NCBI RefSeq assembly: GCF_001432305.1
Contig: NZ_KQ483358.1
Span: forward strand, 2,085,113-2,149,112
Length of the DNA: 64,000 nucleotides
Reading direction: 5' to 3'
Source: Curvibacter sp. PAE-UM
GTDB taxonomy: Bacteria > Pseudomonadota > Gammaproteobacteria > Burkholderiales > Burkholderiaceae_C
In this document: positions 1-64,000 of the stretch, piece by piece
Numbering within the stretch: the stretch's first letter is position 1
Layout of the letters: each line of letters opens with the position of its first letter
Translations under genes and position numbers: made by a program
The notes under the pieces: model-generated
The model's database searches: none
Seen by the model: only the letters and a program-made list of their open reading frames with translations
Told to the model about the DNA's origin: nothing

Positions 1-660
1 AGCGAGGCACCGGCTGCCAAGAAGAAGGAGACGAGCGACAGGAAACCTGTGGCGCCCGCCCGGGCAGACACTTTGGCTTCGGTGCCAGTTCAGCCTGCCG
101 CAGTGGCAACTGCGCCGCTGCCGCCGGTTGCGGCCAGCGTGCCCCTTGCGAACACCGCTCCGCAGCGTCGCCAGACGGCAGCCCAGGAAACGCTGGCCCA
201 GGCGCAGGCCATGTGGAGTGCGGGCTCGCGTGATGCGGCAGTGGACGTGCTGCGCGAAGCGGTGGTTGCGGTCGAGCGTGCCCAGCCTGCAGATGTGACG
301 CTGCTGGCCCAACTGGTACGCGAACAGGTACGCATGGAACTGGCCCTGGGTCGCCCTGGTGCCGTGCTGGCCCTGCTGAGCCGCCTGGAGCCGGTGCTGT
401 CGGGGCAGGCCGACCTGTGGGCGGTGCGTGGCAACGCAGCCCAGCGGCTGGGGCGTCATCAGGAATCCGTGCAGGCTTATCTGGCTGCCCTGCACCTGCG
501 CCCGGGCGAGCCGCGCTGGATGCTGGGAGCAGCGGTGTCACTGGCGGCCCTGGGGCAACTGGAGGCTGCGGCGCAGCAGGCCGAGCAGGCGCGTGCCTTG
601 GGTCCTGTGAGCCCGGAGGTGCTGACTTATCTGCGCCAGGCTGGCGTGCCTTTGCGGTGA
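1..660 (+). CDS. TPR-containing protein, C-terminal part (5' end outside window)
   Basis: The frame is open from the first base, so the gene starts upstream; the GTG at 49 is probably internal. The visible part begins with a Lys/Ala/Pro-rich low-complexity linker (to about residue 75) and continues as helical repeats typical of tetratricopeptide proteins (LWAVRGNAAQRLG, then YLAALHLRPGEPRWMLGAA). It ends in RQAGVPLR. A linker followed by C-terminal TPRs, with this ending, resembles the MshN component of MSHA-type pilus/type II secretion-like systems, but that rests on memory of the family and the upstream genes are not visible. TPRs imply a protein-protein scaffold role. Confidence 0.7.
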   Translation, partial: SEAPAAKKKETSDRKPVAPARADTLASVPVQPAAVATAPLPPVAASVPLANTAPQRRQTAAQETLAQAQAMWSAGSRDAAVDVLREAVVAVERAQPADVTLLAQLVREQVRMELALGRPGAVLALLSRLEPVLSGQADLWAVRGNAAQRLGRHQESVQAYLAALHLRPGEPRWMLGAAVSLAALGQLEAAAQQAEQARALGPVSPEVLTYLRQAGVPLR

Positions 661-745
661 GCGCATGCGCGCGGCATGCGGGCACCGGCGTGCTCGCTAG
701 AATGAACTCCGGATTCCGTATCTTGCGCGGGGTTCTCTACTGACC

Positions 746-1984
746 ATGCTCAAGCGTATCCGCGTCGACCAACTCATCCTGGGGATGCACATCAAGGAGT
801 TTTGCGGCTCCTGGATGGAACATCCGTTCTGGCGTAGCGGCTTTGTGCTCAAGGACCCCAAGGACCTGGAGCGCATTCTCTCCAGCAGCATCCAGGACGT
901 CTGGATCGACAGCGACAAGGGCCTGGACGTGCCGCCAGGGCAGAGCGCCGTGTCCGAGGCGCAGTCCGAAGCCCAGGTGGAGCAGGAGCTGCAGGCCGTG
1001 GCCCAGGCGCAGCGACAGACCGAGCCGGTGACGCTGGCGGCCGAATACGAGCGGGCGGCCCAGATCTGCCTGCAGTCCAAGAAGGCCGTGGTCTCCATGT
1101 TCCAGGAAGCCCGCATGGGCAAGACGGTGGACGCTGCCGGTGCCCAGCGTCTGGTCGACGAGATCTCTGACTCTGTTGCGCGCAATGTCAACGCGCTGAT
1201 CAGCCTGGCGCGGCTGAAGACGGCCGACGACTACACCTATATGCATTCGGTGGCGGTGTGCGCCATGATGATCGCGCTGGCGCGCCAGCTGGGCCTGGAC
1301 GAGGCGCAGACGCGCTCGGCGGGCCTGGCTGGTCTGCTGCACGACCTGGGCAAGGCCGCCATGCCGATGAAGGTGCTGAACAAGCCCGGCAAACTCACCG
1401 AAGATGAGTTCGCCATCATGAAGGGCCATCCGGTCGAAGGGCACAAGATGCTCATGGCCGTGGGCAATGTCGACCCGATCGCCCTGGACGTCTGCCTGCA
1501 CCATCACGAGAAGACCGATGGCTCGGGTTATCCCAAGGGGCTGAAGGATGAGCAGATCAGCCTGTACGCCAAGATGGGGGCTGTGTGCGATGTGTATGAC
1601 GCCATCACCTCGAACCGGCCCTACAAGAGCGGCTGGGATCCGGCCGAGTCGCTGCGCAAGATGGCCGAGTGGACCAACGGCCACTTCGACCAGAAGGTGT
1701 TTCAGGCTTTTGTGAAGAGCCTGGGTATCTATCCGATCGGTTCGCTGGTGCGCCTGGCGTCCGGGCGTCTGGGGGTGGTGGTGGAGCAGTCGGCCAAGTC
1801 GCTGACCACTCCGCTGGTCAAGGTGTTCTACTCCACCAAATCCGAGTTGCGCATTACGCCGGAAGTGATCGACCTGTCGGCACCGACCTGCCATGACAAG
1901 ATCGCCGGGCGCGAAGACCCGGCGAAGTGGAAGTTCCCCGACCTGGACGAACTCTGGTCGGGGCTGTCGGAGCAGCCCTGGTAG
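746..1984 (+). CDS. HD-GYP domain cyclic-di-GMP phosphodiesterase with N-terminal DUF3391
   Basis: This 412-residue protein has a DUF3391 region at about residues 1-130 and an HD-GYP domain at about 155-330. The metal-site residues are present: His167, His199-Asp200 in [11 protein letters not shown], the HHHE run at 252-255 and the GYP signature at 261-263, so it should be an active c-di-GMP hydrolase lowering the second messenger. No signal peptide or membrane segment is seen, so it is cytoplasmic. A TAGAAT hexamer at 698-703 could be the -10 element. It converges on the GST gene with a 16-base gap. Confidence 0.93.
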
Positions 1985-2000
1985 GTCCTGGGCCGGGGGC

Positions 2001-2693
2001 TTAGCGCTTCTGGTACTGGGTGGCGCCGAACATCATTTCGCGCGCCTTGTCATCGACCAGGGGCTTGCGCAGATCAGCCAGCACCTGCACACCGCGCATC
2101 ACGGCCGGCCGCAGGCTGATCTCGTCGAACCATTTCTTCAGGTGGGGGTAGTCGGCCCAGTCTATGCCCTGGTTCTGCCAGCTGCGCAGCCAGGGGAAGA
2201 TGGCGATGTCGGCAATCGTGTACTCGTCGCCGGCGATGTAGCGGTGCGTGGCCAGTTGCTTGTCCATCACGCCATACAGGCGCTTGGTCTCGTTGGTGTA
2301 GCGGTTGACGGCGTACTCGATCTTCTCGGGCGCGTAGATGCGGAAATGGTGGGTCTGGCCCAGCATGGGGCCGACGCCGCCCATCTGGAACATCAGCCAC
2401 TGCAGCACCTCGAACTTCTGGCGATCGCTCCGGGGCAGGAACTTGCCGGTCTTGCTCGCCAGGTAGAGCAGGATGGCACCGGACTCGAACAGCGAGATCG
2501 GCTGGCCGTCGGGCCCCTTGTCGTCGACGATGGCCGGGATCTTGTTGTTCGGGCTGATCTTCAGGAACTCGGGTCTGAACTGGTCACCGGCACCGATGTT
2601 GATGGGGTGCACGCGATAGGGCAGGCCGCATTCCTCCAGCATGATGTGGACCTTGTGGCCGTTGGGCGTGGCCCAGGAGTAGACGTCGATCAT
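2001..2693 (-). CDS. yfcG: YfcG-like glutathione S-transferase (disulfide-bond oxidoreductase)
   Basis: A 230-residue GST-fold protein. The N-terminal thioredoxin-like domain carries TPNGHK, SPNNKIPAIVD and LFESGAILLYLA; the all-helical C-terminal domain carries GGVGPMLGQ and YTIADIAIFPW. These blocks match the E. coli YfcG/YghU group, which has disulfide reductase activity with glutathione and little classic transferase activity. It is cytosolic and probably works in thiol redox balance. It is separated from the upstream acyl-CoA dehydrogenase gene by a hairpin terminator, so it is likely transcribed on its own. Confidence 0.88.
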   Translation of the reverse strand: MIDVYSWATPNGHKVHIMLEECGLPYRVHPINIGAGDQFRPEFLKISPNNKIPAIVDDKGPDGQPISLFESGAILLYLASKTGKFLPRSDRQKFEVLQWLMFQMGGVGPMLGQTHHFRIYAPEKIEYAVNRYTNETKRLYGVMDKQLATHRYIAGDEYTIADIAIFPWLRSWQNQGIDWADYPHLKKWFDEISLRPAVMRGVQVLADLRKPLVDDKAREMMFGATQYQKR

Positions 2694-2713
2694 GGGTGCT
2701 CCATTGTCATGAA

Positions 2714-2743
2714 AAAAGGGGCCAGGAAATCCTAGCCCCTTTT
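2714..2743 (-). terminator. Intrinsic terminator downstream of the acyl-CoA dehydrogenase gene
   Basis: An inverted repeat (AAAAGGGGC ... GCCCCTTTT with an inner AGG/CCT pairing and a four-base loop) is followed on the minus strand by a T run. It lies between the stop of the acyl-CoA dehydrogenase gene and the start of the GST gene. Confidence 0.7.
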
Positions 2744-2757
2744 ATTCTGCGCGGTTT

Positions 2758-4032
<1,275 letters not shown>

Positions 4033-4067
4033 GCTTAGCTCCTTGGGGTGATGCGTTGCGGTGATGC

Positions 4068-5174
4068 TCAGGCCTGCTGGGCAAACTGCCAGGCCATGGC
4101 TGCCATGGGGCGCGCGCCGGCGGCGGATTTCTGTGCCTGTGCGCTGGAAGCGGTGCCGTTCTCGACCCGCTTGGCAATGCCCTGCAGGATGGCGGCGATG
4201 CGGAACATGTTGTAGGCCATGTAGAAGGCCCAGTCGGCTTTCAGCGCCTGGGGCTGGGCCAGGCCGGTGCGCTCGCAGTAGAGGCGGATGTACTCATCTT
4301 CGGAAGGGATACCCAGCGCCGCCAGGTCCAGCCCGCCGATGCCGCGGAAGGCGCCGGGCGGGATGTGCCAGGCCATGCAGTGGTAGGCGAAGTCGGCCAG
4401 CGGGTGGCCCAGGGTGGAGAGTTCCCAGTCCAGCACGGCGATGACGCGCGGTTCGCTGGCGTGGAACATCAGGTTGTCGAGCCGGTAGTCGCCGTGCACG
4501 ATGCTCACCAGGCTCTCGTCGCGCGCGCTGGCCGGCAGGTGGGCGGGCAGCCAGGCTATCAGCTTTTCCATCTCGGGGATGGGTTGTGACAGGGGGCCGG
4601 CACCGTCGGCCGAGGCACGGTACTGCTTGCTCCAGCGGCCGATCTGGCGCTCGACGTAGTTGCCCGGCTTGCCGTAGCCGGCCAGGCCACGCTCGGCGAC
4701 ATTGACCTTGTGCAGGGCGGCGATGACGCGGTTCATCTCCAGGTACATGGCGCGCCGGCCGGCCGGGTCGAAGTCGGGCAGGGACTGTTCCCACAGGATG
4801 CGCCCGGGCATGAACTCCATGATGTAGAAGGCGCGCCCGATCACGGACTCGTCCTCGCACAGGCAGAACATGCGTGGCACCGGCACCTCGGTACCGTGCA
4901 GGCCGTGCATCACGGTGTACTCGCGTTCGATGGCATGGGCCGAAGGCAGCAGCTTGGCCACCGGCCCGGGCTTGGCACGCATCACGTAACTGCGTGCCGG
5001 GGTGATGAGCTTGTAGGTCGGGTTGGACTGGCCGCCCTTGAAGGCTTCCACCGTCAGCGGGCCGGCAAAGCCCTGCAGGTTTTTCTGCAACCAGGCTTCG
5101 AGCGCCGCCACGTCGAAGGCGTGGGCGGCGGAGACGGGGCGGGTGCCGACGTATTGCTGTTCGAGTTCGCTCAT
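4068..5174 (-). CDS. APH-family phosphotransferase partnered with acyl-CoA dehydrogenase
   Basis: A 368-residue aminoglycoside-phosphotransferase-fold kinase. The catalytic loop is [12 protein letters not shown] and the metal-binding Asp sits in [12 protein letters not shown]; the N-terminal lobe has QSNPTYKL and YVMRAKP. By analogy with the kinase domain of ACAD10/11 it may phosphorylate the hydroxyl of a 4-hydroxyacyl-CoA so that the neighbouring dehydrogenase-family protein can process it. The spacing (35 bases to the dehydrogenase, 22 bases from the upstream Crp/Fnr gene) supports one operon. Antibiotic resistance is unlikely given this context. Confidence 0.87.
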
Positions 5175-5196
5175 GGGTGGGGACGGTGGGCCGTGT

Positions 5197-5916
5197 TCAA
5201 TGGTCGGATTCGATGATGTGCATCAGCGCATCGCGGTTGCGCACGACCAGGCCACCCGGTTCGATGCGGATGACTTCCTCGCGCTCCATGGCCTTGAGTT
5301 CCTGGTTCACGCGCTGGCGCGAGGCCCCCAGCAACTGGGCCAGTTCTTCCTGCGCGAGCTGCAGGCCGATGCGCATCTCGCGGCTGTCGCTCAGCGAGGA
5401 GACGCCGTAGCTGCGCAGCAGGTGCAGCAGCTGCTTGGCCAGGCGCGCGCGCAGCGGCAGGGTGTTGAGGTCTTCCACCAGGCCGTAGAGCTGGCGGATG
5501 CGGCGCGCGTGCAGTCGCAACAGGGCCTCGTAGAGCTCGACATGGCTGGCCAGGATCTTCTTGAAGTCGGCCTTGGCCACGCACAGGGTAGTGGTGTCGC
5601 CATGGGCGTAGGCATCGTGCGTGCGCCGGTCGCCGTCGAAGATGGCCACATCGCCGAACCAGACACCGGGCTCCACATAGGTCAGTGTGACCTGCTTGCC
5701 CGAGATCGAGGTCGAGCTCACACGCACGGCGCCCCGGGCGCAGGCGATCCACTCCTCGGGCGGCTCGCCGCGGGCAGCGAGGAGATCGCCGTCCTTGTAG
5801 CGTTTGACGTAGGCACATCGCAGGATGTCGTGTCTCAATGAGGGTGACAGGGTCGAAAACCAGCGCCCGGCGTTGATCGCCGTGCGTTCCTCGATGGTAA
5901 GTATGGGATCGTCCAT
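5197..5916 (-). CDS. Crp/Fnr-family transcriptional regulator
   Basis: 239 residues: an N-terminal cyclic-nucleotide-binding-like beta barrel (about 20-135, with VEPGVWFGDVAIFDGDRRTH), a dimerisation helix, and a winged helix at about 160-230 with recognition helix SRQRVNQELKAMERE. There is no N-terminal Cys cluster of the FNR iron-sulfur type, so it probably senses a small molecule. It is the first gene upstream of the phosphotransferase/acyl-CoA dehydrogenase pair, 22 bases away on the same strand, which makes it a likely member and regulator of that operon. The effector cannot be read from the sequence. Confidence 0.88.
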   Translation of the reverse strand: MDDPILTIEERTAINAGRWFSTLSPSLRHDILRCAYVKRYKDGDLLAARGEPPEEWIACARGAVRVSSTSISGKQVTLTYVEPGVWFGDVAIFDGDRRTHDAYAHGDTTTLCVAKADFKKILASHVELYEALLRLHARRIRQLYGLVEDLNTLPLRARLAKQLLHLLRSYGVSSLSDSREMRIGLQLAQEELAQLLGASRQRVNQELKAMEREEVIRIEPGGLVVRNRDALMHIIESDH

Positions 5917-5987
5917 GGTCTGTCTTGTGAGTGACTGGCTATCGACTCATTGTCGCGCGCGGGACCGGCGGCGCGTCTTGGGGTTGT

Positions 5988-6012
5988 CACCTGTGCGTCT
6001 GTGGCACAGGTG
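5988..6012. repeat. Perfect 9-bp inverted repeat with 7-base spacer
   Basis: CACCTGTGC and GCACAGGTG flank GTCTGTG, between the stop of the crotonase gene (6021) and the start of the Crp/Fnr gene (5916). There is no T tract, so it is either a factor-assisted terminator or an operator; the dyad could be a site for the adjacent Crp/Fnr regulator. Confidence 0.5.
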
Positions 6013-6020
6013 GGGCCCTC

Positions 6021-6800
6021 TCACTCGTAGCTGGGCTTCTGCTTGGCCAGAAAAGCGGCGATGCCGCTGCCGGCGTTCGGGTGGTGCAGGTTGCGCACGA
6101 AGTGGCTGCCTTCCTGCGCCAGCTGCTGGTTCAGGCTGGCCTGCGGTGCTTCGTTGAGCAGTTCCTTGATGCTGGCCAGCACATTGGGGGCGCGGGCATT
6201 CAGGCTCTCGGCCAGCGCCAGAGCCTCGTTTCTGGCCTGGCCCGGCTCGCTGACCCGGTTCACCACGCCCAGGGCGTGCAGGCGCTGGGCCGTCGTGCGT
6301 TCACCGCCCATCAGCAGTTCGCTGGCCAGCTGGCGCGGCAGGGCCTGCGCCAGGCTCCAGCTGGCGCCGCCGTCGGGTGATAGGGCCACATTGCTGTAGG
6401 CCATCACGAACACGGCATCGCTGGCCGCGACGATGAAGTCGCAGGCCAGGGCCAGCGAGAAACCGGCACCGGCCGCCGCGCCCTCCACGGCGGCGATCAC
6501 CGGCTTGGGGAAGGTGCGGATGGCCTCGATCCAGTTGTGCAGGCCTTCGATGCTCTCGGCCTGCACAGCCGGGTCGAGTTGGCGGTTGGCCTGCAGGCGG
6601 TGCAGGTCGCCACCGGCGCAGAAGAGCGAACCCTCGCCGGTGATGAGCACGCTGCGCACCTCGGGGTTGGTTTCGGCCACGCTCAGGGCCTCGACACCGG
6701 CGGCATACATCCCGGGGCCCAGGGCGTTGCGGTGGCCCGGGTTGGAAAGGGTCAGCACCATGGTGCGGCCCTGGCTGGTGCTCAGCAGTTGTGCGCTCAT
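6021..6800 (-). CDS. Enoyl-CoA hydratase/isomerase family protein, PaaG-like
   Basis: The family start is the ATG at 6800, giving 259 residues; longer frames run back into the upstream gene. Crotonase marks: oxyanion-hole loops CAGGD (61-65) and GAAAGAG (108-114). The first catalytic Glu of true hydratases is replaced (AYS at 134-136), while Asp143 in LSPDGGASW and Glu161 in LASELLMGG are present. An Asp at this place is typical of isomerase-type crotonases such as PaaG. The gene is 34 bases downstream of a PaaH-type dehydrogenase, so a role in phenylacetyl-CoA or related acyl-CoA breakdown is plausible. Confidence 0.87.
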   Translation of the reverse strand: MSAQLLSTSQGRTMVLTLSNPGHRNALGPGMYAAGVEALSVAETNPEVRSVLITGEGSLFCAGGDLHRLQANRQLDPAVQAESIEGLHNWIEAIRTFPKPVIAAVEGAAAGAGFSLALACDFIVAASDAVFVMAYSNVALSPDGGASWSLAQALPRQLASELLMGGERTTAQRLHALGVVNRVSEPGQARNEALALAESLNARAPNVLASIKELLNEAPQASLNQQLAQEGSHFVRNLHHPNAGSGIAAFLAKQKPSYE

Positions 6801-6834
6801 GCCCGCGAGTTTCTCATGACGAGGGACCCCAGGC

Positions 6835-8355
6835 TCAGTCTTCTTCGTGCAGCAGCGACAGGCCGATGGCCCCGCGCCGGCGCAGCCAGGGGCTGGGGCG
6901 GTAGCGCGGGTCGCCATAGACGGTCTGCAGATTGAACAGCACCTCCAGCACATTGGTCGGTCCGTAACGGTTGCCCATGGCCAGCGGCCCCAGGGGGTAG
7001 CCCAGGCCCAGGACGACGGCGGTCTCCAGGTCGGTCGGGGTGCAGATGCGCTGCTGGCAGATGTCGGCAGCGATGTTGACGATATGGGCCACCACGCGCT
7101 GGGTGACGAAACCACCGCTGTCGCGGATCACGCTGACGGCCTTGCCGTCGCGCGCGAACAGGGCGTGGGCAGCGTCGCGCATGTCGGCTCGCGTGGCGGG
7201 GTTGGTGGCGAGGACGCGGCGTTTCGTTGCGGCGTCCTCGATCAGCAGGTCGATGCCCACGGTACGCGCCGGGTCCAGGCGCTCGACCACGGCCACCGTG
7301 GTGACGTCGAAGCCCAGCGGGGCGACCAGGGTGAGGGCCGTCATCGAGGGCGACTGACCCGTCTCGATCTTCGCACCCAGGTCCTTGAGCAGTTGCAGCA
7401 GTTCGGCGCGCCGTGCCGCACGTGGCGAAACCCAGACCGGAGGCAACTCGCCAACCTGCGGCGTCGGTAGCTCGGGTGCGACCTGGGCCACGTTCCTCTC
7501 GTAGCGATAGAAACCCTCGCCGGTCTTGCGGCCCAGCATGCCGCCGGCCAGGCGCTGTGCGGTGATGACGCTGGGGCGGTAGCGCGGTTCCTCGTAGTAC
7601 TGGTGGTAGATGGATTCCATCACCGGGTGCGAGACGTCCAGCGCGGTCAGGTCCATCAGTTCGAAGGGGCCGAGCTTGAAGCCGGCCTGGTCACGCAGGA
7701 TGCGGTCGATGGTGGCGTAATCGGCCACGCCTTCACCGGCGATGCGCAGCGCCTCGGTGCCGTAGCCGCGGCCTGCGTGGTTGACGATGAAACCCGGTGT
7801 GTCCTGCGCCGTCACCGGGGTGTGGCCCATCTGGCGGGCGTAGTCGGAGAGCGCGGTGCAGATGGCCGGATCGGTCTTGAGGCCGGCGATGACTTCGACC
7901 ACCTTCATGACCGGCACCGGATTGAAGAAGTGGTAGCCGGCCACGCGCTGCGGACGCTTGAGCCTGGCGGCGATGGCCGTGATCGAGAGCGAGGAGGTGT
8001 TGCTGGCCAGCACGGCGTCGGCGCCGACGATGCCTTCGAGTTCGGCGAACAGGGCCGCTTTGACGTCCAGTCGCTCGACGATGGCTTCCACCACCAGGTC
8101 GCAAGAGGCCAGGTCCTGCAGGCTGGCGGCCGTCTTCAGGCGCGCCTTGCAGGCCGCCACGGTGTCGGTCTGCATGCGGCCTTTTTCCACCAGCTTGTCC
8201 CACTGCTCGCAGATCGACTGCTGTGCTGCCGCCATGGCCGCAGCCTGCTGGTCATGGAGGAGGACGGTGCTGCCGGCCTGGGCGGCGATCTGGGCGATGC
8301 CGCGGCCCATGGCGCCGGTGCCGACGACGGCGATGTGTGCGTAGACGGGTTTCAT
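6835..8355 (-). CDS. paaH: 3-hydroxyacyl-CoA dehydrogenase, PaaH-type
   Basis: 506 residues, the long PaaH/PaaC form: a Rossmann domain with GTGAMGRGIAQIAAQAG (about 12-28), the catalytic His region HFFNPVPVMKVVEV, a first C-terminal helical domain with PGFIVNHAGRG, and a second degenerate copy of that domain (SGGFVTQRVVAHIVNIAADI). It oxidises 3-hydroxyacyl-CoA with NAD+; PaaH acts on 3-hydroxyadipyl-CoA. It is first in a two-gene operon with the crotonase and divergent from the GST gene at 8470. The precise substrate is inferred. Confidence 0.88.
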   Translation of the reverse strand: MKPVYAHIAVVGTGAMGRGIAQIAAQAGSTVLLHDQQAAAMAAAQQSICEQWDKLVEKGRMQTDTVAACKARLKTAASLQDLASCDLVVEAIVERLDVKAALFAELEGIVGADAVLASNTSSLSITAIAARLKRPQRVAGYHFFNPVPVMKVVEVIAGLKTDPAICTALSDYARQMGHTPVTAQDTPGFIVNHAGRGYGTEALRIAGEGVADYATIDRILRDQAGFKLGPFELMDLTALDVSHPVMESIYHQYYEEPRYRPSVITAQRLAGGMLGRKTGEGFYRYERNVAQVAPELPTPQVGELPPVWVSPRAARRAELLQLLKDLGAKIETGQSPSMTALTLVAPLGFDVTTVAVVERLDPARTVGIDLLIEDAATKRRVLATNPATRADMRDAAHALFARDGKAVSVIRDSGGFVTQRVVAHIVNIAADICQQRICTPTDLETAVVLGLGYPLGPLAMGNRYGPTNVLEVLFNLQTVYGDPRYRPSPWLRRRGAIGLSLLHEED

Positions 8356-8469
8356 GGCCGGAATTATCGCCGGGCGGTTTGCCTGTCAGAGTCACCTGCC
8401 GGACTGCTTCTGCCCTTATCCTCTGCCAGACTGCAGGGACAGATTTCAACAACGACCAGAGGTGACACC

Positions 8470-9138
8470 ATGACCCTGAAGCTTTGCGGGTTCTCGGCCA
8501 GCAATTACTACAACAAGATCAAGCTGCAGCTGATGGAAAAGGACATCCCCTTTGTGGAGGAACTGGTCTGGACCGGCCATACCGACAGCCTGCTGGTGGA
8601 CCGCTCCCCCATGGGCAAGGTCCCGTTCCTGGATACGCCCCAGGGCCCGGTCTCCGAGTCCGGCGCCTGCGCCGAGTACATCGAGGCGACTTATCCGCAC
8701 AACAAACCCCTGCTGCCGGCGGACCCCTACGCCGCGGCCAAGGTGCGCGAGATCATCATCTATAGCGAATTGCACCTCGAACTGGTGGCCCGCAATCTCT
8801 ACCCCGAGGCTTTCTTCGGCGGCAAGGTGTCGGACAACGTGAAGGAACGCACCCGCAAGCTGCTCGAGCGCGGTGTGCACGGCTTAACCAAGCTGGTGAA
8901 GTTCTCGCCTTTCGTGGCCGGGCCGGAATTCACGCTGGCCGATTGCGCTGCCGTGGCGCATTTGCCCCTGGTCTCAAGTGCCAGCCGGATCATCTATGGC
9001 GACGATGTTCTGGCGGACCTGCCCGTGCGCGAGTACGTCAAGATGATGAGCGAGCGGCCGACCCTGCAGAAGGTCAACGCCGACCGCAAGAGCAGTACCG
9101 AGCAGATGCTGGCCTTGCGCGCGAAAAAGCCGGCCTGA
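8470..9138 (+). CDS. Glutathione S-transferase family protein
   Basis: The ATG at 8470 follows AGAGGTGA and gives 222 residues; the open frame upstream is an antisense shadow of paaH. The N-terminal thioredoxin-like domain has SASNYYNKIKLQLMEK and the cis-Pro segment MGKVPFLDT followed by SESGACAEYIE, which contacts glutathione; the C-terminal helical domain has FTLADCAAVAHLPL. It is a cytosolic glutathione-dependent enzyme of unknown substrate, unlike the YfcG-type protein at 2001-2693. It converges on the next gene with a one-base gap. Confidence 0.85.
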   Translation: MTLKLCGFSASNYYNKIKLQLMEKDIPFVEELVWTGHTDSLLVDRSPMGKVPFLDTPQGPVSESGACAEYIEATYPHNKPLLPADPYAAAKVREIIIYSELHLELVARNLYPEAFFGGKVSDNVKERTRKLLERGVHGLTKLVKFSPFVAGPEFTLADCAAVAHLPLVSSASRIIYGDDVLADLPVREYVKMMSERPTLQKVNADRKSSTEQMLALRAKKPA

Positions 9139-9139
9139 C

Positions 9140-10147
9140 TCAGCGCTTTACCTTCAGCGCATCCGGGTTCGCGATGTTGCTCGGCTTGCCCTGGATGAAG
9201 TTCACGACGTTGTCGAAGGCGGTGCCAAAGTAGAGCTCATAGCTCTCCTGCTCGACATAACCGATGTGCGGCGTGCAGATGCAGTTTTCCAGGCGCAGCA
9301 GGGCGTGGCCCTGCAGGATGGGCTCGGACTCGAAGACGTCGATCGCTGCCATGCCGGGGCGGCCGTGGTTGAGCGCGCTGATCAAGGCCTCGGGCTCCAG
9401 CAGTTCGGCGCGCGAGGTGTTGACCAGCAGTGAAGTGGGCTTCATCAGCGCCAGATCGGCGGGCGTGACGATGCCGCGCGTGGCCTCGTTCAGGCGCAGG
9501 TGCAGGGTCAGTACATCGCTTTGCGCAAAAAAATCTTCGCGGCTGGCTGCTGCTTCCACGCCGTCCTGCCTGGCTTTTTCCAGCGAGGCCTCGCGGCCCC
9601 AGACCAGCACACGCATGCCAAATGCCTTGCCGTAGTCGGCTACCATCTGCCCGATCTTGCCGTAGCCCCAGATGCCCAGGGTCTTGCCGCGCAGCACCGT
9701 GCCCAGCCCGAAGTTGGGCGGCATGGCGGCGGACTTCAGGCCGGATTGCTGCCAGACCCCGTGTTTGAGATTGCCGATGTATTGCGGCAGGCGACGCATG
9801 GCGGCCATGATGAGCGCCCAGGTCAGTTCGGCGGGGGGCCCCGGCGAGCCCGAGCCCTCGGCCACGGCAATGCCGCGCTCGGTGCAGGCTTCGATATCAA
9901 TGTGGCTGCCCATGCGGCCGGTCTGGGAGATGAGCTTGAGACGCGGCAGCTTTTCTACCAGCTGACGGGTGATGGGGGTGCGTTCGCGGATCAACACCAG
10001 CACGTCGGCATCACGCAATCGGACCGAGAGCTGGCCCAGTCCCTTGACGGTGTTGGTGTAGACCTTGGGGGGGTAGTCGGCCAGTTTGCTGGCGCAGGCT
10101 AGCTTGCGTACGACGTCCTGATAGTCGTCGAGAATCACGATGTTCAT
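9140..10147 (-). CDS. D-2-hydroxyacid dehydrogenase family protein
   Basis: 335 residues with the split catalytic domain and central NAD-binding Rossmann domain of the D-isomer 2-hydroxyacid dehydrogenases: GKTLGIWGYGKIGQMVADYG for NAD, the substrate-binding Arg in LLVNTSRAELLE, the Glu in VFESEPI and the catalytic His in CTPHIGYVEQESYE. It reversibly oxidises a D-2-hydroxyacid to the 2-oxoacid. Its segments look closer to phosphoglycerate-dehydrogenase-like members, but it lacks the regulatory ACT domain of SerA. Substrate unknown. Confidence 0.87.
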   Translation of the reverse strand: MNIVILDDYQDVVRKLACASKLADYPPKVYTNTVKGLGQLSVRLRDADVLVLIRERTPITRQLVEKLPRLKLISQTGRMGSHIDIEACTERGIAVAEGSGSPGPPAELTWALIMAAMRRLPQYIGNLKHGVWQQSGLKSAAMPPNFGLGTVLRGKTLGIWGYGKIGQMVADYGKAFGMRVLVWGREASLEKARQDGVEAAASREDFFAQSDVLTLHLRLNEATRGIVTPADLALMKPTSLLVNTSRAELLEPEALISALNHGRPGMAAIDVFESEPILQGHALLRLENCICTPHIGYVEQESYELYFGTAFDNVVNFIQGKPSNIANPDALKVKR

Positions 10148-10216
10148 GCCGCTATTGTGCCTTGGCCTCTCCTACGGGCTAACCCGGATGGCGGTGGCGG
10201 GAGCGGCTGAATCGGC

Positions 10217-10510
10217 TCAGGAACGTGCGGCTTCGCAGGCAGCCAGGCGATCGAGTTCGGCGCAGACATCGGCCATGCGGCCGGAGATCACCATGCGGCC
10301 CACCTGCGAGCGTGGCTGGCCGGCTTCCATGACGCGTACCACGCGCAGCGGGCGACGGACCGGCGCAACGCAGGCGCGGGTCATGGCGGCTTGCATGCGG
10401 ACGGAAGACCGCTGCGCAGGCGTGGCGGTGGCAGGGCGCGAGGGAGCAGCGGGGGCCAGCCAGCGCAGCAGGCCTTGCAGGGGAGTCCAGAGGGCGTAGG
10501 CGGTGTTCAT
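10217..10510 (-). CDS. Small hypothetical protein co-transcribed with lexA
   Basis: 97 residues with no family I recognise. It starts 31 bases after the lexA stop, so it should be co-transcribed and SOS-responsive. The N-terminus (LLRWLAPAAPSRPATATP) is Pro/Ala-rich and could hold a short amphipathic helix. The second half (RRPLRVVRVMEAGQPRSQVG, then GRMVISGRMADVCAELDRLA) looks like a compact folded domain. Its position recalls small SOS division inhibitors found next to lexA in other bacteria, but I see no sequence match to SulA or YneA. It may be conserved in related Comamonadaceae; that needs a search. Confidence 0.65.
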   Translation of the reverse strand: MNTAYALWTPLQGLLRWLAPAAPSRPATATPAQRSSVRMQAAMTRACVAPVRRPLRVVRVMEAGQPRSQVGRMVISGRMADVCAELDRLAACEAARS

Positions 10511-10541
10511 CGTTGACCTTTCGGGGCGGGACGCAGCGCGT

Positions 10542-11225
10542 TCACATGAGCATGGTGTTGCGGATCAGGCCGACGGCCAGGCCCTCGATTTCGAAGGGGT
10601 CGCCCGGCTCGACCACGATGGTCTGGTAGTCGGGGTTTTCCGGCAGCAGCTCGATCAGGTGCTTGTTGCGACGGAAGCGCTTGACCGTGACTTCGTCGCC
10701 CAGGCGCGCCACGACGATCTGGCCGTTCTTGGCATCCTTGGTGGACTGCACGGCCAGCAGGTCGCCGTCCATGATGCCGGCGTCGCGCATGGACATGCCG
10801 CGCACCTTGAGCAGGTAGTCGGGCTTGCGCTGGAACAGCGAGCTCTCCACGTAATAGGTCTGGTCCACGTGTTCCTGCGCGAGAATGGGCGAGCCGGCAG
10901 CGACGCGCCCGATCAGGGGCAGGGCGATCTGGGACAGGTCCGGCATGGGCAGGGAGAATTGCTTGATGCGCGATTCATTGATGGAGCGCAGCGCCTCGCC
11001 TTGCAGGCGGATGCCGCGCGAGGTGCCGCTGACCAGTTCGATCACGCCCTTGCGTGCCAGGGCCTGCAGATGCTCTTCGGCCGCATTGGCCGACTTGAAA
11101 CCGAGCTCGGTGGCGATCTCGGCGCGCGTGGGCGGGGCGCCGGTGCGCGCGATGGCGCTCTGGATCAGGTCCAGAATCTGCTGCTGGCGGGCGGTCAGCT
11201 TGATCGGGTACTGCGGCAGGTCCAT
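10542..11225 (-). CDS. lexA: LexA repressor, SOS response
   Basis: 227 residues. The winged helix (about 1-70, [15 protein letters not shown] and [13 protein letters not shown]) binds SOS boxes; the C-terminal S24 peptidase domain self-cleaves when RecA filaments form. Cleavage site Ala110-Gly111 in RVAAGSPI, nucleophile Ser145 in RGMSMRDAG and general base Lys182 in EVTVKRF are all present, so it should be inducible. An AGGAG ribosome site precedes the ATG. Two LexA boxes lie just upstream, showing autoregulation. Confidence 0.97.
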
Positions 11226-11259
11226 CGTCGTGACTCCTGTAGGCGGGATGGAGACAAGG

Positions 11260-11279
11260 TACTGTCTCGATATCCAGTA
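11260..11279. promoter_or_regulatory. LexA (SOS) box 1
   Basis: CTG-N10-CAG at 11262-11277 with flanks extending it to a TACTG...CAGTA dyad, the proteobacterial LexA consensus. It is 35 bases upstream of the lexA start codon. Confidence 0.9.
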
Positions 11280-11298
11280 ACTGTATTTTTAACCAGTT
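11279..11298. promoter_or_regulatory. LexA (SOS) box 2
   Basis: A second CTG-N10-CAG at 11281-11296 with an AT-rich spacer and AACTG...CAGTT ends. The two boxes are 19 bases apart centre to centre, about two helical turns, as in E. coli lexA. It ends 9 bases before the divergent asparaginase ATG. Confidence 0.88.
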
Positions 11299-11307
11299 TT
11301 CCGGGAA

Positions 11308-12276
11308 ATGCAAGTGGGGCAAGAAAAAATCGTGGTTTTGGGCACCGGCGGCACCATTGCCGGCCTGGCGACCAGCGCCGCCGACAGCCGTGACTACCTG
11401 GCCGCGCAGAAGCCGGTGGCCGAGCTGATGACCGGCCTGGCGGCGCCGTCGGGCTTTGCGCTGCTGAGCGAACAGGTGGCCCAGATCGACAGCAAGGACA
11501 TGGATCTGGCGGTGTGGCGGAAGCTGCTGCAGCGTTGTGTGCACTGGCTGGCGCAGGCCGATGTGCAAGGCCTGGTCATCACCCATGGGACCGATACGCT
11601 GGAGGAGACGGCCTTTCTGCTGCAGACCGTGCTGGCACCCCGCAAGCCCGTGGTGCTGACCTGCGCCATGCGCCCGGCCAACGCAGCGGACGCCGATGGT
11701 CCGCAGAACCTGCGCGATGCCCTGGCGGTGGCCGCCACGGCGGGCGCGCAGGGCGTGTTGGCGGTTTGCGCCGGCCGCATTCTTGGCGCGCTGGACGTGC
11801 AGAAGGTCCACAGCTCGCGGCTCGATGCCTTCAGCGCGGGGGAGGCTGGTGATATCGGGCGGGTGCAGCAGGGACGCGTCGAGCGCCAGCGTGACTGGCC
11901 CCAGCCGCGCGTGCCGCAGGAGATGCTGCTGGAAGTCCTGCTGACGGCGCCTGCGTTGCCGCGGGTCGAGATCGTGCTCAGCCATGCTGCGGCCTGTGGC
12001 GCCACGGTGGATGCGCTGGTGGATCCGGCCGTCGCCACGCGTTACGGGGCCCCGCCGGTGCGTGGCCTGGTGCTGGCCGGCACCGGGGGTGGCACCGTGC
12101 ATCACGAACTGGAGGCCGCCTTGCGGCGCGCGCAGGCGGCCGGTGTGCGCGTGCTGCGCAGCACACGCTGTGCGGACGGCTTTCTGCAGCCCCGGCCCAA
12201 CGAGGAATTCCCCGTGGCGGCGGGCCTGAGCCCGGTCAAGGCGCGACTGGCGCTGATGCTCGAACTCCTGCGCTGA
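11308..12276 (+). CDS. L-asparaginase family protein (type I/II)
   Basis: 322 residues. Both catalytic threonine motifs are present: LGTGGTIAGLA near the N-terminus and THGTDTLEETAFLLQ in the middle, followed by MRPANAADADGPQNL. It hydrolyses L-asparagine to aspartate and ammonia. No signal peptide is seen, so it is cytoplasmic. The ATG lies only 9 bases from LexA box 2, with no clear ribosome site, so its expression may be weak or LexA-influenced; a GTG further in (11332, with GGGG upstream) is an alternative start but would shorten the first strand. Confidence 0.9.
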   Translation: MQVGQEKIVVLGTGGTIAGLATSAADSRDYLAAQKPVAELMTGLAAPSGFALLSEQVAQIDSKDMDLAVWRKLLQRCVHWLAQADVQGLVITHGTDTLEETAFLLQTVLAPRKPVVLTCAMRPANAADADGPQNLRDALAVAATAGAQGVLAVCAGRILGALDVQKVHSSRLDAFSAGEAGDIGRVQQGRVERQRDWPQPRVPQEMLLEVLLTAPALPRVEIVLSHAAACGATVDALVDPAVATRYGAPPVRGLVLAGTGGGTVHHELEAALRRAQAAGVRVLRSTRCADGFLQPRPNEEFPVAAGLSPVKARLALMLELLR

Positions 12277-12292
12277 GAGGCGGCCCCGCGTC

Positions 12293-12712
12293 ATGTTCAG
12301 CGCCTTGCAATCCAGTGCCTGGGCCTACCCGGCCCTTGAAGTCGTGCACCTGAGCGGCATTGCCTTGCTGATCGGCAACCTCGTGCTGCTGGAACTGCGG
12401 GTCTTCGGCCTGGGCGCTGCGCTGCCGATGCGCGAGCTGGCACGCCTGAGCCTGAGCCTGGCCTTGGCGGGGTTCAGCCTGGCCGCGGCCTCGGGCCTGC
12501 TGATGTTCGCCAGCCAGCCGGCCGAACTGCTGGCCAACCGCGCTTTCACCCTCAAGATGCTGCTGTTATTGGCGGCGGCGTGTAATGCAGGCTGGTTCCA
12601 TGGACGGGGTTCCCTGCACAGGCTCGATGGCCTGGCGCGCGTGCAGATGCTGCTGTCCACCCTGATCTGGCTGGCCGTGCTGGTCTGTGGCCGCTGGATC
12701 GCCTATCTCTGA
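12293..12712 (+). CDS. DUF6644-type four-helix membrane protein
   Basis: 139 residues with four predicted membrane helices: YPALEVVHLSGIALLIGNLV, a second after RELARLSLSLALAG, a third at FTLKMLLLLAAACNAGWFH, and a C-terminal one. The pattern (aromatic-rich start, His in the first helix, LLANRAFTLKM loop, His after the third helix) matches proteins I know as DUF6644. The intramembrane His residues could bind haem or copper; this is inference. It starts 16 bases after the asparaginase stop and is 17 bases upstream of a secreted DUF6152 protein, so the pair probably acts together. Confidence 0.75.
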   Translation: MFSALQSSAWAYPALEVVHLSGIALLIGNLVLLELRVFGLGAALPMRELARLSLSLALAGFSLAAASGLLMFASQPAELLANRAFTLKMLLLLAAACNAGWFHGRGSLHRLDGLARVQMLLSTLIWLAVLVCGRWIAYL

Positions 12713-12729
12713 GACCACCGGAGTCACGC

Positions 12730-13200
12730 ATGAAACGACGTACCGCCATCAGCCTTGCTCTGCTGCCCGGCCTGCTTCCGCTGGCGCGGGCCCACCATGG
12801 CTGGAGCAGCTTCGACCAGGAACGGCCGCTGTACCTGCAGGGGCGCGTGCACAGCGTGCGCTGGCAGAACCCGCATGCCGAGCTGGTGCTGGAACTGCAG
12901 TCCCCGCTGACGCTGCCCCCCGATCTGGCGCAGCGCGCCTTGCCGGCGCAGACCGCACCGGTCGACGGCAAGGCCCTGCTGGCCCGGGCTCAGTTGCCGC
13001 GTCGCAAGGACCCTCGCTGGGAAATCGAGTTGGCGCCCCTCACCCGTATGCAGGCCTGGAACGTGACGCCGCTCAAGGTGGGCGACGCGATGGGCGTGCT
13101 GGGCTTCGCCTTTCAGGAAGAAAAGGGAGCGGCCATCCTGCGTGCCGAATACCTGTTCGTCGGTGCGCGCATCTACGGACTGCGTTCCAGCCCGGCCTGA
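12730..13200 (+). CDS. Secreted DUF6152-type protein with N-terminal His-His after signal cleavage
   Basis: 156 residues. The first 21 form a signal peptide (MKRR start, hydrophobic core, ARA cleavage site); the mature chain would begin HHGWSSFD. A second conserved block, VRWQNPHAELVLEL, has His49, and His41 is nearby. A small beta-rich protein with His at the mature N-terminus plus an internal His is the arrangement used by histidine-brace copper proteins (CopC, LPMOs), so periplasmic copper binding is a reasonable hypothesis. The family itself is uncharacterised to my knowledge. It is paired with the DUF6644 membrane protein just upstream. Confidence 0.75.
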   Translation: MKRRTAISLALLPGLLPLARAHHGWSSFDQERPLYLQGRVHSVRWQNPHAELVLELQSPLTLPPDLAQRALPAQTAPVDGKALLARAQLPRRKDPRWEIELAPLTRMQAWNVTPLKVGDAMGVLGFAFQEEKGAAILRAEYLFVGARIYGLRSSPA

Positions 13201-13332
13201 ATGCGGGCGATTGGCGCGGCCCACGGCCGCCAGCATGGCGGGTCGGAGTGAATAAAGTCGCAGATCATGATCCGCGGCCACGTGCAGCGAGGCGCTTTCT
13301 TGCCACAATAGCCATGCACCACGGCAACCGGC

Positions 13333-14403
13333 ATGTTCCATCTGATCGACCAAATCGCGACCCTTACCGATCAACGTGATCGTGTGGCGCTCGACACGGC
13401 GCTGGTCCACGTGCTGACGGAACTGCTCAGGCCGGTCAGCGTGACCCTGTACATGGTTGTGAGCGACGCCAACGATCAGCGTTGGTTGCCCCAGATCCTG
13501 CTGCGGCAGGGGCACGCCCTAGAGGTCAACGATCCCCTGCATGCCGATTTCCGGCTGCTGGAGCGGATCGAGAACGACGCACCACGCCAGCGCTGCCTGG
13601 GGGTCAACCTGCCGGTGGTCGTTGAACAGGCAGAGGGCCTGGCGGGAGACTGCCTCACCTGCCTGCCGCTGTTCGCCGGTCATGACATCGGGGAGAAGGG
13701 GGCGATCGAGATCCGCTCGGTCGTGCGACTCGATCCCATGGCGCTGGCCAGCATCGAGCGGGTGCTGCGGATCTACCGCAACATGCATAGCATGTTCATG
13801 TACAGCGAATGCGATGCGCTGACGGGCCTGCTCAACCGCAAGTCCTTCGAGGAGACCTTCTACCGTTCCTTGCGTGAAGACCCTGTACCGTCGGTCGATC
13901 TTGAGTCGCCCCGGGAGGTAGGCAGTCCACCCAGGCGGCGTGTGAGGCTGGGGGAACAGTTCTGGCTGGCCATGGTCGATGTGGACCACTTCAAGCGGGT
14001 CAATGACCAGTTCGGTCACCAGATCGGTGACGAGGTGCTGATTCTGGTGGGACGCATCCTCAAGAGCACCTTTCGTGGCTATGACCGCGTCTACCGCTTC
14101 GGCGGCGAGGAGTTCGTCGTCCTGCTGCGATGTCCGGACGCCGCGGCGGCCATGCTGACGGTCGAGCGCTTCAGGCAGAAGATGGAACAGTACCGGTTCC
14201 CGCAGGTCGGGAGCATCACGGTGAGCGTGGGGCTGAGCAGCATCAGTGCAGCCGATGCGCCGGACGTGGTCTGCAACCGGGCCGACCAGGCGGTGTATTA
14301 CGCCAAGCGCCATGGCCGCAACCGGGTGTGCAGCTACGACGACCTCGTGCAGCAGGGCCTGTTGCACGAGGACGTGCGCGACGGTGGCGTCGAGCTGTTC
14401 TGA
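13333..14403 (+). CDS. GGDEF-domain diguanylate cyclase
   Basis: 356 residues. An N-terminal GAF-like sensory region (about 1-165) precedes a GGDEF domain whose signature is RFGGEEFVVLL. An RxxD inhibitory site (RGYD) sits at the correct distance before it, so product feedback is expected. The GGDEF domain carries an extra loop of about 35 residues after FYRSLREDP. It makes c-di-GMP from two GTP, opposing the HD-GYP proteins encoded at 746-1984 and 59069-60154. No transmembrane segment is visible. Confidence 0.92.
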   Translation: MFHLIDQIATLTDQRDRVALDTALVHVLTELLRPVSVTLYMVVSDANDQRWLPQILLRQGHALEVNDPLHADFRLLERIENDAPRQRCLGVNLPVVVEQAEGLAGDCLTCLPLFAGHDIGEKGAIEIRSVVRLDPMALASIERVLRIYRNMHSMFMYSECDALTGLLNRKSFEETFYRSLREDPVPSVDLESPREVGSPPRRRVRLGEQFWLAMVDVDHFKRVNDQFGHQIGDEVLILVGRILKSTFRGYDRVYRFGGEEFVVLLRCPDAAAAMLTVERFRQKMEQYRFPQVGSITVSVGLSSISAADAPDVVCNRADQAVYYAKRHGRNRVCSYDDLVQQGLLHEDVRDGGVELF

Positions 14404-14421
14404 GATCAGGACGCAGAAGTG

Positions 14422-14447
14422 ATAAAGGCCGCATCTGCGGCCTTTAT
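14422..14447. terminator. Bidirectional intrinsic terminator between the GGDEF gene and adk
   Basis: AAAGGCCGCA and TGCGGCCTTT form a perfect stem with a two-base centre; A and T runs on the two sides allow it to serve both convergent genes. Confidence 0.85.
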
Positions 14448-14466
14448 TCCTTGCCAGGCGGCGGGG

Positions 14467-15180
<714 letters not shown>

Positions 15181-15280
15181 TCAACTGCATGACTGAGGCG
15201 AGGATAGCATGCCGTAACCGGTATGAAACTTACAGATCCTGGGGCTGTTTCCATCCCCGAGCAGCGACCCTCGGAGCCTT

Positions 15281-16042
15281 TCAGGCGGCAAGCAGCCGGC
15301 GTACGCGTGCCAGGTCTTCGGGCGTGTCCACGCCGGCGCCCGGAGCCTGCGGCGTCACGTGCACGGCGATGCGGTGGCCGTGCCACATGGCGCGCAGTTG
15401 CTCCAGGGCCTCGGTCACCTCGATCGGGGCCTGCGCCAGCTTCGGGAACAGGCGCAGGAAGCCGGCGCGGTAGCCATAGATGCCGATGTGGCGCAGCGGG
15501 GCCGGATCGGGCAGGGTCTTCACCCCCTTGGCAAAACCGTCGCGCCACCAGGCGATGGGTGCACGGCTGAAGTACAGGGCCAGGTCGCGCGCATCGAGTA
15601 CCACCTTGACCACATTGGGGTTCACGAAGTCGGCCACCTCGTGGATGGGATGGGCCGCCGTGCTCATGCTGGCTTCGGGGCGCTGGCGCAGCAGTTCGGC
15701 CACGGCCGAAACCAGCGCGGGGTCGATCAGCGGTTCGTCGCCCTGCACGTTGACCACCAGCGCGTCATCGGGCAGGCGCAGCAGGTCACAGGCCTCGGCC
15801 AGGCGGTCGCTGCCGCTGGGGTGATCGACGCGCGTCAGCACGGCTTCGACGCCATGCTGCGCGCAGGCCTGCAGGATCTCGGGGCTGTCGCCGGCTACCA
15901 CCACGCGCGTGCCGCCGCTCAGGCCGTTGCTGACACGCTGGGCCACGCGCACGATCATGGGCAGGCCGGCGATGTCGGCCAGGGGTTTGTTGGGCAGGCG
16001 GGTCGAGGCCAGCCGCGCCGGAATCAGGACGGTGAGGCTCAT
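15281..16042 (-). CDS. kdsB: 3-deoxy-manno-octulosonate cytidylyltransferase
   Basis: 253 residues from the ATG at 16042 (the longer frame adds nine residues overlapping the upstream gene). The nucleotidyltransferase N-terminus [20 protein letters not shown] and the metal/CTP segment [11 protein letters not shown] are diagnostic. It activates Kdo as CMP-Kdo for LPS inner-core synthesis, consistent with lpxK in the same operon. The start codon is 4 bases from the trm112-like stop, indicating translational coupling. Confidence 0.97.
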
Positions 16043-16046
16043 GGAT

Positions 16047-16229
16047 TCAAAGCCCCAGTACTTCGTCACTCAGCGTGCGCGCCTCGTTTTCCAGCAGGAC
16101 CGGGATGCCGTCGCGGATGGGGTAGGCCAGGCGGGCACTGCGCGAGGTCAGTTCCTGTTTTTCCCGGTCGTACGCGAGCGGGCCCTTGGTCACGGGGCAG
16201 ACCAGCAGTTCAAGGAGTCGGGTGTCCAT
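16047..16229 (-). CDS. Trm112 family protein (YcaR-like)
   Basis: A 60-residue zinc-ribbon-like protein: [17 protein letters not shown] then [20 protein letters not shown]. Only one Cys (in VCPVTKG) remains of the zinc site, as in most proteobacterial members. Trm112 in eukaryotes activates methyltransferases; the bacterial role is not settled. It starts inside the end of lpxK (20-base overlap) and ends 4 bases before kdsB, the same place as ycaR between lpxK and kdsB in E. coli. Confidence 0.92.
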
Positions 16230-17241
16230 GGGGCGATGATAGCTGCGTCGCTTCGAGCAGACGGTCGAGTGCTGCGTAAAAAGCCGGTTCGGGTGCGAAG
16301 TTCAGGGGCACGGCCAGCGCGTCGGGATGGTGGGCCCAGAGCTTGAGCGCATCCTTCTCGGTGCACAGCAGGGTGTAGTCGCGTTCCAGCGGGCGCTGCC
16401 AGTGGGCATAGTCGTCGTGGTCGGGGCGTGCCACCGTGAGGGTCAGCGGCAGGCCCAGCGCCTGCAGCATGTCGAAGAAGGCCTGGGGCCGCGCCGTGCC
16501 GGCGACGGCCAGCAGGGGGCGGCCGTCCTGCGCCAGGGCCACCAGGTCCACCCGGCTGCCATCGATGCGCACCGCCTGGGCGGCCAGTGCACGGCGGGCC
16601 GTGTAGCCGGTGAAGGCGGGGCGGTTGCCGGTGTGCAGCACCAGGTCCACATGACGCGGCCAGGGTTCGCGCAGCGGGCCGGCCGGCAGCAGGAAGCCGT
16701 TGCCCACGCCCCGGTCGTCGAAGACGCAGATCTCGATGTCGCGCGCCAGGGCGTAGTGCTGCAAACCGTCGTCGCTCACCAGCACGTCGGTTTGCGGATA
16801 GGCCTGCAGCAGGGCGCGCGCGGCCTCGATGCGGCGCGTGGCCACGAAGACCGGCACACCGGTGTTGCGCCGGATCAGGGCCGGTTCGTCACCCACATCG
16901 TGCACGGGGCTGTCGTCGCGGACTTCCCGGCAATCCTGCGTGCGGCGGCCGTAACCGCGCGAGACCACGCCGGGGTGCAGGCCACGGGCCTGCAGGTGCT
17001 TGACCAGGGCCAGAACCACCGGCGTCTTGCCGGCGCCACCGGCCACCACATTGCCGACCACGACGACGGGCACCGGCAGCACGTGCCGACGCAGCAAACC
17101 GCTGAGGTAAAGACCCTGGCGCAGGCGTACCAGCCCGCCCATGAGCAAGGAGAGCGGCCACAGGGCCCAGGTGAGGGCGCCGCGCCGCTGCCAGCTGTCG
17201 ATGAGAGTACGTTGCCAGGACGGCTGGGCAGGGCTGGCCAT
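16210..17241 (-). CDS. lpxK: Tetraacyldisaccharide 4'-kinase
   Basis: 343 residues. An N-terminal membrane-associating segment precedes the kinase core with Walker A-like [15 protein letters not shown]; further marks are [15 protein letters not shown] and [17 protein letters not shown]. It phosphorylates the 4' position of lipid A disaccharide to give lipid IVA at the inner face of the inner membrane. It overlaps trm112 by 20 bases and follows exbD by 5 bases. Confidence 0.97.
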
Positions 17242-17246
17242 GGCCT

Positions 17247-17681
17247 TCAGCGACCGCCTGCCTGCGCCGAGGACTGGGTGGCGAAGGTGATCTGCGTCAG
17301 GCCGGCACGGCGCGCCGCCTCCATCACGGTCACGACGGACTGGTGGCGCGCGCTGGCGTCGGCGCTGATGATGACCACGGTGTCCTTGCCCGCCTTGGCC
17401 GCCTGCAGCAGGGCCGCGACCACGGCTTCCACGCTGCGGCCTTCGACCGCTGCGCGATTGACGGAAAAACTGCCTTCGCTGCTGACGGCGACGATGACTT
17501 CCTTGGGGTAGTCGCGCTGGGCGTCGGTATCGGCCACCGGCAGGCGCAACTGCATCTCGGTGAACTTGCTGTAGGTGGTCGACAGCATCAGGAAGATCAG
17601 GATCACCAGCAGCACGTCGATGAAGGGGATCAGGTTGATCTCCGGTTCCTCGCGGCTGGGGCGGCGGAAGTGCAGTCTCAT
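17247..17681 (-). CDS. exbD: ExbD/TolR family biopolymer transport protein
   Basis: 144 residues with one N-terminal membrane helix bearing the essential Asp ([19 protein letters not shown]) and a periplasmic C-terminal domain (about 45-144). With ExbB it forms a proton-driven motor energising outer-membrane transport through TonB or, as TolR, envelope constriction. Its start overlaps the exbB stop by 4 bases. No tonB or tolA is in view, and the operon link is to lipid A genes, so its partner is uncertain. Confidence 0.94.
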
Positions 17682-18313
17682 GACGGGGTGCGCAGGGTGG
17701 CCAGGTGTTGCAGCAGGCGTTCGCCGGCCTGCTCCAGCGTCAGCAGGTATTCATCCACACGGGCCCGGAAGTAGCGCCAGAAGATCAGTGCCGGAATGGC
17801 GATGATCAGGCCGAAGGCGGTGTTGTACAGCGCGATCGAGATGCCGTGGGCCAGCTGCGCCGGGTTGCCACCGGTGGCACCACCCGCCGGCGACTGGGAG
17901 CCGAAGATCTCGATCATGCCGACGACGGTGCCAAACAGCCCCATGAGCGGCGCCACCGAGGCGATGGTGGCCAGGGCGCTGAGGTAGCGCTCCAGTCGAT
18001 GGGTCACAAGGCGGCCGCTGCTCTCCAGGGCGTTGCGCAACTCCTCGTCACTGCTGGTCGGTTTGGTTTGCAGGGCCTGCAGGCCGCTGGCCAGCACCTC
18101 GCCCAGGGCCGAGTTCTTCTCGAGTTGGGCGATGACTTCGGGCGCGGGCAATGCCGTGCTGGAGGCTTTCAGCACTTCGTCCAGCAGTTGCGGGGGAGCG
18201 ACCTTGGTGGTCTTGAGACTGAGAAAACGTTCAATGATCAGGGCCAGTCCCAGGATGGAACAGATGATCAGGGGCCAGATCGGCCAACCAGCGGCTTGTA
18301 TGATGGAAAACAA
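17678..18313 (-). CDS. exbB: ExbB/TolQ family proton-channel protein
   Basis: 211 residues of the MotA/TolQ/ExbB family: an N-terminal membrane helix ([20 protein letters not shown]), a cytoplasmic region, then two membrane helices including [19 protein letters not shown] and [19 protein letters not shown]. It forms the pentameric ring around ExbD. It is the first gene of the minus-strand envelope operon reaching to kdsB or adk. Confidence 0.94.
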
Positions 18314-18663
18314 AGGGATCCTCCACGCGAATGTGCGTTGCGATTATGACCGAGGCCGATGGACGAACCGCTGCTTGCGCATCGCTCATGCCGGTTCCGG
18401 CCGGCAGGAGGCAAAGGCAGCCAGGTAGCCCACAGTTCATGTGGATAACTTTGTGCAGAACTGTTGGGTAGGTGCTCCGATGCACCTGTTCATGCGCGTT
18501 TGCGACAGAACGATGACAAAAAAGGCAGACAAAAAACCAATGAAATCAAAGGCTTGCACCGAAAAATCAGGCTCGGGGGCGAACTGGGACATGCCCTGTC
18601 AGCGGCCCACCTGCTGTGGAGTAGTCCTCTGCAGCCACCCGGGCGCGAACCGCATGGTTGCTC
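18314..18663. other. Divergent intergenic region (350 bp) with a DnaA-box-like site
   Basis: No gene is seen here between exbB and xseA. It is more AT-rich than its surroundings at 18510-18560 (several A runs) and must contain both divergent promoters. A perfect DnaA-box nonamer in reverse (TGTGGATAA) lies at 18440-18448. Short open frames across it lack coding character. Confidence 0.6.
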
Positions 18664-19965
18664 ATGTCTGAGTTCGAAAACCCAGTCGGCACGCCGCGTA
18701 TCTGGCCGGTTGGTGCGCTGTGCCGCGCCGTTGCTGATGCGCTGGATGCGCGCTTCAATCCTGTCGCGGTGCGCGGCGAGATTTCTGGCTTCAACCGCGC
18801 GTCCAGTGGGCATTGTTACTTTGCGCTGAAGGATGAAAGCGGGCAGATTCGCTGCGCCATGTTTCGCCGCGCGGCCAGTTTGCTGGACTTTGCGCCGCGC
18901 GACGGCGAACTGGTGGAGGTGCGCGGTCGCCTGGATGTCTATGAGCCGCGCGGCGATCTGCAACTCATCGTGGAGTCGATGTCACGCGCCGGCCAGGGGG
19001 CCCTGTTCGAGCAGTTCCTCAAGCTCAAGGCCAGGCTGGAAGCCGAGGGGCTGTTCGACGCGGCGCGCAAGCGCGAGTTGCCCCTCCAGCCACGCGGCAT
19101 CGGCCTGGTGACCTCGCTGGGGGCGGCAGCCCTGCACGACGTGGTCACGGCCCTGCAACGGCGCGTGCCGCACATTCCGGTTTTCCTGGCGCCGGCTGCG
19201 GTCCAGGGCGCGGCGGCGCCAGCCGAACTGGTGGCCGCCCTGCAGCGGCTTTATGGCCTGGCGGAGCAGGGCCGCCCGGCGCTGGACGTCATCCTGCTGG
19301 TACGCGGGGGCGGCTCCATGGAGGACCTCTGGGCTTTCAACGACGAGCGTCTGGCCCGCACCCTGGCGTTAAGCCCGGTGCCCGTGGTCAGCGGTGTCGG
19401 GCACGAAACCGATTTCACGATCGCCGACTTCGTGGCCGACCTGCGCGCGCCCACGCCCACGGCGGCGGCCGAACTGGTGGCCGAGGCCCGCAGCGTCTGG
19501 CTGGGGGCTCTGGATCTGATTCAGGCGCGCCTGTCCGATGCGCTGGAGCAGCAACTGGACCGCCAGAGCCAGCGCCTGGACCTGGCGGCCAGCCGGTTGG
19601 GCCGCCCTTCGGGGTTGGTGGCCCGGCAGCGCCTGGCACTCTCGGCCCAGGCGCAACGCCTGCGTTATGCCGCAATCCATGCGCTGACCCAGTGCCAGCG
19701 TGATCTGCAGCAGTTGGGCAAGGCCTGGCCGCAGTCCACGCAGCGTGGATTGCAGACCCAGCAGCAGCGCCTGGAGCGCGCCGGCCTGCGCCTGCAACTG
19801 CTGGACCCGTCGCTCGTGCTGCAACGTGGTTATGCCTGGGTCAGCAATGAACGCCATGAAGCGGTGACCCGTGCGCAGGGGCTGGTTCCTGGCCAGCTCC
19901 TGCATCTGCATTTTTCCCAAGGGCAGGCGGATGTCAGCGTCACGGCCATCCGGGAAAAAGGGTAA
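18664..19965 (+). CDS. xseA: Exodeoxyribonuclease VII large subunit
   Basis: 433 residues from the ATG at 18664 (a TTG two codons earlier is less likely). An N-terminal OB-fold (about 10-110, VRGEISGFNRASSGHCYFAL) is followed by the catalytic domain with GLVTSLGAAALHDVV, LVRGGGSMEDLWAFND and SGVGHETDFTIADF, then a long coiled coil. It degrades single-stranded DNA to acid-soluble oligonucleotides together with XseB, which is not encoded nearby. Confidence 0.96.
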   Translation: MSEFENPVGTPRIWPVGALCRAVADALDARFNPVAVRGEISGFNRASSGHCYFALKDESGQIRCAMFRRAASLLDFAPRDGELVEVRGRLDVYEPRGDLQLIVESMSRAGQGALFEQFLKLKARLEAEGLFDAARKRELPLQPRGIGLVTSLGAAALHDVVTALQRRVPHIPVFLAPAAVQGAAAPAELVAALQRLYGLAEQGRPALDVILLVRGGGSMEDLWAFNDERLARTLALSPVPVVSGVGHETDFTIADFVADLRAPTPTAAAELVAEARSVWLGALDLIQARLSDALEQQLDRQSQRLDLAASRLGRPSGLVARQRLALSAQAQRLRYAAIHALTQCQRDLQQLGKAWPQSTQRGLQTQQQRLERAGLRLQLLDPSLVLQRGYAWVSNERHEAVTRAQGLVPGQLLHLHFSQGQADVSVTAIREKG

Positions 19966-19980
19966 CCGCGTCCTCCCATG

Positions 19981-20009
19981 ACAAAGGGCCGCATCACGCG
20001 GCCCTTTGT
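19981..20009. terminator. Bidirectional intrinsic terminator after xseA
   Basis: A perfect 12-bp stem (ACAAAGGGCCGC / GCGGCCCTTTGT) with a five-base loop lies between the convergent xseA and PuuD-like genes. Confidence 0.85.
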
Positions 20010-20026
20010 TCATGCGAGCGGGCGCG

Positions 20027-20608
20027 TTACAGGCCGCCGTTTTGCTGGGCCACCATGCAGAACAGCATGGGGATGGAGAGCATGGTGTTGAAGCGCGAGG
20101 TCAGCATGGCCAGGCGTGCGGCCTTGGCCTTTTCGGCGGCTTCCACCGTCACGATGCCCAAGGCCTTTTTCTGGTTCGGCCAGATGATGAACCAGACATT
20201 GAAGGCCATCACCAGGGCAATCCACATGCCGATGCCGATGGCCGTGAAGGGCTTCTGCAGCATCAGGGCGCCGACCAGATAGCCGCTCATCGTTGCCAGC
20301 AACAGGCCGGTGACCACCGTGGCCAGGGCAGACCAGCGGAACCAGAACAGGGCGGTCGGTGCGATCACCTTGCTCACCGCCGGTTTCTGCTCGTCCGGGA
20401 TCTTGGGCATCGACGGGATCTGCACGAAGTTGAAATACCACAGCAGACCGACCCACATGACGCCGCACAGGACGTGCAGCCAGCGCATCACGAAGGTGGC
20501 CCAGGCATGGCTGGGACTCACATTGCCGCCGGCCACCAGCACCAGCACTACCAGCAGCACCACACCGGCCAGTACCGATCGGCCCAGGGATTGGAAGATT
20601 GCACCCAT
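20027..20608 (-). CDS. PuuD-like (urate hydroxylase N-domain) membrane protein
   Basis: 193 residues with about four or five membrane helices. The segments [20 protein letters not shown] and [13 protein letters not shown] match the membrane domain of PuuD (older DUF989). Full-length PuuD carries a C-terminal cytochrome c domain with CxxCH; here the protein stops after the membrane domain and there is no CxxCH. So urate oxidation should not be assumed; the His residues could still ligate haem. No purine-catabolic genes are adjacent. Confidence 0.75.
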
Positions 20609-20794
20609 GGTTGTCTCCTTTTGTTGATTCAGGTCAAGGGTAATTATGGCCTAGCGACCGATCGCGCGAGGAGCACTGGTCGGGCCGGCCACCTTGCCGC
20701 CGGCAAGGTTGATGCGGCCGTCTCGCCCGGGCCGAAGAGCGAGTTCTTACAATCAGCGCCTCTGGCCTTTCAACAACAAACCACCGAGGACCTC

Positions 20795-21376
20795 ATGGAA
20801 CACACCCTGCCCCCCCTGCCTTATGCCATTGACGCCCTGGCACCGCATTACTCCAAGGAAACCCTGGAGTTCCATCATGGCAAGCACCACAACGCCTATG
20901 TGGTGAACCTGAACAACCTGCAGAAGGGCACCGAATTCGAGAGCCTGGACCTGGAGTCCATCGTCAAGAAGTCCAGCGGCGGCGTCTACAACAACTCTGC
21001 CCAGATCTGGAACCACACCTTCTTCTGGAACTGCATGAAGCCCAACGGCGGCGGTGAGCCCACGGGCGCCCTGGCCACGGCCATCAATGCCAAGTGGGGC
21101 AGCTACGCCGCCTTCCGCGAAGCTTTCGTCAAGTCGGCCGTGGGCAACTTCGGTTCCGGCTGGACCTGGCTGGTGAAAAAGGCCGACGGCTCGGTCGACA
21201 TCGTCAACATGGGCGCTGCCGGCACGCCGCTGACCACCGCCGACAAGGCCTTGCTGACGGTGGACGTGTGGGAGCACGCCTACTACATCGACTACCGCAA
21301 CCTGCGCCAGAAGTTCGTCGAGACCTTCCTGGACAAGCTGGTGAACTGGGATTTTGTGGCCAAGAACTACGCCTGA
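20795..21376 (+). CDS. sodB: Superoxide dismutase (Fe)
   Basis: 193 residues from the ATG at 20795; the frame upstream is a shadow. Metal ligands: His in [11 protein letters not shown], His in [11 protein letters not shown], and Asp/His in [11 protein letters not shown]. The [16 protein letters not shown] stretch with its Gln is the pattern of iron enzymes. It converts superoxide to H2O2 and O2 in the cytosol. It has its own 186-base upstream region and a strong terminator. Confidence 0.97.
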
Positions 21377-21395
21377 TATCCGCGTTTTGCTGAGC

Positions 21396-21432
21396 AAGGG
21401 CTCGAAGGGCTGACCTTCGAGCCCTTTTTTTC
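21396..21432 (+). terminator. Intrinsic terminator of sodB
   Basis: A 13-bp perfect stem (AAGGGCTCGAAGG / CCTTCGAGCCCTT) with a GCTGA loop is followed by a run of T. Confidence 0.92.
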
Positions 21433-21678
21433 TGCCCTCGCATGCCCGCGCTGGCGGTCGCCGGCCCGGGTCTGGCAACCAGTCATGTGTCTTTTATAAG
21501 ACTGATCGATAAAATTTCCGGCTTTTTTTGATGGATATTTTGTATTGCGGGATTTCGATTCAAAAAAAGACAGCGCGGTCAGAGCCCAGAAAGCAAAATC
21601 TCTCATCGTCAAAAGCCTGAAGCCGTTCAGAGAAAAAAGGAGCGGTGGCGCCACGACCCGATTTTCTGGAGATAGAAC
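21433..21678. other. AT-rich leader/promoter region of the monomeric IDH gene
   Basis: The base composition falls sharply at 21485-21580, with TTTTATAAG and GATAAAAT hexamer-like elements that could serve as -10 boxes. A GGAGA ribosome site sits just before the ATG at 21679. No small gene is evident. Confidence 0.5.
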
Positions 21679-23916
<2,238 letters not shown>

Positions 23917-23958
23917 ACCAAGCCAGCCAACAGGCAAGCCGGAGGGCCGGCAGCGAAG

Positions 23959-23997
23959 AAGCGATCAGGATGGCGAAGCCATCGTGATCGCTTTTGT
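23959..23997. terminator. Intrinsic terminator after the monomeric IDH gene
   Basis: A two-part stem (AAGCGATCA / TGATCGCTT outside, GATGGC / GCCATC inside, GAA loop) followed by TTTTGTTCTTTT, between convergent genes. Confidence 0.85.
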
Positions 23998-24019
23998 TCT
24001 TTTGGCCGGCGCTTGCGGA

Positions 24020-24475
24020 TCAGGGGCGACGTCCAAAGGGCTGCCCCCCCAGCTTGCTGCCAGCCTTGATCCCGCGTTTGGCGAACCAGCCCTGGTTCAT
24101 CTCCAGCACGTAACGCACCGGTTTGGCGGAGCAGTGTGAGTTCGTGGTCTGCGGCTTCATGTCGGCGAGATTGACGATGGTGCCGTCGTCGGCCACGAAA
24201 GCGGCGGTCAAAGGCAGCAGGGTGTTCTTCATCCAGAAGCACTGGGAGGACGGTTGTTCGAAGACGAAGAGCATGCCCTCGCTGGTGGGCATCTCCTTGC
24301 GGAACATGAGGCCGGTGGCGCGCTGCTCATTCGTGGCGGCCACCTGGGCTTGAATCAGGTGCATACCTGCCGAAAGCGTGACGCGCGGCAGATGGAGCTG
24401 AGGGGACTCCTGCGACCAGCCCAGCCCCGGCAGGGCGAAGAACAGGAAGGACAGGCGCAGGACGAGGCGGTTCAT
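24020..24475 (-). CDS. DUF192 domain secreted protein
   Basis: 151 residues. A signal peptide (MNRLVLRLSFLFFALPGLGWS) is followed by a DUF192 domain with EQRATGLMFRKEMPTSEGMLFVF, CFWMKNTLLPLTAAFV and YVLEMNQGWFAKRGIKAG. These small beta-barrel proteins are exported and of unproven function. The gene sits between the two isocitrate dehydrogenase genes on the opposite strand. Confidence 0.88.
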   Translation of the reverse strand: MNRLVLRLSFLFFALPGLGWSQESPQLHLPRVTLSAGMHLIQAQVAATNEQRATGLMFRKEMPTSEGMLFVFEQPSSQCFWMKNTLLPLTAAFVADDGTIVNLADMKPQTTNSHCSAKPVRYVLEMNQGWFAKRGIKAGSKLGGQPFGRRP

Positions 24476-24651
24476 GGAGGGGCGTGAGAGCTGTGGGCCA
24501 GGACATTGTCTGTCATTCTCCGGGCGGAGGTGCAGGTCGGCGGCATGGAAATAGAGACTAGAATTTATTCACAAATTCAATCCGACGCGCGCCTGCGGAA
24601 AACCCGGGACGGCACCGTCTGTCTATGCAGCCCTCACGGAGTCCCGCTTCC

Positions 24652-25905
24652 ATGTACCAGTACATCCAGGTGCCAAGCCAAGGCCAGAAAATCACCGTCA
24701 GCGCCGACATGTCGCTCCATGTGCCGGATGAGCCCGTCATCCCGTATATCGAGGGGGACGGCACGGGGCTGGACATCACGCCGGTGATGCTACGGGTGGT
24801 CGATGCGGCCGTGGAGAAGGCCTACGCCGGCCGGCGCAAGATCCACTGGATGGAGGTGTATGCCGGCGAGAAGGCGACCCGGATCTACGGCCCCGATGTC
24901 TGGCTGCCGCAGGAAACCCTGGACGTGGCGCGCGAGTATGTGGTGTCCATCAAGGGGCCCTTGACCACACCCGTTGGCGGCGGCATCCGTTCGCTCAACG
25001 TGGCCCTGCGCCAGGAGCTTGACCTCTATGTCTGTCTGCGCCCGGTGCAGTACTTCAAGGGCGTGCCTTCGCCGCTCAAGGAGCCCGAGAAGACCAATAT
25101 GGTGATCTTCCGCGAGAACTCGGAGGACATCTACGCCGGCATCGAGTACGAGGCCGAGTCCGCCCAGGCCAAGAAGCTGATCAAGTTCCTGATCGACGAG
25201 ATGGGCGTCAAGAAGATCCGCTTCCCCGATACTTCCGCGATCGGCGTCAAGCCCGTGTCCATCGAGGGCACCGAGCGCCTGATGCGCAAGGCCATCCAGT
25301 ACGCCATCGACAACCACAAGCCCAATGTGACCATCGTGCACAAGGGCAACATCATGAAGTTCACCGAAGGCGGCTTCCGTGACTGGGCCTATGGTCTGGC
25401 CCAGAAGGAGTTCGGTGCCGAGCTGATCGACGGCGGCCCGTGGTGCAAGGTCAGGAACCCGAAGTCCGGCAAGGACATCGTCATCAAGGACGTGATCGCT
25501 GACGCCTTCCTGCAGCAGATCCTGCTGCGTCCGGCTGAGTACAGCGTGGTGGCCACGCTGAACCTCAACGGCGACTATATTTCCGACGCGCTGGCGGCCC
25601 AGGTGGGCGGCATCGGCATCGCCCCCGGCGCCAACCTGTCCGACACGGTGGCCATGTTCGAGGCCACCCACGGCACCGCGCCGAAGTATGCCGGCAAGGA
25701 CTATGTGAACCCGGGCTCCGAGATCCTGTCGGCCGAGATGATGCTGCGCCACATGGGTTGGAAAGAAGCCGCTGACCTGATCATCTGTTCGCTCGAGCGG
25801 TCCATCCTGAGCAAGAAGGTGACCTACGACTTTGCCCGCCTGATGGACGGTGCCACCCAGGTCAGCTGTTCGGGCTTTGGCCAGGTGATGATCGACAATA
25901 TGTGA
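24652..25905 (+). CDS. icd: Isocitrate dehydrogenase, NADP-dependent, homodimeric type
   Basis: 417 residues from the ATG at 24652, preceded by CGGAG; nine more codons upstream are open but lack a ribosome site. It shows the [13 protein letters not shown] start, the substrate loop [14 protein letters not shown], the phosphorylatable-Ser region [17 protein letters not shown], and the NADP site [19 protein letters not shown]. It catalyses the same reaction as the monomeric enzyme encoded just upstream but belongs to the E. coli Icd family. It has its own promoter region and terminator. Confidence 0.97.
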
Positions 25906-25943
25906 TCGGCAGGCGTGCGGGCCGACCGCTCCACCAGACTCCC

Positions 25944-25979
25944 AACCGCCCCCGGCCTGTTGTCGGCGGCGGTTTTTTT
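25944..25979 (+). terminator. Intrinsic terminator of the dimeric IDH gene
   Basis: AACCGCC pairs with GGCGGTT across a GC-rich centre and is followed by seven T. Confidence 0.75.
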
Positions 25980-26076
25980 CACGACGGACCTGTTTCCAGG
26001 CTTGAAGCTTGGCCAGTCCGTCTCCAATTCAACCCCATGCGGGGCGCGCCTGATGCGCGCTCGATAGAATCGATCC

Positions 26077-26436
26077 ATGGCCACGAAATCTCCTGCCAAG
26101 CCGCCAGCCCCTCCCGTCCAGCAGCCCCGCCGGGACGAAGGTGGATCAGTGGTGCTTGAGCGTCGGACGCAGAAAGTCAAGCCACCGCAGATGTATCAGG
26201 TGGTCATGCTCAATGACGATTACACCCCGATGGAATTCGTGGTGGTCGTGATCCAGGAGTTTTTCAGCAAAGATCTGGAAACGGCAACCCAGATCATGCT
26301 CAAGATCCATCTGGATGGCAAAGCGGTCTGCGGTGTCTATACCAAGGATGTGGCCGCGACCAAGGTCGACCAGGTGCTGGATGCGGCGCACAAGGCGGGA
26401 CATCCGCTTCAGTGTCTGTGCGAGCCGGTGGCCTGA
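26077..26436 (+). CDS. clpS: ATP-dependent Clp protease adaptor ClpS
   Basis: 119 residues: a Pro/Lys-rich flexible N-terminal tail (about 1-38), then the ClpS fold with [20 protein letters not shown], where the Asn-Asp-Asp pocket recognises N-degrons, and [13 protein letters not shown]. It delivers N-end-rule substrates to ClpA. It lies 108 bases upstream of clpA on the same strand, the normal arrangement. Confidence 0.97.
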
Positions 26437-26544
26437 AGAAGTCGAGTAGATGGGGAAAAGTAACTTTTCTTTTAGGCTGGAACTGTTGGACAGTCAGGCG
26501 AATCGGATTAAAGTAGATTTGTAAGCAAGGCAAAAGGAAGTCAC

Positions 26545-28878
26545 ATGATTGCCCAGGAATTGGAAGTCAGCCTGCACATGGCGTTTGTCGAGGCGCGTCA
26601 GCAACGCCACGAGTTCATCACCGTGGAGCATCTGCTGCTGGCCTTGCTCGACAACCCCAGTGCGGCCGAGGTGCTGCGCGCCTGCGCAGCCAATATCGAC
26701 GACCTGCGCAAGTCGCTGTCGAACTTCATCAAGGACAACACCCCGCAGGTGGCTGGTACCGACGACGTTGACACCCAGCCCACGCTGGGGTTCCAGCGTG
26801 TGATCCAGCGCGCCATCATGCACGTGCAGTCCACGGGCAGTGGCAAGAAGGAGGTGACCGGCGCCAACGTGCTGGTGGCCATCTTCGGCGAGAAGGATTC
26901 CCATGCCGTCTACTACCTGCACCAGCAGGGCGTGACGCGCCTGGACGTGGTCAACTTCATCGCCCACGGCATCAAGAAGAGCGATCCCCCCGAAACCGGC
27001 AAGTCCAGCGAAAGCTCGGGTGAGGCGGAGGAGGGCGCTGCCGCCGAGAAAGGCGACAGCAAGGCCTCGCCGCTGGAACAGTACACCCAGAACCTCAACC
27101 AGGCTGCCAAGGAAGGCAAGATCGATCCGCTGATCGGTCGCGAGTACGAGGTCGAGCGCGTGATCCAGATCCTGTGCCGCCGCCGCAAGAACAACCCGCT
27201 GCTGGTGGGCGAAGCCGGTGTCGGCAAGACGGCGATTGCCGAAGGCCTGGCCTGGCGCATCGTCCAGAAGGACGTGCCTGAAATCCTGGCCGAGGGCAAT
27301 GTCTATTCGCTGGACATGGGCGCTTTGCTGGCGGGCACCAAGTACCGTGGTGACTTCGAGCAGCGCCTCAAAGGTGTGCTCAAGTCCCTCAAGGACAAGC
27401 CCAACGCCATCCTGTTCATCGACGAGATCCACACCCTGATCGGGGCCGGTGCCGCTTCGGGTGGCACGCTGGATGCGTCCAATCTGCTCAAGCCGGCGCT
27501 CTCCAGCGGCCAGCTCAAGTGCATCGGCGCGACCACCTTCACCGAGTACCGCGGCATCTTCGAGAAGGACGCGGCGCTGTCGCGCCGTTTCCAGAAGGTC
27601 GACGTGGTGGAGCCCACCGTGAGCGAGACCATCGACATCCTCAAGGGCCTGAAGTCGCGCTTCGAGGAGCATCACAACGTCAAGTACGCCAATGCGGCGC
27701 TGCAGGCGGCGGCCGAGCTGTCGGCCAAGTACATCAACGACCGACACCTGCCTGACAAGGCCATCGACGTGATCGACGAGGCGGGTGCCGCCCAGCGCAT
27801 CCTGGCACCGTCCAAGCGCAAGAAGACGATCGGCAAGACCGAGGTCGAGGAAATCGTGGCCAAGATCGCGCGCATTCCCCCGGCCAACGTGTCCAACGAC
27901 GACCGCAGCAAGCTGCAGACCATCGAACGTGATCTGAAGAGCGTGGTGTTCGGCCAGGACAAGGCCCTGGAAGTGCTGGCGGCCGCTGTCAAGATGGCGC
28001 GCTCCGGCCTGGGCCGTGCCGACAAGCCGATCGGCTCCTTCCTCTTCAGCGGCCCGACCGGTGTGGGCAAGACCGAAGCGGCCAAGCAGCTGGCCTACAT
28101 CATGGGCATCGAGCTGATCCGCTTCGACATGTCGGAGTACATGGAGCGCCACGCCGTGAGCCGCCTGATCGGTGCGCCGCCTGGTTACGTCGGTTTCGAC
28201 CAGGGCGGCCTGCTGACCGAGGCTGTCACCAAGAAGCCGCATGCCGTGCTGCTGCTTGACGAGATCGAGAAGGCGCATCCGGACATCTTCAACGTGCTGC
28301 TGCAGGTCATGGACCACGGCACGCTGACGGACAACAACGGACGCAAGGCCGACTTCCGCAACGTCATCATCATCATGACGACGAATGCGGGCGCCGAAAC
28401 CATGAACAAGTCGACCATCGGCTTCACCAACCCGCGCCAGGCCGGTGACGAGATGGGCGACATCAAGCGCCTGTTCACGCCGGAATTCCGCAACCGCCTG
28501 GACGCCATGGTCAGCTTCAAGGCGCTGGATGAGAACATCATCCTGCGTGTGGTCGACAAGTTCCTGCTGCAGCTCGAAACCCAGCTGGCCGAGAAGAAGG
28601 TGGACGTCACCTTCACCGACAAGCTGCGCAAGCACCTGGCCAAGAAGGGCTTCGATCCGCTCATGGGCGCTCGCCCCATGCAGCGCCTGATCCAGGACAC
28701 GATCCGCCGGGCGCTGGCCGACGAGTTGCTCTTCGGTCGCCTGACCGACGGTGGCCGTCTGACGGTGGACCTGGACGACAAGGACAAGGACGAGAGCAAG
28801 ACCGAAGTCCTGCTCGACATCCAGCCCCTGCCCAAGAAGGAAGGCAAGGCCAAGCCTGAAGAGGCCACGGCTGACTGA
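26545..28878 (+). CDS. clpA: ATP-dependent Clp protease ATP-binding subunit ClpA
   Basis: 777 residues. N-domain (about 1-145) that binds ClpS, a charged linker, AAA1 with Walker [14 protein letters not shown] and Walker [13 protein letters not shown]2 with [14 protein letters not shown] and [12 protein letters not shown], and GYVGFDQGG pore-loop residues. It unfolds substrates into ClpP, which is encoded elsewhere. An AAAGGAAG ribosome site precedes the ATG. Confidence 0.98.
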
Positions 28879-28895
28879 CCGTCAGTCGCCCAAAG

Positions 28896-28922
28896 AAAAA
28901 GCCGGCCCCAGGCCGGCTTTTT
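28896..28922. terminator. Bidirectional intrinsic terminator after clpA
   Basis: AAAAAGCCGGCC / GGCCGGCTTTTT with a CCA loop, between convergent clpA and the iron-binding protein gene. Confidence 0.92.
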
Positions 28923-28938
28923 CATGCGTGCGGGACGA

Positions 28939-29982
28939 TCAACGGAAGCCCGCGCGATCCAGCATCTGCTGCACCTTGACGGAGTTCTGCCCGACCACGC
29001 TGATCGGGATGGTCTCGCTCTTGAAGCCGTTGCCCCCCATGGCCTGCAGGGCCGGGTTGTCCAGCTTCACCCCCTTGGCGGTCGGCCATTCGTTGTTGCC
29101 GTTGGCGAAATGCTCCTGTGCCTGCGGGCTCGCCAGGTACTCCAGGAACTTCACGGCATTGGCCGGGTGCTTGGCATGTCTGGCCACGGCACCGCCGGCG
29201 ATGTTCACATGCGTGCCCCAGCTGGACTGATTGGGGAAGACCACGCCGACGCGTTCGACCACGGCCTGGTCTTCGGGCTTGCTGGAGCGCATCAGTCGCG
29301 CCAGGTAGTAGGTGTTGGTCACGGCCACGGCGCACTCGCCCGAGGCCACGGCGCGGATCTGGTCGGTGTCGCCGCCCTTGGGTGCGCGCGCCATGTTGTC
29401 CACCATGCCCTTGAGCCAGGCCTCGGTCTTCTGGTCGCCCAGGTGTTCGAGGACGGCACCGAACAGCGAGAGGTTGTAGGGGTGCGAGCCGGAGCGGATG
29501 CACAGGCGGCCCTTGTTCTTGACGTCCCCGAGCTCTTCGTAGGTGTCGACGTCCTCGCGCTTGACCTTGATCTTGTCGTAGACGATGACGCGGGCCCGGG
29601 TCGAGAAGCCGTACCAAGCCGAGCCGCCGTCGCTGCCTGCTGCGCCGCGCAGTTGCGCCGGAATGGCCGTGTCCAGGACGGCCGATTTGACGGGCTGGAA
29701 CAATCCCTCAGCCTCGCCGCGCCACAGGCGGGCCGCGTCCACCAGCAGAATCACGTCGGCCGGCGATGCCGAGCCTTCCGCGCGCAGACGGGCCAGAATG
29801 CCGGCATCATCGGCGTCGACGCGGTTGATGCGGATGCCGGTGGTGCGGGTGAACTGGCTGTAAAGGGCCTCGTCGCTTGGGTAGTGACGGGCGGAATAGA
29901 TGTTGACCACCTGTTCCTGGGCCAGTGCCGGGCTGGTGGCGAGCAAGGTAAAGAAGGAGAGGGAGAAAATTCGTTTGAGCAT
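28939..29982 (-). CDS. Iron(III) ABC transporter periplasmic binding protein
   Basis: 347 residues from the ATG at 29982; the longer frame runs over the Fur-like box and the next gene. A signal peptide ending SPALA-QEQ is followed by the FbpA/FutA fold: VVNIYSARHYPSDEALYSQF, and the tandem tyrosines of the ferric site in TNTYYLARLM. It should capture periplasmic Fe(III) for an ABC importer, but no permease or ATPase gene is adjacent. Repression by Fur with iron is expected from the upstream site. Confidence 0.93.
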   Translation of the reverse strand: MLKRIFSLSFFTLLATSPALAQEQVVNIYSARHYPSDEALYSQFTRTTGIRINRVDADDAGILARLRAEGSASPADVILLVDAARLWRGEAEGLFQPVKSAVLDTAIPAQLRGAAGSDGGSAWYGFSTRARVIVYDKIKVKREDVDTYEELGDVKNKGRLCIRSGSHPYNLSLFGAVLEHLGDQKTEAWLKGMVDNMARAPKGGDTDQIRAVASGECAVAVTNTYYLARLMRSSKPEDQAVVERVGVVFPNQSSWGTHVNIAGGAVARHAKHPANAVKFLEYLASPQAQEHFANGNNEWPTAKGVKLDNPALQAMGGNGFKSETIPISVVGQNSVKVQQMLDRAGFR

Positions 29983-30017
29983 GATGTGCGTGCTTGAATC
30001 GGAACCCAGATGATATA

Positions 30018-30036
30018 CAAAATGCAAATCATTCTC
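30018..30036. promoter_or_regulatory. Fur box
   Basis: The 19 bases match the classical Fur consensus at 14 positions by my count, including the whole AATCATT core. It lies 35 bases upstream of the iron-binding protein start and 18 bases upstream of the divergent lipoprotein start, so Fur could repress both. Confidence 0.75.
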
Positions 30037-30054
30037 AATAAGCATAATGAAATC

Positions 30055-30966
30055 ATGGGATATCAGAGCTGGCGCATGGTGTTGCCAGCGCTGCTCGTCG
30101 TGCTGGCCGGATGCGCCGGCCCAGCACTGACGCCGGAGCCCCCTGCGCCGCTCGAGACGAAGCGTGCGCCCCGTATTGGTCTGGCCCTGGGTGGCGGGGC
30201 GGCGCGAGGTTTTGCCCATATAGGGGTGATCCAGGTGCTGGAAGAGGCCGGTATCAAGCCGGATCTGGTCGCTGGCACGTCGGCTGGCAGTCTGGTGGCT
30301 GCGCTCCATGCCAGCGGGCGCAATGGCAGCCAGTTGCAGCGCATTGCTGAAACCATGGACGAGGCCACCTTTACGGACTGGACCCTGCCGCTGTTCAGCC
30401 GAGGCATGTTGCGTGGCGATGCCCTGGCGCGGTATGTCCAGCAGCAGGTGGGGGGGCGCCGTATCGAGGATCTTTTCATGCCGCTGGGTATCCTGGCTAC
30501 CGATCTGCAAAGCGGCCAGGGGGTGCTGTTCGAGCGCGGGGACGTTGCTACAGCCGTGCGGGCGTCGAGCGCCGTGCCGGCACTGTTCCAGCCGGTACGG
30601 ATCAGCGGGCGAGATTACGTGGATGGCGGCCTGGTGGCGCCGGTGCCCGTGCGTCAGGCACGCCAGATGGGGGCAGAACTGGTCATCGCCGTGGACATCT
30701 CGCAGCAGCCCGAGGCCAATGCGCCCGGTGATGTGTTCCAGATCCTGCTGCAGACCTTCAGCATCATGAGCAAGAGCATCAACACGCTGGAATTGCGTGG
30801 CGCTGATCTGGTGGTGGTGCGTCCGGCCCTCAATGGTGTTTCGGGGGCAGACTTTGCCGCCCGCAACCGCGCCATCCAGGCTGGGCGGGCGGCCATGCTG
30901 CAGGCCTTGCCGCAGCTGCGCCTGGCGATCGAGGCGGGGATGCGCCCGGTGAGTCCGTCGAAATGA
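30055..30966 (+). CDS. Patatin-like phospholipase family lipoprotein
   Basis: 303 residues from the ATG at 30055; an upstream ATG at 30010 would place coding sequence over the Fur-like box. The N-terminus is a lipoprotein signal with lipobox LAGC. The patatin domain has the oxyanion loop ALGGGAARGFAHIG, nucleophile elbow GTSAGS and catalytic Asp in DGGL, so an acyl hydrolase with a Ser-Asp dyad, similar to RssA/YchK, is expected. Lipidation would anchor it in the envelope, unlike cytoplasmic RssA. Confidence 0.88.
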   Translation: MGYQSWRMVLPALLVVLAGCAGPALTPEPPAPLETKRAPRIGLALGGGAARGFAHIGVIQVLEEAGIKPDLVAGTSAGSLVAALHASGRNGSQLQRIAETMDEATFTDWTLPLFSRGMLRGDALARYVQQQVGGRRIEDLFMPLGILATDLQSGQGVLFERGDVATAVRASSAVPALFQPVRISGRDYVDGGLVAPVPVRQARQMGAELVIAVDISQQPEANAPGDVFQILLQTFSIMSKSINTLELRGADLVVVRPALNGVSGADFAARNRAIQAGRAAMLQALPQLRLAIEAGMRPVSPSK

Positions 30967-30974
30967 GATAAAAA

Positions 30975-30999
30975 AAAGCCCCGTCAGGGACGGGGCTTT
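30975..30999 (+). terminator. Intrinsic terminator of the patatin-like gene
   Basis: AAAGCCCCGTC / GACGGGGCTTT, 11-bp stem with a three-base loop, immediately after the stop codon; the T tract is short (three). Confidence 0.75.
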
Positions 31000-31052
31000 G
31001 AAGGGATCCCTGAACCTGATGGTTACGAAAGGACCCGAGGAGACAAACGGTG

Positions 31053-31078
31053 GAAAAACAAAAGCTGTTTTGTTTTTC
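31053..31078. repeat. AT-rich perfect hairpin downstream of the phasin gene
   Basis: GAAAAACAAAA and TTTTGTTTTTC form an 11-bp stem around GCTG, 87 bases beyond the phasin stop on the minus strand. It may be a weak terminator for the phasin mRNA or a stabilising 3' structure. Confidence 0.55.
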
Positions 31079-31164
31079 GATGAATCAATTATGTCAGGGT
31101 TTTCCCTTGTTGTAAAGGCTGGTCAAGAAGGCCTTTGGAACCAGGGTCTATCCTGTGTTGAAAA

Positions 31165-31704
31165 TTAACGCTTCTTGGCAGTTGCCTTGCCGGCCTCGAC
31201 GGTGGCAGTGGCCGCCTTGAAGTTCGACTCGGCCAGGGCAGCAGCCTGCTTGGCCGATTTCTGGGCCGTTTCCAGCACATTGTTGGCGGCAGCCACGGCG
31301 CTCTTCATCAGGGCAACGGCGGTCTCGGAGCCGGCCGGGGCGTTCTGCGACGTGCTGTCGACCACGTCCAGGAATTTCTTCTGGGCCTCGGCGATCTGGG
31401 CTTCGAAGGTCTTGCCGAATTCGGCGCTGGTCACGGCAGCGATGTCATAGATTTCGCGGCTGTAGCTGGCAGCCTTTTCGCTCAGGGGCTGCAGCAGGCC
31501 GGATTGCAGGGCCAGCAGCTCTTGCGGGTCCTTGGCGTTCAGCACGGTCTGGGTCTGGCTGGCGGACTCGGCCAGCAGGGCGCGGGAAGCGGCCAGATTC
31601 AGTTCAACCAGCTTTTCCACGCCTTCGAAGGCTTTGCCGGTCAGACCAAAGAGGGTTTCAACATTGGCTTTATTAGTGGCCAGAACTTGTTCGACGGTCA
31701 GCAT
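31165..31704 (-). CDS. phaP: Phasin family protein (PHB granule-associated)
   Basis: 179 residues from the ATG at 31704, which has an AAGGAG ribosome site; 16 extra upstream codons are excluded. It is almost wholly helical and Ala-rich, starting [20 protein letters not shown], with [19 protein letters not shown], the typical phasin_2 pattern, and a Lys/Ala tail. It coats polyhydroxyalkanoate granules and controls their number and size. Two PhaR-type dyads lie upstream, so it should be induced when polymer accumulates. Confidence 0.94.
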
Positions 31705-31744
31705 ACAGAACTCCTTGAAGGATGGGTTGATTAAGAACCACGTT

Positions 31745-31759
31745 TGCTGCATTGCAGCA
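31745..31759. promoter_or_regulatory. PhaR operator-like site, proximal
   Basis: TGCTGC-ATT-GCAGCA, a perfect dyad containing CTGC-N3-GCAG, the motif reported for the PHB regulator PhaR, 41 bases upstream of the phasin ATG. Confidence 0.7.
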
Positions 31760-31802
31760 TGAGACCAATTTTAGGCAGCCTCATCCCGAATGCAAGAGGT
31801 TT

Positions 31803-31819
31803 TTGCTGCTTTGCAGCAA
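31803..31819. promoter_or_regulatory. PhaR operator-like site, distal
   Basis: TTGCTGC-TTT-GCAGCAA, the same CTGC-N3-GCAG core, 59 bases from the proximal site centre to centre, upstream of the phasin gene. Confidence 0.7.
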
Positions 31820-31925
31820 TTTAGGCCTGGCACCCTAGAAGCCCTGCGGGGGCGGGACGGGCGTCAAGGCGGCATGGGCAGCGCCTGAAAGGCTGAGGCC
31901 GGGGGCTGGCAAAATCAGGGGCAGC

Positions 31926-32369
31926 ATGAATAATCCCACCGAGAAACCGCGGCCGCTCCCGCGCAGCGCCTACCGGGTGTTTCGCCCCATCACGACGCGC
32001 TGGATGGACAACGACGTGTATGGCCATGTCAACAACGTCGTCTACTACAGCTGGTTTGACACCGCGGTCAACGCTTGGCTGATCGAGCAGGGCGTGCTGG
32101 ACATCCACGGCGGCGACACCATCGGCCTGGTGATCGAGACCCAGTGCAACTACTTTGCCTCATTGGCTTTCCCCCAGACGGTGGAGGCCGGCATACGCGT
32201 GGCGCGGCTGGGACACTCCAGTGTGCGTTATGAGGTAGGCCTGTATGCCCAAGGCGAGGAATTCGCCGCGGCCCAGGGCCATTTTGTCCATGTCTACGTG
32301 GACCGGCAGTCCCGCCGGCCAGCTCCCCTTGCGGCGCCCCTGCGGGCGGCTCTTGAAACCCTGACCTGA
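31926..32369 (+). CDS. Acyl-CoA thioesterase, 4HBT/YbgC-like hotdog fold
   Basis: 147 residues. The N-terminal motif RWMDNDVYGHVNNVVYYSWFD holds the catalytic Asp and the HVNN active-site turn of the 4-hydroxybenzoyl-CoA thioesterase family. It should hydrolyse an acyl- or aryl-CoA. It is 5 bases upstream of a nitroreductase gene, so the two are co-transcribed; no shared pathway is obvious. Confidence 0.88.
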   Translation: MNNPTEKPRPLPRSAYRVFRPITTRWMDNDVYGHVNNVVYYSWFDTAVNAWLIEQGVLDIHGGDTIGLVIETQCNYFASLAFPQTVEAGIRVARLGHSSVRYEVGLYAQGEEFAAAQGHFVHVYVDRQSRRPAPLAAPLRAALETLT

Positions 32370-32374
32370 ACGCC

Positions 32375-33061
32375 ATGACCGTTGATGAAGCGATCCAGAC
32401 GCGCATGTCCGTGCGCGCCTACACGCCACAAGCTGTGGCGCCTGAAACCATCCAGGACATCCTGCAACTGGCCAGCCGTGCCCCTTCGGGGACCAACACG
32501 CAGCCCTGGAAGGTCTACGTGCTGCGGGGTGCCAGCCGCAACAGCCTGGTGGAGAAGGTGTGTGCCGCGCACGAGGCCCTGCGCGCCGATCCGGCGCTGG
32601 CCGCCGAATACCGCGAGGAATACGACTACTACCCTGAGAAATGGGTCAGCCCCTACATCGACCGCCGGCGCGAGAACGGCTGGGGCCTGTACGGCCTGCT
32701 GGGCATCACCAAGGGCGACAAGGACAGGATGCACGCCCAGCACCAGCGCAATTTCCGTTTCTTCGATGCGCCGGTGGGCCTGATGTTCACGCTGGACCGT
32801 GTCATGGGCCGGGGTTCCCTGGTGGACTACGGCATGTTCCTGGAAAACATCATGCTGGCGGCGCGCGCGCGCGGCCTGCACACCTGCCCGCAGGCCGCGT
32901 GGAACGGCTTTGCGAAGATCATCCTGCCGCACATCGGGGCGGGTGCGGATGAGATGCTGGTGTGCGGCATGGCACTGGGGCATGCCGACAGCTCTGCTAT
33001 CGTCAACAGTTTCCATACACCGCGTGAACCGGTGAGCGCCTTCACTCACTGGCTGGACTGA
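32375..33061 (+). CDS. Nitroreductase family protein
   Basis: 228 residues of the FMN-dependent nitroreductase fold: an N-terminal TRMSVRAYTP with FMN-contacting RxSxR and the SRAPSGTNTQPWKVYVL segment, and C-terminal LVCGMALGHADSSAIVNSF. It reduces nitro, quinone or enone compounds with NAD(P)H; the physiological substrate is unknown. Operon partner of the thioesterase upstream. Confidence 0.9.
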   Translation: MTVDEAIQTRMSVRAYTPQAVAPETIQDILQLASRAPSGTNTQPWKVYVLRGASRNSLVEKVCAAHEALRADPALAAEYREEYDYYPEKWVSPYIDRRRENGWGLYGLLGITKGDKDRMHAQHQRNFRFFDAPVGLMFTLDRVMGRGSLVDYGMFLENIMLAARARGLHTCPQAAWNGFAKIILPHIGAGADEMLVCGMALGHADSSAIVNSFHTPREPVSAFTHWLD

Positions 33062-33117
33062 GCTCGCCCGTCGGACAGACTGCACCACAACCTGATTCAA
33101 ACAAGAGGAGACATCAC

Positions 33118-34404
33118 ATGCTGACCCTGCTGGTCATCGTTTTCGTGCTGGCCTACGCGGCCATTGCCCTGGAGCATCCGCTCAAGATCAACAAGTCCGC
33201 CTCCGCGTTGCTGGGCGCCGGCCTCCTCTGGACGATCTATGCCGTGGCCACTGGGGACGCCACCAAAGTCGGGGGGGAACTGGGCGAATCGCTCATGGGC
33301 ACCGCGCAGATCGTCTTCTTCCTGATGGGGGCCATGACCATTGTCGAGGTGGTCGACGCGCACAACGGCTTCGAGGTCATCACCCGGCGCATCAAGACCC
33401 AGAAGCTTTCCACGCTGATGTGGATGGTCGGTTTTGTCAGTTTCTTCCTGAGTGCCATCCTGGACAACCTGACCACCACCATCGTCATGGTTTCGCTGAT
33501 GAAGAAGTTGCTGGACCAGCGTGAGGACCGCCTGTTCTTCGCCGGCATCATCGTCATTGCGGCCAACGCTGGCGGGGCCTGGACGCCGATCGGCGACGTG
33601 ACCACCACCATGCTGTGGATCGGCGGGCAGATCACGGCAGTGGAAATCATGAAGGGGCTGTTCATCCCGTCGCTGATCAACCTGATCGTGCCGCTGGCCG
33701 TGACCAGCTTCGTGCTGGGCTCGCGTCCGGTGATCGCGCCGAAACGTGCCGATGCGGCAGAGGGTCCCGAGACCACCGCCTTCGAGCGCAACCTGATGTT
33801 TTTCATGGGCCTGGGCATCCTGGTCGCGGTGCCGGTGTTCAAGACCGTGACGCACCTGCCGCCCTTCATGGGCATCCTGTTCGGCCTGGGCATCCTGTGG
33901 CTGGTGGGTGATCTGGTGCACCGGAACAAGGAAGACGATCTGGCCAAGCAGCGCCTGACGCTGGCGCGTGCGCTGACCCGCATCGACATGAGCTCCATCG
34001 TCTTCTTCATCGGCATCCTGCTGGCGGTGGCGGTGCTGGAGCACACCCACATCCTGTCGTCCATCGCCCAGTGGCTGGACCACAGCGTGGGCCGCCAGGA
34101 CATCATCGTCATGCTGATCGGCCTGGTCAGCGCCGTGGTGGACAACGTGCCGCTGGTGGCGGCCTCCATGGGCATGTACAGCCTGCAGCAGTACCCGGTG
34201 GACAGTTTCCTCTGGGAGTTCCTGGCCTATTGCGCCGGCACCGGTGGCTCCATCCTGATCATCGGTTCGGCCGCCGGCGTGGCCGCCATGGGCCTGGAGA
34301 AGATCGACTTCTTCTGGTACGTGCGCAAGATCAGCGGTCTGGCCCTGATCGGCTACTTCGCTGGCGCCTTGTTCTACATTGCCGAATACCACCTGTTGCA
34401 CTGA
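33118..34404 (+). CDS. nhaD: Na+/H+ antiporter NhaD
   Basis: 428 residues with about eleven to twelve membrane segments. The conserved ion-transport segments LSAILDNLTTTIVMVSLM, GGAWTPIGDVTTTMLWI and VSAVVDNVPLVAASMGM are the NhaD type of the IT superfamily, and GTGGSILIIGSAAGVAAMG near the end is typical. It exchanges Na+ or Li+ for protons in the inner membrane. An AAGAGGAGA ribosome site precedes the ATG. Confidence 0.94.
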   Translation: MLTLLVIVFVLAYAAIALEHPLKINKSASALLGAGLLWTIYAVATGDATKVGGELGESLMGTAQIVFFLMGAMTIVEVVDAHNGFEVITRRIKTQKLSTLMWMVGFVSFFLSAILDNLTTTIVMVSLMKKLLDQREDRLFFAGIIVIAANAGGAWTPIGDVTTTMLWIGGQITAVEIMKGLFIPSLINLIVPLAVTSFVLGSRPVIAPKRADAAEGPETTAFERNLMFFMGLGILVAVPVFKTVTHLPPFMGILFGLGILWLVGDLVHRNKEDDLAKQRLTLARALTRIDMSSIVFFIGILLAVAVLEHTHILSSIAQWLDHSVGRQDIIVMLIGLVSAVVDNVPLVAASMGMYSLQQYPVDSFLWEFLAYCAGTGGSILIIGSAAGVAAMGLEKIDFFWYVRKISGLALIGYFAGALFYIAEYHLLH

Positions 34405-34449
34405 AGTTGCTTCCTCCACCCACATCGCCCATCCCCCGAGACCTGCACC

Positions 34450-35430
34450 ATGAAACCGAAGATCCTTGTAGCCCGTGCCGTTTTTCCCGAGACCATTGCC
34501 TATCTGTCGCAGCATTTCGACGTCGAAGCCAACCCCTCCGATGAGGCCTGGACCGGCGCGCAGCTGATCGAGCATCTGCGCGACAAGGATGGCGCCTTCA
34601 CCACCGGCAGCGTGCGCATCGATGCCGAGGTGCTGGCGGCTTGTCCGAAGCTCAGGATTTGCGCCAACATGGCTGTGGGTTACAACAACTTTGACCTCGA
34701 CGCCATGACCGCGCGCGGCGTGCTGGGCACCAACACGCCCGACGTGCTGACCGAGACCACGGCCGATTTCGGTTTTGCGCTGGTGATGGCCACGGCCCGC
34801 CGCATCACCGAGAGCGAGATCTACCTGCGCGAAGGCAAATGGACCAAGTGGAGCTACGACATGTTCGCCGGCTCCGACATCCACGGCGCCACGCTGGGCA
34901 TCCTCGGCATGGGACGCATCGGCCAGGGTATCGCCAAACGCGGTGCGCTGGGTTTCGGCATGAACGTGATCTATCACAACCGTTCGCGCCTGGATGCTGC
35001 GACGGAGGCCGAGTGCAAGGCACGTTATGTCAGCAAGGAAGAGCTGCTGAAGACAGCCGACCACCTGGTGCTGGTGCTGCCGTACTCGGCCGCCTCGCAC
35101 CACGCCATCGGCGCGGCCGAGCTGGCCCAGATGAAACCCACGGCCACGCTGGTCAACATCGCGCGCGGCGGCATCGTCGACGACGCGGCCCTGGCCCAGG
35201 CCCTGCGTGACAAGCGCATCGCCGCGGCCGGGCTGGACGTGTTCGAGGGCGAGCCCAAGGTGCATCCGGACCTGCTGACCGTACCCAACGTGGTGCTGAC
35301 GCCGCACATTGCCAGCTCCAGCGTGCCCACGCGCAAGGCCATGGCCAAGCTGGCGGCCGACAACCTGATCGAGTTCTTCAGCAAGGACAAGGGCCTGACG
35401 CCGCTGAACCCCCAGGTGCTCAAGGCCTGA
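34450..35430 (+). CDS. 2-hydroxyacid dehydrogenase (glyoxylate/hydroxypyruvate reductase-like)
   Basis: 326 residues. NAD(P) motif LGILGMGRIGQGIAKRGALG, substrate Arg in VNIARGGIVDD, Glu in DVFEGEPKVHP and catalytic His in LTPHIASSS are all present; the layout is that of GhrB/gluconate 2-dehydrogenase-like enzymes. It reduces glyoxylate, hydroxypyruvate or 2-ketogluconate. It is separate in sequence from the dehydrogenase at 9140-10147, and converges on the YbdK gene with a one-base gap. Confidence 0.9.
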   Translation: MKPKILVARAVFPETIAYLSQHFDVEANPSDEAWTGAQLIEHLRDKDGAFTTGSVRIDAEVLAACPKLRICANMAVGYNNFDLDAMTARGVLGTNTPDVLTETTADFGFALVMATARRITESEIYLREGKWTKWSYDMFAGSDIHGATLGILGMGRIGQGIAKRGALGFGMNVIYHNRSRLDAATEAECKARYVSKEELLKTADHLVLVLPYSAASHHAIGAAELAQMKPTATLVNIARGGIVDDAALAQALRDKRIAAAGLDVFEGEPKVHPDLLTVPNVVLTPHIASSSVPTRKAMAKLAADNLIEFFSKDKGLTPLNPQVLKA

Positions 35431-35431
35431 T

Positions 35432-36565
35432 TCAGGCCACGCGTGTGCCGGTCTTGCGGAATTGCAAGCCGGCCTGGCGCGTGACCTCGCCCAGCAGCTG
35501 CTCGTTGGCTTGCGCATCGCGCAGCCAGCGGGCATCGTTGAGTCCGCGCTCGGTGCTGTTGCGCAGCAGTTCGAGCGCAGCCCCCGAGCCCGGTGTGATG
35601 GCGTAGGGCTGCACCCGGTCCAGTGTGGCCAGGATGTGCTCCTTGAGCGGCAGGTGGGTGCCGCTGGCCGGGTCCACGTAGACCGCGTCCAGCCCGAAAC
35701 GACAGGCCTGGAAGCGGTTGTAGGTATAGACCAGGTAATCGTCCTCCACCGGCTCGAACGGCGCCTCCTTCAGGAACCAGGCGGCCAGGGCCTGCACGTA
35801 GCCGGCCAGCGCGGCGGCACGCTCGATGGAGAGCGGCGTGTCGAACACCCGGATCTCGATGGTGCCGTACTCCGGCTTGGGCCGGATGTCCCAGTAGAAG
35901 TCCTTCATGCTGCGGACCACGCCGGTGCGTGTCATCTTGTCGAAGTAGGCGTTGAAGTCGTCCCAGTTCAGCACGAAGGGCGCACGCCCCGACAGCGGGA
36001 AGGCGAACACCGAGTTCAGGCGCGCCGAATCAAAAGCCGTGTCGTGCCCCTGCACGTAGGGCGAGGAGGCCGACAGGGCAATGAAGTGCGGGATGTAACG
36101 CGACATGCGGTGCAGCATGAGCAGGGCGCTGTCGGCGTCCGGGCAGCCCACGTGCACGTGCTGGCCGAAGATGGTGAACTGTTTGGACAGGTAACCGTAA
36201 AGTTCGGACAGTTGGCGAAAACGCGGTTTGTCGTAGATGCGCCGCTCGTGCCACTGCTGGAAGGGGTGGGTGCCGCCGCCGACCACGGCGATGTTGAGCT
36301 TGTCGGCGCATTGCACCAGGGCATCGCGGATCTGGCCCAGCTCCTCCTGCACGTGCGATGGCGAGTGGCAGATGCCGGTGGAAATCTCGATCATGCTCGA
36401 GGTCATCTCCGGCACCACGCTGCCGGGCAGCTTGCGCTTGGCCATCAGACGCAGCATGTCGTCGGCGTAGGGCGCGAGGTCGTAGTCGTGCGTGTTGACG
36501 AGCTGCAGCTCCAGCTCCACGCCCAGGGTCAGGGCCTCGGAATGGCTGAAGGGTTCAAGCGGCAT
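35432..36565 (-). CDS. ybdK: YbdK family carboxylate-amine ligase (glutamate-cysteine ligase type 2)
   Basis: 377 residues from the ATG at 36565, overlapping the antiporter stop by 11 bases. The GCS2 fold shows [11 protein letters not shown] at the start, [33 protein letters not shown] and [12 protein letters not shown]. Members ligate a carboxylate to an amine using ATP, and E. coli YbdK has weak glutamate-cysteine ligase activity. Glutathione made this way could gate Kef-type antiporters; the neighbouring gene is a Kef-like antiporter, which makes the link worth noting. Confidence 0.92.
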
Positions 36566-37814
36566 CGTTGTTCTCTCCCTCGGGTTTGACGCGCCGGATG
36601 GCCGGCGGGCGTCCTGCTTCGCCGGCGCGCTGCAGGGCCAGCATGGCCATGAGCGCACCCAGCACTTCCATGAACAGGATCAGCGGCAGGGCGATGGCGG
36701 CCACCGGCTGCCCGATGGCGGGCGCAAATTCGGAAAACTGGGACACCAGCAGCAAGGCCACGGCCGACATGGGCCACATGGCGCTGGCCGTCCACAGGGC
36801 CTGCCTCGGGCTGGCGCCGCTGCCCAAACCCGCCAGGGCGATGGCCGCCAGCTTGGCCAGGGCGCGCGCCAGCACCAGGGCGGCGATCAGGCTCCAGGCT
36901 TCCCAGTTCCAGGGCGCCTGGGCAGCGGCCATGGAGACCAGCACGAACATCAGGATGGTCAGGATGGCCGAGGCCGTGCCGAACTGGCGCGGCCAAGACC
37001 AGGGGCGCGGGTGCAGGGTCTTGAGCAGGACGCCGGCCAGCAGGGCGGCCAGCGGCGCCGAGCCGCCGAAGTGCGCGGCCAGGGCCGTGCCGGCGACGAT
37101 CAGCGAGAGCTGCAGCACCGCGGTGTTCTCGCTGGTCGGGCTCATGATCTCCAGTGCCTTGCGCAGGGCGTAGGCCAGCAAGGCACCCACCAGCACCGAG
37201 GCGACGACCAGCAGGATCACCGGGTAGATGGCATCGGCCAGGGTCGCTTCCGAACGGCCCAGCAGGCGTGCCATGACACCGCCCAGGGCCAGCACGTAAA
37301 AGGTGTTGAGTGCTGCCAGGGTGATGACGCGGTCGGTCACGGGGCCGCTGGCGCGCAAATCGCTGGCCACCCGCATCAGCACCGTCGGCGAGGTGGCGAC
37401 CAGCAGCAGCGCCAGCGGTACATGCAGGACGCCGTCCACGCCGAAAAGCTGCAGCACCCACCAGGCCGCGAGGTAGGTGGCCAGGGCTTCGCCCAGGCTC
37501 TGGGCCAGCAGCATGGGGTTGTGGCGCAACCAGCGCAGCGACAGCCGCCCACCGGCCTCGAACAGCACGATGGACAGGCCGAGTTCCACCATGAACTGCG
37601 CAATGCCGTCCAGCGGCCAGCTGGCCGTGGTGTAGCCGGAGAAGCCGGCCAGGGCGCCCACGGCCGAATAACCCAGCACCTTGGGCAGGCCCAGGTAACG
37701 CTGCAGCAGGTGCCCGGCGGCGGCGGCCAGGGCCAGCAGCAGCGCCCACTGCACGGTGGGCAGGCCGGCCGAAGGCCTGATCCACTCGGACCAGTTGAGC
37801 ATCAGGTCGATCAT
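36555..37814 (-). CDS. Monovalent cation:proton antiporter-2 (KefB/C-like, CPA2)
   Basis: 419 residues from the ATG at 37814, with an AAAGGAGAG ribosome site. About twelve to thirteen membrane helices; key segments are [32 protein letters not shown] and [17 protein letters not shown]. There is no C-terminal TrkA-N/RCK domain, which Kef proteins carry, so nucleotide or glutathione gating through that domain is absent. It probably exchanges K+ or Na+ for protons. It is the middle gene of a MarR-antiporter-YbdK operon. Confidence 0.9.
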
Positions 37815-37854
37815 CGGCTCTCCTTTTTTGATGGGCCGGCAGCAATGCCGGGCG

Positions 37855-38373
37855 TCAGAGCGAGGCCAGCGGGGACCTGGCTGCGGTGTCATCGGCCTGC
37901 ATGGCGTCCAGCAGCAGGTCCAGGTCGGTGTTCAGGCGCCTGAGCACGGCCGGGGGCAGGGTCTGCAGGGCCTGGGGCAGCACGCCGATGTAATGCCCCT
38001 GCAGGCGCTGCAGCACCTTTTCGCCAGCGGGTAGCAGATTGAGGTGCAGCACGCGGGCATCGCTGCCATTGCGTGCGCCGATGACCAGCTTGCGTTCGAC
38101 CAGGGTCTTGACCAGGTTGCTGGCGGTGGACTGGTGGATGTCCATGGCTTGCGCCAGCGCACTGATGCGCAAGCCGGGCTGCTCGCGCAGCAGGCTCAGG
38201 GCGCGCAGCTGTGCCGCACCGGTGCCGGTGATCTGTTCGACCTGGCGGAAATGTGTGCGGACCGTGGCGAAGATCTGGCGGAACCGGCGCAGGGCCTGGA
38301 CCGCAGGGTCGGCGTCCGCGCGGGCCGTTGCCGTGGCCACCTGGCCCGGGCGCCGGGAGCGTGCTGGCTTCAT
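37855..38373 (-). CDS. MarR family transcriptional regulator
   Basis: 172 residues with a disordered basic N-terminus (about 1-25) and a winged helix: LRISALAQAMDIHQSTASNLVKTLVERKLVIGARNGSDARVLHL split into the usual helices and wing. MarR dimers bind palindromic operators and are released by small ligands. A perfect 12-bp palindrome lies 13 bases upstream of its ATG, suggesting autoregulation. The antiporter and ybdK genes follow on the same strand, so they are probable targets. Confidence 0.9.
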   Translation of the reverse strand: MKPARSRRPGQVATATARADADPAVQALRRFRQIFATVRTHFRQVEQITGTGAAQLRALSLLREQPGLRISALAQAMDIHQSTASNLVKTLVERKLVIGARNGSDARVLHLNLLPAGEKVLQRLQGHYIGVLPQALQTLPPAVLRRLNTDLDLLLDAMQADDTAARSPLASL

Positions 38374-38385
38374 GCGATTTATTAT

Positions 38386-38397
38386 ATTTGTACAAAT
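38386..38397. promoter_or_regulatory. Probable MarR operator (palindrome)
   Basis: ATTTGTACAAAT, a perfect dyad in an AT-rich stretch between marR and the divergent rmuC, overlapping the likely -10/-35 region of marR. Confidence 0.6.
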
Positions 38398-38479
38398 GTA
38401 TTGGGTGATTGGCCCTCACACCCGACGGGTGATCCCGCTGTGCGTCATGAATCACAATAGGGGCCTGGAGGAAAACGGT

Positions 38480-39835
38480 TTGAACTCAGTCGTGTTCTGG
38501 GCCCTGCTGGTGCTGGGCGTCTTGAATCTGGTGCTGCTGCTGGCCCTCGTGCTGCGTCGCGAGGACACGAAGTCGGCGCAGGCGGGCGAGTTGCTGCGTG
38601 CCGAGCTGCAGGCCGGCAGCGAACGGCTGGCGCGTGACTTGCGCCAGGAGATCAGCGAGTCGGCCCGCAGCAGCCGGCTGGAATTGACGCAAAACCTGGC
38701 CACCTTCCAGCAGACCCTGGTGCAGCAGGGGGCCGAGGCCACGCGCACGCAGAACACGCAGATCGATGCCTTCGGCCAGCAACTGGCCTTGTTGCAGAAG
38801 ACCCTCTCCGACACGCTGACGCTGCAGCTTTCCAACCTGAGCGAATCCAACGCCCGGCGCATGTCCGAGGTGCGCGCCACGCTGGAGGCGCAGCTGGCCC
38901 AGCTGCAGCAGACCAATATCGCCAAACTCGACGAGATGCGCGCCACGGTCGACGAGAAGCTGCAGACCACCTTGCACGCCCGGCTGGGTGAGAGCTTCAA
39001 GCAGGTGGCCGAGCGTCTGGAGCAGGTGCACAAGGGCCTGGGCGAGATGCAGACCCTGGCCGCCGGCGTCGGCGACCTCAAGCACCTGCTGACCAATGTC
39101 AAGACCCGCGGCATGTTCGGCGAGGCCCAGCTGGCCGGCCTGCTGGAGCAGGTCTTCGTGCCCGACCAGTACGCCGCACAGATCGCCACGCGACCGGGCA
39201 GCAAGAACGTGGTGGACTTCGCCATCAAGTTGCCGGGCAAGTCCGACGACGGCTCGCCGTTGTGGCTGCCCATCGACGCCAAGTTCCCGAACGAGGACTA
39301 CGAGCGCCTGCTCGACGCGCAGCAGCGCGCCGATGTGCTGGCAGCGGAAGCGGCCGCCAAGGCGCTGGAGGCGCGCATCCGGCTCGAGGCCAAGTCGATT
39401 GCCGAGAAGTACATCGAACCGCCCTACACCACGGATTTCGCCATCCTCTTCCTGCCCACCGAAGGCCTGTACGCCGAAGTGCTGCGCCGGCCGGGCCTGA
39501 TGGAGTCCCTGCAGCGCGAGCACCGCATCACGCTGGCCGGCCCGACCACACTGCTGGCCATGCTCAGCTCGCTGCAGATGGGTTTTCGCACGCTGGCGCT
39601 GGAGAAACGTTCCAGCGAGGTCTGGCAGGTGCTGGGTGCGGTCAAGACCGAATTCAACAAGTTCGGCGACGTGCTGGCCAAGGTCAAGACACAGACCGAG
39701 ACCGTGCTCAATACGCTGCAGCAGGCCGAGACCCGCAGCAATGTCATGAAGCGTGCGCTGCGCCAGGTCGAGGCCCTGCCCGAGACGCAGGCGCAGGCCC
39801 TGTTGCCCGTGGACAAAGAGGCTGACGAAGGGTGA
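38480..39835 (+). CDS. rmuC: DNA recombination protein RmuC
   Basis: 451 residues from a TTG at 38480, chosen because GGAGGA sits 8 bases before it; an in-frame ATG at 38447 has no ribosome site. One N-terminal membrane helix (VVFWALLVLGVLNLVLLLAL), a long coiled coil (about 40-200), then the RmuC nuclease-like domain with KTRGMFGEAQLAGLLEQ, LPIDAKFPNEDYERL and FLPTEGLYAEVL. It limits rearrangements at inverted repeats. It overlaps the following MFS gene by 4 bases. Confidence 0.93.
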   Translation: MNSVVFWALLVLGVLNLVLLLALVLRREDTKSAQAGELLRAELQAGSERLARDLRQEISESARSSRLELTQNLATFQQTLVQQGAEATRTQNTQIDAFGQQLALLQKTLSDTLTLQLSNLSESNARRMSEVRATLEAQLAQLQQTNIAKLDEMRATVDEKLQTTLHARLGESFKQVAERLEQVHKGLGEMQTLAAGVGDLKHLLTNVKTRGMFGEAQLAGLLEQVFVPDQYAAQIATRPGSKNVVDFAIKLPGKSDDGSPLWLPIDAKFPNEDYERLLDAQQRADVLAAEAAAKALEARIRLEAKSIAEKYIEPPYTTDFAILFLPTEGLYAEVLRRPGLMESLQREHRITLAGPTTLLAMLSSLQMGFRTLALEKRSSEVWQVLGAVKTEFNKFGDVLAKVKTQTETVLNTLQQAETRSNVMKRALRQVEALPETQAQALLPVDKEADEG

Positions 39836-41046
39836 GGGGCGTTACAGCAGCCCCGCGTTTCATGCTGGCGCGCCTGATCGGCGGACACATCTGCCTGCAC
39901 GCCTGCATGGCCGGCCTGCGCATGGCGGCACCGCTGCTGGCGCTCAAGCAGGGCTACAGCGCGATGGCGGTGGGCGTGCTGATGGCTCTGTTCGCATTGA
40001 CCCAGGTCTTTCTGGCCCTGCCGGCCGGTCGTTATGCCGACCGCCACGGCCTGCGCCGGCCCATCGCCTTCAGCGTGATCGCTGCGACGGCGGGCACGGC
40101 ACTCGCCGCCCTGTTCCCCGTGTTTCCCATGCTCTGCCTGGCCGCACTGCTCAGCGGCGGCGCCACGGGGGCAGCGTCGATAGCCCTGCAGCGCCATGTG
40201 GGCCGCGCCGCACGCGATGCCACCGAGCTCAAGCAGATGTTCAGCTGGCTGTCCATCGGGCCGGCCACCTCCAACTTCCTCGGTCCCCTGGCCGCCGGCC
40301 TGCTGATCGATCATGCCGGCGTCTGGCTGGGCGGTGAGGCGGGGGACCTGAACGGCTACCGCATCGCCTTCCTGCTGATGGCCTTGCTGCCGCTGCTGAC
40401 CTGGTGGTGGGTGCGGCGCACACCCGATCTGCCCTCGGCTGCTACACCGGCCGAGCAGGGCAAACGCCGGGCCTGGGACCTGCTGCGCGATCCCATGATG
40501 CGCCGCCTGCTGCTGGTGAACTGGTTTCTCTCATCCTGCTGGGACGTGCACACCTTCGTATTGCCGGTGCTGGGTCACGAGCGTGGCTACAGCGCCTCGA
40601 CCATCGGCATGCTGCTGGGCTCCTTTGCGCTGGCCGCCACGCTGGTGCGCCTGGCCATGCCCTGGCTGGCCGAGCATCTGCGCGAGTGGCTGGTGATCAG
40701 CGGCGCCATGCTGGCCACGGCCCTGCTGTTCGGCGTCTACCCCTTCATGCCCAGCGCGCTGGGCATGGGCGTGTGCTCGGTGCTGCTGGGTCTGGTGCTG
40801 GGTTCGGTGCAGCCCATGATCATGAGCACCCTGCACCAGATCACGCCGACCGACCGGCACGGCGAGGCGCTGGGCCTGCGCCTGATGTCGCTCAACGGCT
40901 CCAGTGTGGTCATGCCGCTGCTCTTCGGCAGCATCGGGGCCGTGGTGGGGGTGTCGCTGGTGTTCTGGGTGGTGGGGGCCGTGGTGGGACTGGGCAGCCA
41001 CACCGCCTGGAAGTTGAGGGCGCCCTCACCGCTGCGCGCCGCGTGA
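39832..41046 (+). CDS. MFS family transporter
   Basis: 404 residues from a GTG overlapping the rmuC stop (GTGA); an ATG at 39862 is the alternative. Twelve membrane helices are predicted; the MFS loop-2 motif appears as GRYADRHGLRRPI and the second-half copy near MPWLAEHLREWL is degenerate. The acidic/basic loop pattern fits a drug or metabolite exporter. The substrate cannot be told, and the link to rmuC is by position only. Confidence 0.87.
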   Translation: MRGVTAAPRFMLARLIGGHICLHACMAGLRMAAPLLALKQGYSAMAVGVLMALFALTQVFLALPAGRYADRHGLRRPIAFSVIAATAGTALAALFPVFPMLCLAALLSGGATGAASIALQRHVGRAARDATELKQMFSWLSIGPATSNFLGPLAAGLLIDHAGVWLGGEAGDLNGYRIAFLLMALLPLLTWWWVRRTPDLPSAATPAEQGKRRAWDLLRDPMMRRLLLVNWFLSSCWDVHTFVLPVLGHERGYSASTIGMLLGSFALAATLVRLAMPWLAEHLREWLVISGAMLATALLFGVYPFMPSALGMGVCSVLLGLVLGSVQPMIMSTLHQITPTDRHGEALGLRLMSLNGSSVVMPLLFGSIGAVVGVSLVFWVVGAVVGLGSHTAWKLRAPSPLRAA

Positions 41047-41077
41047 GCCTGGCCCCGAGGGGTGGCTTGGCGACGCC

Positions 41078-41959
41078 TCAGGGTGTCGGGCCATCCTCCA
41101 GCCGGTAGAAGGACTGGATCGCCTCCCAGGCGTCTTCAGGCGTATCGACGAAGCTGAACAGCTCGGTGTCCTCGGGCGAGATCACGCCTTCCTCGATCAG
41201 CAGGTCGAAGTTGATCAGCCGTTTCCAGAAATTGCTGCCATGGAGCACCACGGGCACCGGCTCGGACTTGCCGGTCTGCACCAGCGTGAGGATCTCGAAC
41301 AGTTCATCGAGCGTGCCGAAGCCGCCGGGAAAGGCCACCAGCGCCTTGGCACGCATCATGAAGTGCATCTTGCGCAGCGCGAAGTAGTGGAACTTGAAGC
41401 ACAGGCTGGGCGAGATGTAGGGGTTGCCCGACTGCTCGTGCGGCAGGGCGATGTTCAGGCCCACGTTGAGGGCGCCCGCTTCGTGCGCGCCGCGGTTGGC
41501 CGCTTCCATGATGCCCGGGCCGCCGCCGGTGCAGATGTAGAGGCGCTCGCTGTGCGACAGGTGTCTGCTGTGCTCGGCGACCAGGCGCCCGAACTGGCGG
41601 GCCTGATCGTAGCGCTGGGCATTGCGCATGTCGCGTTCGGCGCCTTGCAGGGCTGTGGCGTCCCCGCTGGCGCGTGCGGCGTCCAGCCGGGCCTGCGCCG
41701 TCTCGGGCGAGGGAAAGCGTGCGCTGCCGAAGACCACGATGGTGTTGGTCACGCCTTGTTCCTGCTGTTCCAGGTCGGGCTTGAGCATCTCCAGCTGGAA
41801 GCGGATGCCGCGTGTTTCACGGCGCAGCAGGAATTCGGGATCGGCAAAAGCCAGGCGGTAGGCATCGGCCTGCAGGGGCATGCCGGCATCGGCATGGGCT
41901 TTCAGGTCGGCCCAGGCATCGGCCAGGGTGCGGGTGCTGAGATCGCGCGTGGTCTTCAT
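41078..41959 (-). CDS. LOG family protein (TIGR00730-type, NMP nucleosidase-like)
   Basis: 293 residues from the ATG at 41959; 11 upstream codons overlap the previous gene. The Rossmann-like LOG core carries VVFGSARFPSPETAQ, the nucleotide-binding TGGGPGIMEAANRGA and the catalytic PGGFGTLDELFE. LOG enzymes and PpnN split nucleoside 5'-monophosphates into base and ribose 5-phosphate. An extra N-terminal helical extension of about 75 residues distinguishes it from the short cytokinin-type LOG. It is the third gene of a tight run with PRPP synthetase and AMP phosphorylase homologues, 7 bases after the former. Confidence 0.9.
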   Translation of the reverse strand: MKTTRDLSTRTLADAWADLKAHADAGMPLQADAYRLAFADPEFLLRRETRGIRFQLEMLKPDLEQQEQGVTNTIVVFGSARFPSPETAQARLDAARASGDATALQGAERDMRNAQRYDQARQFGRLVAEHSRHLSHSERLYICTGGGPGIMEAANRGAHEAGALNVGLNIALPHEQSGNPYISPSLCFKFHYFALRKMHFMMRAKALVAFPGGFGTLDELFEILTLVQTGKSEPVPVVLHGSNFWKRLINFDLLIEEGVISPEDTELFSFVDTPEDAWEAIQSFYRLEDGPTP

Positions 41960-41966
41960 GGAAGTC

Positions 41967-42848
41967 TTACTCGCTGGTGAGGGTGGACGCAATGGCGCTT
42001 GCCATGCTCACGGCATTGCTGGGGTGTGCGATGCAGTCGGTGCTCCAGACCTGGCGGATGCCGGCGTCCCAGAGCAGGGCTCCGGCATCGCCGGCAAAGA
42101 GTGCGTGCGTGACGGCCACGTCGACCGAGGCCGCACCGGCGGCCAGCAGGCCGCGGGCCGCCTGGGCCAGGGTGTGGCCGCTGCTGGCGACGTCGTCGAG
42201 CAGCACAATGGCGCGGCCGCGCACGTCCAGCGCCGGCAGGGCGATCTCGACATGGCGGTCACCATGGCGGACCTTGCGGCAGACCGCGTGATCGAAACCG
42301 TGGCGTGCTGCGGCTTGCGCGACCCACTGGGCCGCCTCTTCGTCGGGGCCGATCAGCAGTGCGCCCGGGCGTTGCCGCGCGATCAGGTCGGCCAGCAGCG
42401 GAGCGCCGCTGAGCACCACGGTGCGCGGCACCGGCACGGCTTCCTCAAGCGTGGTCACGCGGTGCAGGTGCGGGTCCACGGTGATGACGGCATCGAAGAG
42501 GCCGGCCAGGAAGCGACCCACGATGCGCTGGCTCACGGCTTCGCCGGGTGTGAAGGCGATGTCCTGGCGCATATAGGCCAGGTAAGGGGCGACCAGGGTC
42601 AGTTGCGCGGCGCCTAGCGTGCGGGCCGTCTGCGCGGCGAGCAGCAACTCGACCAGCTTTTCATTGGGCTGGGCCAGCGTGCGCAGGAGCACCACGTGCG
42701 CTGGCAGCGTGGCCGGCAGGCGCAGCTTGAATTCGCCATCCGGGAACCGGTGGCGTGTGATGCAGGCGTGCGGGATGCCCGCTGCGCCGGCGATGCGCGC
42801 GGCGCTCTCGGTCTCGTCTTCAAAGTGCAGCAGCAGGGCAGGACGCAT
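41967..42848 (-). CDS. Ribose-phosphate pyrophosphokinase family protein, divergent
   Basis: 293 residues, somewhat shorter than housekeeping Prs (about 315). Family blocks: RFPDGEFKLRLP, PYLAYMRQDIAFTPGEAVSQR, the K-x-R flexible loop in CRKVRHGDRHVEI, and the PRPP loop VLLDDVASSGHTL. The usual DLHxxQIxGFF segment is replaced by VDPHLHRVTTLEE. It should transfer pyrophosphate from ATP to a ribose phosphate; whether the acceptor is ribose 5-phosphate or another (for example ribose 1,5-bisphosphate from the neighbour) is open. It lies 2 bases after the phosphorylase stop. Confidence 0.88.
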   Translation of the reverse strand: MRPALLLHFEDETESAARIAGAAGIPHACITRHRFPDGEFKLRLPATLPAHVVLLRTLAQPNEKLVELLLAAQTARTLGAAQLTLVAPYLAYMRQDIAFTPGEAVSQRIVGRFLAGLFDAVITVDPHLHRVTTLEEAVPVPRTVVLSGAPLLADLIARQRPGALLIGPDEEAAQWVAQAAARHGFDHAVCRKVRHGDRHVEIALPALDVRGRAIVLLDDVASSGHTLAQAARGLLAAGAASVDVAVTHALFAGDAGALLWDAGIRQVWSTDCIAHPSNAVSMASAIASTLTSE

Positions 42849-42850
42849 CT

Positions 42851-44443
42851 TCAGAACTCCACAAACACGTGCGGCACGTCCTCGGCCCGGCCGATACGGT
42901 AGCCGCTGGAACGTGCGCAGGCCTGGCGCGCGAACTCCAGGTCGGCCGGGTAGCTGGCGTGCACGCGGTAGAGCACGTCGCCGTCCTGCACCTCGTCACC
43001 GAGTTTGGCGCAAAGGTCGACGCCGGCTTCCTTCACTTTCGGTGCGCCGGCGAAGCGTGCGATGCGCGCCAGTTGCAGGTTGTCGATGCCGCTGACCACG
43101 CCAGCGCCATGCGCGCGGATCTCGAAGCTGAGCCGGCCCAGTTGCGGATGGCTGGGGTCGAAGTGATGGCTGCCCTGGGCTTCGATGATGTCGTTCATCT
43201 TCTTCAGGGCGCGGCCCGAGTCGAGGATGTCGCGCGCGATGGCAAAACCGTCTCCGCCGCGCACATCGGGGTCGGCCTCCAGCATGCGGCCGGCCAGGCG
43301 CAGCGCCTTCTGGCGCAGGTCCATGGGAGCGCGCGGGTCGTTCTCCAGCACACGCATCACGTCGCGCGCCTCCAGCACGGGGCCGATGCCGAAGCCGATG
43401 GGCTGGCGGCCATCGGTGATGACCACGTCGAGCGAGAGTTTCATGCGTCGGGCCACGTACTCGAAGAGACGGCGCAGGCGTTGCGCCTCGGGCATGGAAC
43501 GTACCTTGGCCGTGGGGCCGATGGGAATGTCCAGCACCAGATGGCTGGAGCCCGCGGCGATCTTCTTGGACAGGATCGATGCCACCATCTGCCCCGGCGA
43601 ATCGAGCGCCAGCGGCCGCTCGACCGAGATCAGCACGTCGTCGGCAGGCGAGAGGTTGGCCGTACCGCCCCAGGCCAGGCAAGCGCGGTGCTGGCGGATG
43701 ATTTCCTGCAGGCGCTCGACCTGCAACTCCACCTCGGCGAGTACTTCCATGGTGTCGGCCGTGCCGGCGGGCGAGGGGATGGCGCGCGAGGAGGTCTTGG
43801 GGCAGAGCATGCCGTGCGCCGCCACGATGGGCACCACCAGCATGGAGGTGCGGTTGCCGGGGATGCCGCCGATGCAGTGCTTGTCGACCACCAGCGGCTC
43901 CTGCCAGTCGAGCCGGCGGCCGGCCTCGACCATGGCCTCGGTGAGGAAAAGCACCTCCTCGCGGTCGAGCTCGTCGCGGTTGGCGGCGACGACGAAAGCC
44001 GTGAGTTCGATCTTGGAATAGTGGTGTTCGGTGATGTCGCGCACGATGGCACGGAAGTCGTCCAGTGTCAGGCGCTCGCCGGCCAGCTTGCGGTGCAAGG
44101 CGCCGATGGATTCCGGCGGTTCGGCCTGGGCGACCGTGACGGTGTGGCCGTTTTCCACGGAGAGTTGTTCAAATGCCGCCTTGGACAGGCCGAGCTCGCC
44201 ACAAGCCACGATGGAAGCGTCATCGACCACGTTGAGTGTGGCCAGGATGCTGTGGCCGTTGGTGCGCACCTCGACCTTGGACAGGGCCTTGAAGCCCTCG
44301 GCCCGGTAGACCTCGCAGTCGCGGTGCATGTAGGCCACGTTCTCGTGGTAGGTGTCGATCAGCACGCGGCGCAGGGCCAGGCGCGACGGTTCGCCGCCTG
44401 TCCCCGGGCCGATGGCGCTGGTCGTGGTCTGAGCTTCGTTCAT
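42851..44443 (-). CDS. AMP phosphorylase / putative thymidine phosphorylase (type 2)
   Basis: 530 residues, with an N-terminal beta domain of about 85 residues absent from E. coli DeoA. The phosphate/substrate motifs are [20 protein letters not shown] and [18 protein letters not shown], and [15 protein letters not shown] follows. This subfamily includes archaeal AMP phosphorylase, which converts NMP + phosphate to base + ribose 1,5-bisphosphate. The bacterial members are usually labelled putative thymidine phosphorylase. The next genes (PRPP synthetase-like, LOG) also act on the phosphoribosyl moiety. Confidence 0.9.
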
Positions 44444-44473
44444 GCGGATAGCCTACACCGAATCGGGCACCAA

Positions 44474-44499
44474 AAAACAAAAGGCTCCCGAAGGAGCCT
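44474..44499 (-). terminator. Intrinsic terminator of efp
   Basis: On the minus strand AGGCTCC / GGAGCCT with a four-base loop is followed by TTTTGTTTTTTGG, 24 bases after the efp stop. Confidence 0.85.
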
Positions 44500-44522
44500 G
44501 GTGAGGTCAGAGGCGGAAAGAC

Positions 44523-45077
44523 TCAGACGCGCTTGCGGTATTCGCCGGTGCGGGTGTCGATCTCGACCTTGTCGCCCTGGCTCACGAACAGCGGCACGGG
44601 CACTTCGAAACCGGTGGCAATCTTGGCCGGCTTGAGTACCTTGCCGGAGGTGTCGCCCTTGACGGCGGGCTCGGTCCAGGTGATCTCGCGCTCGACGCTG
44701 GTGGGCAGTTCCACCGAGATGGCCTTGCCGTCATAGAACACCACTTCGACCGCCATGCCGTCTTCCAGGTAGTTCAGGGCGTCGCCCATGTTTTCGGCTT
44801 CGACTTCGTACTGGTTGTAGTCGGCGTCCATGCAGACGTACATGGGGTCGGCGAAGTAGGAGTAGGTGCAGTCCTTCTTGTCCAGGATGACCTGGTCCAT
44901 CTTGTCGTCGGCCTTGAACACGACTTCGGTGCCGAAGTTGGCGATCAGGCTCTTGAGTTTCATGCGCACGGTGGCCGAGTTGCGGCCGCCGCGGCTGTAT
45001 TCGGTCTTGAGCACGACCATCGGGTCCTTGCCGTGCATGATCACGTTGCCGGCGCGGATTTCCTGAGCGATTTTCAT
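44523..45077 (-). CDS. efp: Translation elongation factor P
   Basis: 184 residues from the ATG at 45077 (nine further codons upstream are open but not conserved). KOW-like domain I holds the loop [13 protein letters not shown] with Arg at position 32, the residue rhamnosylated by EarP; OB domains II and III follow. EF-P rescues ribosomes stalled at polyproline. The modification enzyme gene lies next to it, 137 bases upstream. Confidence 0.97.
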
Positions 45078-45214
45078 AAGTTTTCCAATGAGTTGGCCGC
45101 TCAATGCCCCGAGTAAACCGGTGTTCGTGCGGCAGGTAAGGGGAATCCCACAGGCTGAGGCCGGATGGATTCCGCAAAGCCTTGAATTTTAACGTTTTTT
45201 CAGGCCGTTGCAGG

Positions 45215-46288
45215 CTATCTGTGGACGTGTGCCACAAATTCAAGCAGTTGGACGAGCAAGTCGCGTTCGGCGAGCAGCAACTGGCGCGCCTGGATGGCCT
45301 TGGCGCTCCAGGCCTCCAGCTCCGGTACCGGCAGCGGGCCGGTGTCCACGCCGTTCCAGGTGTGGTGGAACGCGCGCAGCGAGGCTGGCGCCTCCAGCCA
45401 GTCCAGCCAGGCTTCCAGCTTGGCGTGGTGGGCGTCGTCGTGCTGCGGGTAGATGTGCCAGACCAGGGGTTTGCCGGCCCACAGGGCCCGCACGAGCGAA
45501 TCCTCGCCGCGCACGAAGTTCAGGTCGCAGGCCCACAGCAGGTGGTCGTAGTCGTCCTGCGTCAGGTAAGGCAGGAAATGCAGTGCCAGGCCGGCCGGGC
45601 GCGCGCAGGCCTGTACCGCGGCCGCGGCGCGGCCGGCGGTGACCAGCAGTTGCACCGGCTGCCCGGCCAGCTGGGCCAGCAAGGCGGGCAGGGCGGCGGG
45701 TTCGTAGCAGAACAGCGAGACCTGGCGGGTGCCCGGCTGCAGGGGAATGCCGTGCCGGGCCAGCCAGGCGGCGCGGTCGAAGCGGGCCTGGCGTTGCAGC
45801 AGATCGGGCTCGCGCAGCAGGCCACCGGTGCGCGGCGTGAAGCCGGGATAGAAAAAACGCCTGGTGAGGCCCCGGCCCGGGCCGTGCATGATGGGGGAAG
45901 GCAGGCCATGGCTGCGCTCCACATAGTCCTCGGCCGAGAGGTATTCCAGGTTGATCCAGCGGGCGGGCCGGCCATCGGCGGCGCGCCATTGCACGTACAG
46001 CGCGACGAAGGCCTCCGGGATGTCGCAGCCGAAGGCCTCGACCAGCACGTCGCCGGGCTCCAGGTCGTCCAGGGCCAGCGGTTCGGTCCAGGGGTGCACT
46101 TCAACTCCGGGGCAGCCCTGCGGTGCCATCCAGCTCAGCGCGCTGGCATCGTCCACCCACAGGCGCACGGCCTGGCCGCGGCCCGCCAGCTGGCGGGCCA
46201 GCCGCCAGCACACGCCGATATCACCATGGTTGTCGATGACCTTGCAGAAGATGTCCCAGCGCAGGGCGGATGCGGGCAGGGTCGTCAT
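45215..46288 (-). CDS. earP: EF-P arginine rhamnosyltransferase EarP
   Basis: 357 residues from the ATG at 46288. A GT-B glycosyltransferase: N-terminal WDIFCKVIDNHGDIGVCWRLARQL with the catalytic Asp, and C-terminal NFVRGEDSLVRALWAGKPLVWHIYPQ, whose RGEDS contacts dTDP-rhamnose. It attaches rhamnose to Arg32 of EF-P. It is divergent from sbcB with a 55-base shared promoter region and reads toward efp. Confidence 0.96.
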   Translation of the reverse strand: MTTLPASALRWDIFCKVIDNHGDIGVCWRLARQLAGRGQAVRLWVDDASALSWMAPQGCPGVEVHPWTEPLALDDLEPGDVLVEAFGCDIPEAFVALYVQWRAADGRPARWINLEYLSAEDYVERSHGLPSPIMHGPGRGLTRRFFYPGFTPRTGGLLREPDLLQRQARFDRAAWLARHGIPLQPGTRQVSLFCYEPAALPALLAQLAGQPVQLLVTAGRAAAAVQACARPAGLALHFLPYLTQDDYDHLLWACDLNFVRGEDSLVRALWAGKPLVWHIYPQHDDAHHAKLEAWLDWLEAPASLRAFHHTWNGVDTGPLPVPELEAWSAKAIQARQLLLAERDLLVQLLEFVAHVHR

Positions 46289-46343
46289 GCACGGGATTGT
46301 GCCCGCTTTGGCCATCGTCCAGAGCGCGGGGCACAATCACGCG

Positions 46344-47792
46344 ATGAGCCCGAATCACACTTTTCTCTGGCACGACTACGAGACCTTCGGCCTGAGCCCG
46401 CGCCGTGACCGGCCCGCGCAGTTTGCCGGCATCCGCACCGATGCCGAGCTGAACGAGGTGGGCGAGCCGGTGATGATCTACTGCCAGCCCGCCAACGACT
46501 ATCTGCCCGACCCCGCCTCGTGCCTGATCACGGGTATCACCCCCCAGCAGTGTCTGGCGCGCGGCCTGCCCGAGCACGCCTTTGCCACCCGGATCGAGCA
46601 GCTGCTGGCCCAGCCCGGCACCATCGGCGTGGGCTACAACACCATCCGGTTCGACGACGAAGTCACGCGCTTCATGCTGTGGCGCAACCTGATGGACCCC
46701 TATGCGCGCGAATGGCAGAACGATTGCGGCCGCTGGGACCTGCTCGACGTCGTGCGCATGGCCTATGCGCTGCGGCCCCAGGGCATCCAGTGGCCACGCC
46801 ACGGCGATGGCAAGCCCAGCTTCAAGCTCGAAGACCTGGCGCGCGCCAACGGCCTGCTGCACGAGTCCGCGCACGATGCCTTGTCCGACGTGCGCGCCAC
46901 CATCGCCCTGGCGCGGCTGATCCGCGCCGCGCAGCCCAAGCTGTTCGAGTTCTGCCTGGGCCTGCACAAGAAGGATCGGGTGGCGGCCGAGCTGGGCTTG
47001 CCCACCAGCGCGCAGGCGGCCCAGCCCTTTTTGCATGTGTCGGGCATGTTCCCGCCCGAGCGCGGCTGCCTGGCCATCATGTTCCCGCTGGCGACCCACC
47101 CGAGCAACAAGAACGAGTTGCTGGCCTGGGATCTGGCGCATGACCCCAGTGAATTGGCCCTGCTCGACGTGGCCACGCTGCGCCTGCGCCTGTTCAGCAA
47201 GACGGCAGAGCTGCCCGAAGGCGTGCAGCGCCTGCCGCTCAAGTCGGTGCATCTCAACAAATCGCCCATGGTGGTGCGCCATCTGAAGACCTTGACGGAT
47301 GAAATGGCCGCCAGGTGGGGGGTGGACATGGACGCGGCGCTGCGCAACGCCGAGCAAGCGCGCGGCCTGCCCGACATGAGCGCCATCTGGCCGCAGGTGT
47401 TTGCGCGCCCCGAGGAAGCCGCACCCGACGTGGATGAAGACCTCTATGGCGGCTTCATCGGCAACGCGGACCGGCGCCGGCTCAATCAGCTGCGCGTGCT
47501 CGATCCCGCCGAACTCGCCCATCGTCGCGCCGGCTTTGACGACCACCGGCTCGGCGAACTGCTGTTCCGCTACCGTGCCCGCAACTTTGCCGAAACCCTG
47601 AGCGCCGAAGAGGCGCAGCGCTGGCAGGCGCACCGGTCGGCGCGCCTGCTCGACGGCGAGGCCGGCGCCCGCTCCGTGGATGAGTTCCTGGCCGCGCTGG
47701 ACACCTGCGCGCAGACGGCGGATGCGCGCGGTGGGCAGATCCTGGCCGACCTGTCCGAGTACGCGCAGGCGATCACACCCGAGCCCCTGTAG
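46344..47792 (+). CDS. sbcB: Exodeoxyribonuclease I
   Basis: 482 residues from the ATG at 46344. The DEDDh exonuclease core starts with [21 protein letters not shown], continues with [20 protein letters not shown] and [14 protein letters not shown], and ends with [19 protein letters not shown]3-like and helical extensions follow. It degrades single-stranded DNA 3'-5' in mismatch repair and recombination. uvrC begins 9 bases later. Confidence 0.97.
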
Positions 47793-47800
47793 GCCATCTC

Positions 47801-49735
47801 ATGACGGACGTTCATTCGGAATCCCTGCTGAACGAGGTGGCGGCGCTGCCTTCGCTGCCCGGCGTCTACCGCTACTTCGACGCCGAGGGTGGCCTGCTCT
47901 ATGTGGGCAAGGCGCGCAACCTGAAGAAGCGCGTTTCCAGTTATTTTCAGAAAAGCCACGACGGCACCCGCATCGGTCACATGGTGGGCAAGATCGTGCG
48001 TCTGGAGACCACGGTGGTGCGCTCCGAGGCCGAGGCCCTGCTGCTGGAAAACAACCTGATCAAGACGCAGCACCCGCGCTACAACATCCTGTTCCGGGAC
48101 GACAAGAGTTATCCCTACTTGAAGATCACCGTGGCCCAGCCGTCCGACGGCCAGGCCGCCCCGGCCTGGCCACGCGTGGCGTACTACCGCGGCGCGGTGG
48201 AGAAGAAGCACCACTACTTCGGCCCTTACCCGAGCGCCTGGGCCGTGAAAGAGGGCATCCTGCTGCTGCAGAAGGTGTTCCGCCTGCGCACCTGCGAAGA
48301 CACGGTATTTGCCAATCGCACGCGACCCTGCCTGCTGTACCAGATCAAGCGCTGTTCCGGCCCCTGCGTGGGCCTGGTGAGCCCCGAGGCCTACGCGCAG
48401 GACGTGGCACATGCAGAAGGCTTTCTGCGTGGCGAGACGCAGCTGGTGCTGCAGCAACTCGAGGGCCGTATGCAGGCGCATTCGGAAGCGCTGGAGTTCG
48501 AGCAGGCGGCCGAGCTGCGCGATCAGGTCGCGGCGCTCTCCAATGTGCTGCACCAGCAGAGCATGGACAACGTGGACGACCGCGACGTGGACATCCTGGC
48601 CGTCAAGGTGCAGGGCGGACGCGCCTGCGTGAACCTGGCCATGGTGCGCGGCGGCCGCCACCTGGGCGACCGCGCCTATTTCCCCGTGCATGTGGAGGAT
48701 GCCGCCCTGCTGGCCAGCGAGGACGACAGCGGCGCCGTGCCGGTCGAGGTCCAGGTGCTGGAGGCCTTCATCGCCCAGCACTATGTGGAGGTGCCGGCCG
48801 TGCCCACGTTGATCACCAGCGAGCCGGTTGGCAAGGGCCTGATCGAGGCCCTGTCGCAGCAGACTGGCATCAGGATCCGCGCCGTGCACCAGCCGCGCGA
48901 GTTGCGTCGCAGCTGGCTGGAGATGGCGCAGACCAATGCCGCTCTGCAACTGGCCCGTCTGCTGGCCGAGGAGGGCTCGCAGCAGGCGCGCACACGTGCG
49001 CTGGCCGAGGCCCTGGCCTTACCGCAGGACAGTCTGGACGAGTTTCGCATCGAATGCTTCGACATCTCGCACACGGCGGGCGAATCCACCCAGGCGTCCT
49101 GCGTGGTGTTCCATCACCACAAGATGCAGAACAGCGAGTACCGGCGCTACAAGATCGATGGCATCACGCCGGGGGACGACTACGCCGCCATGCGGCAGGT
49201 GCTCACGCGGCGCTACGCGCGCCTGGCCCAGGCCCTGCGTGAAGGCGGTGAGGGTGAAGGCGGCATGGCCACCGAGGGGACCGACCGCCTGCCCGATCTG
49301 GTGCTGGTTGACGGCGGCAAGGGCCAGGTGTCGATGGCGCGTGAGGTCTTCGAGCAGCTGGGCCTGGACCTGGGGCTGATCGTCGGGGTGGAAAAGGGCG
49401 AGGGCCGCAAGGTCGGCCTCGAAGAGCTGGTGTTTGCCGACGGGCGCGAGAAGGTCTACCTGGGCAAGGACTCGGCGGCGTTGATGCTGGTGGCGCAGAT
49501 CCGCGACGAGGCACACCGCTTTGCCATCACCGGCATGCGCGCGGCCCGCGCGCGCGTGCGCACGGGCGGCAGCAAGATCGAGGAGATCCCCGGTGTCGGT
49601 CCCAAGCGGCGCGCCCGGCTGCTGCAGCGCTTTGGCGGCGTGCGCGGCGTGGCGTCTGCCAGTGTCGAGGACCTGGCCTCGGTGGACGGCATTTCGCACG
49701 AACTGGCCGAGGCCATTTACCGCGCCTTGCACTGA
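47801..49735 (+). CDS. uvrC: UvrABC system protein C
   Basis: 644 residues. GIY-YIG domain ([20 protein letters not shown]) for the 3' incision, a Cys cluster ([16 protein letters not shown]), a UVR motif ([15 protein letters not shown]) for UvrB, an RNase H-like domain with [12 protein letters not shown] for the 5' incision, and C-terminal helix-hairpin-helices ([18 protein letters not shown]). It makes the dual cuts of nucleotide excision repair. Confidence 0.98.
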
Positions 49736-49785
49736 AGCGTCGAGCGATCGCGGGCGGGTCTGCAGGCCATGCCACAATCAGGTCC

Positions 49786-50352
49786 ATGTTTTTCACCATC
49801 CCCACCCTCATGACCTGGACGCGCATCGTCGCGATCCCCCTGATCGTGGGGGTGTTCTACCTGCCCCTGGAGCCCGCCACGCGCAACCTGATCGCCACGG
49901 TCATGTTCGTGGTGTTCGCGCTGACCGACTGGCTCGACGGCTACCTGGCGCGCAAACTCAACCAGATTTCCTCCTTCGGCGCTTTCCTTGACCCGGTGGC
50001 CGACAAGTTCCTGGTCTGCGCCAGCCTGCTGGTGCTGGTGCACCTGCAACGCGCCGATGTCTTTGTGGGGCTCATCATCATCGGCCGCGAGATCGCGATC
50101 TCGGCCCTGCGCGAATGGATGGCCCAGATCGGCGCCTCACGCAGCGTGGCCGTGCACATGCTGGGCAAGGTCAAGACTACGGTGCAGATGGTGGCCATTC
50201 CCTTCCTGCTGTTCGACGGCATGCTGTTCGGCCTGATCGATACGCACCGGTGGGGCACCGGCCTGATCTGGCTGGCGGCCGTCCTGACGGTCTGGTCCAT
50301 GGTCTATTACCTGCAGAAAGCCCTGCCGGAAATCCGTGCCCGCGTGAAATGA
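49786..50352 (+). CDS. pgsA: CDP-diacylglycerol-glycerol-3-phosphate 3-phosphatidyltransferase
   Basis: 188 residues with about four to six membrane helices and the CDP-alcohol phosphotransferase motif DWLDGYLARK...FGAFLDPVADK complete. It makes phosphatidylglycerol phosphate in the inner membrane. The uvrC-pgsA order is common in proteobacteria. The gene is 50 bases after uvrC. Confidence 0.95.
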   Translation: MFFTIPTLMTWTRIVAIPLIVGVFYLPLEPATRNLIATVMFVVFALTDWLDGYLARKLNQISSFGAFLDPVADKFLVCASLLVLVHLQRADVFVGLIIIGREIAISALREWMAQIGASRSVAVHMLGKVKTTVQMVAIPFLLFDGMLFGLIDTHRWGTGLIWLAAVLTVWSMVYYLQKALPEIRARVK

Positions 50353-50364
50353 AGCCTGGACGCG

Positions 50365-51270
50365 ATGAGTCACCGCAGCGACAGTGAGGCCCTGCTGCGG
50401 GCCATGCCGCTGGTCTTCGTGCTGATCTGGAGCACCGGCTTCATCGTGGCGCGCTACGGCATGCCCCATGCGCCGCCACTGGGTTTTCTGGCCTGGCGCT
50501 ACGTGCTGTCCATCCTCTGTTTCCTGCCCTGGATCCTGCTGGCCCGCGTGGCCTGGCCGGCCACGCGCACGCAATGGCTGCATCTCTCCGTGACAGGGGT
50601 GCTCATGCATGCGGGTTATCTGGGCGGCGTGTGGGCGGCGGTGAAGGCTGGCATGGGTTCGGGATTGGTGGCCCTGGTCGTCGGCCTGCAGCCTGTGCTG
50701 ACCGCCATCTGGCTGTCGGCGCGCGGCTCCTCGGTCACGGGCCGTCAATGGGCCGGGCTGGCGCTGGGCTTTGCCGGACTGGCGCTGGTGGTGGCCCGCA
50801 AGTTCGGGCAAGGCGGTGAAGCCGACCTGCTCAATTTCTCGCTGGCGGTGCTGGCCCTGCTGAGCATCACCACCGGCACGCTTTATCAGAAACATTTTGT
50901 TGCGCCTTGCGATGTGCGAAGCGCCAATGCGGTGCAGCTCATCGCGGCACTCGCAGTCACACTGCCGCTGGCTCTGGTACTCGAGACCGAAACCCTGCGC
51001 TGGACACTCATGACCGGCAACGTGAACTGGGAGCTGGTCGCGGCCATGGCCTGGTCGGTGCTGGGGCTGACGCTGGGCGGCAGTTCACTGCTTTACCTTT
51101 TGATACAGCGTGGCGCAGCCACCAGCGTGACCAGCCTGCTCTACCTGGTGCCCCCGACCACGGCCCTCATGGCCTGGCTGCTGTTCAATGAGCCGATCAC
51201 ACTGCTGACCATCACGGGGACGGTGCTGACGGCAGTTGGCGTGAGCCTGGTGGTGCGGCCAGCGCGCTGA
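50365..51270 (+). CDS. DMT family (EamA) transporter
   Basis: 301 residues with ten predicted membrane helices in two EamA repeats: the first with LVFVLIWSTGFIVARYG and a His-Ala-Gly-rich turn, the second with LYQKHFVAPCDVRSAN and SVTSLLYLVPPTTALMAWLLF. It probably exports a metabolite or amino acid; the substrate is unknown. It starts 12 bases after pgsA, so it may be transcribed with it. Confidence 0.88.
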   Translation: MSHRSDSEALLRAMPLVFVLIWSTGFIVARYGMPHAPPLGFLAWRYVLSILCFLPWILLARVAWPATRTQWLHLSVTGVLMHAGYLGGVWAAVKAGMGSGLVALVVGLQPVLTAIWLSARGSSVTGRQWAGLALGFAGLALVVARKFGQGGEADLLNFSLAVLALLSITTGTLYQKHFVAPCDVRSANAVQLIAALAVTLPLALVLETETLRWTLMTGNVNWELVAAMAWSVLGLTLGGSSLLYLLIQRGAATSVTSLLYLVPPTTALMAWLLFNEPITLLTITGTVLTAVGVSLVVRPAR

Positions 51271-51593
51271 TGCGGTGCGCCATCCGCTCATGCGGGTGAG
51301 TGGCAACTACGGGACTCTTTCTCTGCGGCGAAAAGTATTGACGCACCGGACGAGAAAAATTTATTTGTGAAGATCAGCGGGGAGGAGCATGAAAAATACG
51401 TCTAGAATTCGCCCCCGCGCTGTTGTAATGCCGCATGCCATGTTGACACGGGTACCATCCCTCGCTCTAATCGCATGCAGCAGTGCAAGCTGCAGGCCCA
51501 GCCACCCGACACCGGTTCGCCCGACCGGACCGGCAAGCCAAAATTTCTGACAAGACACACTGACCAACGCAGTTTCCATACAAGGGGATATTT
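51271..51593. other. hupB upstream region (323 bp), no gene
   Basis: A probable sigma70 promoter is seen: TTGACG at 51338-51343 and TTTATT at about 51360-51365, spacing 16, with a second possible -10 TAGAAT about 35 bases further on. The remaining leader of about 190 bases has no coding features, and I recognise no riboswitch. Confidence 0.5.
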
Positions 51594-51866
51594 GTGAACA
51601 AGACCGAACTGATCGAGCACATCGCCAAGCATGCCGACATTTCCAAGGCCGCCGCGACCCGCGCTCTGGAGTCCACCATTGGTGCCGTCAAGACCACGCT
51701 GAAAAAGGGTGGCTCCGTTTCCCTGGTGGGTTTTGGCACTTTCGCCGTCGGCAAGCGTGCCGCCCGCACCGGCCGCAATCCCCGCACCGGCGCAGCGATT
51801 AAAATCAAGGCCGCCAAGGTGCCGAAGTTCCGTCCGGGCAAGGCCCTGAAGGATGCACTGAACTGA
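51594..51866 (+). CDS. hupB: HU family DNA-binding protein
   Basis: 90 residues, GTG start with AAGGGG upstream. The HU fold is clear: [40 protein letters not shown], and the DNA-intercalating arm [13 protein letters not shown]. It dimerises and bends DNA as a nucleoid protein. tRNA-Val follows 18 bases after the stop and is probably on the same transcript. Confidence 0.97.
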
Positions 51867-51883
51867 CCTGACCTGTTTCGGTG

Positions 51884-51959
51884 GGGTGCTTAGCTCAGTT
51901 GGCAGAGCGGCTCCTTTACACGGAGTAGGTCGGCGGTTCGACCCCGTCAGCACCCACCA
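51884..51959 (+). tRNA. tRNA-Val (anticodon UAC)
   Basis: A 76-base cloverleaf with encoded CCA: acceptor GGGTGCT/AGCACCC, D-loop AGCTCAGTTGGCAGAGC, anticodon loop TTTACAC, T-loop GGTTCGACCCC. Located between hupB and ppiD. Confidence 0.97.
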
Positions 51960-51966
51960 TCCAGGC

Positions 51967-51995
51967 AAAGGCGAACACACTGTTCGCCTTTTTTC
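51967..51995 (+). terminator. Intrinsic terminator of hupB-tRNA-Val
   Basis: AAAGGCGAACA / TGTTCGCCTTT, 11-bp stem with a CAC loop and a T-rich tail. It ends only about 24 bases before the ppiD ATG. Confidence 0.92.
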
Positions 51996-52018
51996 TTTTT
52001 TTGTTGGAGAGCGCTCCC

Positions 52019-53950
52019 ATGTTTGACTACGTACGCAAGCACACCAAGATCATGATGGTCGTCCTGTTCCTGGTGATCATTCCGTCTTTCGTGCTGGTCG
52101 GCATCGATGGCTACACCCGTTTCCGCGAGCAGGACCAGACGGTGGCCCGCATCGGCAGCGTCGAGATCACCCGTGGCGAATGGGAGGCGGCGCACCGCGA
52201 AGAGATCGAGCGCGTACGCCAGCTGATGCCCACCATCGATGCCAAGCTGCTCGATTCCGAGCAGGCGCGCTACGGCACGCTGGAGCGTCTGGTGCGCGAA
52301 CGCGTGCTGGCGCAGGCCGCACAGGCGGCCCACCTGGGTACCAGCGACGCACGCCTGGCGCGCGAACTGCAATCCATCCCCGCCATTGCCGAGCTGCGCC
52401 GCCCCGATGGCACGCTCGACATGGAGCGTTATCGCCAACTGCTGGGCCGCCAGGGCATGAGCCCCGAGATGTTCGAAGCCCGCATGCGCAGCGACCTGGC
52501 GGCACGCCAGGTGCAGGCCGGCGTGGCTCAGACCGCCTTCATCCAGGCCGTGCCCGCCGATCTGGCGCTCAGCGCCTACTTCGAGCGGCGTGAAGTGCAG
52601 CTGGCACGTTTTGCCGTGGCCGATTTCGCCGCACGCGTCAAGCCCGAAGACAGCGAGCTGGAAGCCTTCTACCAGGCCAACCAGGCCCTTTTCCAGGCGC
52701 CCGAGCAGGCCAGCATCGAGTACATCGTGCTGGACATCGATGCCGTGCGCAAGACGATCAAGCTCAATGAGCAGGACGTGCGCAGCTATTACGAGCAGAA
52801 CGCTGCGCGCCTGAGCGGCCCCGAGGAGCGTCGTGCCAGCCACATCCTGATCTCCGCGGCCAAGGACGCCTCCGCCGCCGAGCGCCAGAAGGCGCGCGAG
52901 CGCGCGCAGGAGCTGCTGGCCCAGGCCCGCAAGGCGCCCGACAGTTTTGCCCAGCTGGCGCGCAAGCACTCGCAGGATCCGGGTTCGGCCCCCAACGGCG
53001 GCGACCTCGACTTCTTCCCGCGCGGCGCCATGGTCAAGCCTTTCGAGGAGGCCGCCTTTGCCCTGAAGAAGGGCGAGATCAGCGAAGTGGTCGAGTCCGA
53101 CTTCGGCTTCCACGTCATCCGTGTGACCGACATCAAGGCGCCCAAGCAGAAGAGTTTTGTCGAACTGCGAGCCAGCCTGGAAGAGGACCTGAAAAACCAG
53201 CAGGCGCGTGCGCGTTACGCCGAAGCCGCCGAAGCCTTCACCAACGGTGTCTACGAACAGTCCGACAGCCTCAAGCCCGTGGCCGACAAGCTCAAGCTCG
53301 AGATCCAGACCGCCAGCGGCCTGGGTCGCCAGCCCGTGCCTGGCGCCAAGGGCGTGCTGGCCAGCGCCAAGTTCCTGGAGGCGGTTTTCAGCCCCGACAG
53401 CGTGAACAACAAGCGCAACACCGAAGCGGTGGAGATCGCCCCCAGCCAGCTGGCGGCGGCGCGCATCACCCGCCACACGCCGGCGCGCACGCTGCCGCTG
53501 GCCGAGGTGCGCACCGTCGTGCGCGAGCGTGTCGTGCAGGCGCGTGCTGCCGAACTGGCGCGCCAGGAAGGCCAGCAGAAACTGGCGGCCTGGAAGGCCA
53601 ACCCGGCGGGTGCCGCCGCGGCCACCACCCAGGTGGTGTCGCGCGACCAGACGCAGAACCTGCCGGCGGCCGTGGTCGACGCCGTGCTGCGTGCCGATAC
53701 GGCCCAGTTGCCGCAGTGGGTGGGGGTAGACCTCGGTGCCCAGGGTTATGTCGTGGCCCGCATCATCAAGCGCGTGGAGCGTGTTGCCCCCGCGGCCGAT
53801 GCCCAGCGTCAGGACCGCGCCCAGTACGCCCAGTGGTGGATGCAGGCCGAGGGCCAGGCCTACTACCAGCTGCTGCAGGAACGCCTCAAGGTGCAGATCA
53901 AGGTGCCGCGCCCGGCGAATGCCCTGCCTGCGGCACGCGGCGCCTCGTGA
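52019..53950 (+). CDS. ppiD: Peptidyl-prolyl cis-trans isomerase D (periplasmic chaperone)
   Basis: 643 residues from the ATG at 52019 with GGAGA upstream. A single N-terminal membrane helix (IMMVVLFLVIIPSFVLVGI) anchors a periplasmic SurA-like chaperone domain, a parvulin domain at about 260-360 (RRASHILISAAKDA, FAQLARKHSQDPGSAPNGGDL, FGFHVIRVTDI) and C-terminal helices. It assists outer-membrane and periplasmic protein folding at the Sec translocon. The strong terminator before it means it needs read-through or a promoter inside the tRNA region. Confidence 0.96.
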   Translation: MFDYVRKHTKIMMVVLFLVIIPSFVLVGIDGYTRFREQDQTVARIGSVEITRGEWEAAHREEIERVRQLMPTIDAKLLDSEQARYGTLERLVRERVLAQAAQAAHLGTSDARLARELQSIPAIAELRRPDGTLDMERYRQLLGRQGMSPEMFEARMRSDLAARQVQAGVAQTAFIQAVPADLALSAYFERREVQLARFAVADFAARVKPEDSELEAFYQANQALFQAPEQASIEYIVLDIDAVRKTIKLNEQDVRSYYEQNAARLSGPEERRASHILISAAKDASAAERQKARERAQELLAQARKAPDSFAQLARKHSQDPGSAPNGGDLDFFPRGAMVKPFEEAAFALKKGEISEVVESDFGFHVIRVTDIKAPKQKSFVELRASLEEDLKNQQARARYAEAAEAFTNGVYEQSDSLKPVADKLKLEIQTASGLGRQPVPGAKGVLASAKFLEAVFSPDSVNNKRNTEAVEIAPSQLAAARITRHTPARTLPLAEVRTVVRERVVQARAAELARQEGQQKLAAWKANPAGAAAATTQVVSRDQTQNLPAAVVDAVLRADTAQLPQWVGVDLGAQGYVVARIIKRVERVAPAADAQRQDRAQYAQWWMQAEGQAYYQLLQERLKVQIKVPRPANALPAARGAS

Positions 53951-53960
53951 GCGACTGAGT

Positions 53961-53966
53961 TATAAT
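53961..53966 (+). promoter_or_regulatory. -10 element of tRNA-His
   Basis: A perfect TATAAT lies 11 bases before the mature tRNA-His 5' end. No good -35 match is visible at 16-18 bases upstream (inside the end of ppiD). Confidence 0.65.
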
Positions 53967-53977
53967 TTCCGCCTTAC

Positions 53978-54054
53978 GGTGGCTGTAGCTCAGTTGGTAG
54001 AGTCCAGGATTGTGATTCCTGTCGTCGTGGGTTCGAGTCCCATCAGCCACCCCA
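53978..54054 (+). tRNA. tRNA-His (anticodon GUG)
   Basis: A 77-base cloverleaf with the extra 5' G (position -1) facing C73, the histidine identity feature. Anticodon loop TTGTGAT, T-loop GGGTTCGAGTCCC, encoded CCA. Confidence 0.97.
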
Positions 54055-54060
54055 AATAAG

Positions 54061-54087
54061 AAAATGCCCGCATGCGCGGGCATTTTT
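54061..54087 (+). terminator. Intrinsic terminator of tRNA-His
   Basis: AAAATGCCCGC / GCGGGCATTTT with a four-base loop, followed by T-rich sequence; six bases after the tRNA end. Confidence 0.92.
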
Positions 54088-54133
54088 GTTTTTAGCGTCG
54101 TCGCAAAACGGCATGCGCCACTTCGCACGCGCT

Positions 54134-55108
54134 TCAGTTCACCAGCACCAGCTTGCCCTTCACGTCGCGCGCCCCCATGCGCGCGTAGGCGGCCTTGAGT
54201 TCGCCCATGGGCAGGGTGCTGTCGATCACGGGTTTGACCAAGCCCCGCCCGTACCACTGGGCCAGGGCCATCATCATGGCGGCGTTGGCCTGCGGTTCGC
54301 GGCGCGCGAATTCGCCCCAGAACACGCCAACGATGGAGGCGCCCTTGAGCAGGGGCAGGTTCAGCGGCAGCTGGGGAATCGGGCCGGCGGCAAAACCCAC
54401 CACCAGGTAACGACCGCGCCAGGCGATGGAGCGCAGGGCCGGCTCGGCCAGGTCGCCACCCACGGGGTCGTAGACCACGTCGGGGCCCTTGCCGCCGGTC
54501 AGGGCCTTGAGCTGTTCGCGCAGGTCCTGGGTGCTGTAGTTGATGGTCTCGTCGGCGCCGATGGTCTTGCACAAGGCGCACTTGTCGTCGCTGGAGGCGG
54601 CGGCGATCACGCGCGCACCCATGGCCTTGGCGATCTGGATCGCGGCGGTGCCCACGCCGCCGGCCGCACCCAGCACCAGCACCGTCTCACCGGCCTGGAG
54701 TTGGGCCCGGTCCACCAGCGCGTGGTGCGAGGTGGCGTAGGTCATGATGAAGGCCGCCGCATCGGTGAAGGGGAAACCCGCGGGCAGCGGCAGGCACAGC
54801 GCAGCCGTCGCCAGGGTGTGGGTGCCGAAGCCGCCGGTGCCCGAGAGGCAGGCCACGTGCTGGCCGACCTTCAGGTTCGTGACGCCCTCGCCCAGGGCTT
54901 CGACCACGCCGGCGTACTCAGCGCCCGGCACGAAGGGCAGGGGCGGCTTGATCTGGTACTTGTTCTGCACGATCAGCAGGTCGGGGAAGTTCAGGCTGGC
55001 GGCCTTGATCGCCACCAGCACCTGGCCGGGACCGGGCTGCGGGGTGGGTTGTTCCTTCCACTCGAGGGCGTCCACTCCGGTGGGGTCGGTACAAAACCAT
55101 GCGTGCAT
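54134..55108 (-). CDS. NADPH:quinone oxidoreductase family protein
   Basis: 324 residues from the ATG at 55108. Medium-chain dehydrogenase fold without the zinc ligands: GroES-like N-terminus (ASLNFPDLLIVQNKYQIKPP), NADPH motif VLVLGAAGGVGTAAIQIAKA, and the KGKLVLVN end. Such enzymes reduce quinones or enones; many in this group are called acryloyl-CoA-reductase-like, so the substrate is uncertain. It is divergent from surE. Confidence 0.9.
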   Translation of the reverse strand: MHAWFCTDPTGVDALEWKEQPTPQPGPGQVLVAIKAASLNFPDLLIVQNKYQIKPPLPFVPGAEYAGVVEALGEGVTNLKVGQHVACLSGTGGFGTHTLATAALCLPLPAGFPFTDAAAFIMTYATSHHALVDRAQLQAGETVLVLGAAGGVGTAAIQIAKAMGARVIAAASSDDKCALCKTIGADETINYSTQDLREQLKALTGGKGPDVVYDPVGGDLAEPALRSIAWRGRYLVVGFAAGPIPQLPLNLPLLKGASIVGVFWGEFARREPQANAAMMMALAQWYGRGLVKPVIDSTLPMGELKAAYARMGARDVKGKLVLVN

Positions 55109-55241
55109 TCCGTGTCTCCTGTTTTCGTGCTGAAGTGCGTCGGGCATGATACGTGCAGCGCTATTTTTCGTGTTGTCTCTCGCGTGACGCAAGTCAAGAC
55201 GGACAGGCCGGCCACCTACAATGGGCCCAGACATGCCAACC

Positions 55242-56012
55242 ATGAAAATCCTGATCTCCAACGACGATGGCTACCAGGCGCCCGGCATCGTGGCGCTCTA
55301 CGAGGCGCTGAAAGACGTGGCCGAGGTCGAGGTGGTGGCGCCCGAGCACAACAACAGCGCCAAGTCCAATGCGCTGACCCTGCATTCGCCGCTCTACGTG
55401 CACCGCGCGGCCAACGGTTTTCGCTACGTCAACGGCACGCCGGCCGACTGCGTGCACATCGCCCTGACCGGCCTGCTGGGCTACCGGCCCGACCTGGTGG
55501 TCTCGGGCATCAACAACGGCGCCAACATGGGCGACGACACCATCTATTCCGGCACGGTGGGCGCGGCCATGGAGGGCTATCTCTTCGGCATCCCGGCCAT
55601 CGCCTTTTCGCAGACCGAGAAGGGCTGGAAGCACCTCGACGCCGCTGCCGCCCGGGCGCGCGAACTGGTCGAGCAGATGATCGCTCACCGCACCGGGGAC
55701 GCGCAGCCCTGGCTGCTCAACGTCAACATCCCCTGCCTGCCGCAGGCGGAACTCAAGTCCGTCAAGGTCTGCCGTCTGGGGCGGCGCCATGCGGCCGAAC
55801 CGGTCATCACCCAGACCAGTCCGCGCGGCGAGACCATGTACTGGATCGGTGCGGCCGGCCCGGCCATGGACGAGAGCGAAGGCACCGACTTCCACGCCAC
55901 CGCCCAGGGCCACGTCTCGGTGACGCCGCTCAAGGTCGACCTGTCCGACCACGAGCGCCTGGGCTACTGGGCGCAGTCCATGGCACAGCGCACGGGCAAG
56001 GGGCCGGCATGA
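55242..56012 (+). CDS. surE: 5'/3'-nucleotidase SurE
   Basis: 256 residues from ATG 55242, the usual SurE N-terminus [15 protein letters not shown]; ATGs at 55221 and 55233 are in frame but only add residues not typical of the family. Metal and phosphate residues are in SNDDG and [19 protein letters not shown]. It dephosphorylates nucleoside monophosphates under stress. It starts a four-gene operon, overlapping pcm by 4 bases. Confidence 0.96.
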
Positions 56013-56830
56013 ATGCGCGTCCGCGCCCCGGCTTCCCGGTGCGGCTGGATCGACCGGCCGCCGCGGCCGCGCGCCCCGCTTTGCCAGCGGCGCAGCGCAG
56101 TGCGCCGGCAGCCCTTGCGCCTGCCGCTCAGCCGCGTCCTGGACGTGCTGCCCCCACGCCGCAGGGCCTGGGCCTGGACTCCCAGGCGGTGCGCCTGGCC
56201 ATGGTGAAGAAGCTGGCGGCGCAGGGCATCACGGATGCGCGCGTGCTCGAGGCCATGGGCCGCATCGAGCGACATCGTTTCGTCGACACGGCGCTGGCCA
56301 CGCAGGCGTATGAGGACACCAGCCTGCCCATCGGCCTGGGCCAGACCATCTCCAAGCCCGGCGTGGTGGCGCGCATGGCCGAACTGCTGCTGGCCGGCCT
56401 GGACCCGCGCAAGGGCGAGCCCATGGGCCGGGTGCTGGAGATCGGCACCGGTTGCGGCTACCAGGCCGCCGTGCTGAGCCTGCTGGTGAAAGAGGTCTAC
56501 AGCATCGAGCGCCTGCGCGGCCTGCATGAGAAGGCCCGCGAGAACCTGCGCCCGCTGCGTCTGCCCAATGTGCACCTGCTGTTCGGCGACGGCATGGCCG
56601 GTTTTGCCCAGGGGGCGCCCTATGCCGGCATCATCGCGGCGGCGGGCGGCGAAGCGGTGCCGCAGGCCTGGATCGAGCAGTTGGCCGTGGGTGGGCGCCT
56701 GGTGGCGCCGGTGGCCAGTGCTGCTGGTGGCGCCCAGGCCTTGCTGGTGCTGGACAAGACCGCGGCCGGGGTCCAGCACACCCTGCTTGAGGCAGTGCAC
56801 TTTGTCCCCCTAAAATCGGGCATCGCATGA
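56009..56830 (+). CDS. pcm: Protein-L-isoaspartate O-methyltransferase
   Basis: 273 residues; the ATG overlaps the surE stop. An unusual Ala/Pro/Arg-rich extension of about 55 residues precedes the usual domain ([19 protein letters not shown]). SAM-binding motif [18 protein letters not shown] and the substrate segment [15 protein letters not shown] are intact. It repairs isoaspartyl residues in aged proteins. The stop overlaps the nlpD start by 4 bases. Confidence 0.95.
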
Positions 56831-57711
56831 AGGAATCATCTATGACGGGCTATTCGCGACGAGCAGGGTTGTTGGGTTTGCTGGTGGCTGGCATGCTCCT
56901 GGTGGCGTGCGGCACGAGCCCGACCAGCCGCGCCCCGGTCGAGGAGCGGCGCACCGCCGTGTCCAGGCCGGTGATGGATCCCAATACCGTGGCTGTCAAG
57001 CAGCCGCCGGGCTTCGAGAACGCCGGCAAGGTGGGCTACTACACCGTCAAGCCCGGCGAGACGCTGATCCGCATCGGGCTGGAAACCGGGCAGAACTGGA
57101 AGGACATCGCCCGCTGGAACAACCTGGAGCAGCCCAACCAGATCGAGGTGGGGCAGGTCTTGCGCGTGACTCCGCCGGCCACGGCCGTGGCCGCCACCAC
57201 CGAGAGCAATGGTGTCGTGACCCGGCCCATCAGTTCCGCCAGCATCGCTTCGGGCCAGGTCCAGCCTGGCCAGACGTCGAGCGCAGCGGCCAAGCCGTCG
57301 GCCGCAGCAGCGGCCGCAGCGGAGCCTGCAGCGGCCGCCGAATCCGGTCTGAGCTGGATCTGGCCGGTGCCTGGCCCGGTGCTGGCGGGCTTCGACGAGC
57401 TGAAGAACAAGGGCCTCGACCTGGGGGGCGCGGCTGGCGAACCGGTGCTGGCCGCGGCTGAAGGGCGTGTGGTCTATGTCGGCGCCGGCCTGCGCGGTTA
57501 CGGCAACCTCATCATCCTCAAGCACAACAACACCTACCTGACGGCCTACGCGCACAACAAGACGCTGCTGGTCAAGGAGGACCAGGCCGTGCGCAAGGGC
57601 CAGAAGATCGCCGAGATGGGCAACAGCGATGCCGACCGCGTGAAGCTGCACTTCGAGGTGCGACGCCAGGGCAAGCCGGTCGATCCGCTCAAGTACCTGC
57701 CGCCACGGTAG
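56827..57711 (+). CDS. nlpD: NlpD-type lipoprotein, LysM plus degenerate M23 domain
   Basis: 294 residues. Lipoprotein signal with lipobox LVAC (Cys28), LysM at about 73-117 (YYTVKPGETLIRIGLETGQN), an Ala/Ser-rich linker, then an M23-like domain (GSWIWPVP-like start, GLDLGGAAGEPVLAAAEGRVVYVG, KLHFEVRRQGKPVDPL). The zinc ligand His of HxxxD is Asn (NKGLD) and the final HxH is KLH, so it cannot cut peptidoglycan and should instead activate an amidase, as NlpD does for AmiC at the septum. Confidence 0.93.
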   Translation: MKESSMTGYSRRAGLLGLLVAGMLLVACGTSPTSRAPVEERRTAVSRPVMDPNTVAVKQPPGFENAGKVGYYTVKPGETLIRIGLETGQNWKDIARWNNLEQPNQIEVGQVLRVTPPATAVAATTESNGVVTRPISSASIASGQVQPGQTSSAAAKPSAAAAAAAEPAAAAESGLSWIWPVPGPVLAGFDELKNKGLDLGGAAGEPVLAAAEGRVVYVGAGLRGYGNLIILKHNNTYLTAYAHNKTLLVKEDQAVRKGQKIAEMGNSDADRVKLHFEVRRQGKPVDPLKYLPPR

Positions 57712-57739
57712 GTCCTATCGCAAGCCGTGAGGAACAGTC

Positions 57740-58714
57740 ATGCCCCGACGCTCCCTCCACGGTAAAGACGACGCGCGCAACGCAGCGTCGCTTGACGGCC
57801 GCGCGGCGGCCTCTGCGGCCGACCCCGACGCTCCCGCCCCGGCCGCAGCCGAACTGGCCGCCGATTCCGGCGACGCACTCACCGCCTATCTGCGCCATGT
57901 GCGCCGCACCGAGCTTTTCACGCCCGAGCAGGAGTACGAGACGGCCGTGCGTGCGCGGGCTGGCGACTTTGCCGCGCGCCAGAGCATGATCGAGCACAAC
58001 CTGCGCCTGGTGGTCAGTATCGCCAAGCTCTACCTGGGGCGCGGTGTGCCGCTGTCGGACCTGATCGAGGAGGGCAACCTCGGCCTGATGCACGCGATCG
58101 AGAAGTTCGAACCCGAGCGCGGTTTCCGCTTCTCCACCTATGCCACCTGGTGGATACGGCAGTCGGTGGAGCGCGCGCTGATGCAGCAGGGGCGGATGAT
58201 CCGTCTGCCCGTCAACGTGGTGCGCGAGTTGCAGCAGGTGCTACGCGCGCGCCGCGAGCTCGAGAACGACGCTGCCTTCGTGGCGCGCCGCCCCGAGGGG
58301 GTGCGTGTCGAGGACGTGGCGGATTTCCTGCGGCGCGACGTCCATGAGGTCGCCGAGTTGCTGGCCCTGGCCGAGACGCCGCGCTCGCTCGATGCCTCTC
58401 TGGATCGCGTGGATGGCGAACAGACCCTGGGCGACACCGTGGTGGACGAGCTGGCCATCGATCCCAGCGGCATCACGCAGGCGCACGAGGTCGAGCGCCT
58501 GCTGGAGGACTGGCTGGCGAGCCTGTCGGCGCGCGAGCGCGAGGTGCTGGAAGGGCGCTACGGTCTGCACGACCACGAGCCCGAGACCCTGGACGTGCTG
58601 AGCCAGCGTCTGGGCCTGACGCGCGAGCGCGTGCGCCAGGTACAGAACGAGGCCCTGTTCAAGCTCAAGCGCCACCTGGCCCGCCGAGGCATCACGCGCG
58701 AAGCCTTGTTGTGA
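57740..58714 (+). CDS. rpoS: RNA polymerase sigma factor RpoS
   Basis: 324 residues. An Ala-rich N-terminal tail (about 1-45), region 1.2 ([20 protein letters not shown]), region 2 ([37 protein letters not shown]), region 3 and region 4.2 ([20 protein letters not shown]). It directs the general stress and stationary-phase programme. It is 28 bases after nlpD, in which its main promoter often lies in other bacteria. Confidence 0.97.
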
Positions 58715-58740
58715 AAGTGCTGGGGTAATATCTCCGCACG

Positions 58741-59051
58741 GTCTCTCCGGTACTTGTCTTCGACATCGAATCCATCCCCGATATCGCCGGTTTGCGGGCG
58801 CTGCGCGACGTGCCCGCCGACAGCACGGACGAGCAGGTCTACGCCAGCCTGGCTGGCCGAGCGCAAGGAAAAGGGGTAGAGCGATTTCATGCGTGATGAA
58901 CACCTACCTGCTGTACTGCCGCTTCCAGAAGATGCGCGGTGGTCTGCTGGAGGCCGAGTACGACCGTGAGATCGCGCTGGTCAAGGAGACATTGGGGAAT
59001 CTGTCACCTGTTGAGACTCACTGGGATGAGTACTTCAAGGCTTGGGACTGA
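58741..59051 (+). pseudogene. Remnant of a PolB-like 3'-5' exonuclease (internal deletion and frameshift)
   Basis: Two ends of one gene remain. Bases from about 58747 encode PVLVFDIESIPDIAGLRALR, the DxE exonuclease start of the predicted PolB-related 3'-5' exonucleases; the reading then slips frame around 58850, where the alternative frame gives ERKEKG-stop-SDFM. Directly afterwards (58896-59051) comes MNTYLLYCRFQKMRGGLL ... HWDEYFKAWD, the C-terminus of the same family. About 150-170 central codons, including the other catalytic Asp residues, are missing, and no start codon or ribosome site remains. Confidence 0.7.
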
Positions 59052-59068
59052 CCCGACGGGCAACGGCG

Positions 59069-60154
59069 TCACTGTGGCTCTGCCGGATCGGCATTGGAAT
59101 CGAGAATGGCAAGGATTTCCGCCAATCGGAATTCGAAATGAGTCACCACGGCGGGATCGAAGTGCCTGCCGGAATTTTCCTTGACGAAAGCCACGGCTTG
59201 TTCAACCGGCCATGGTTTCTTGTAAGGTCGGCTGGATGTCAAGGCGTCGAATACATCCGCGACGGCAACGATACGACCAGCCAGCGGAATGTCCTCGCCT
59301 GCCAAGCCCCTGGGGTAACCCGTCCCATCCCATTTTTCATGGTGGCTCTGGGCTATGGTGTGTGCGAGGTTGAGCAACTCGGATTCATTCCCGGACATCA
59401 TGTCGGCACCGATGGTTGTGTGGGTTTTCATGATCTCGAACTCGTCCGGTGTCAGTCTGCCAGGTTTGAGCAGGATGGCATCGGGAATCCCTATCTTTCC
59501 GATGTCATGCATCGGGCTGGCGTGCAGCATCAGCTCACACATGGCCTCCGTCCAGCCCATGCTCCTGGCAAGCAGTGCCGACACCTGGCTCATCCGGATG
59601 ATGTGCAGGCCGGTTTCATTGTCACGGTATTCGGCCGCACGGCCGAGGTGGCGTACGACCTGCAGGCGGGTCTTGCGTAACTCTTCGGTACGGGCGCGAA
59701 CCATCTCCTCAAGCACCGATTTCTGGTCATGCACCAGGCGATGGGCGAGATGAACGTCGATGAGATTCTTCACCCTCATCAGCAGCTCAAGCCGCTCGAA
59801 TGGCTTGCCAACAAAGTCGCGTGCACCGCCAGCCAGCGCCCGCAGCAGGTAGTCGCGACCATGCTGCGCGGTCAGGACGACGATCGGTGGAAGTAGAGGG
59901 TCGTTCAGCGCCTTGAGCTGTGCCATGACCTGATAGCCATCCAGATGGGGCATGTTGATGTCCAGCAGGATCAGGTCCGGGCGTGCCTCGCGGTAACGGG
60001 GGAGGACCTCGCGCGGGTCTTGCACCAGTGTCAGCTGGGTGTAGCCCTGGCTGCTGAGCATCTTGTCCAGTAACTTGAGATTGCTCGGTTCGTCGTCAAC
60101 GACCAGGATGCGGGCCTGGGCCGCGAGGGACGCGGGCGTCTGTTCAGTTTCCAT
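59069..60154 (-). CDS. Response regulator with HD-GYP output domain (RpfG-like)
   Basis: 361 residues from the ATG at 60154. Receiver domain (about 14-130) with phosphoacceptor Asp65 in LLDINMPHLDGY and Lys117; a linker helix; HD-GYP domain with His216-Asp217 (PMHDIGKIGIP), HHE 271-273 and GYP 279-281. All metal-site residues are intact, so phosphorylation should switch on c-di-GMP hydrolysis. It overlaps the hybrid kinase gene by 11 bases, pointing to a kinase-regulator pair. Confidence 0.95.
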   Translation of the reverse strand: METEQTPASLAAQARILVVDDEPSNLKLLDKMLSSQGYTQLTLVQDPREVLPRYREARPDLILLDINMPHLDGYQVMAQLKALNDPLLPPIVVLTAQHGRDYLLRALAGGARDFVGKPFERLELLMRVKNLIDVHLAHRLVHDQKSVLEEMVRARTEELRKTRLQVVRHLGRAAEYRDNETGLHIIRMSQVSALLARSMGWTEAMCELMLHASPMHDIGKIGIPDAILLKPGRLTPDEFEIMKTHTTIGADMMSGNESELLNLAHTIAQSHHEKWDGTGYPRGLAGEDIPLAGRIVAVADVFDALTSSRPYKKPWPVEQAVAFVKENSGRHFDPAVVTHFEFRLAEILAILDSNADPAEPQ

Positions 60155-62963
60155 TGTTTGCTGCGCCTGGCTCGCGCGCCAGGCAACTGTCGATGGCGTT
60201 GAGGAACTGCTGCACATCGACGGGTTTGGTGAGGTAGTCGAAAAAACCAGCCGACAGACCACGTTCGATATCGCGGGGCATGGCGTTTGCGGTGATGGCA
60301 ACAACCGGTATGTCTTTCAGGAACGCACTGGCCTTGAACACCTTCAACACCTGGAAGCCATCCATGCCGGGCATGTTGATGTCCAGCAGCACCAGTGCCG
60401 GCCGGTGAGCCAGGGCCAGTTCAATGCCCAGCTCGGGCGTATGGGCGGTGAGCAGACGGACATGTCGGCGCAGACCGAGCATCTGCGTCATCAGTTTGAG
60501 ATTGGCCGGATTGTCGTCAATGCAGAGGATCAGATGTTCGTGGGCATGGGGATTGGCAAGGTGTGCGCCGTTCGGGCTGGCAGGCGCCGCAGCGGCGCGA
60601 TGGCGCTCAGCGGCTTCGGACGGCAACTCGATCCAGAAACTGCTTCCCACCCCGACTTCACTGTCGACACCAACAGTTCCCCCCATCAGTTCAACCAGCT
60701 GACGGGTGATGGTCAGTCCAATGCCGGTGCCCTCCACAGTGCTGTACTCGGCATCCAGGCGGTTAAAGGGCTGGAACAACTCGGCCATCCGGTCAGCGGG
60801 GATGCCCATGCCGGTGTCAGCCACGGCAAGCCGCAAGCGGCCTGCCTCGGCCGGGCGGGCTGTGATGTAGATGCTTCCCGCTCTCCGGTTGTATTTGACT
60901 GCATTCGACAACAAATTCAGCAACACCTGCTTCAGCCGAAAGCGGTCGGCGCGAACGACCATGCCCGCAGAGACCCCCAGCTTGAAAGTCAACTGTTGAG
61001 TCGTCGCCAGGGGCTGGATCATCTGCCAGGCTTCATGCAGCAGATCCAGCAGATCAACCGACTCCAGAGACAGATCGATGCGTCCGGATTCGATCTTGGC
61101 CAGATCCAGCACCTCGTTGATGAGGTTGAGCAAATGTCGCCCGCCCTTGAGGATTTCGCGCACGTTTTCCTGCTGATCCTCATTCATGGACGGGTCGTAT
61201 TCCAGCATCTGCGCAAAACCCAGAATGGCGTTCATGGGTGTGCGCAACTCATGGCTCATGCTGGACAGGAAGACCGACTTGGCTTGGTTGGCTTGTTCAG
61301 CGGCCTTGTTCGCATCCAGCAGCGCGGCTTGAGAAGCCTTCTGCGTGGAAATGTCGCTGTGAATGCCGATCATGCGTATGGGCTTGCCCTCTGCGTCACG
61401 GGCGACCACGGTGCCTCGGCAAAGTATCCATTTGTACCCGCCATCCTTGCAGTGCAGGCGAAGTTCAACCACATAGAAGGGAAGCTTGCCTGCCAGGTAA
61501 TCCTGCAGGTGCTGCTGCACCCGGGCCAGGTCATCCGGGTGGACGCTGGTCACCCAGGCATCGATGGTGGGGGGCAATTCACCCTTTTCATAGCCCAGCA
61601 TCGCTTCGTAGTGCCCGGAGAACGGCATCTCGCCCGTGCGCATGTTCCAGTCCCAGATGCCGTCGCCTGCGCCTTCCACGGCAAAAATAAAGCGCTCCTC
61701 GCTGAGCCGGAGTTTTTCCTGAGCCTCCACGTAGTCGGTAATATCCTGCACCGTGCCTGTCATGCGCAGCACCCGGCCATCGGCATCGATCTCGGCGCGG
61801 GCCAGTTCCTGTACATGGCGCACCGTGCCATCAGGCTGGATGATGCGATGTACCACGTCATGGACGCCCGTCTGCTCGGCCCGCTTCTCACTGTCGCTGA
61901 CCAGCGCCCGGTCATCCGGATGCACCGCTGCATGGAAGGCGGCGACACTGGGTTTGAAGGTGGCGGGATCATGGCCGAAGATGCGGTAGATTTCCTCCGA
62001 CCAGAAGAGTTCGCCACTCAGTACATCGGCCTGCCAATGACCCAGACGGGCCAGGGACTGTGCCTCGTGCCGACGCTTTTCACTTTCGGCGAGCGCTGTT
62101 TCGATCTGCTTGCGCTGGTGGATATCCTGCACCACGCCGAGCATGTGCTGGGGCCTACCGGACGCATCGCGTTGCACGTCACCGCGTTCCAGCAGCCAGC
62201 GTACGGTCCCGTCCGGCCACAGCACCCGGTGTTCAATCTCGTAAGGTCCCTGACCCTGCACGCAGGCGTTGACGGCGTCAAGTACGGCCTGTCGATCCTC
62301 CGGGTGAATGGCGTTGACGAAATTTTCGTAGGAGGTCTCCAGCGCGCCTGACGCATGACCGAACAGGGGGGCGATCCGATCCGACCAGTACAAGGCCCCG
62401 GTCTCGATGTTCCAGTCCCAGGTGCCGATGTTCGCGTACGTCTGTCCGCGTCGCAGGCGTTCCTCGCTCGTGCGCAGGGCTTCCTGGCTCTGCTTCAGGC
62501 GGGTGACATCAGTGCGGATGGAGATGTACTGGTAGGGCAGGCCTGTGGCGTCCACAAAGGGAATGATGCTCGACAGCACCCAGTAACGCTGACCGTCCTT
62601 GCGCCGGTTGCAGATCTCCCCGTTCCAGATCCGGCCCTGACTGATGGTGTGCCACATCTCGGCGTAGAGCTCGGGCGCATGGTCGCCGGATTTGATGATG
62701 CGGTGGTTGTTCCCCAGCAATTCGGCCGAGGTGTAGCCGCTGATGTCGCAGAACTTGTCATTCACATAGGTGATATGGCCTGCCGCGTCGGTGATGCTCA
62801 CGATGGCGTGGGCATTGATCGCCATGAGATGCTGGTCGCGTTCATAGAACACATCGTGGATGGCCGTCGGCAGATGGATCGGGCAGTCCGGATGGGTGCG
62901 GGCCAGCAGTGCGATCTCGCGTACCAGGGCTTCGGTGGGGTGTTGCGGGGGGGGCGGCGACAT
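60144..62963 (-). CDS. Hybrid sensor histidine kinase with four PAS domains and a receiver
   Basis: 939 residues from the ATG at 62963; a TTG eight codons earlier is less likely. PAS domains at about 45-155, 175-285, 300-410 and 422-540, each PAC-like end clear (RMIGIHSDIS, MLGVVQDI). HisKA with His571 in FLSSMSHELRTPMNAI, HATPase with LLNLLSNAVKYN and ADTGMGIPADR, and a receiver with Asp861 in LLDINMPGMDGF. No membrane segment is seen, so it senses cytoplasmic signals. It probably feeds the HD-GYP regulator encoded next. Confidence 0.95.
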   Translation of the reverse strand: MSPPPPQHPTEALVREIALLARTHPDCPIHLPTAIHDVFYERDQHLMAINAHAIVSITDAAGHITYVNDKFCDISGYTSAELLGNNHRIIKSGDHAPELYAEMWHTISQGRIWNGEICNRRKDGQRYWVLSSIIPFVDATGLPYQYISIRTDVTRLKQSQEALRTSEERLRRGQTYANIGTWDWNIETGALYWSDRIAPLFGHASGALETSYENFVNAIHPEDRQAVLDAVNACVQGQGPYEIEHRVLWPDGTVRWLLERGDVQRDASGRPQHMLGVVQDIHQRKQIETALAESEKRRHEAQSLARLGHWQADVLSGELFWSEEIYRIFGHDPATFKPSVAAFHAAVHPDDRALVSDSEKRAEQTGVHDVVHRIIQPDGTVRHVQELARAEIDADGRVLRMTGTVQDITDYVEAQEKLRLSEERFIFAVEGAGDGIWDWNMRTGEMPFSGHYEAMLGYEKGELPPTIDAWVTSVHPDDLARVQQHLQDYLAGKLPFYVVELRLHCKDGGYKWILCRGTVVARDAEGKPIRMIGIHSDISTQKASQAALLDANKAAEQANQAKSVFLSSMSHELRTPMNAILGFAQMLEYDPSMNEDQQENVREILKGGRHLLNLINEVLDLAKIESGRIDLSLESVDLLDLLHEAWQMIQPLATTQQLTFKLGVSAGMVVRADRFRLKQVLLNLLSNAVKYNRRAGSIYITARPAEAGRLRLAVADTGMGIPADRMAELFQPFNRLDAEYSTVEGTGIGLTITRQLVELMGGTVGVDSEVGVGSSFWIELPSEAAERHRAAAAPASPNGAHLANPHAHEHLILCIDDNPANLKLMTQMLGLRRHVRLLTAHTPELGIELALAHRPALVLLDINMPGMDGFQVLKVFKASAFLKDIPVVAITANAMPRDIERGLSAGFFDYLTKPVDVQQFLNAIDSCLAREPGAANNGN

Positions 62964-63014
62964 TTGAAGGCGAAGGGCTGGCAGCAAAAACGGGGGCCGA
63001 GAAAAAGTATGGTT

Positions 63015-64000
63015 TCAGAAGCTTTCCCACTCATCCTGGCCCTGCGGTTGCGAGCCGGGCCGGGGGGGCGCAGTCGGGGCGGGCGCGCTCAGGGCGCGTG
63101 GCTGGGCGGCGGCGGGCCGTGACACGGCGAGGCCGGGGCGGCGCCCGGCTGCGATGGCCGGGCGCGGTGGTGTTGCGCTCACGGGCCGGGTTGGCTGCGG
63201 CGACGGCGTGGTGCGGCTGCCGGCCTCCTGTGCCAGCTTGAACACGGCCACGGTCTGCACCAGCTCCTGCGCCTGGCCCTTGAGGCTCCCGGCGGCCGCG
63301 GCCATCTCCTCCACCAGCGCGGCGTTCTGCTGCGTGACCTGGTCCATCTGCATCACGGCCTCGCCGATCTGGGCCACGCCCTGGCTCTGCTCGGTGCTGG
63401 CGGCGCTGATCTCGCCCATGATGTCGGTCACGCGACGGATGCTGCTGACGACTTCGGCCATGGTCGTGCCGGCCTCATCCACCAAGGCTGTGCCCTGTTC
63501 CACCCGCTCAACGCTGTTGGTGATGAGGGTCTTGATCTCCTTGGCCGCTTCCGCGCTGCGGCCGGCCAGGTTGCGCACTTCGGCGGCCACCACGGCAAAA
63601 CCGCGGCCCTGTTCACCCGCACGCGCCGCTTCCACCGCCGCGTTCAGCGCCAGGATGTTGGTCTGGAAGGCGATGCCGTCGATCACGCTGATGATGTCGG
63701 CGATCTTCTTCGAGCTGTCGTTGATGCCCTTCATGGTGTCCACCACCTGGGCCACCACTTCGCCGCCCTTGACGGCCACGGTGCTGGCGCTTTGCGCGAG
63801 CTGGTTGGCCTGGCGGGCGTTGTCGGCGTTCTGTTTCACGGTGGAGCCCAGCTCCTCCATCGAGGCGGCGGTTTGCTCCAGTGCGCTGGCCTGGCTTTCG
63901 GTGCGCGCGCTCAGGTCCTGGTTGCCCTGGGCGATCTGGGCGCTGGCGGTGGCCACGGACTCTGAACCGGAGCGCACGGTGCTGACCACCTTGACCAGGC
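63015..64000 (-). CDS. Methyl-accepting chemotaxis protein, C-terminal part (5' end outside window)
   Basis: The frame is open to the window edge, so the sensor and membrane parts lie beyond it. Visible are methylation helices (Gln/Glu-rich [20 protein letters not shown]) and the signalling tip [20 protein letters not shown] ... [20 protein letters not shown], a Pro/Ala-rich tail of about 80 residues, and a C-terminal WESF that resembles the CheR/CheB docking pentapeptide. It transmits to CheA/CheW. Upstream in transcription of the hybrid kinase by 51 bases. Confidence 0.95.

Follow-up and report, generated by a model that had tools for sequence, protein, structure and literature searches.

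What does a bacterium gain from placing a putative nucleoside monophosphate (NMP) phosphorylase beside a divergent PRPP synthetase, and what becomes of the ribose 1,5-bisphosphate (R15P) that the first enzyme would release? The question is raised by three open reading frames of Curvibacter sp. PAE-UM, which lie in the stretch of 64,000 nucleotides of contig NZ_KQ483358.1 analysed here (the window). Read directly in the sequence, all three are on the minus strand and are separated by gaps of 2 and 7 bases, in agreement with the layout given in an initial annotation made from the sequence alone. The features of the locus are as follows.

44472..44499, minus strand: GC hairpin AGGCTCC TTCG GGAGCCT followed by a T-rich stretch (read directly, unscored)
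42851..44443, minus strand: NMPP, NMP phosphorylase-like gene encoding 530 aa, annotated 'thymidine phosphorylase family protein'; it has the N-terminal domain known from archaeal AMP phosphorylase
41967..42848, minus strand: Prs2, divergent PRPP-synthetase-like gene, 293 aa, NF005537
42459..42473, minus strand: Prs2 residues 126-130, PHLHR; catalytic His127 kept, QIQGFF segment replaced
42324..42350, minus strand: Prs2 residues 167-175, GPDEEAAQW; catalytic Asp169 kept, invariant Glu171
41078..41959, minus strand: LOG-family gene, an accessory third gene in a small betaproteobacterial group (TIGR00730, PF03641)

The LOG-family gene was taken to start at an in-frame ATG (41959), whereas its open reading frame as listed begins at a TTG at 41992. 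The hairpin sits between the stop of the upstream gene and NMPP and looks like the terminator of that gene.

NMPP scored above the cut-offs of NF003338 (703 bits, cut-off 434) and TIGR02645 (615 bits, cut-off 435), which bears out its initial assignment to the NMP phosphorylase family; with TIGR03327, 'AMP phosphorylase', it reached 500.6 bits, below the equivalog cut-off of 535. The TIGR03327 alignment spans residues 24-512, so the domain that precedes the helical domain, and that thymidine phosphorylases do without, is present; the listed pyrimidine-nucleoside phosphorylases align to NMPP only from residue 114-116 onward. Scores were below the cut-offs of all three thymidine/pyrimidine-nucleoside phosphorylase models (TIGR02644, 198.5 of 409 bits; NF004490, 193.5 of 269; TIGR02643, 146.6 of 571). 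The closest solved relative is 4ga5, a 'putative thymidine phosphorylase' (E 9e-106) that we take to be the AMP phosphorylase of T. kodakarensis, and pyrimidine-nucleoside phosphorylases follow from E 3e-38. Where two solved pyrimidine-nucleoside phosphorylases have IDKLE, NMPP has ADTME; the Lys of the DKxE motif after the GT loop, which has a functional role in thymidine/pyrimidine-nucleoside phosphorylases, is absent. By analogy with archaeal relatives, the only ones for which the activity is known, NMPP would catalyse NMP + Pi -> base + R15P. We know of no activity for any bacterial member, and none was found.

Prs2, read initially as a divergent Prs, indeed belongs there (NF005537, 'ribose-phosphate diphosphokinase', 384 bits, cut-off 322), and its AlphaFold2 model (pLDDT 93.5) has as its best solved fold 1u9y, the Prs of M. 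jannaschii (TM 0.86/0.92). Across 30 Prs2 sequences, the Mg, adenine, ribose 5-phosphate (R5P) and catalytic Lys/Arg positions of Prs are retained (residue roles from the available part of PMC9232217), with F35, D37, H127, D169, K192, R194, D218, D219 and T226 invariant in 30/30. The position of E. coli D224 is Ser in 29/30, as in the three archaeal Prs compared, and no more than 9/30 have a basic residue at the position of E. coli R99. The allosteric residues Arg49, Ser81, Arg105, Gln136 and Asp144 of the E. coli enzyme, as identified in the available part of PMC6332680, are gone. The segment VDPHLHRVTT does stand in place of DLHxxQIxGFF, as had been pointed out, and it retains the catalytic His; H127, H129 and R130 are all invariant in the 30 sequences. 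Since the QIQGFF stretch is also missing from the M. jannaschii enzyme (TINPHE there), its loss marks an archaeal-like type and not a dead enzyme. Because the catalytic residues are invariant, a dead or regulatory paralog is unlikely.

The most conspicuous change is at position 171, which is Glu in 30/30 Prs2 vs Gly in 29/29 housekeeping Prs. Prs2 thus lacks the PDxG loop required of a PRPP synthase, with Glu171 replacing the Gly of PDxGG, a loop that we take to contact pyrophosphate in Prs. Of 123 further Prs2 loci, 122 carry the Glu171-loop signature. The first housekeeping set had been chosen by a motif filter that itself contained PDxGG (28/29 passed, G036 was dropped); when the check was made without this filter, SPD[VI]GG was found in 29/29. 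Housekeeping Prs exists beside Prs2: TIGR01251 matches of at least 358 bits occur in the Curvibacter genome and in 28 of 29 other pair-bearing genomes, the sole genome without one being 70% complete.

The third gene is a LOG-family member, as first annotated (TIGR00730, 112 bits, above the subfamily cut-off of 96.35; PF03641, 114 bits). It carries the stretch PGGFGTLDE, which we take to be the LOG-family motif, and is far under the equivalog cut-offs for LOG (31 of 300 bits) and PpnN (30 of 450 bits). Its proposed place in a conserved trio did not survive a conservation check. Of the 80 nearest loci, 7 have LOG immediately after Prs2, 3 have it no more than about 3 kb away and 1 has it far off; a match at E <= 1e-10 is absent from the other 69, where at least two contigs (those of L157 and L162) stop too early to show the place. 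No match was found in 30 wider-phylum loci, three of which have a contig end or no Prs2, so that the place is not visible. That all three genes form a nucleotide-recycling operon of this lineage is therefore very improbable and, as a general unit, largely refuted, despite the shared strand, the 7-base gap and the seven loci with the same arrangement.

The conserved unit is the first two genes, NMPP and Prs2. Across 249 genomes from the phylum, NMPP was above the family cut-off in 30 and Prs2 in the same 30, and neither was above it in the remaining 219 (Fisher 2e-39); the co-occurrence is beyond chance. One genome has two copies of each, and 11 of the 30 come from a single family (f30), which we take, as a guess, to be zetaproteobacteria. 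The two genes are adjacent in 80/80 nearest and 28/30 wider-phylum loci; of the two exceptions, one is split by contig ends, and in the other the two genes are separated by an RNase and a phosphoketolase-like gene. On two plasmid stretches of Azospirillum oryzae that were examined, NMPP and Prs2 are on separate plasmids and both are present. Distance matrices of NMPP and Prs2 correlate strongly (rho 0.91, vs 0.22 for housekeeping Prs) in 28 of the 30 genomes, G036 (motif filter) and G236 (no whole locus) being left out and one of the two G154 copies being used. A search of open-access PubMed Central text found no report of the bacterial pair as a pathway, an absence only weakly shown, since '1,5-bisphosphate' is unsearchable as written; the related hit was a table of expression data for B. 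diazoefficiens, described below.

If NMPP makes R15P, one can ask which enzyme consumes it. The archaeal R15P isomerase (TIGR00511) is above cut-off in none of the 30 pair-bearing genomes; weaker matches in 16 (139-180 bits, cut-off 314) are probably related isomerases. The ribose 1,5-bisphosphokinase PhnN is above cut-off in 4/30, and the matches below cut-off in the other 26 are probably related kinases. We therefore reject PhnN as the general consumer. The isomerase and RuBisCO route is likewise rejected, though RuBisCO is present in 17/30. The initial remark that no RuBisCO is in view holds for the window; the genome does have a large subunit about 0.85 Mb from the locus, of form I with a small subunit as judged by eye from the sequence. 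With isomerase in 0/30 and PhnN in 4/30, R15P needs another consumer.

Recurrent neighbours of the pair were collected with a simple ORF picker, so the counts are lower bounds (Prs2 was recovered in 97 of 111 loci, and in more by tblastn). Of 110 loci with a called NMPP, 11 have a beta-CASP RNase beside the pair, 6 of them upstream and 5 downstream, and in each case on the same strand. Genome-wide, RNase matches (E <= 1e-30) occur in 18/30 pair-bearing genomes vs 32/219 others, with none in the 11 pair-bearing genomes of f30. A phosphoketolase-like gene is found on 15 plasmid records, several of them from closely related plasmids, and lies within 0.6 kb of Prs2 in 12; on one chlamydial plasmid, genes for phosphoketolase, MBL, NMPP, Prs2 and acetate kinase all lie on the same strand. 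As a genome-wide partner, phosphoketolase shows only a modest link (9/30 pair-bearing genomes vs 28/219, p 0.019). The Curvibacter genome lacks any match at E <= 1e-15, and members of a low-scoring phosphoketolase-like subgroup are also present in six sampled genomes that lack NMPP. The plasmid gene tables are incomplete, and an unlisted neighbour may therefore exist. NMPP and Prs2 genes are found on many plasmids, often close to copper and heavy-metal genes.

Table 2 of PMC6515984 gives log2 protein changes for B. diazoefficiens under microoxia of 2.9 for bll3115 (MBL fold), 4.4 for bll3116 (Prs) and 2.1 for bll3117 (thymidine phosphorylase family), and of 4.3 for a phosphoketolase. We equated bll3115-bll3117 with the module from their product names and neighbouring locus tags rather than from their sequences. 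In the available part of PMC6515984 these genes belong to the lenient set, carry no FixK2/NifA target mark and are unchanged in soybean bacteroids. Upstream FNR-type boxes with at most two mismatches were found in 26 of 121 loci, vs 10.8% of 2420 windows drawn at random from these loci, and with at most one mismatch in 6 of 121 vs 1.6%; the 121 are those of 128 given loci in which NMPP was matched and 260 or more upstream bases were present. In the window there is no FNR box upstream, the best candidate having 4 mismatches. As proof of oxygen control, such boxes are weak.

We tentatively favour, at a little under even confidence, a reading in which NMPP makes R15P, Prs2 acts on it, and the ribose and energy of RNA are recovered at low oxygen. 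R15P as the Prs2 substrate, in place of PRPP production for biosynthesis, would be new. Canonical Prs in reverse converts PRPP + AMP to R5P + ATP, and the simplest Prs2 chemistry would be this back-reaction minus one phosphate, R15P + AMP -> R5P + ADP. The net reaction, NMP + Pi + AMP -> base + R5P + ADP, would keep the energy of the glycosidic bond. Both NMP phosphorolysis and R15P-to-AMP transfer are expected to be somewhat uphill, and a pull is therefore needed. R5P would join the pool of the pentose phosphate pathway or Calvin cycle; in clusters with phosphoketolase and acetate kinase it could instead pass through both to yield ATP. The beta-CASP RNase may provide NMPs. A shortage of oxygen or energy, together with high AMP, would be the condition under which the cell draws on the module. 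In the strain's own group, the LOG-family gene would have joined as a third member (NMP + H2O -> base + R5P). The recovery of pentose phosphate with release of bases, proposed initially, is kept in this reading; LOG as part of the unit is not (7/80 nearest loci). A cycle ending in PRPP, also proposed, is possible and less favoured in direction, because the recurrent partners (RNase, phosphoketolase-like protein and acetate kinase) are catabolic.

A narrower version is more speculative: Prs2 may be an R15P:AMP phosphotransferase of PRPP-synthetase fold and an obligate partner of NMPP, forming with the RNase, phosphoketolase-like enzyme and acetate kinase a mobile RNA-to-ATP pathway at low oxygen, i.e., a bacterial pentose bisphosphate pathway independent of both R15P isomerase and RuBisCO.

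The main rival, which we consider unlikely though serious, is that Prs2 is a genuine isozyme of PRPP synthase, freed of ADP inhibition, whose PRPP lets bases released by NMPP, and others, be reused, with R15P handled by another enzyme. Retention of every catalytic residue, loss of the allosteric ones, the ribose-phosphate diphosphokinase annotation and the M. jannaschii PRPP synthase as nearest solved fold all agree with it. However, it leaves unexplained the strict co-occurrence with an R15P-producing enzyme, the invariant Glu171 and the catabolic neighbours, and the genomes already have a housekeeping Prs.

Less probable again is an R15P kinase (R15P + ATP -> PRPP + ADP) that would do the job of PhnN and recover NMP ribose as PRPP, close to the cycle of the initial annotation. 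E. coli performs this conversion via PhnN (available part of PMC9700705), and the scarcity of PhnN above cut-off would leave room for a substitute. Such a kinase, however, would have to add a gamma-phosphate to a phosphate group, whereas its active site is shaped for attack on the beta phosphate; an acidic Glu171 in the loop thought to hold pyrophosphate speaks against a PRPP product, and the recurrent neighbours are catabolic. More doubtful still is cheap salvage by both reactions in reverse (R5P + ADP -> R15P + AMP; R15P + base -> NMP + Pi): this is the thermodynamically easier direction, yet partnership with RNase, phosphoketolase and acetate kinase, together with the microoxic induction, points to breakdown.

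The NMPP/Prs2 pairing suggests an undescribed bacterial route for obtaining sugar and energy from RNA. If the favoured reading is true, it would supply the fate of R15P in bacteria, correct two common annotations ('thymidine phosphorylase family protein' and 'ribose-phosphate diphosphokinase') and describe a way of breaking down RNA under oxygen limitation that conserves energy.

Among known systems, the archaeal NMP shunt, or pentose bisphosphate pathway (NMP phosphorylase, R15P isomerase and RuBisCO in Thermococcus kodakarensis), would share with the bacterial pair its first enzyme, the product R15P and the release of the base. Unlike it, the pair has no R15P isomerase above cut-off in any of the 30 genomes, has RuBisCO in only 17 (form I by sequence in the Curvibacter genome), and has a Prs paralog as its constant partner. 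The LOG/PpnN nucleotide 5'-monophosphate nucleosidases are represented by a TIGR00730 member that is accessory here and below their equivalog cut-offs. PhnN would share the proposed R15P substrate with Prs2; it has a P-loop kinase fold unrelated to Prs. Prs2 resembles the class III PRPP synthase of archaea (1u9y from M. jannaschii) in fold, catalytic residues and the missing QIQGFF. The loop reads PDKGA in 1u9y, PDRGA in 4twb and PDDGG in 3mbi vs GPDxE[SA] in Prs2, which, unlike the class III enzymes, has an extra HLHR motif and NMPP as its constant partner.

The initial annotation had described a three-gene operon with gaps of 2 and 7 bases in the window, and the genes were located as claimed. 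The first three features below were assigned by profile search, and the fourth was read in the window sequence.

42851-44443, minus strand: NMPP, the NMP phosphorylase-like gene, NF003338/TIGR02645 ("thymidine phosphorylase")
41967-42848, minus strand: Prs2, the divergent PRPP-synthetase-like partner, NF005537 (Prs subfamily)
41078-41959, minus strand: LOG, TIGR00730
5' of NMPP: hairpin and T-rich run, then the next gene
44523-46336, upstream of NMPP: what we take, from a look at the sequence, to be elongation factor P and the arginine rhamnosyltransferase EarP

Besides Prs2, the genome that contains the window (3.63 Mb, 4 contigs) encodes a housekeeping Prs (411 bits). It also has a RuBisCO large subunit gene, which by its sequence we judge to be form I, with a small subunit gene behind it. 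The closest named relative of the window's NMPP is found in a Hylemonella MAG (89% identity; locus L154).

The trio is not the conserved unit. NMPP and Prs2 were constant partners (30/30 genomes and 80/80 named loci, the best 80 of 584 by NMPP similarity, with the two genes adjacent in each locus), while LOG stood immediately after Prs2 in 7 of these 80 loci (L098, L100-L103, L109 and L154). It lay within about 3 kb in three more (L106, L110 and L112), and far off in L174. No LOG match at E <= 1e-10 was present in 69 of the 80, of which at least two (L157 and L162) are on contigs that end too early, or in 30 wider loci, three of which (L047, L049 and L061) have its place out of view. LOG is a local addition to the pair.

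Matches above the cut-off to NF003338 and NF005537 were each found in 30 of 249 genomes of the phylum, and the two sets were identical (Fisher p 2e-39), in a phylogenetically uneven sample where one family supplies 11 of the 30 pair-bearing genomes. One genome, G154, carries two copies of each gene. By tblastn, Prs2 adjoins NMPP in 28 of 30 loci from 29 genomes other than the window's. In one exception the locus is cut by contig ends, a C-terminal NMPP piece and Prs2 being together on contig C46; in the other, the two are separated by an RNase gene and a phosphoketolase-like gene. Pairwise distances in 28 genomes gave rho 0.91 for NMPP versus Prs2, compared to 0.22 for NMPP versus housekeeping Prs, and NMPP and Prs2 therefore move as one unit.

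Prs2-like matches occurred on 103 plasmid records and NMPP-like ones on 114, at different E limits. On Azospirillum oryzae plasmids (L186/L181), NMPP and an adjoining RNase of metallo-beta-lactamase (MBL) fold lie on one replicon and Prs2 on another, both being retained; in its relative A. ramasamyi the two genes are likewise on two records. In Legionella anisa (plasmid locus L189, 78-9280), NMPP-Prs2 immediately precedes an alternate F1F0 ATPase operon. A Criblamydia sequanensis plasmid (L190) carries, on one strand, genes for a P-type ATPase, phosphoketolase, glucan phosphorylase, an ATP-cone protein, MBL, NMPP, Prs2 and acetate kinase, and this occurrence in Chlamydiota points to transfer across phyla. 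The conserved unit is the NMPP-Prs2 pair, which is real, strictly co-occurring within the sample and mobile.

Copper or other heavy-metal genes surround eight plasmid copies viewed (L178, L179, L180, L182, L183, L184, L191 and L192), and not others. These genes include P-type ATPases, multicopper oxidases and efflux systems; several of the clusters also have DUF2933 genes and genes resembling isoprenylcysteine methyltransferase.

Of 111 loci given, NMPP was called in 110, and in 11 of these a beta-CASP RNase of MBL fold adjoins the pair, six times upstream and five times downstream, always on the same strand. When plasmid loci are included (128 given), 25 have an RNase match no more than 5 kb from NMPP; at E <= 1e-30, 18/30 genomes with the pair had a match versus 32/219 without. 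In four genomes with neither NMPP nor Prs2 above the cut-off, a phosphoketolase-like gene lies near the RNase gene on the opposite strand, so that the two associate even without the pair:

G062:C1:4399053-4402381
G058:C1:115491-118821
G146:C12:160643-163971
G023:C11:65936-69250

The divergent phosphoketolase-like protein, mostly annotated "xylulose 5-phosphate 3-epimerase", matches PF03894 at about 133 bits; members of this group include L055:4709-7066 and L178:10012-12381 (both about 133 bits to the XFP, or phosphoketolase, domain). In the genome sample this group accounts for 9 matches of 135-154 bits, and the remaining XFP matches score 227-229 (2) and 278-309 (29). The protein is encoded on 15 plasmid records. 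In 12, several of them near-identical, it lies within 0.6 kb of Prs2; in two others the distance is about 8 kb and about 57 kb, and on the last record neither NMPP nor Prs2 is annotated within 9 kb. In Acidovorax sp. T1, MBL, NMPP and Prs2 share a strand; the opposite strand carries the phosphoketolase-like protein and acetate kinase within about 20 kb, and a GAPDH lies between. Genome-wide enrichment of XFP with the pair was mild (9/30 vs 28/219, p 0.019), and no XFP match was found in the window's own genome.

In Bradyrhizobium diazoefficiens 110spc4, the adjacent tags bll3115 (MBL fold metallo-hydrolase), bll3116 (ribose-phosphate pyrophosphokinase) and bll3117 (thymidine phosphorylase family protein), equated with the pair by product names and tag adjacency, rise in microoxia by 2.9, 4.4 and 2.1 log2 units in protein and 15.4-, 7.7- and 5.1-fold in transcript, as does the phosphoketolase family protein bll2518 (4.3 log2, 8.2-fold; PMC6515984). 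All four are among 71 added at a lenient threshold, outside the core 62, and the source lists none of them as a target of FixK2 or NifA. All four are unchanged in soybean bacteroids (PMC6515984), which, like the contig ends that hide part of some loci, counts against the leading reading, in which NMPP converts NMP and phosphate to base and ribose 1,5-bisphosphate (R15P) and Prs2 then acts on R15P. FNR-type boxes upstream of the pair were mildly enriched across loci; none was found upstream of the window's pair.

The AlphaFold2 model of Prs2 is confident (pLDDT 93.5); among solved structures, the PRPP synthase of M. jannaschii matches it best. In E. coli numbering, F35, D37, R96, Q97, D98, H131, D170, D220, D221, T228 and the catalytic Lys and Arg are kept in 30/30 Prs2; roles of F35, D37, R99, H131, D170, D220, D221, T225 and T228 are described in PMC9232217. 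The allosteric positions R49, S81, R105, Q136 and D144, as defined in PMC6332680, are lost or variable. In E. coli, R99 binds the beta phosphate; the residue at this position is basic in 9/30 Prs2, and replacement of the human counterpart, K99, by Ala left no detectable activity (PMC4363470). As an argument on Prs2 activity, loss of this basic residue would be weak, because T. volcanium Prs is also non-basic there. The clearest change is Glu171 (G172 in E. coli): Glu in 30/30 Prs2, in contrast to Gly in 29/29 housekeeping Prs and in the three archaeal Prs compared. Of 127 loci given, 123 had a Prs2 match, and 122 of these carry the signature [GA]PDxE[SAT]xxW plus H[LM]HR, the sole exception being L181 (GPDEESAPL) on the A. 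oryzae plasmid. A further Prs-like gene, scoring about 200 bits and distinct from both housekeeping Prs and Prs2, is present in two pair-bearing genomes (G087:C1:1436418-1437374 and G019:C1:555399-556334).

Over the cut-off, R15P isomerase was found in none of the 30 pair-bearing genomes and PhnN, the kinase converting R15P to PRPP, in four. Given these counts, its constant partnership with NMPP and a Prs fold that shifts phosphates at C1 of ribose 5-phosphate (R5P), Prs2 is the best candidate R15P user, and its use of R15P as substrate is our best inference. Prs2 would catalyze R15P + AMP -> R5P + ADP, the canonical Prs reverse reaction minus one phosphate, which should demand no new geometry. 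From phosphoribosyltransferase structures, the Glu171 loop is presumably the holder of the pyrophosphate group; a loop repelling the outer phosphate would suit this reaction. No description of a joint function of the pair was found in the open-access text searched. Archaeal relatives of NMPP yield R15P, which is consumed via R15P isomerase and then RuBisCO (PMC9700705). The pair-bearing bacteria differ from this route in having no isomerase match over the cut-off; RuBisCO is over its cut-off in 17/30 of them.
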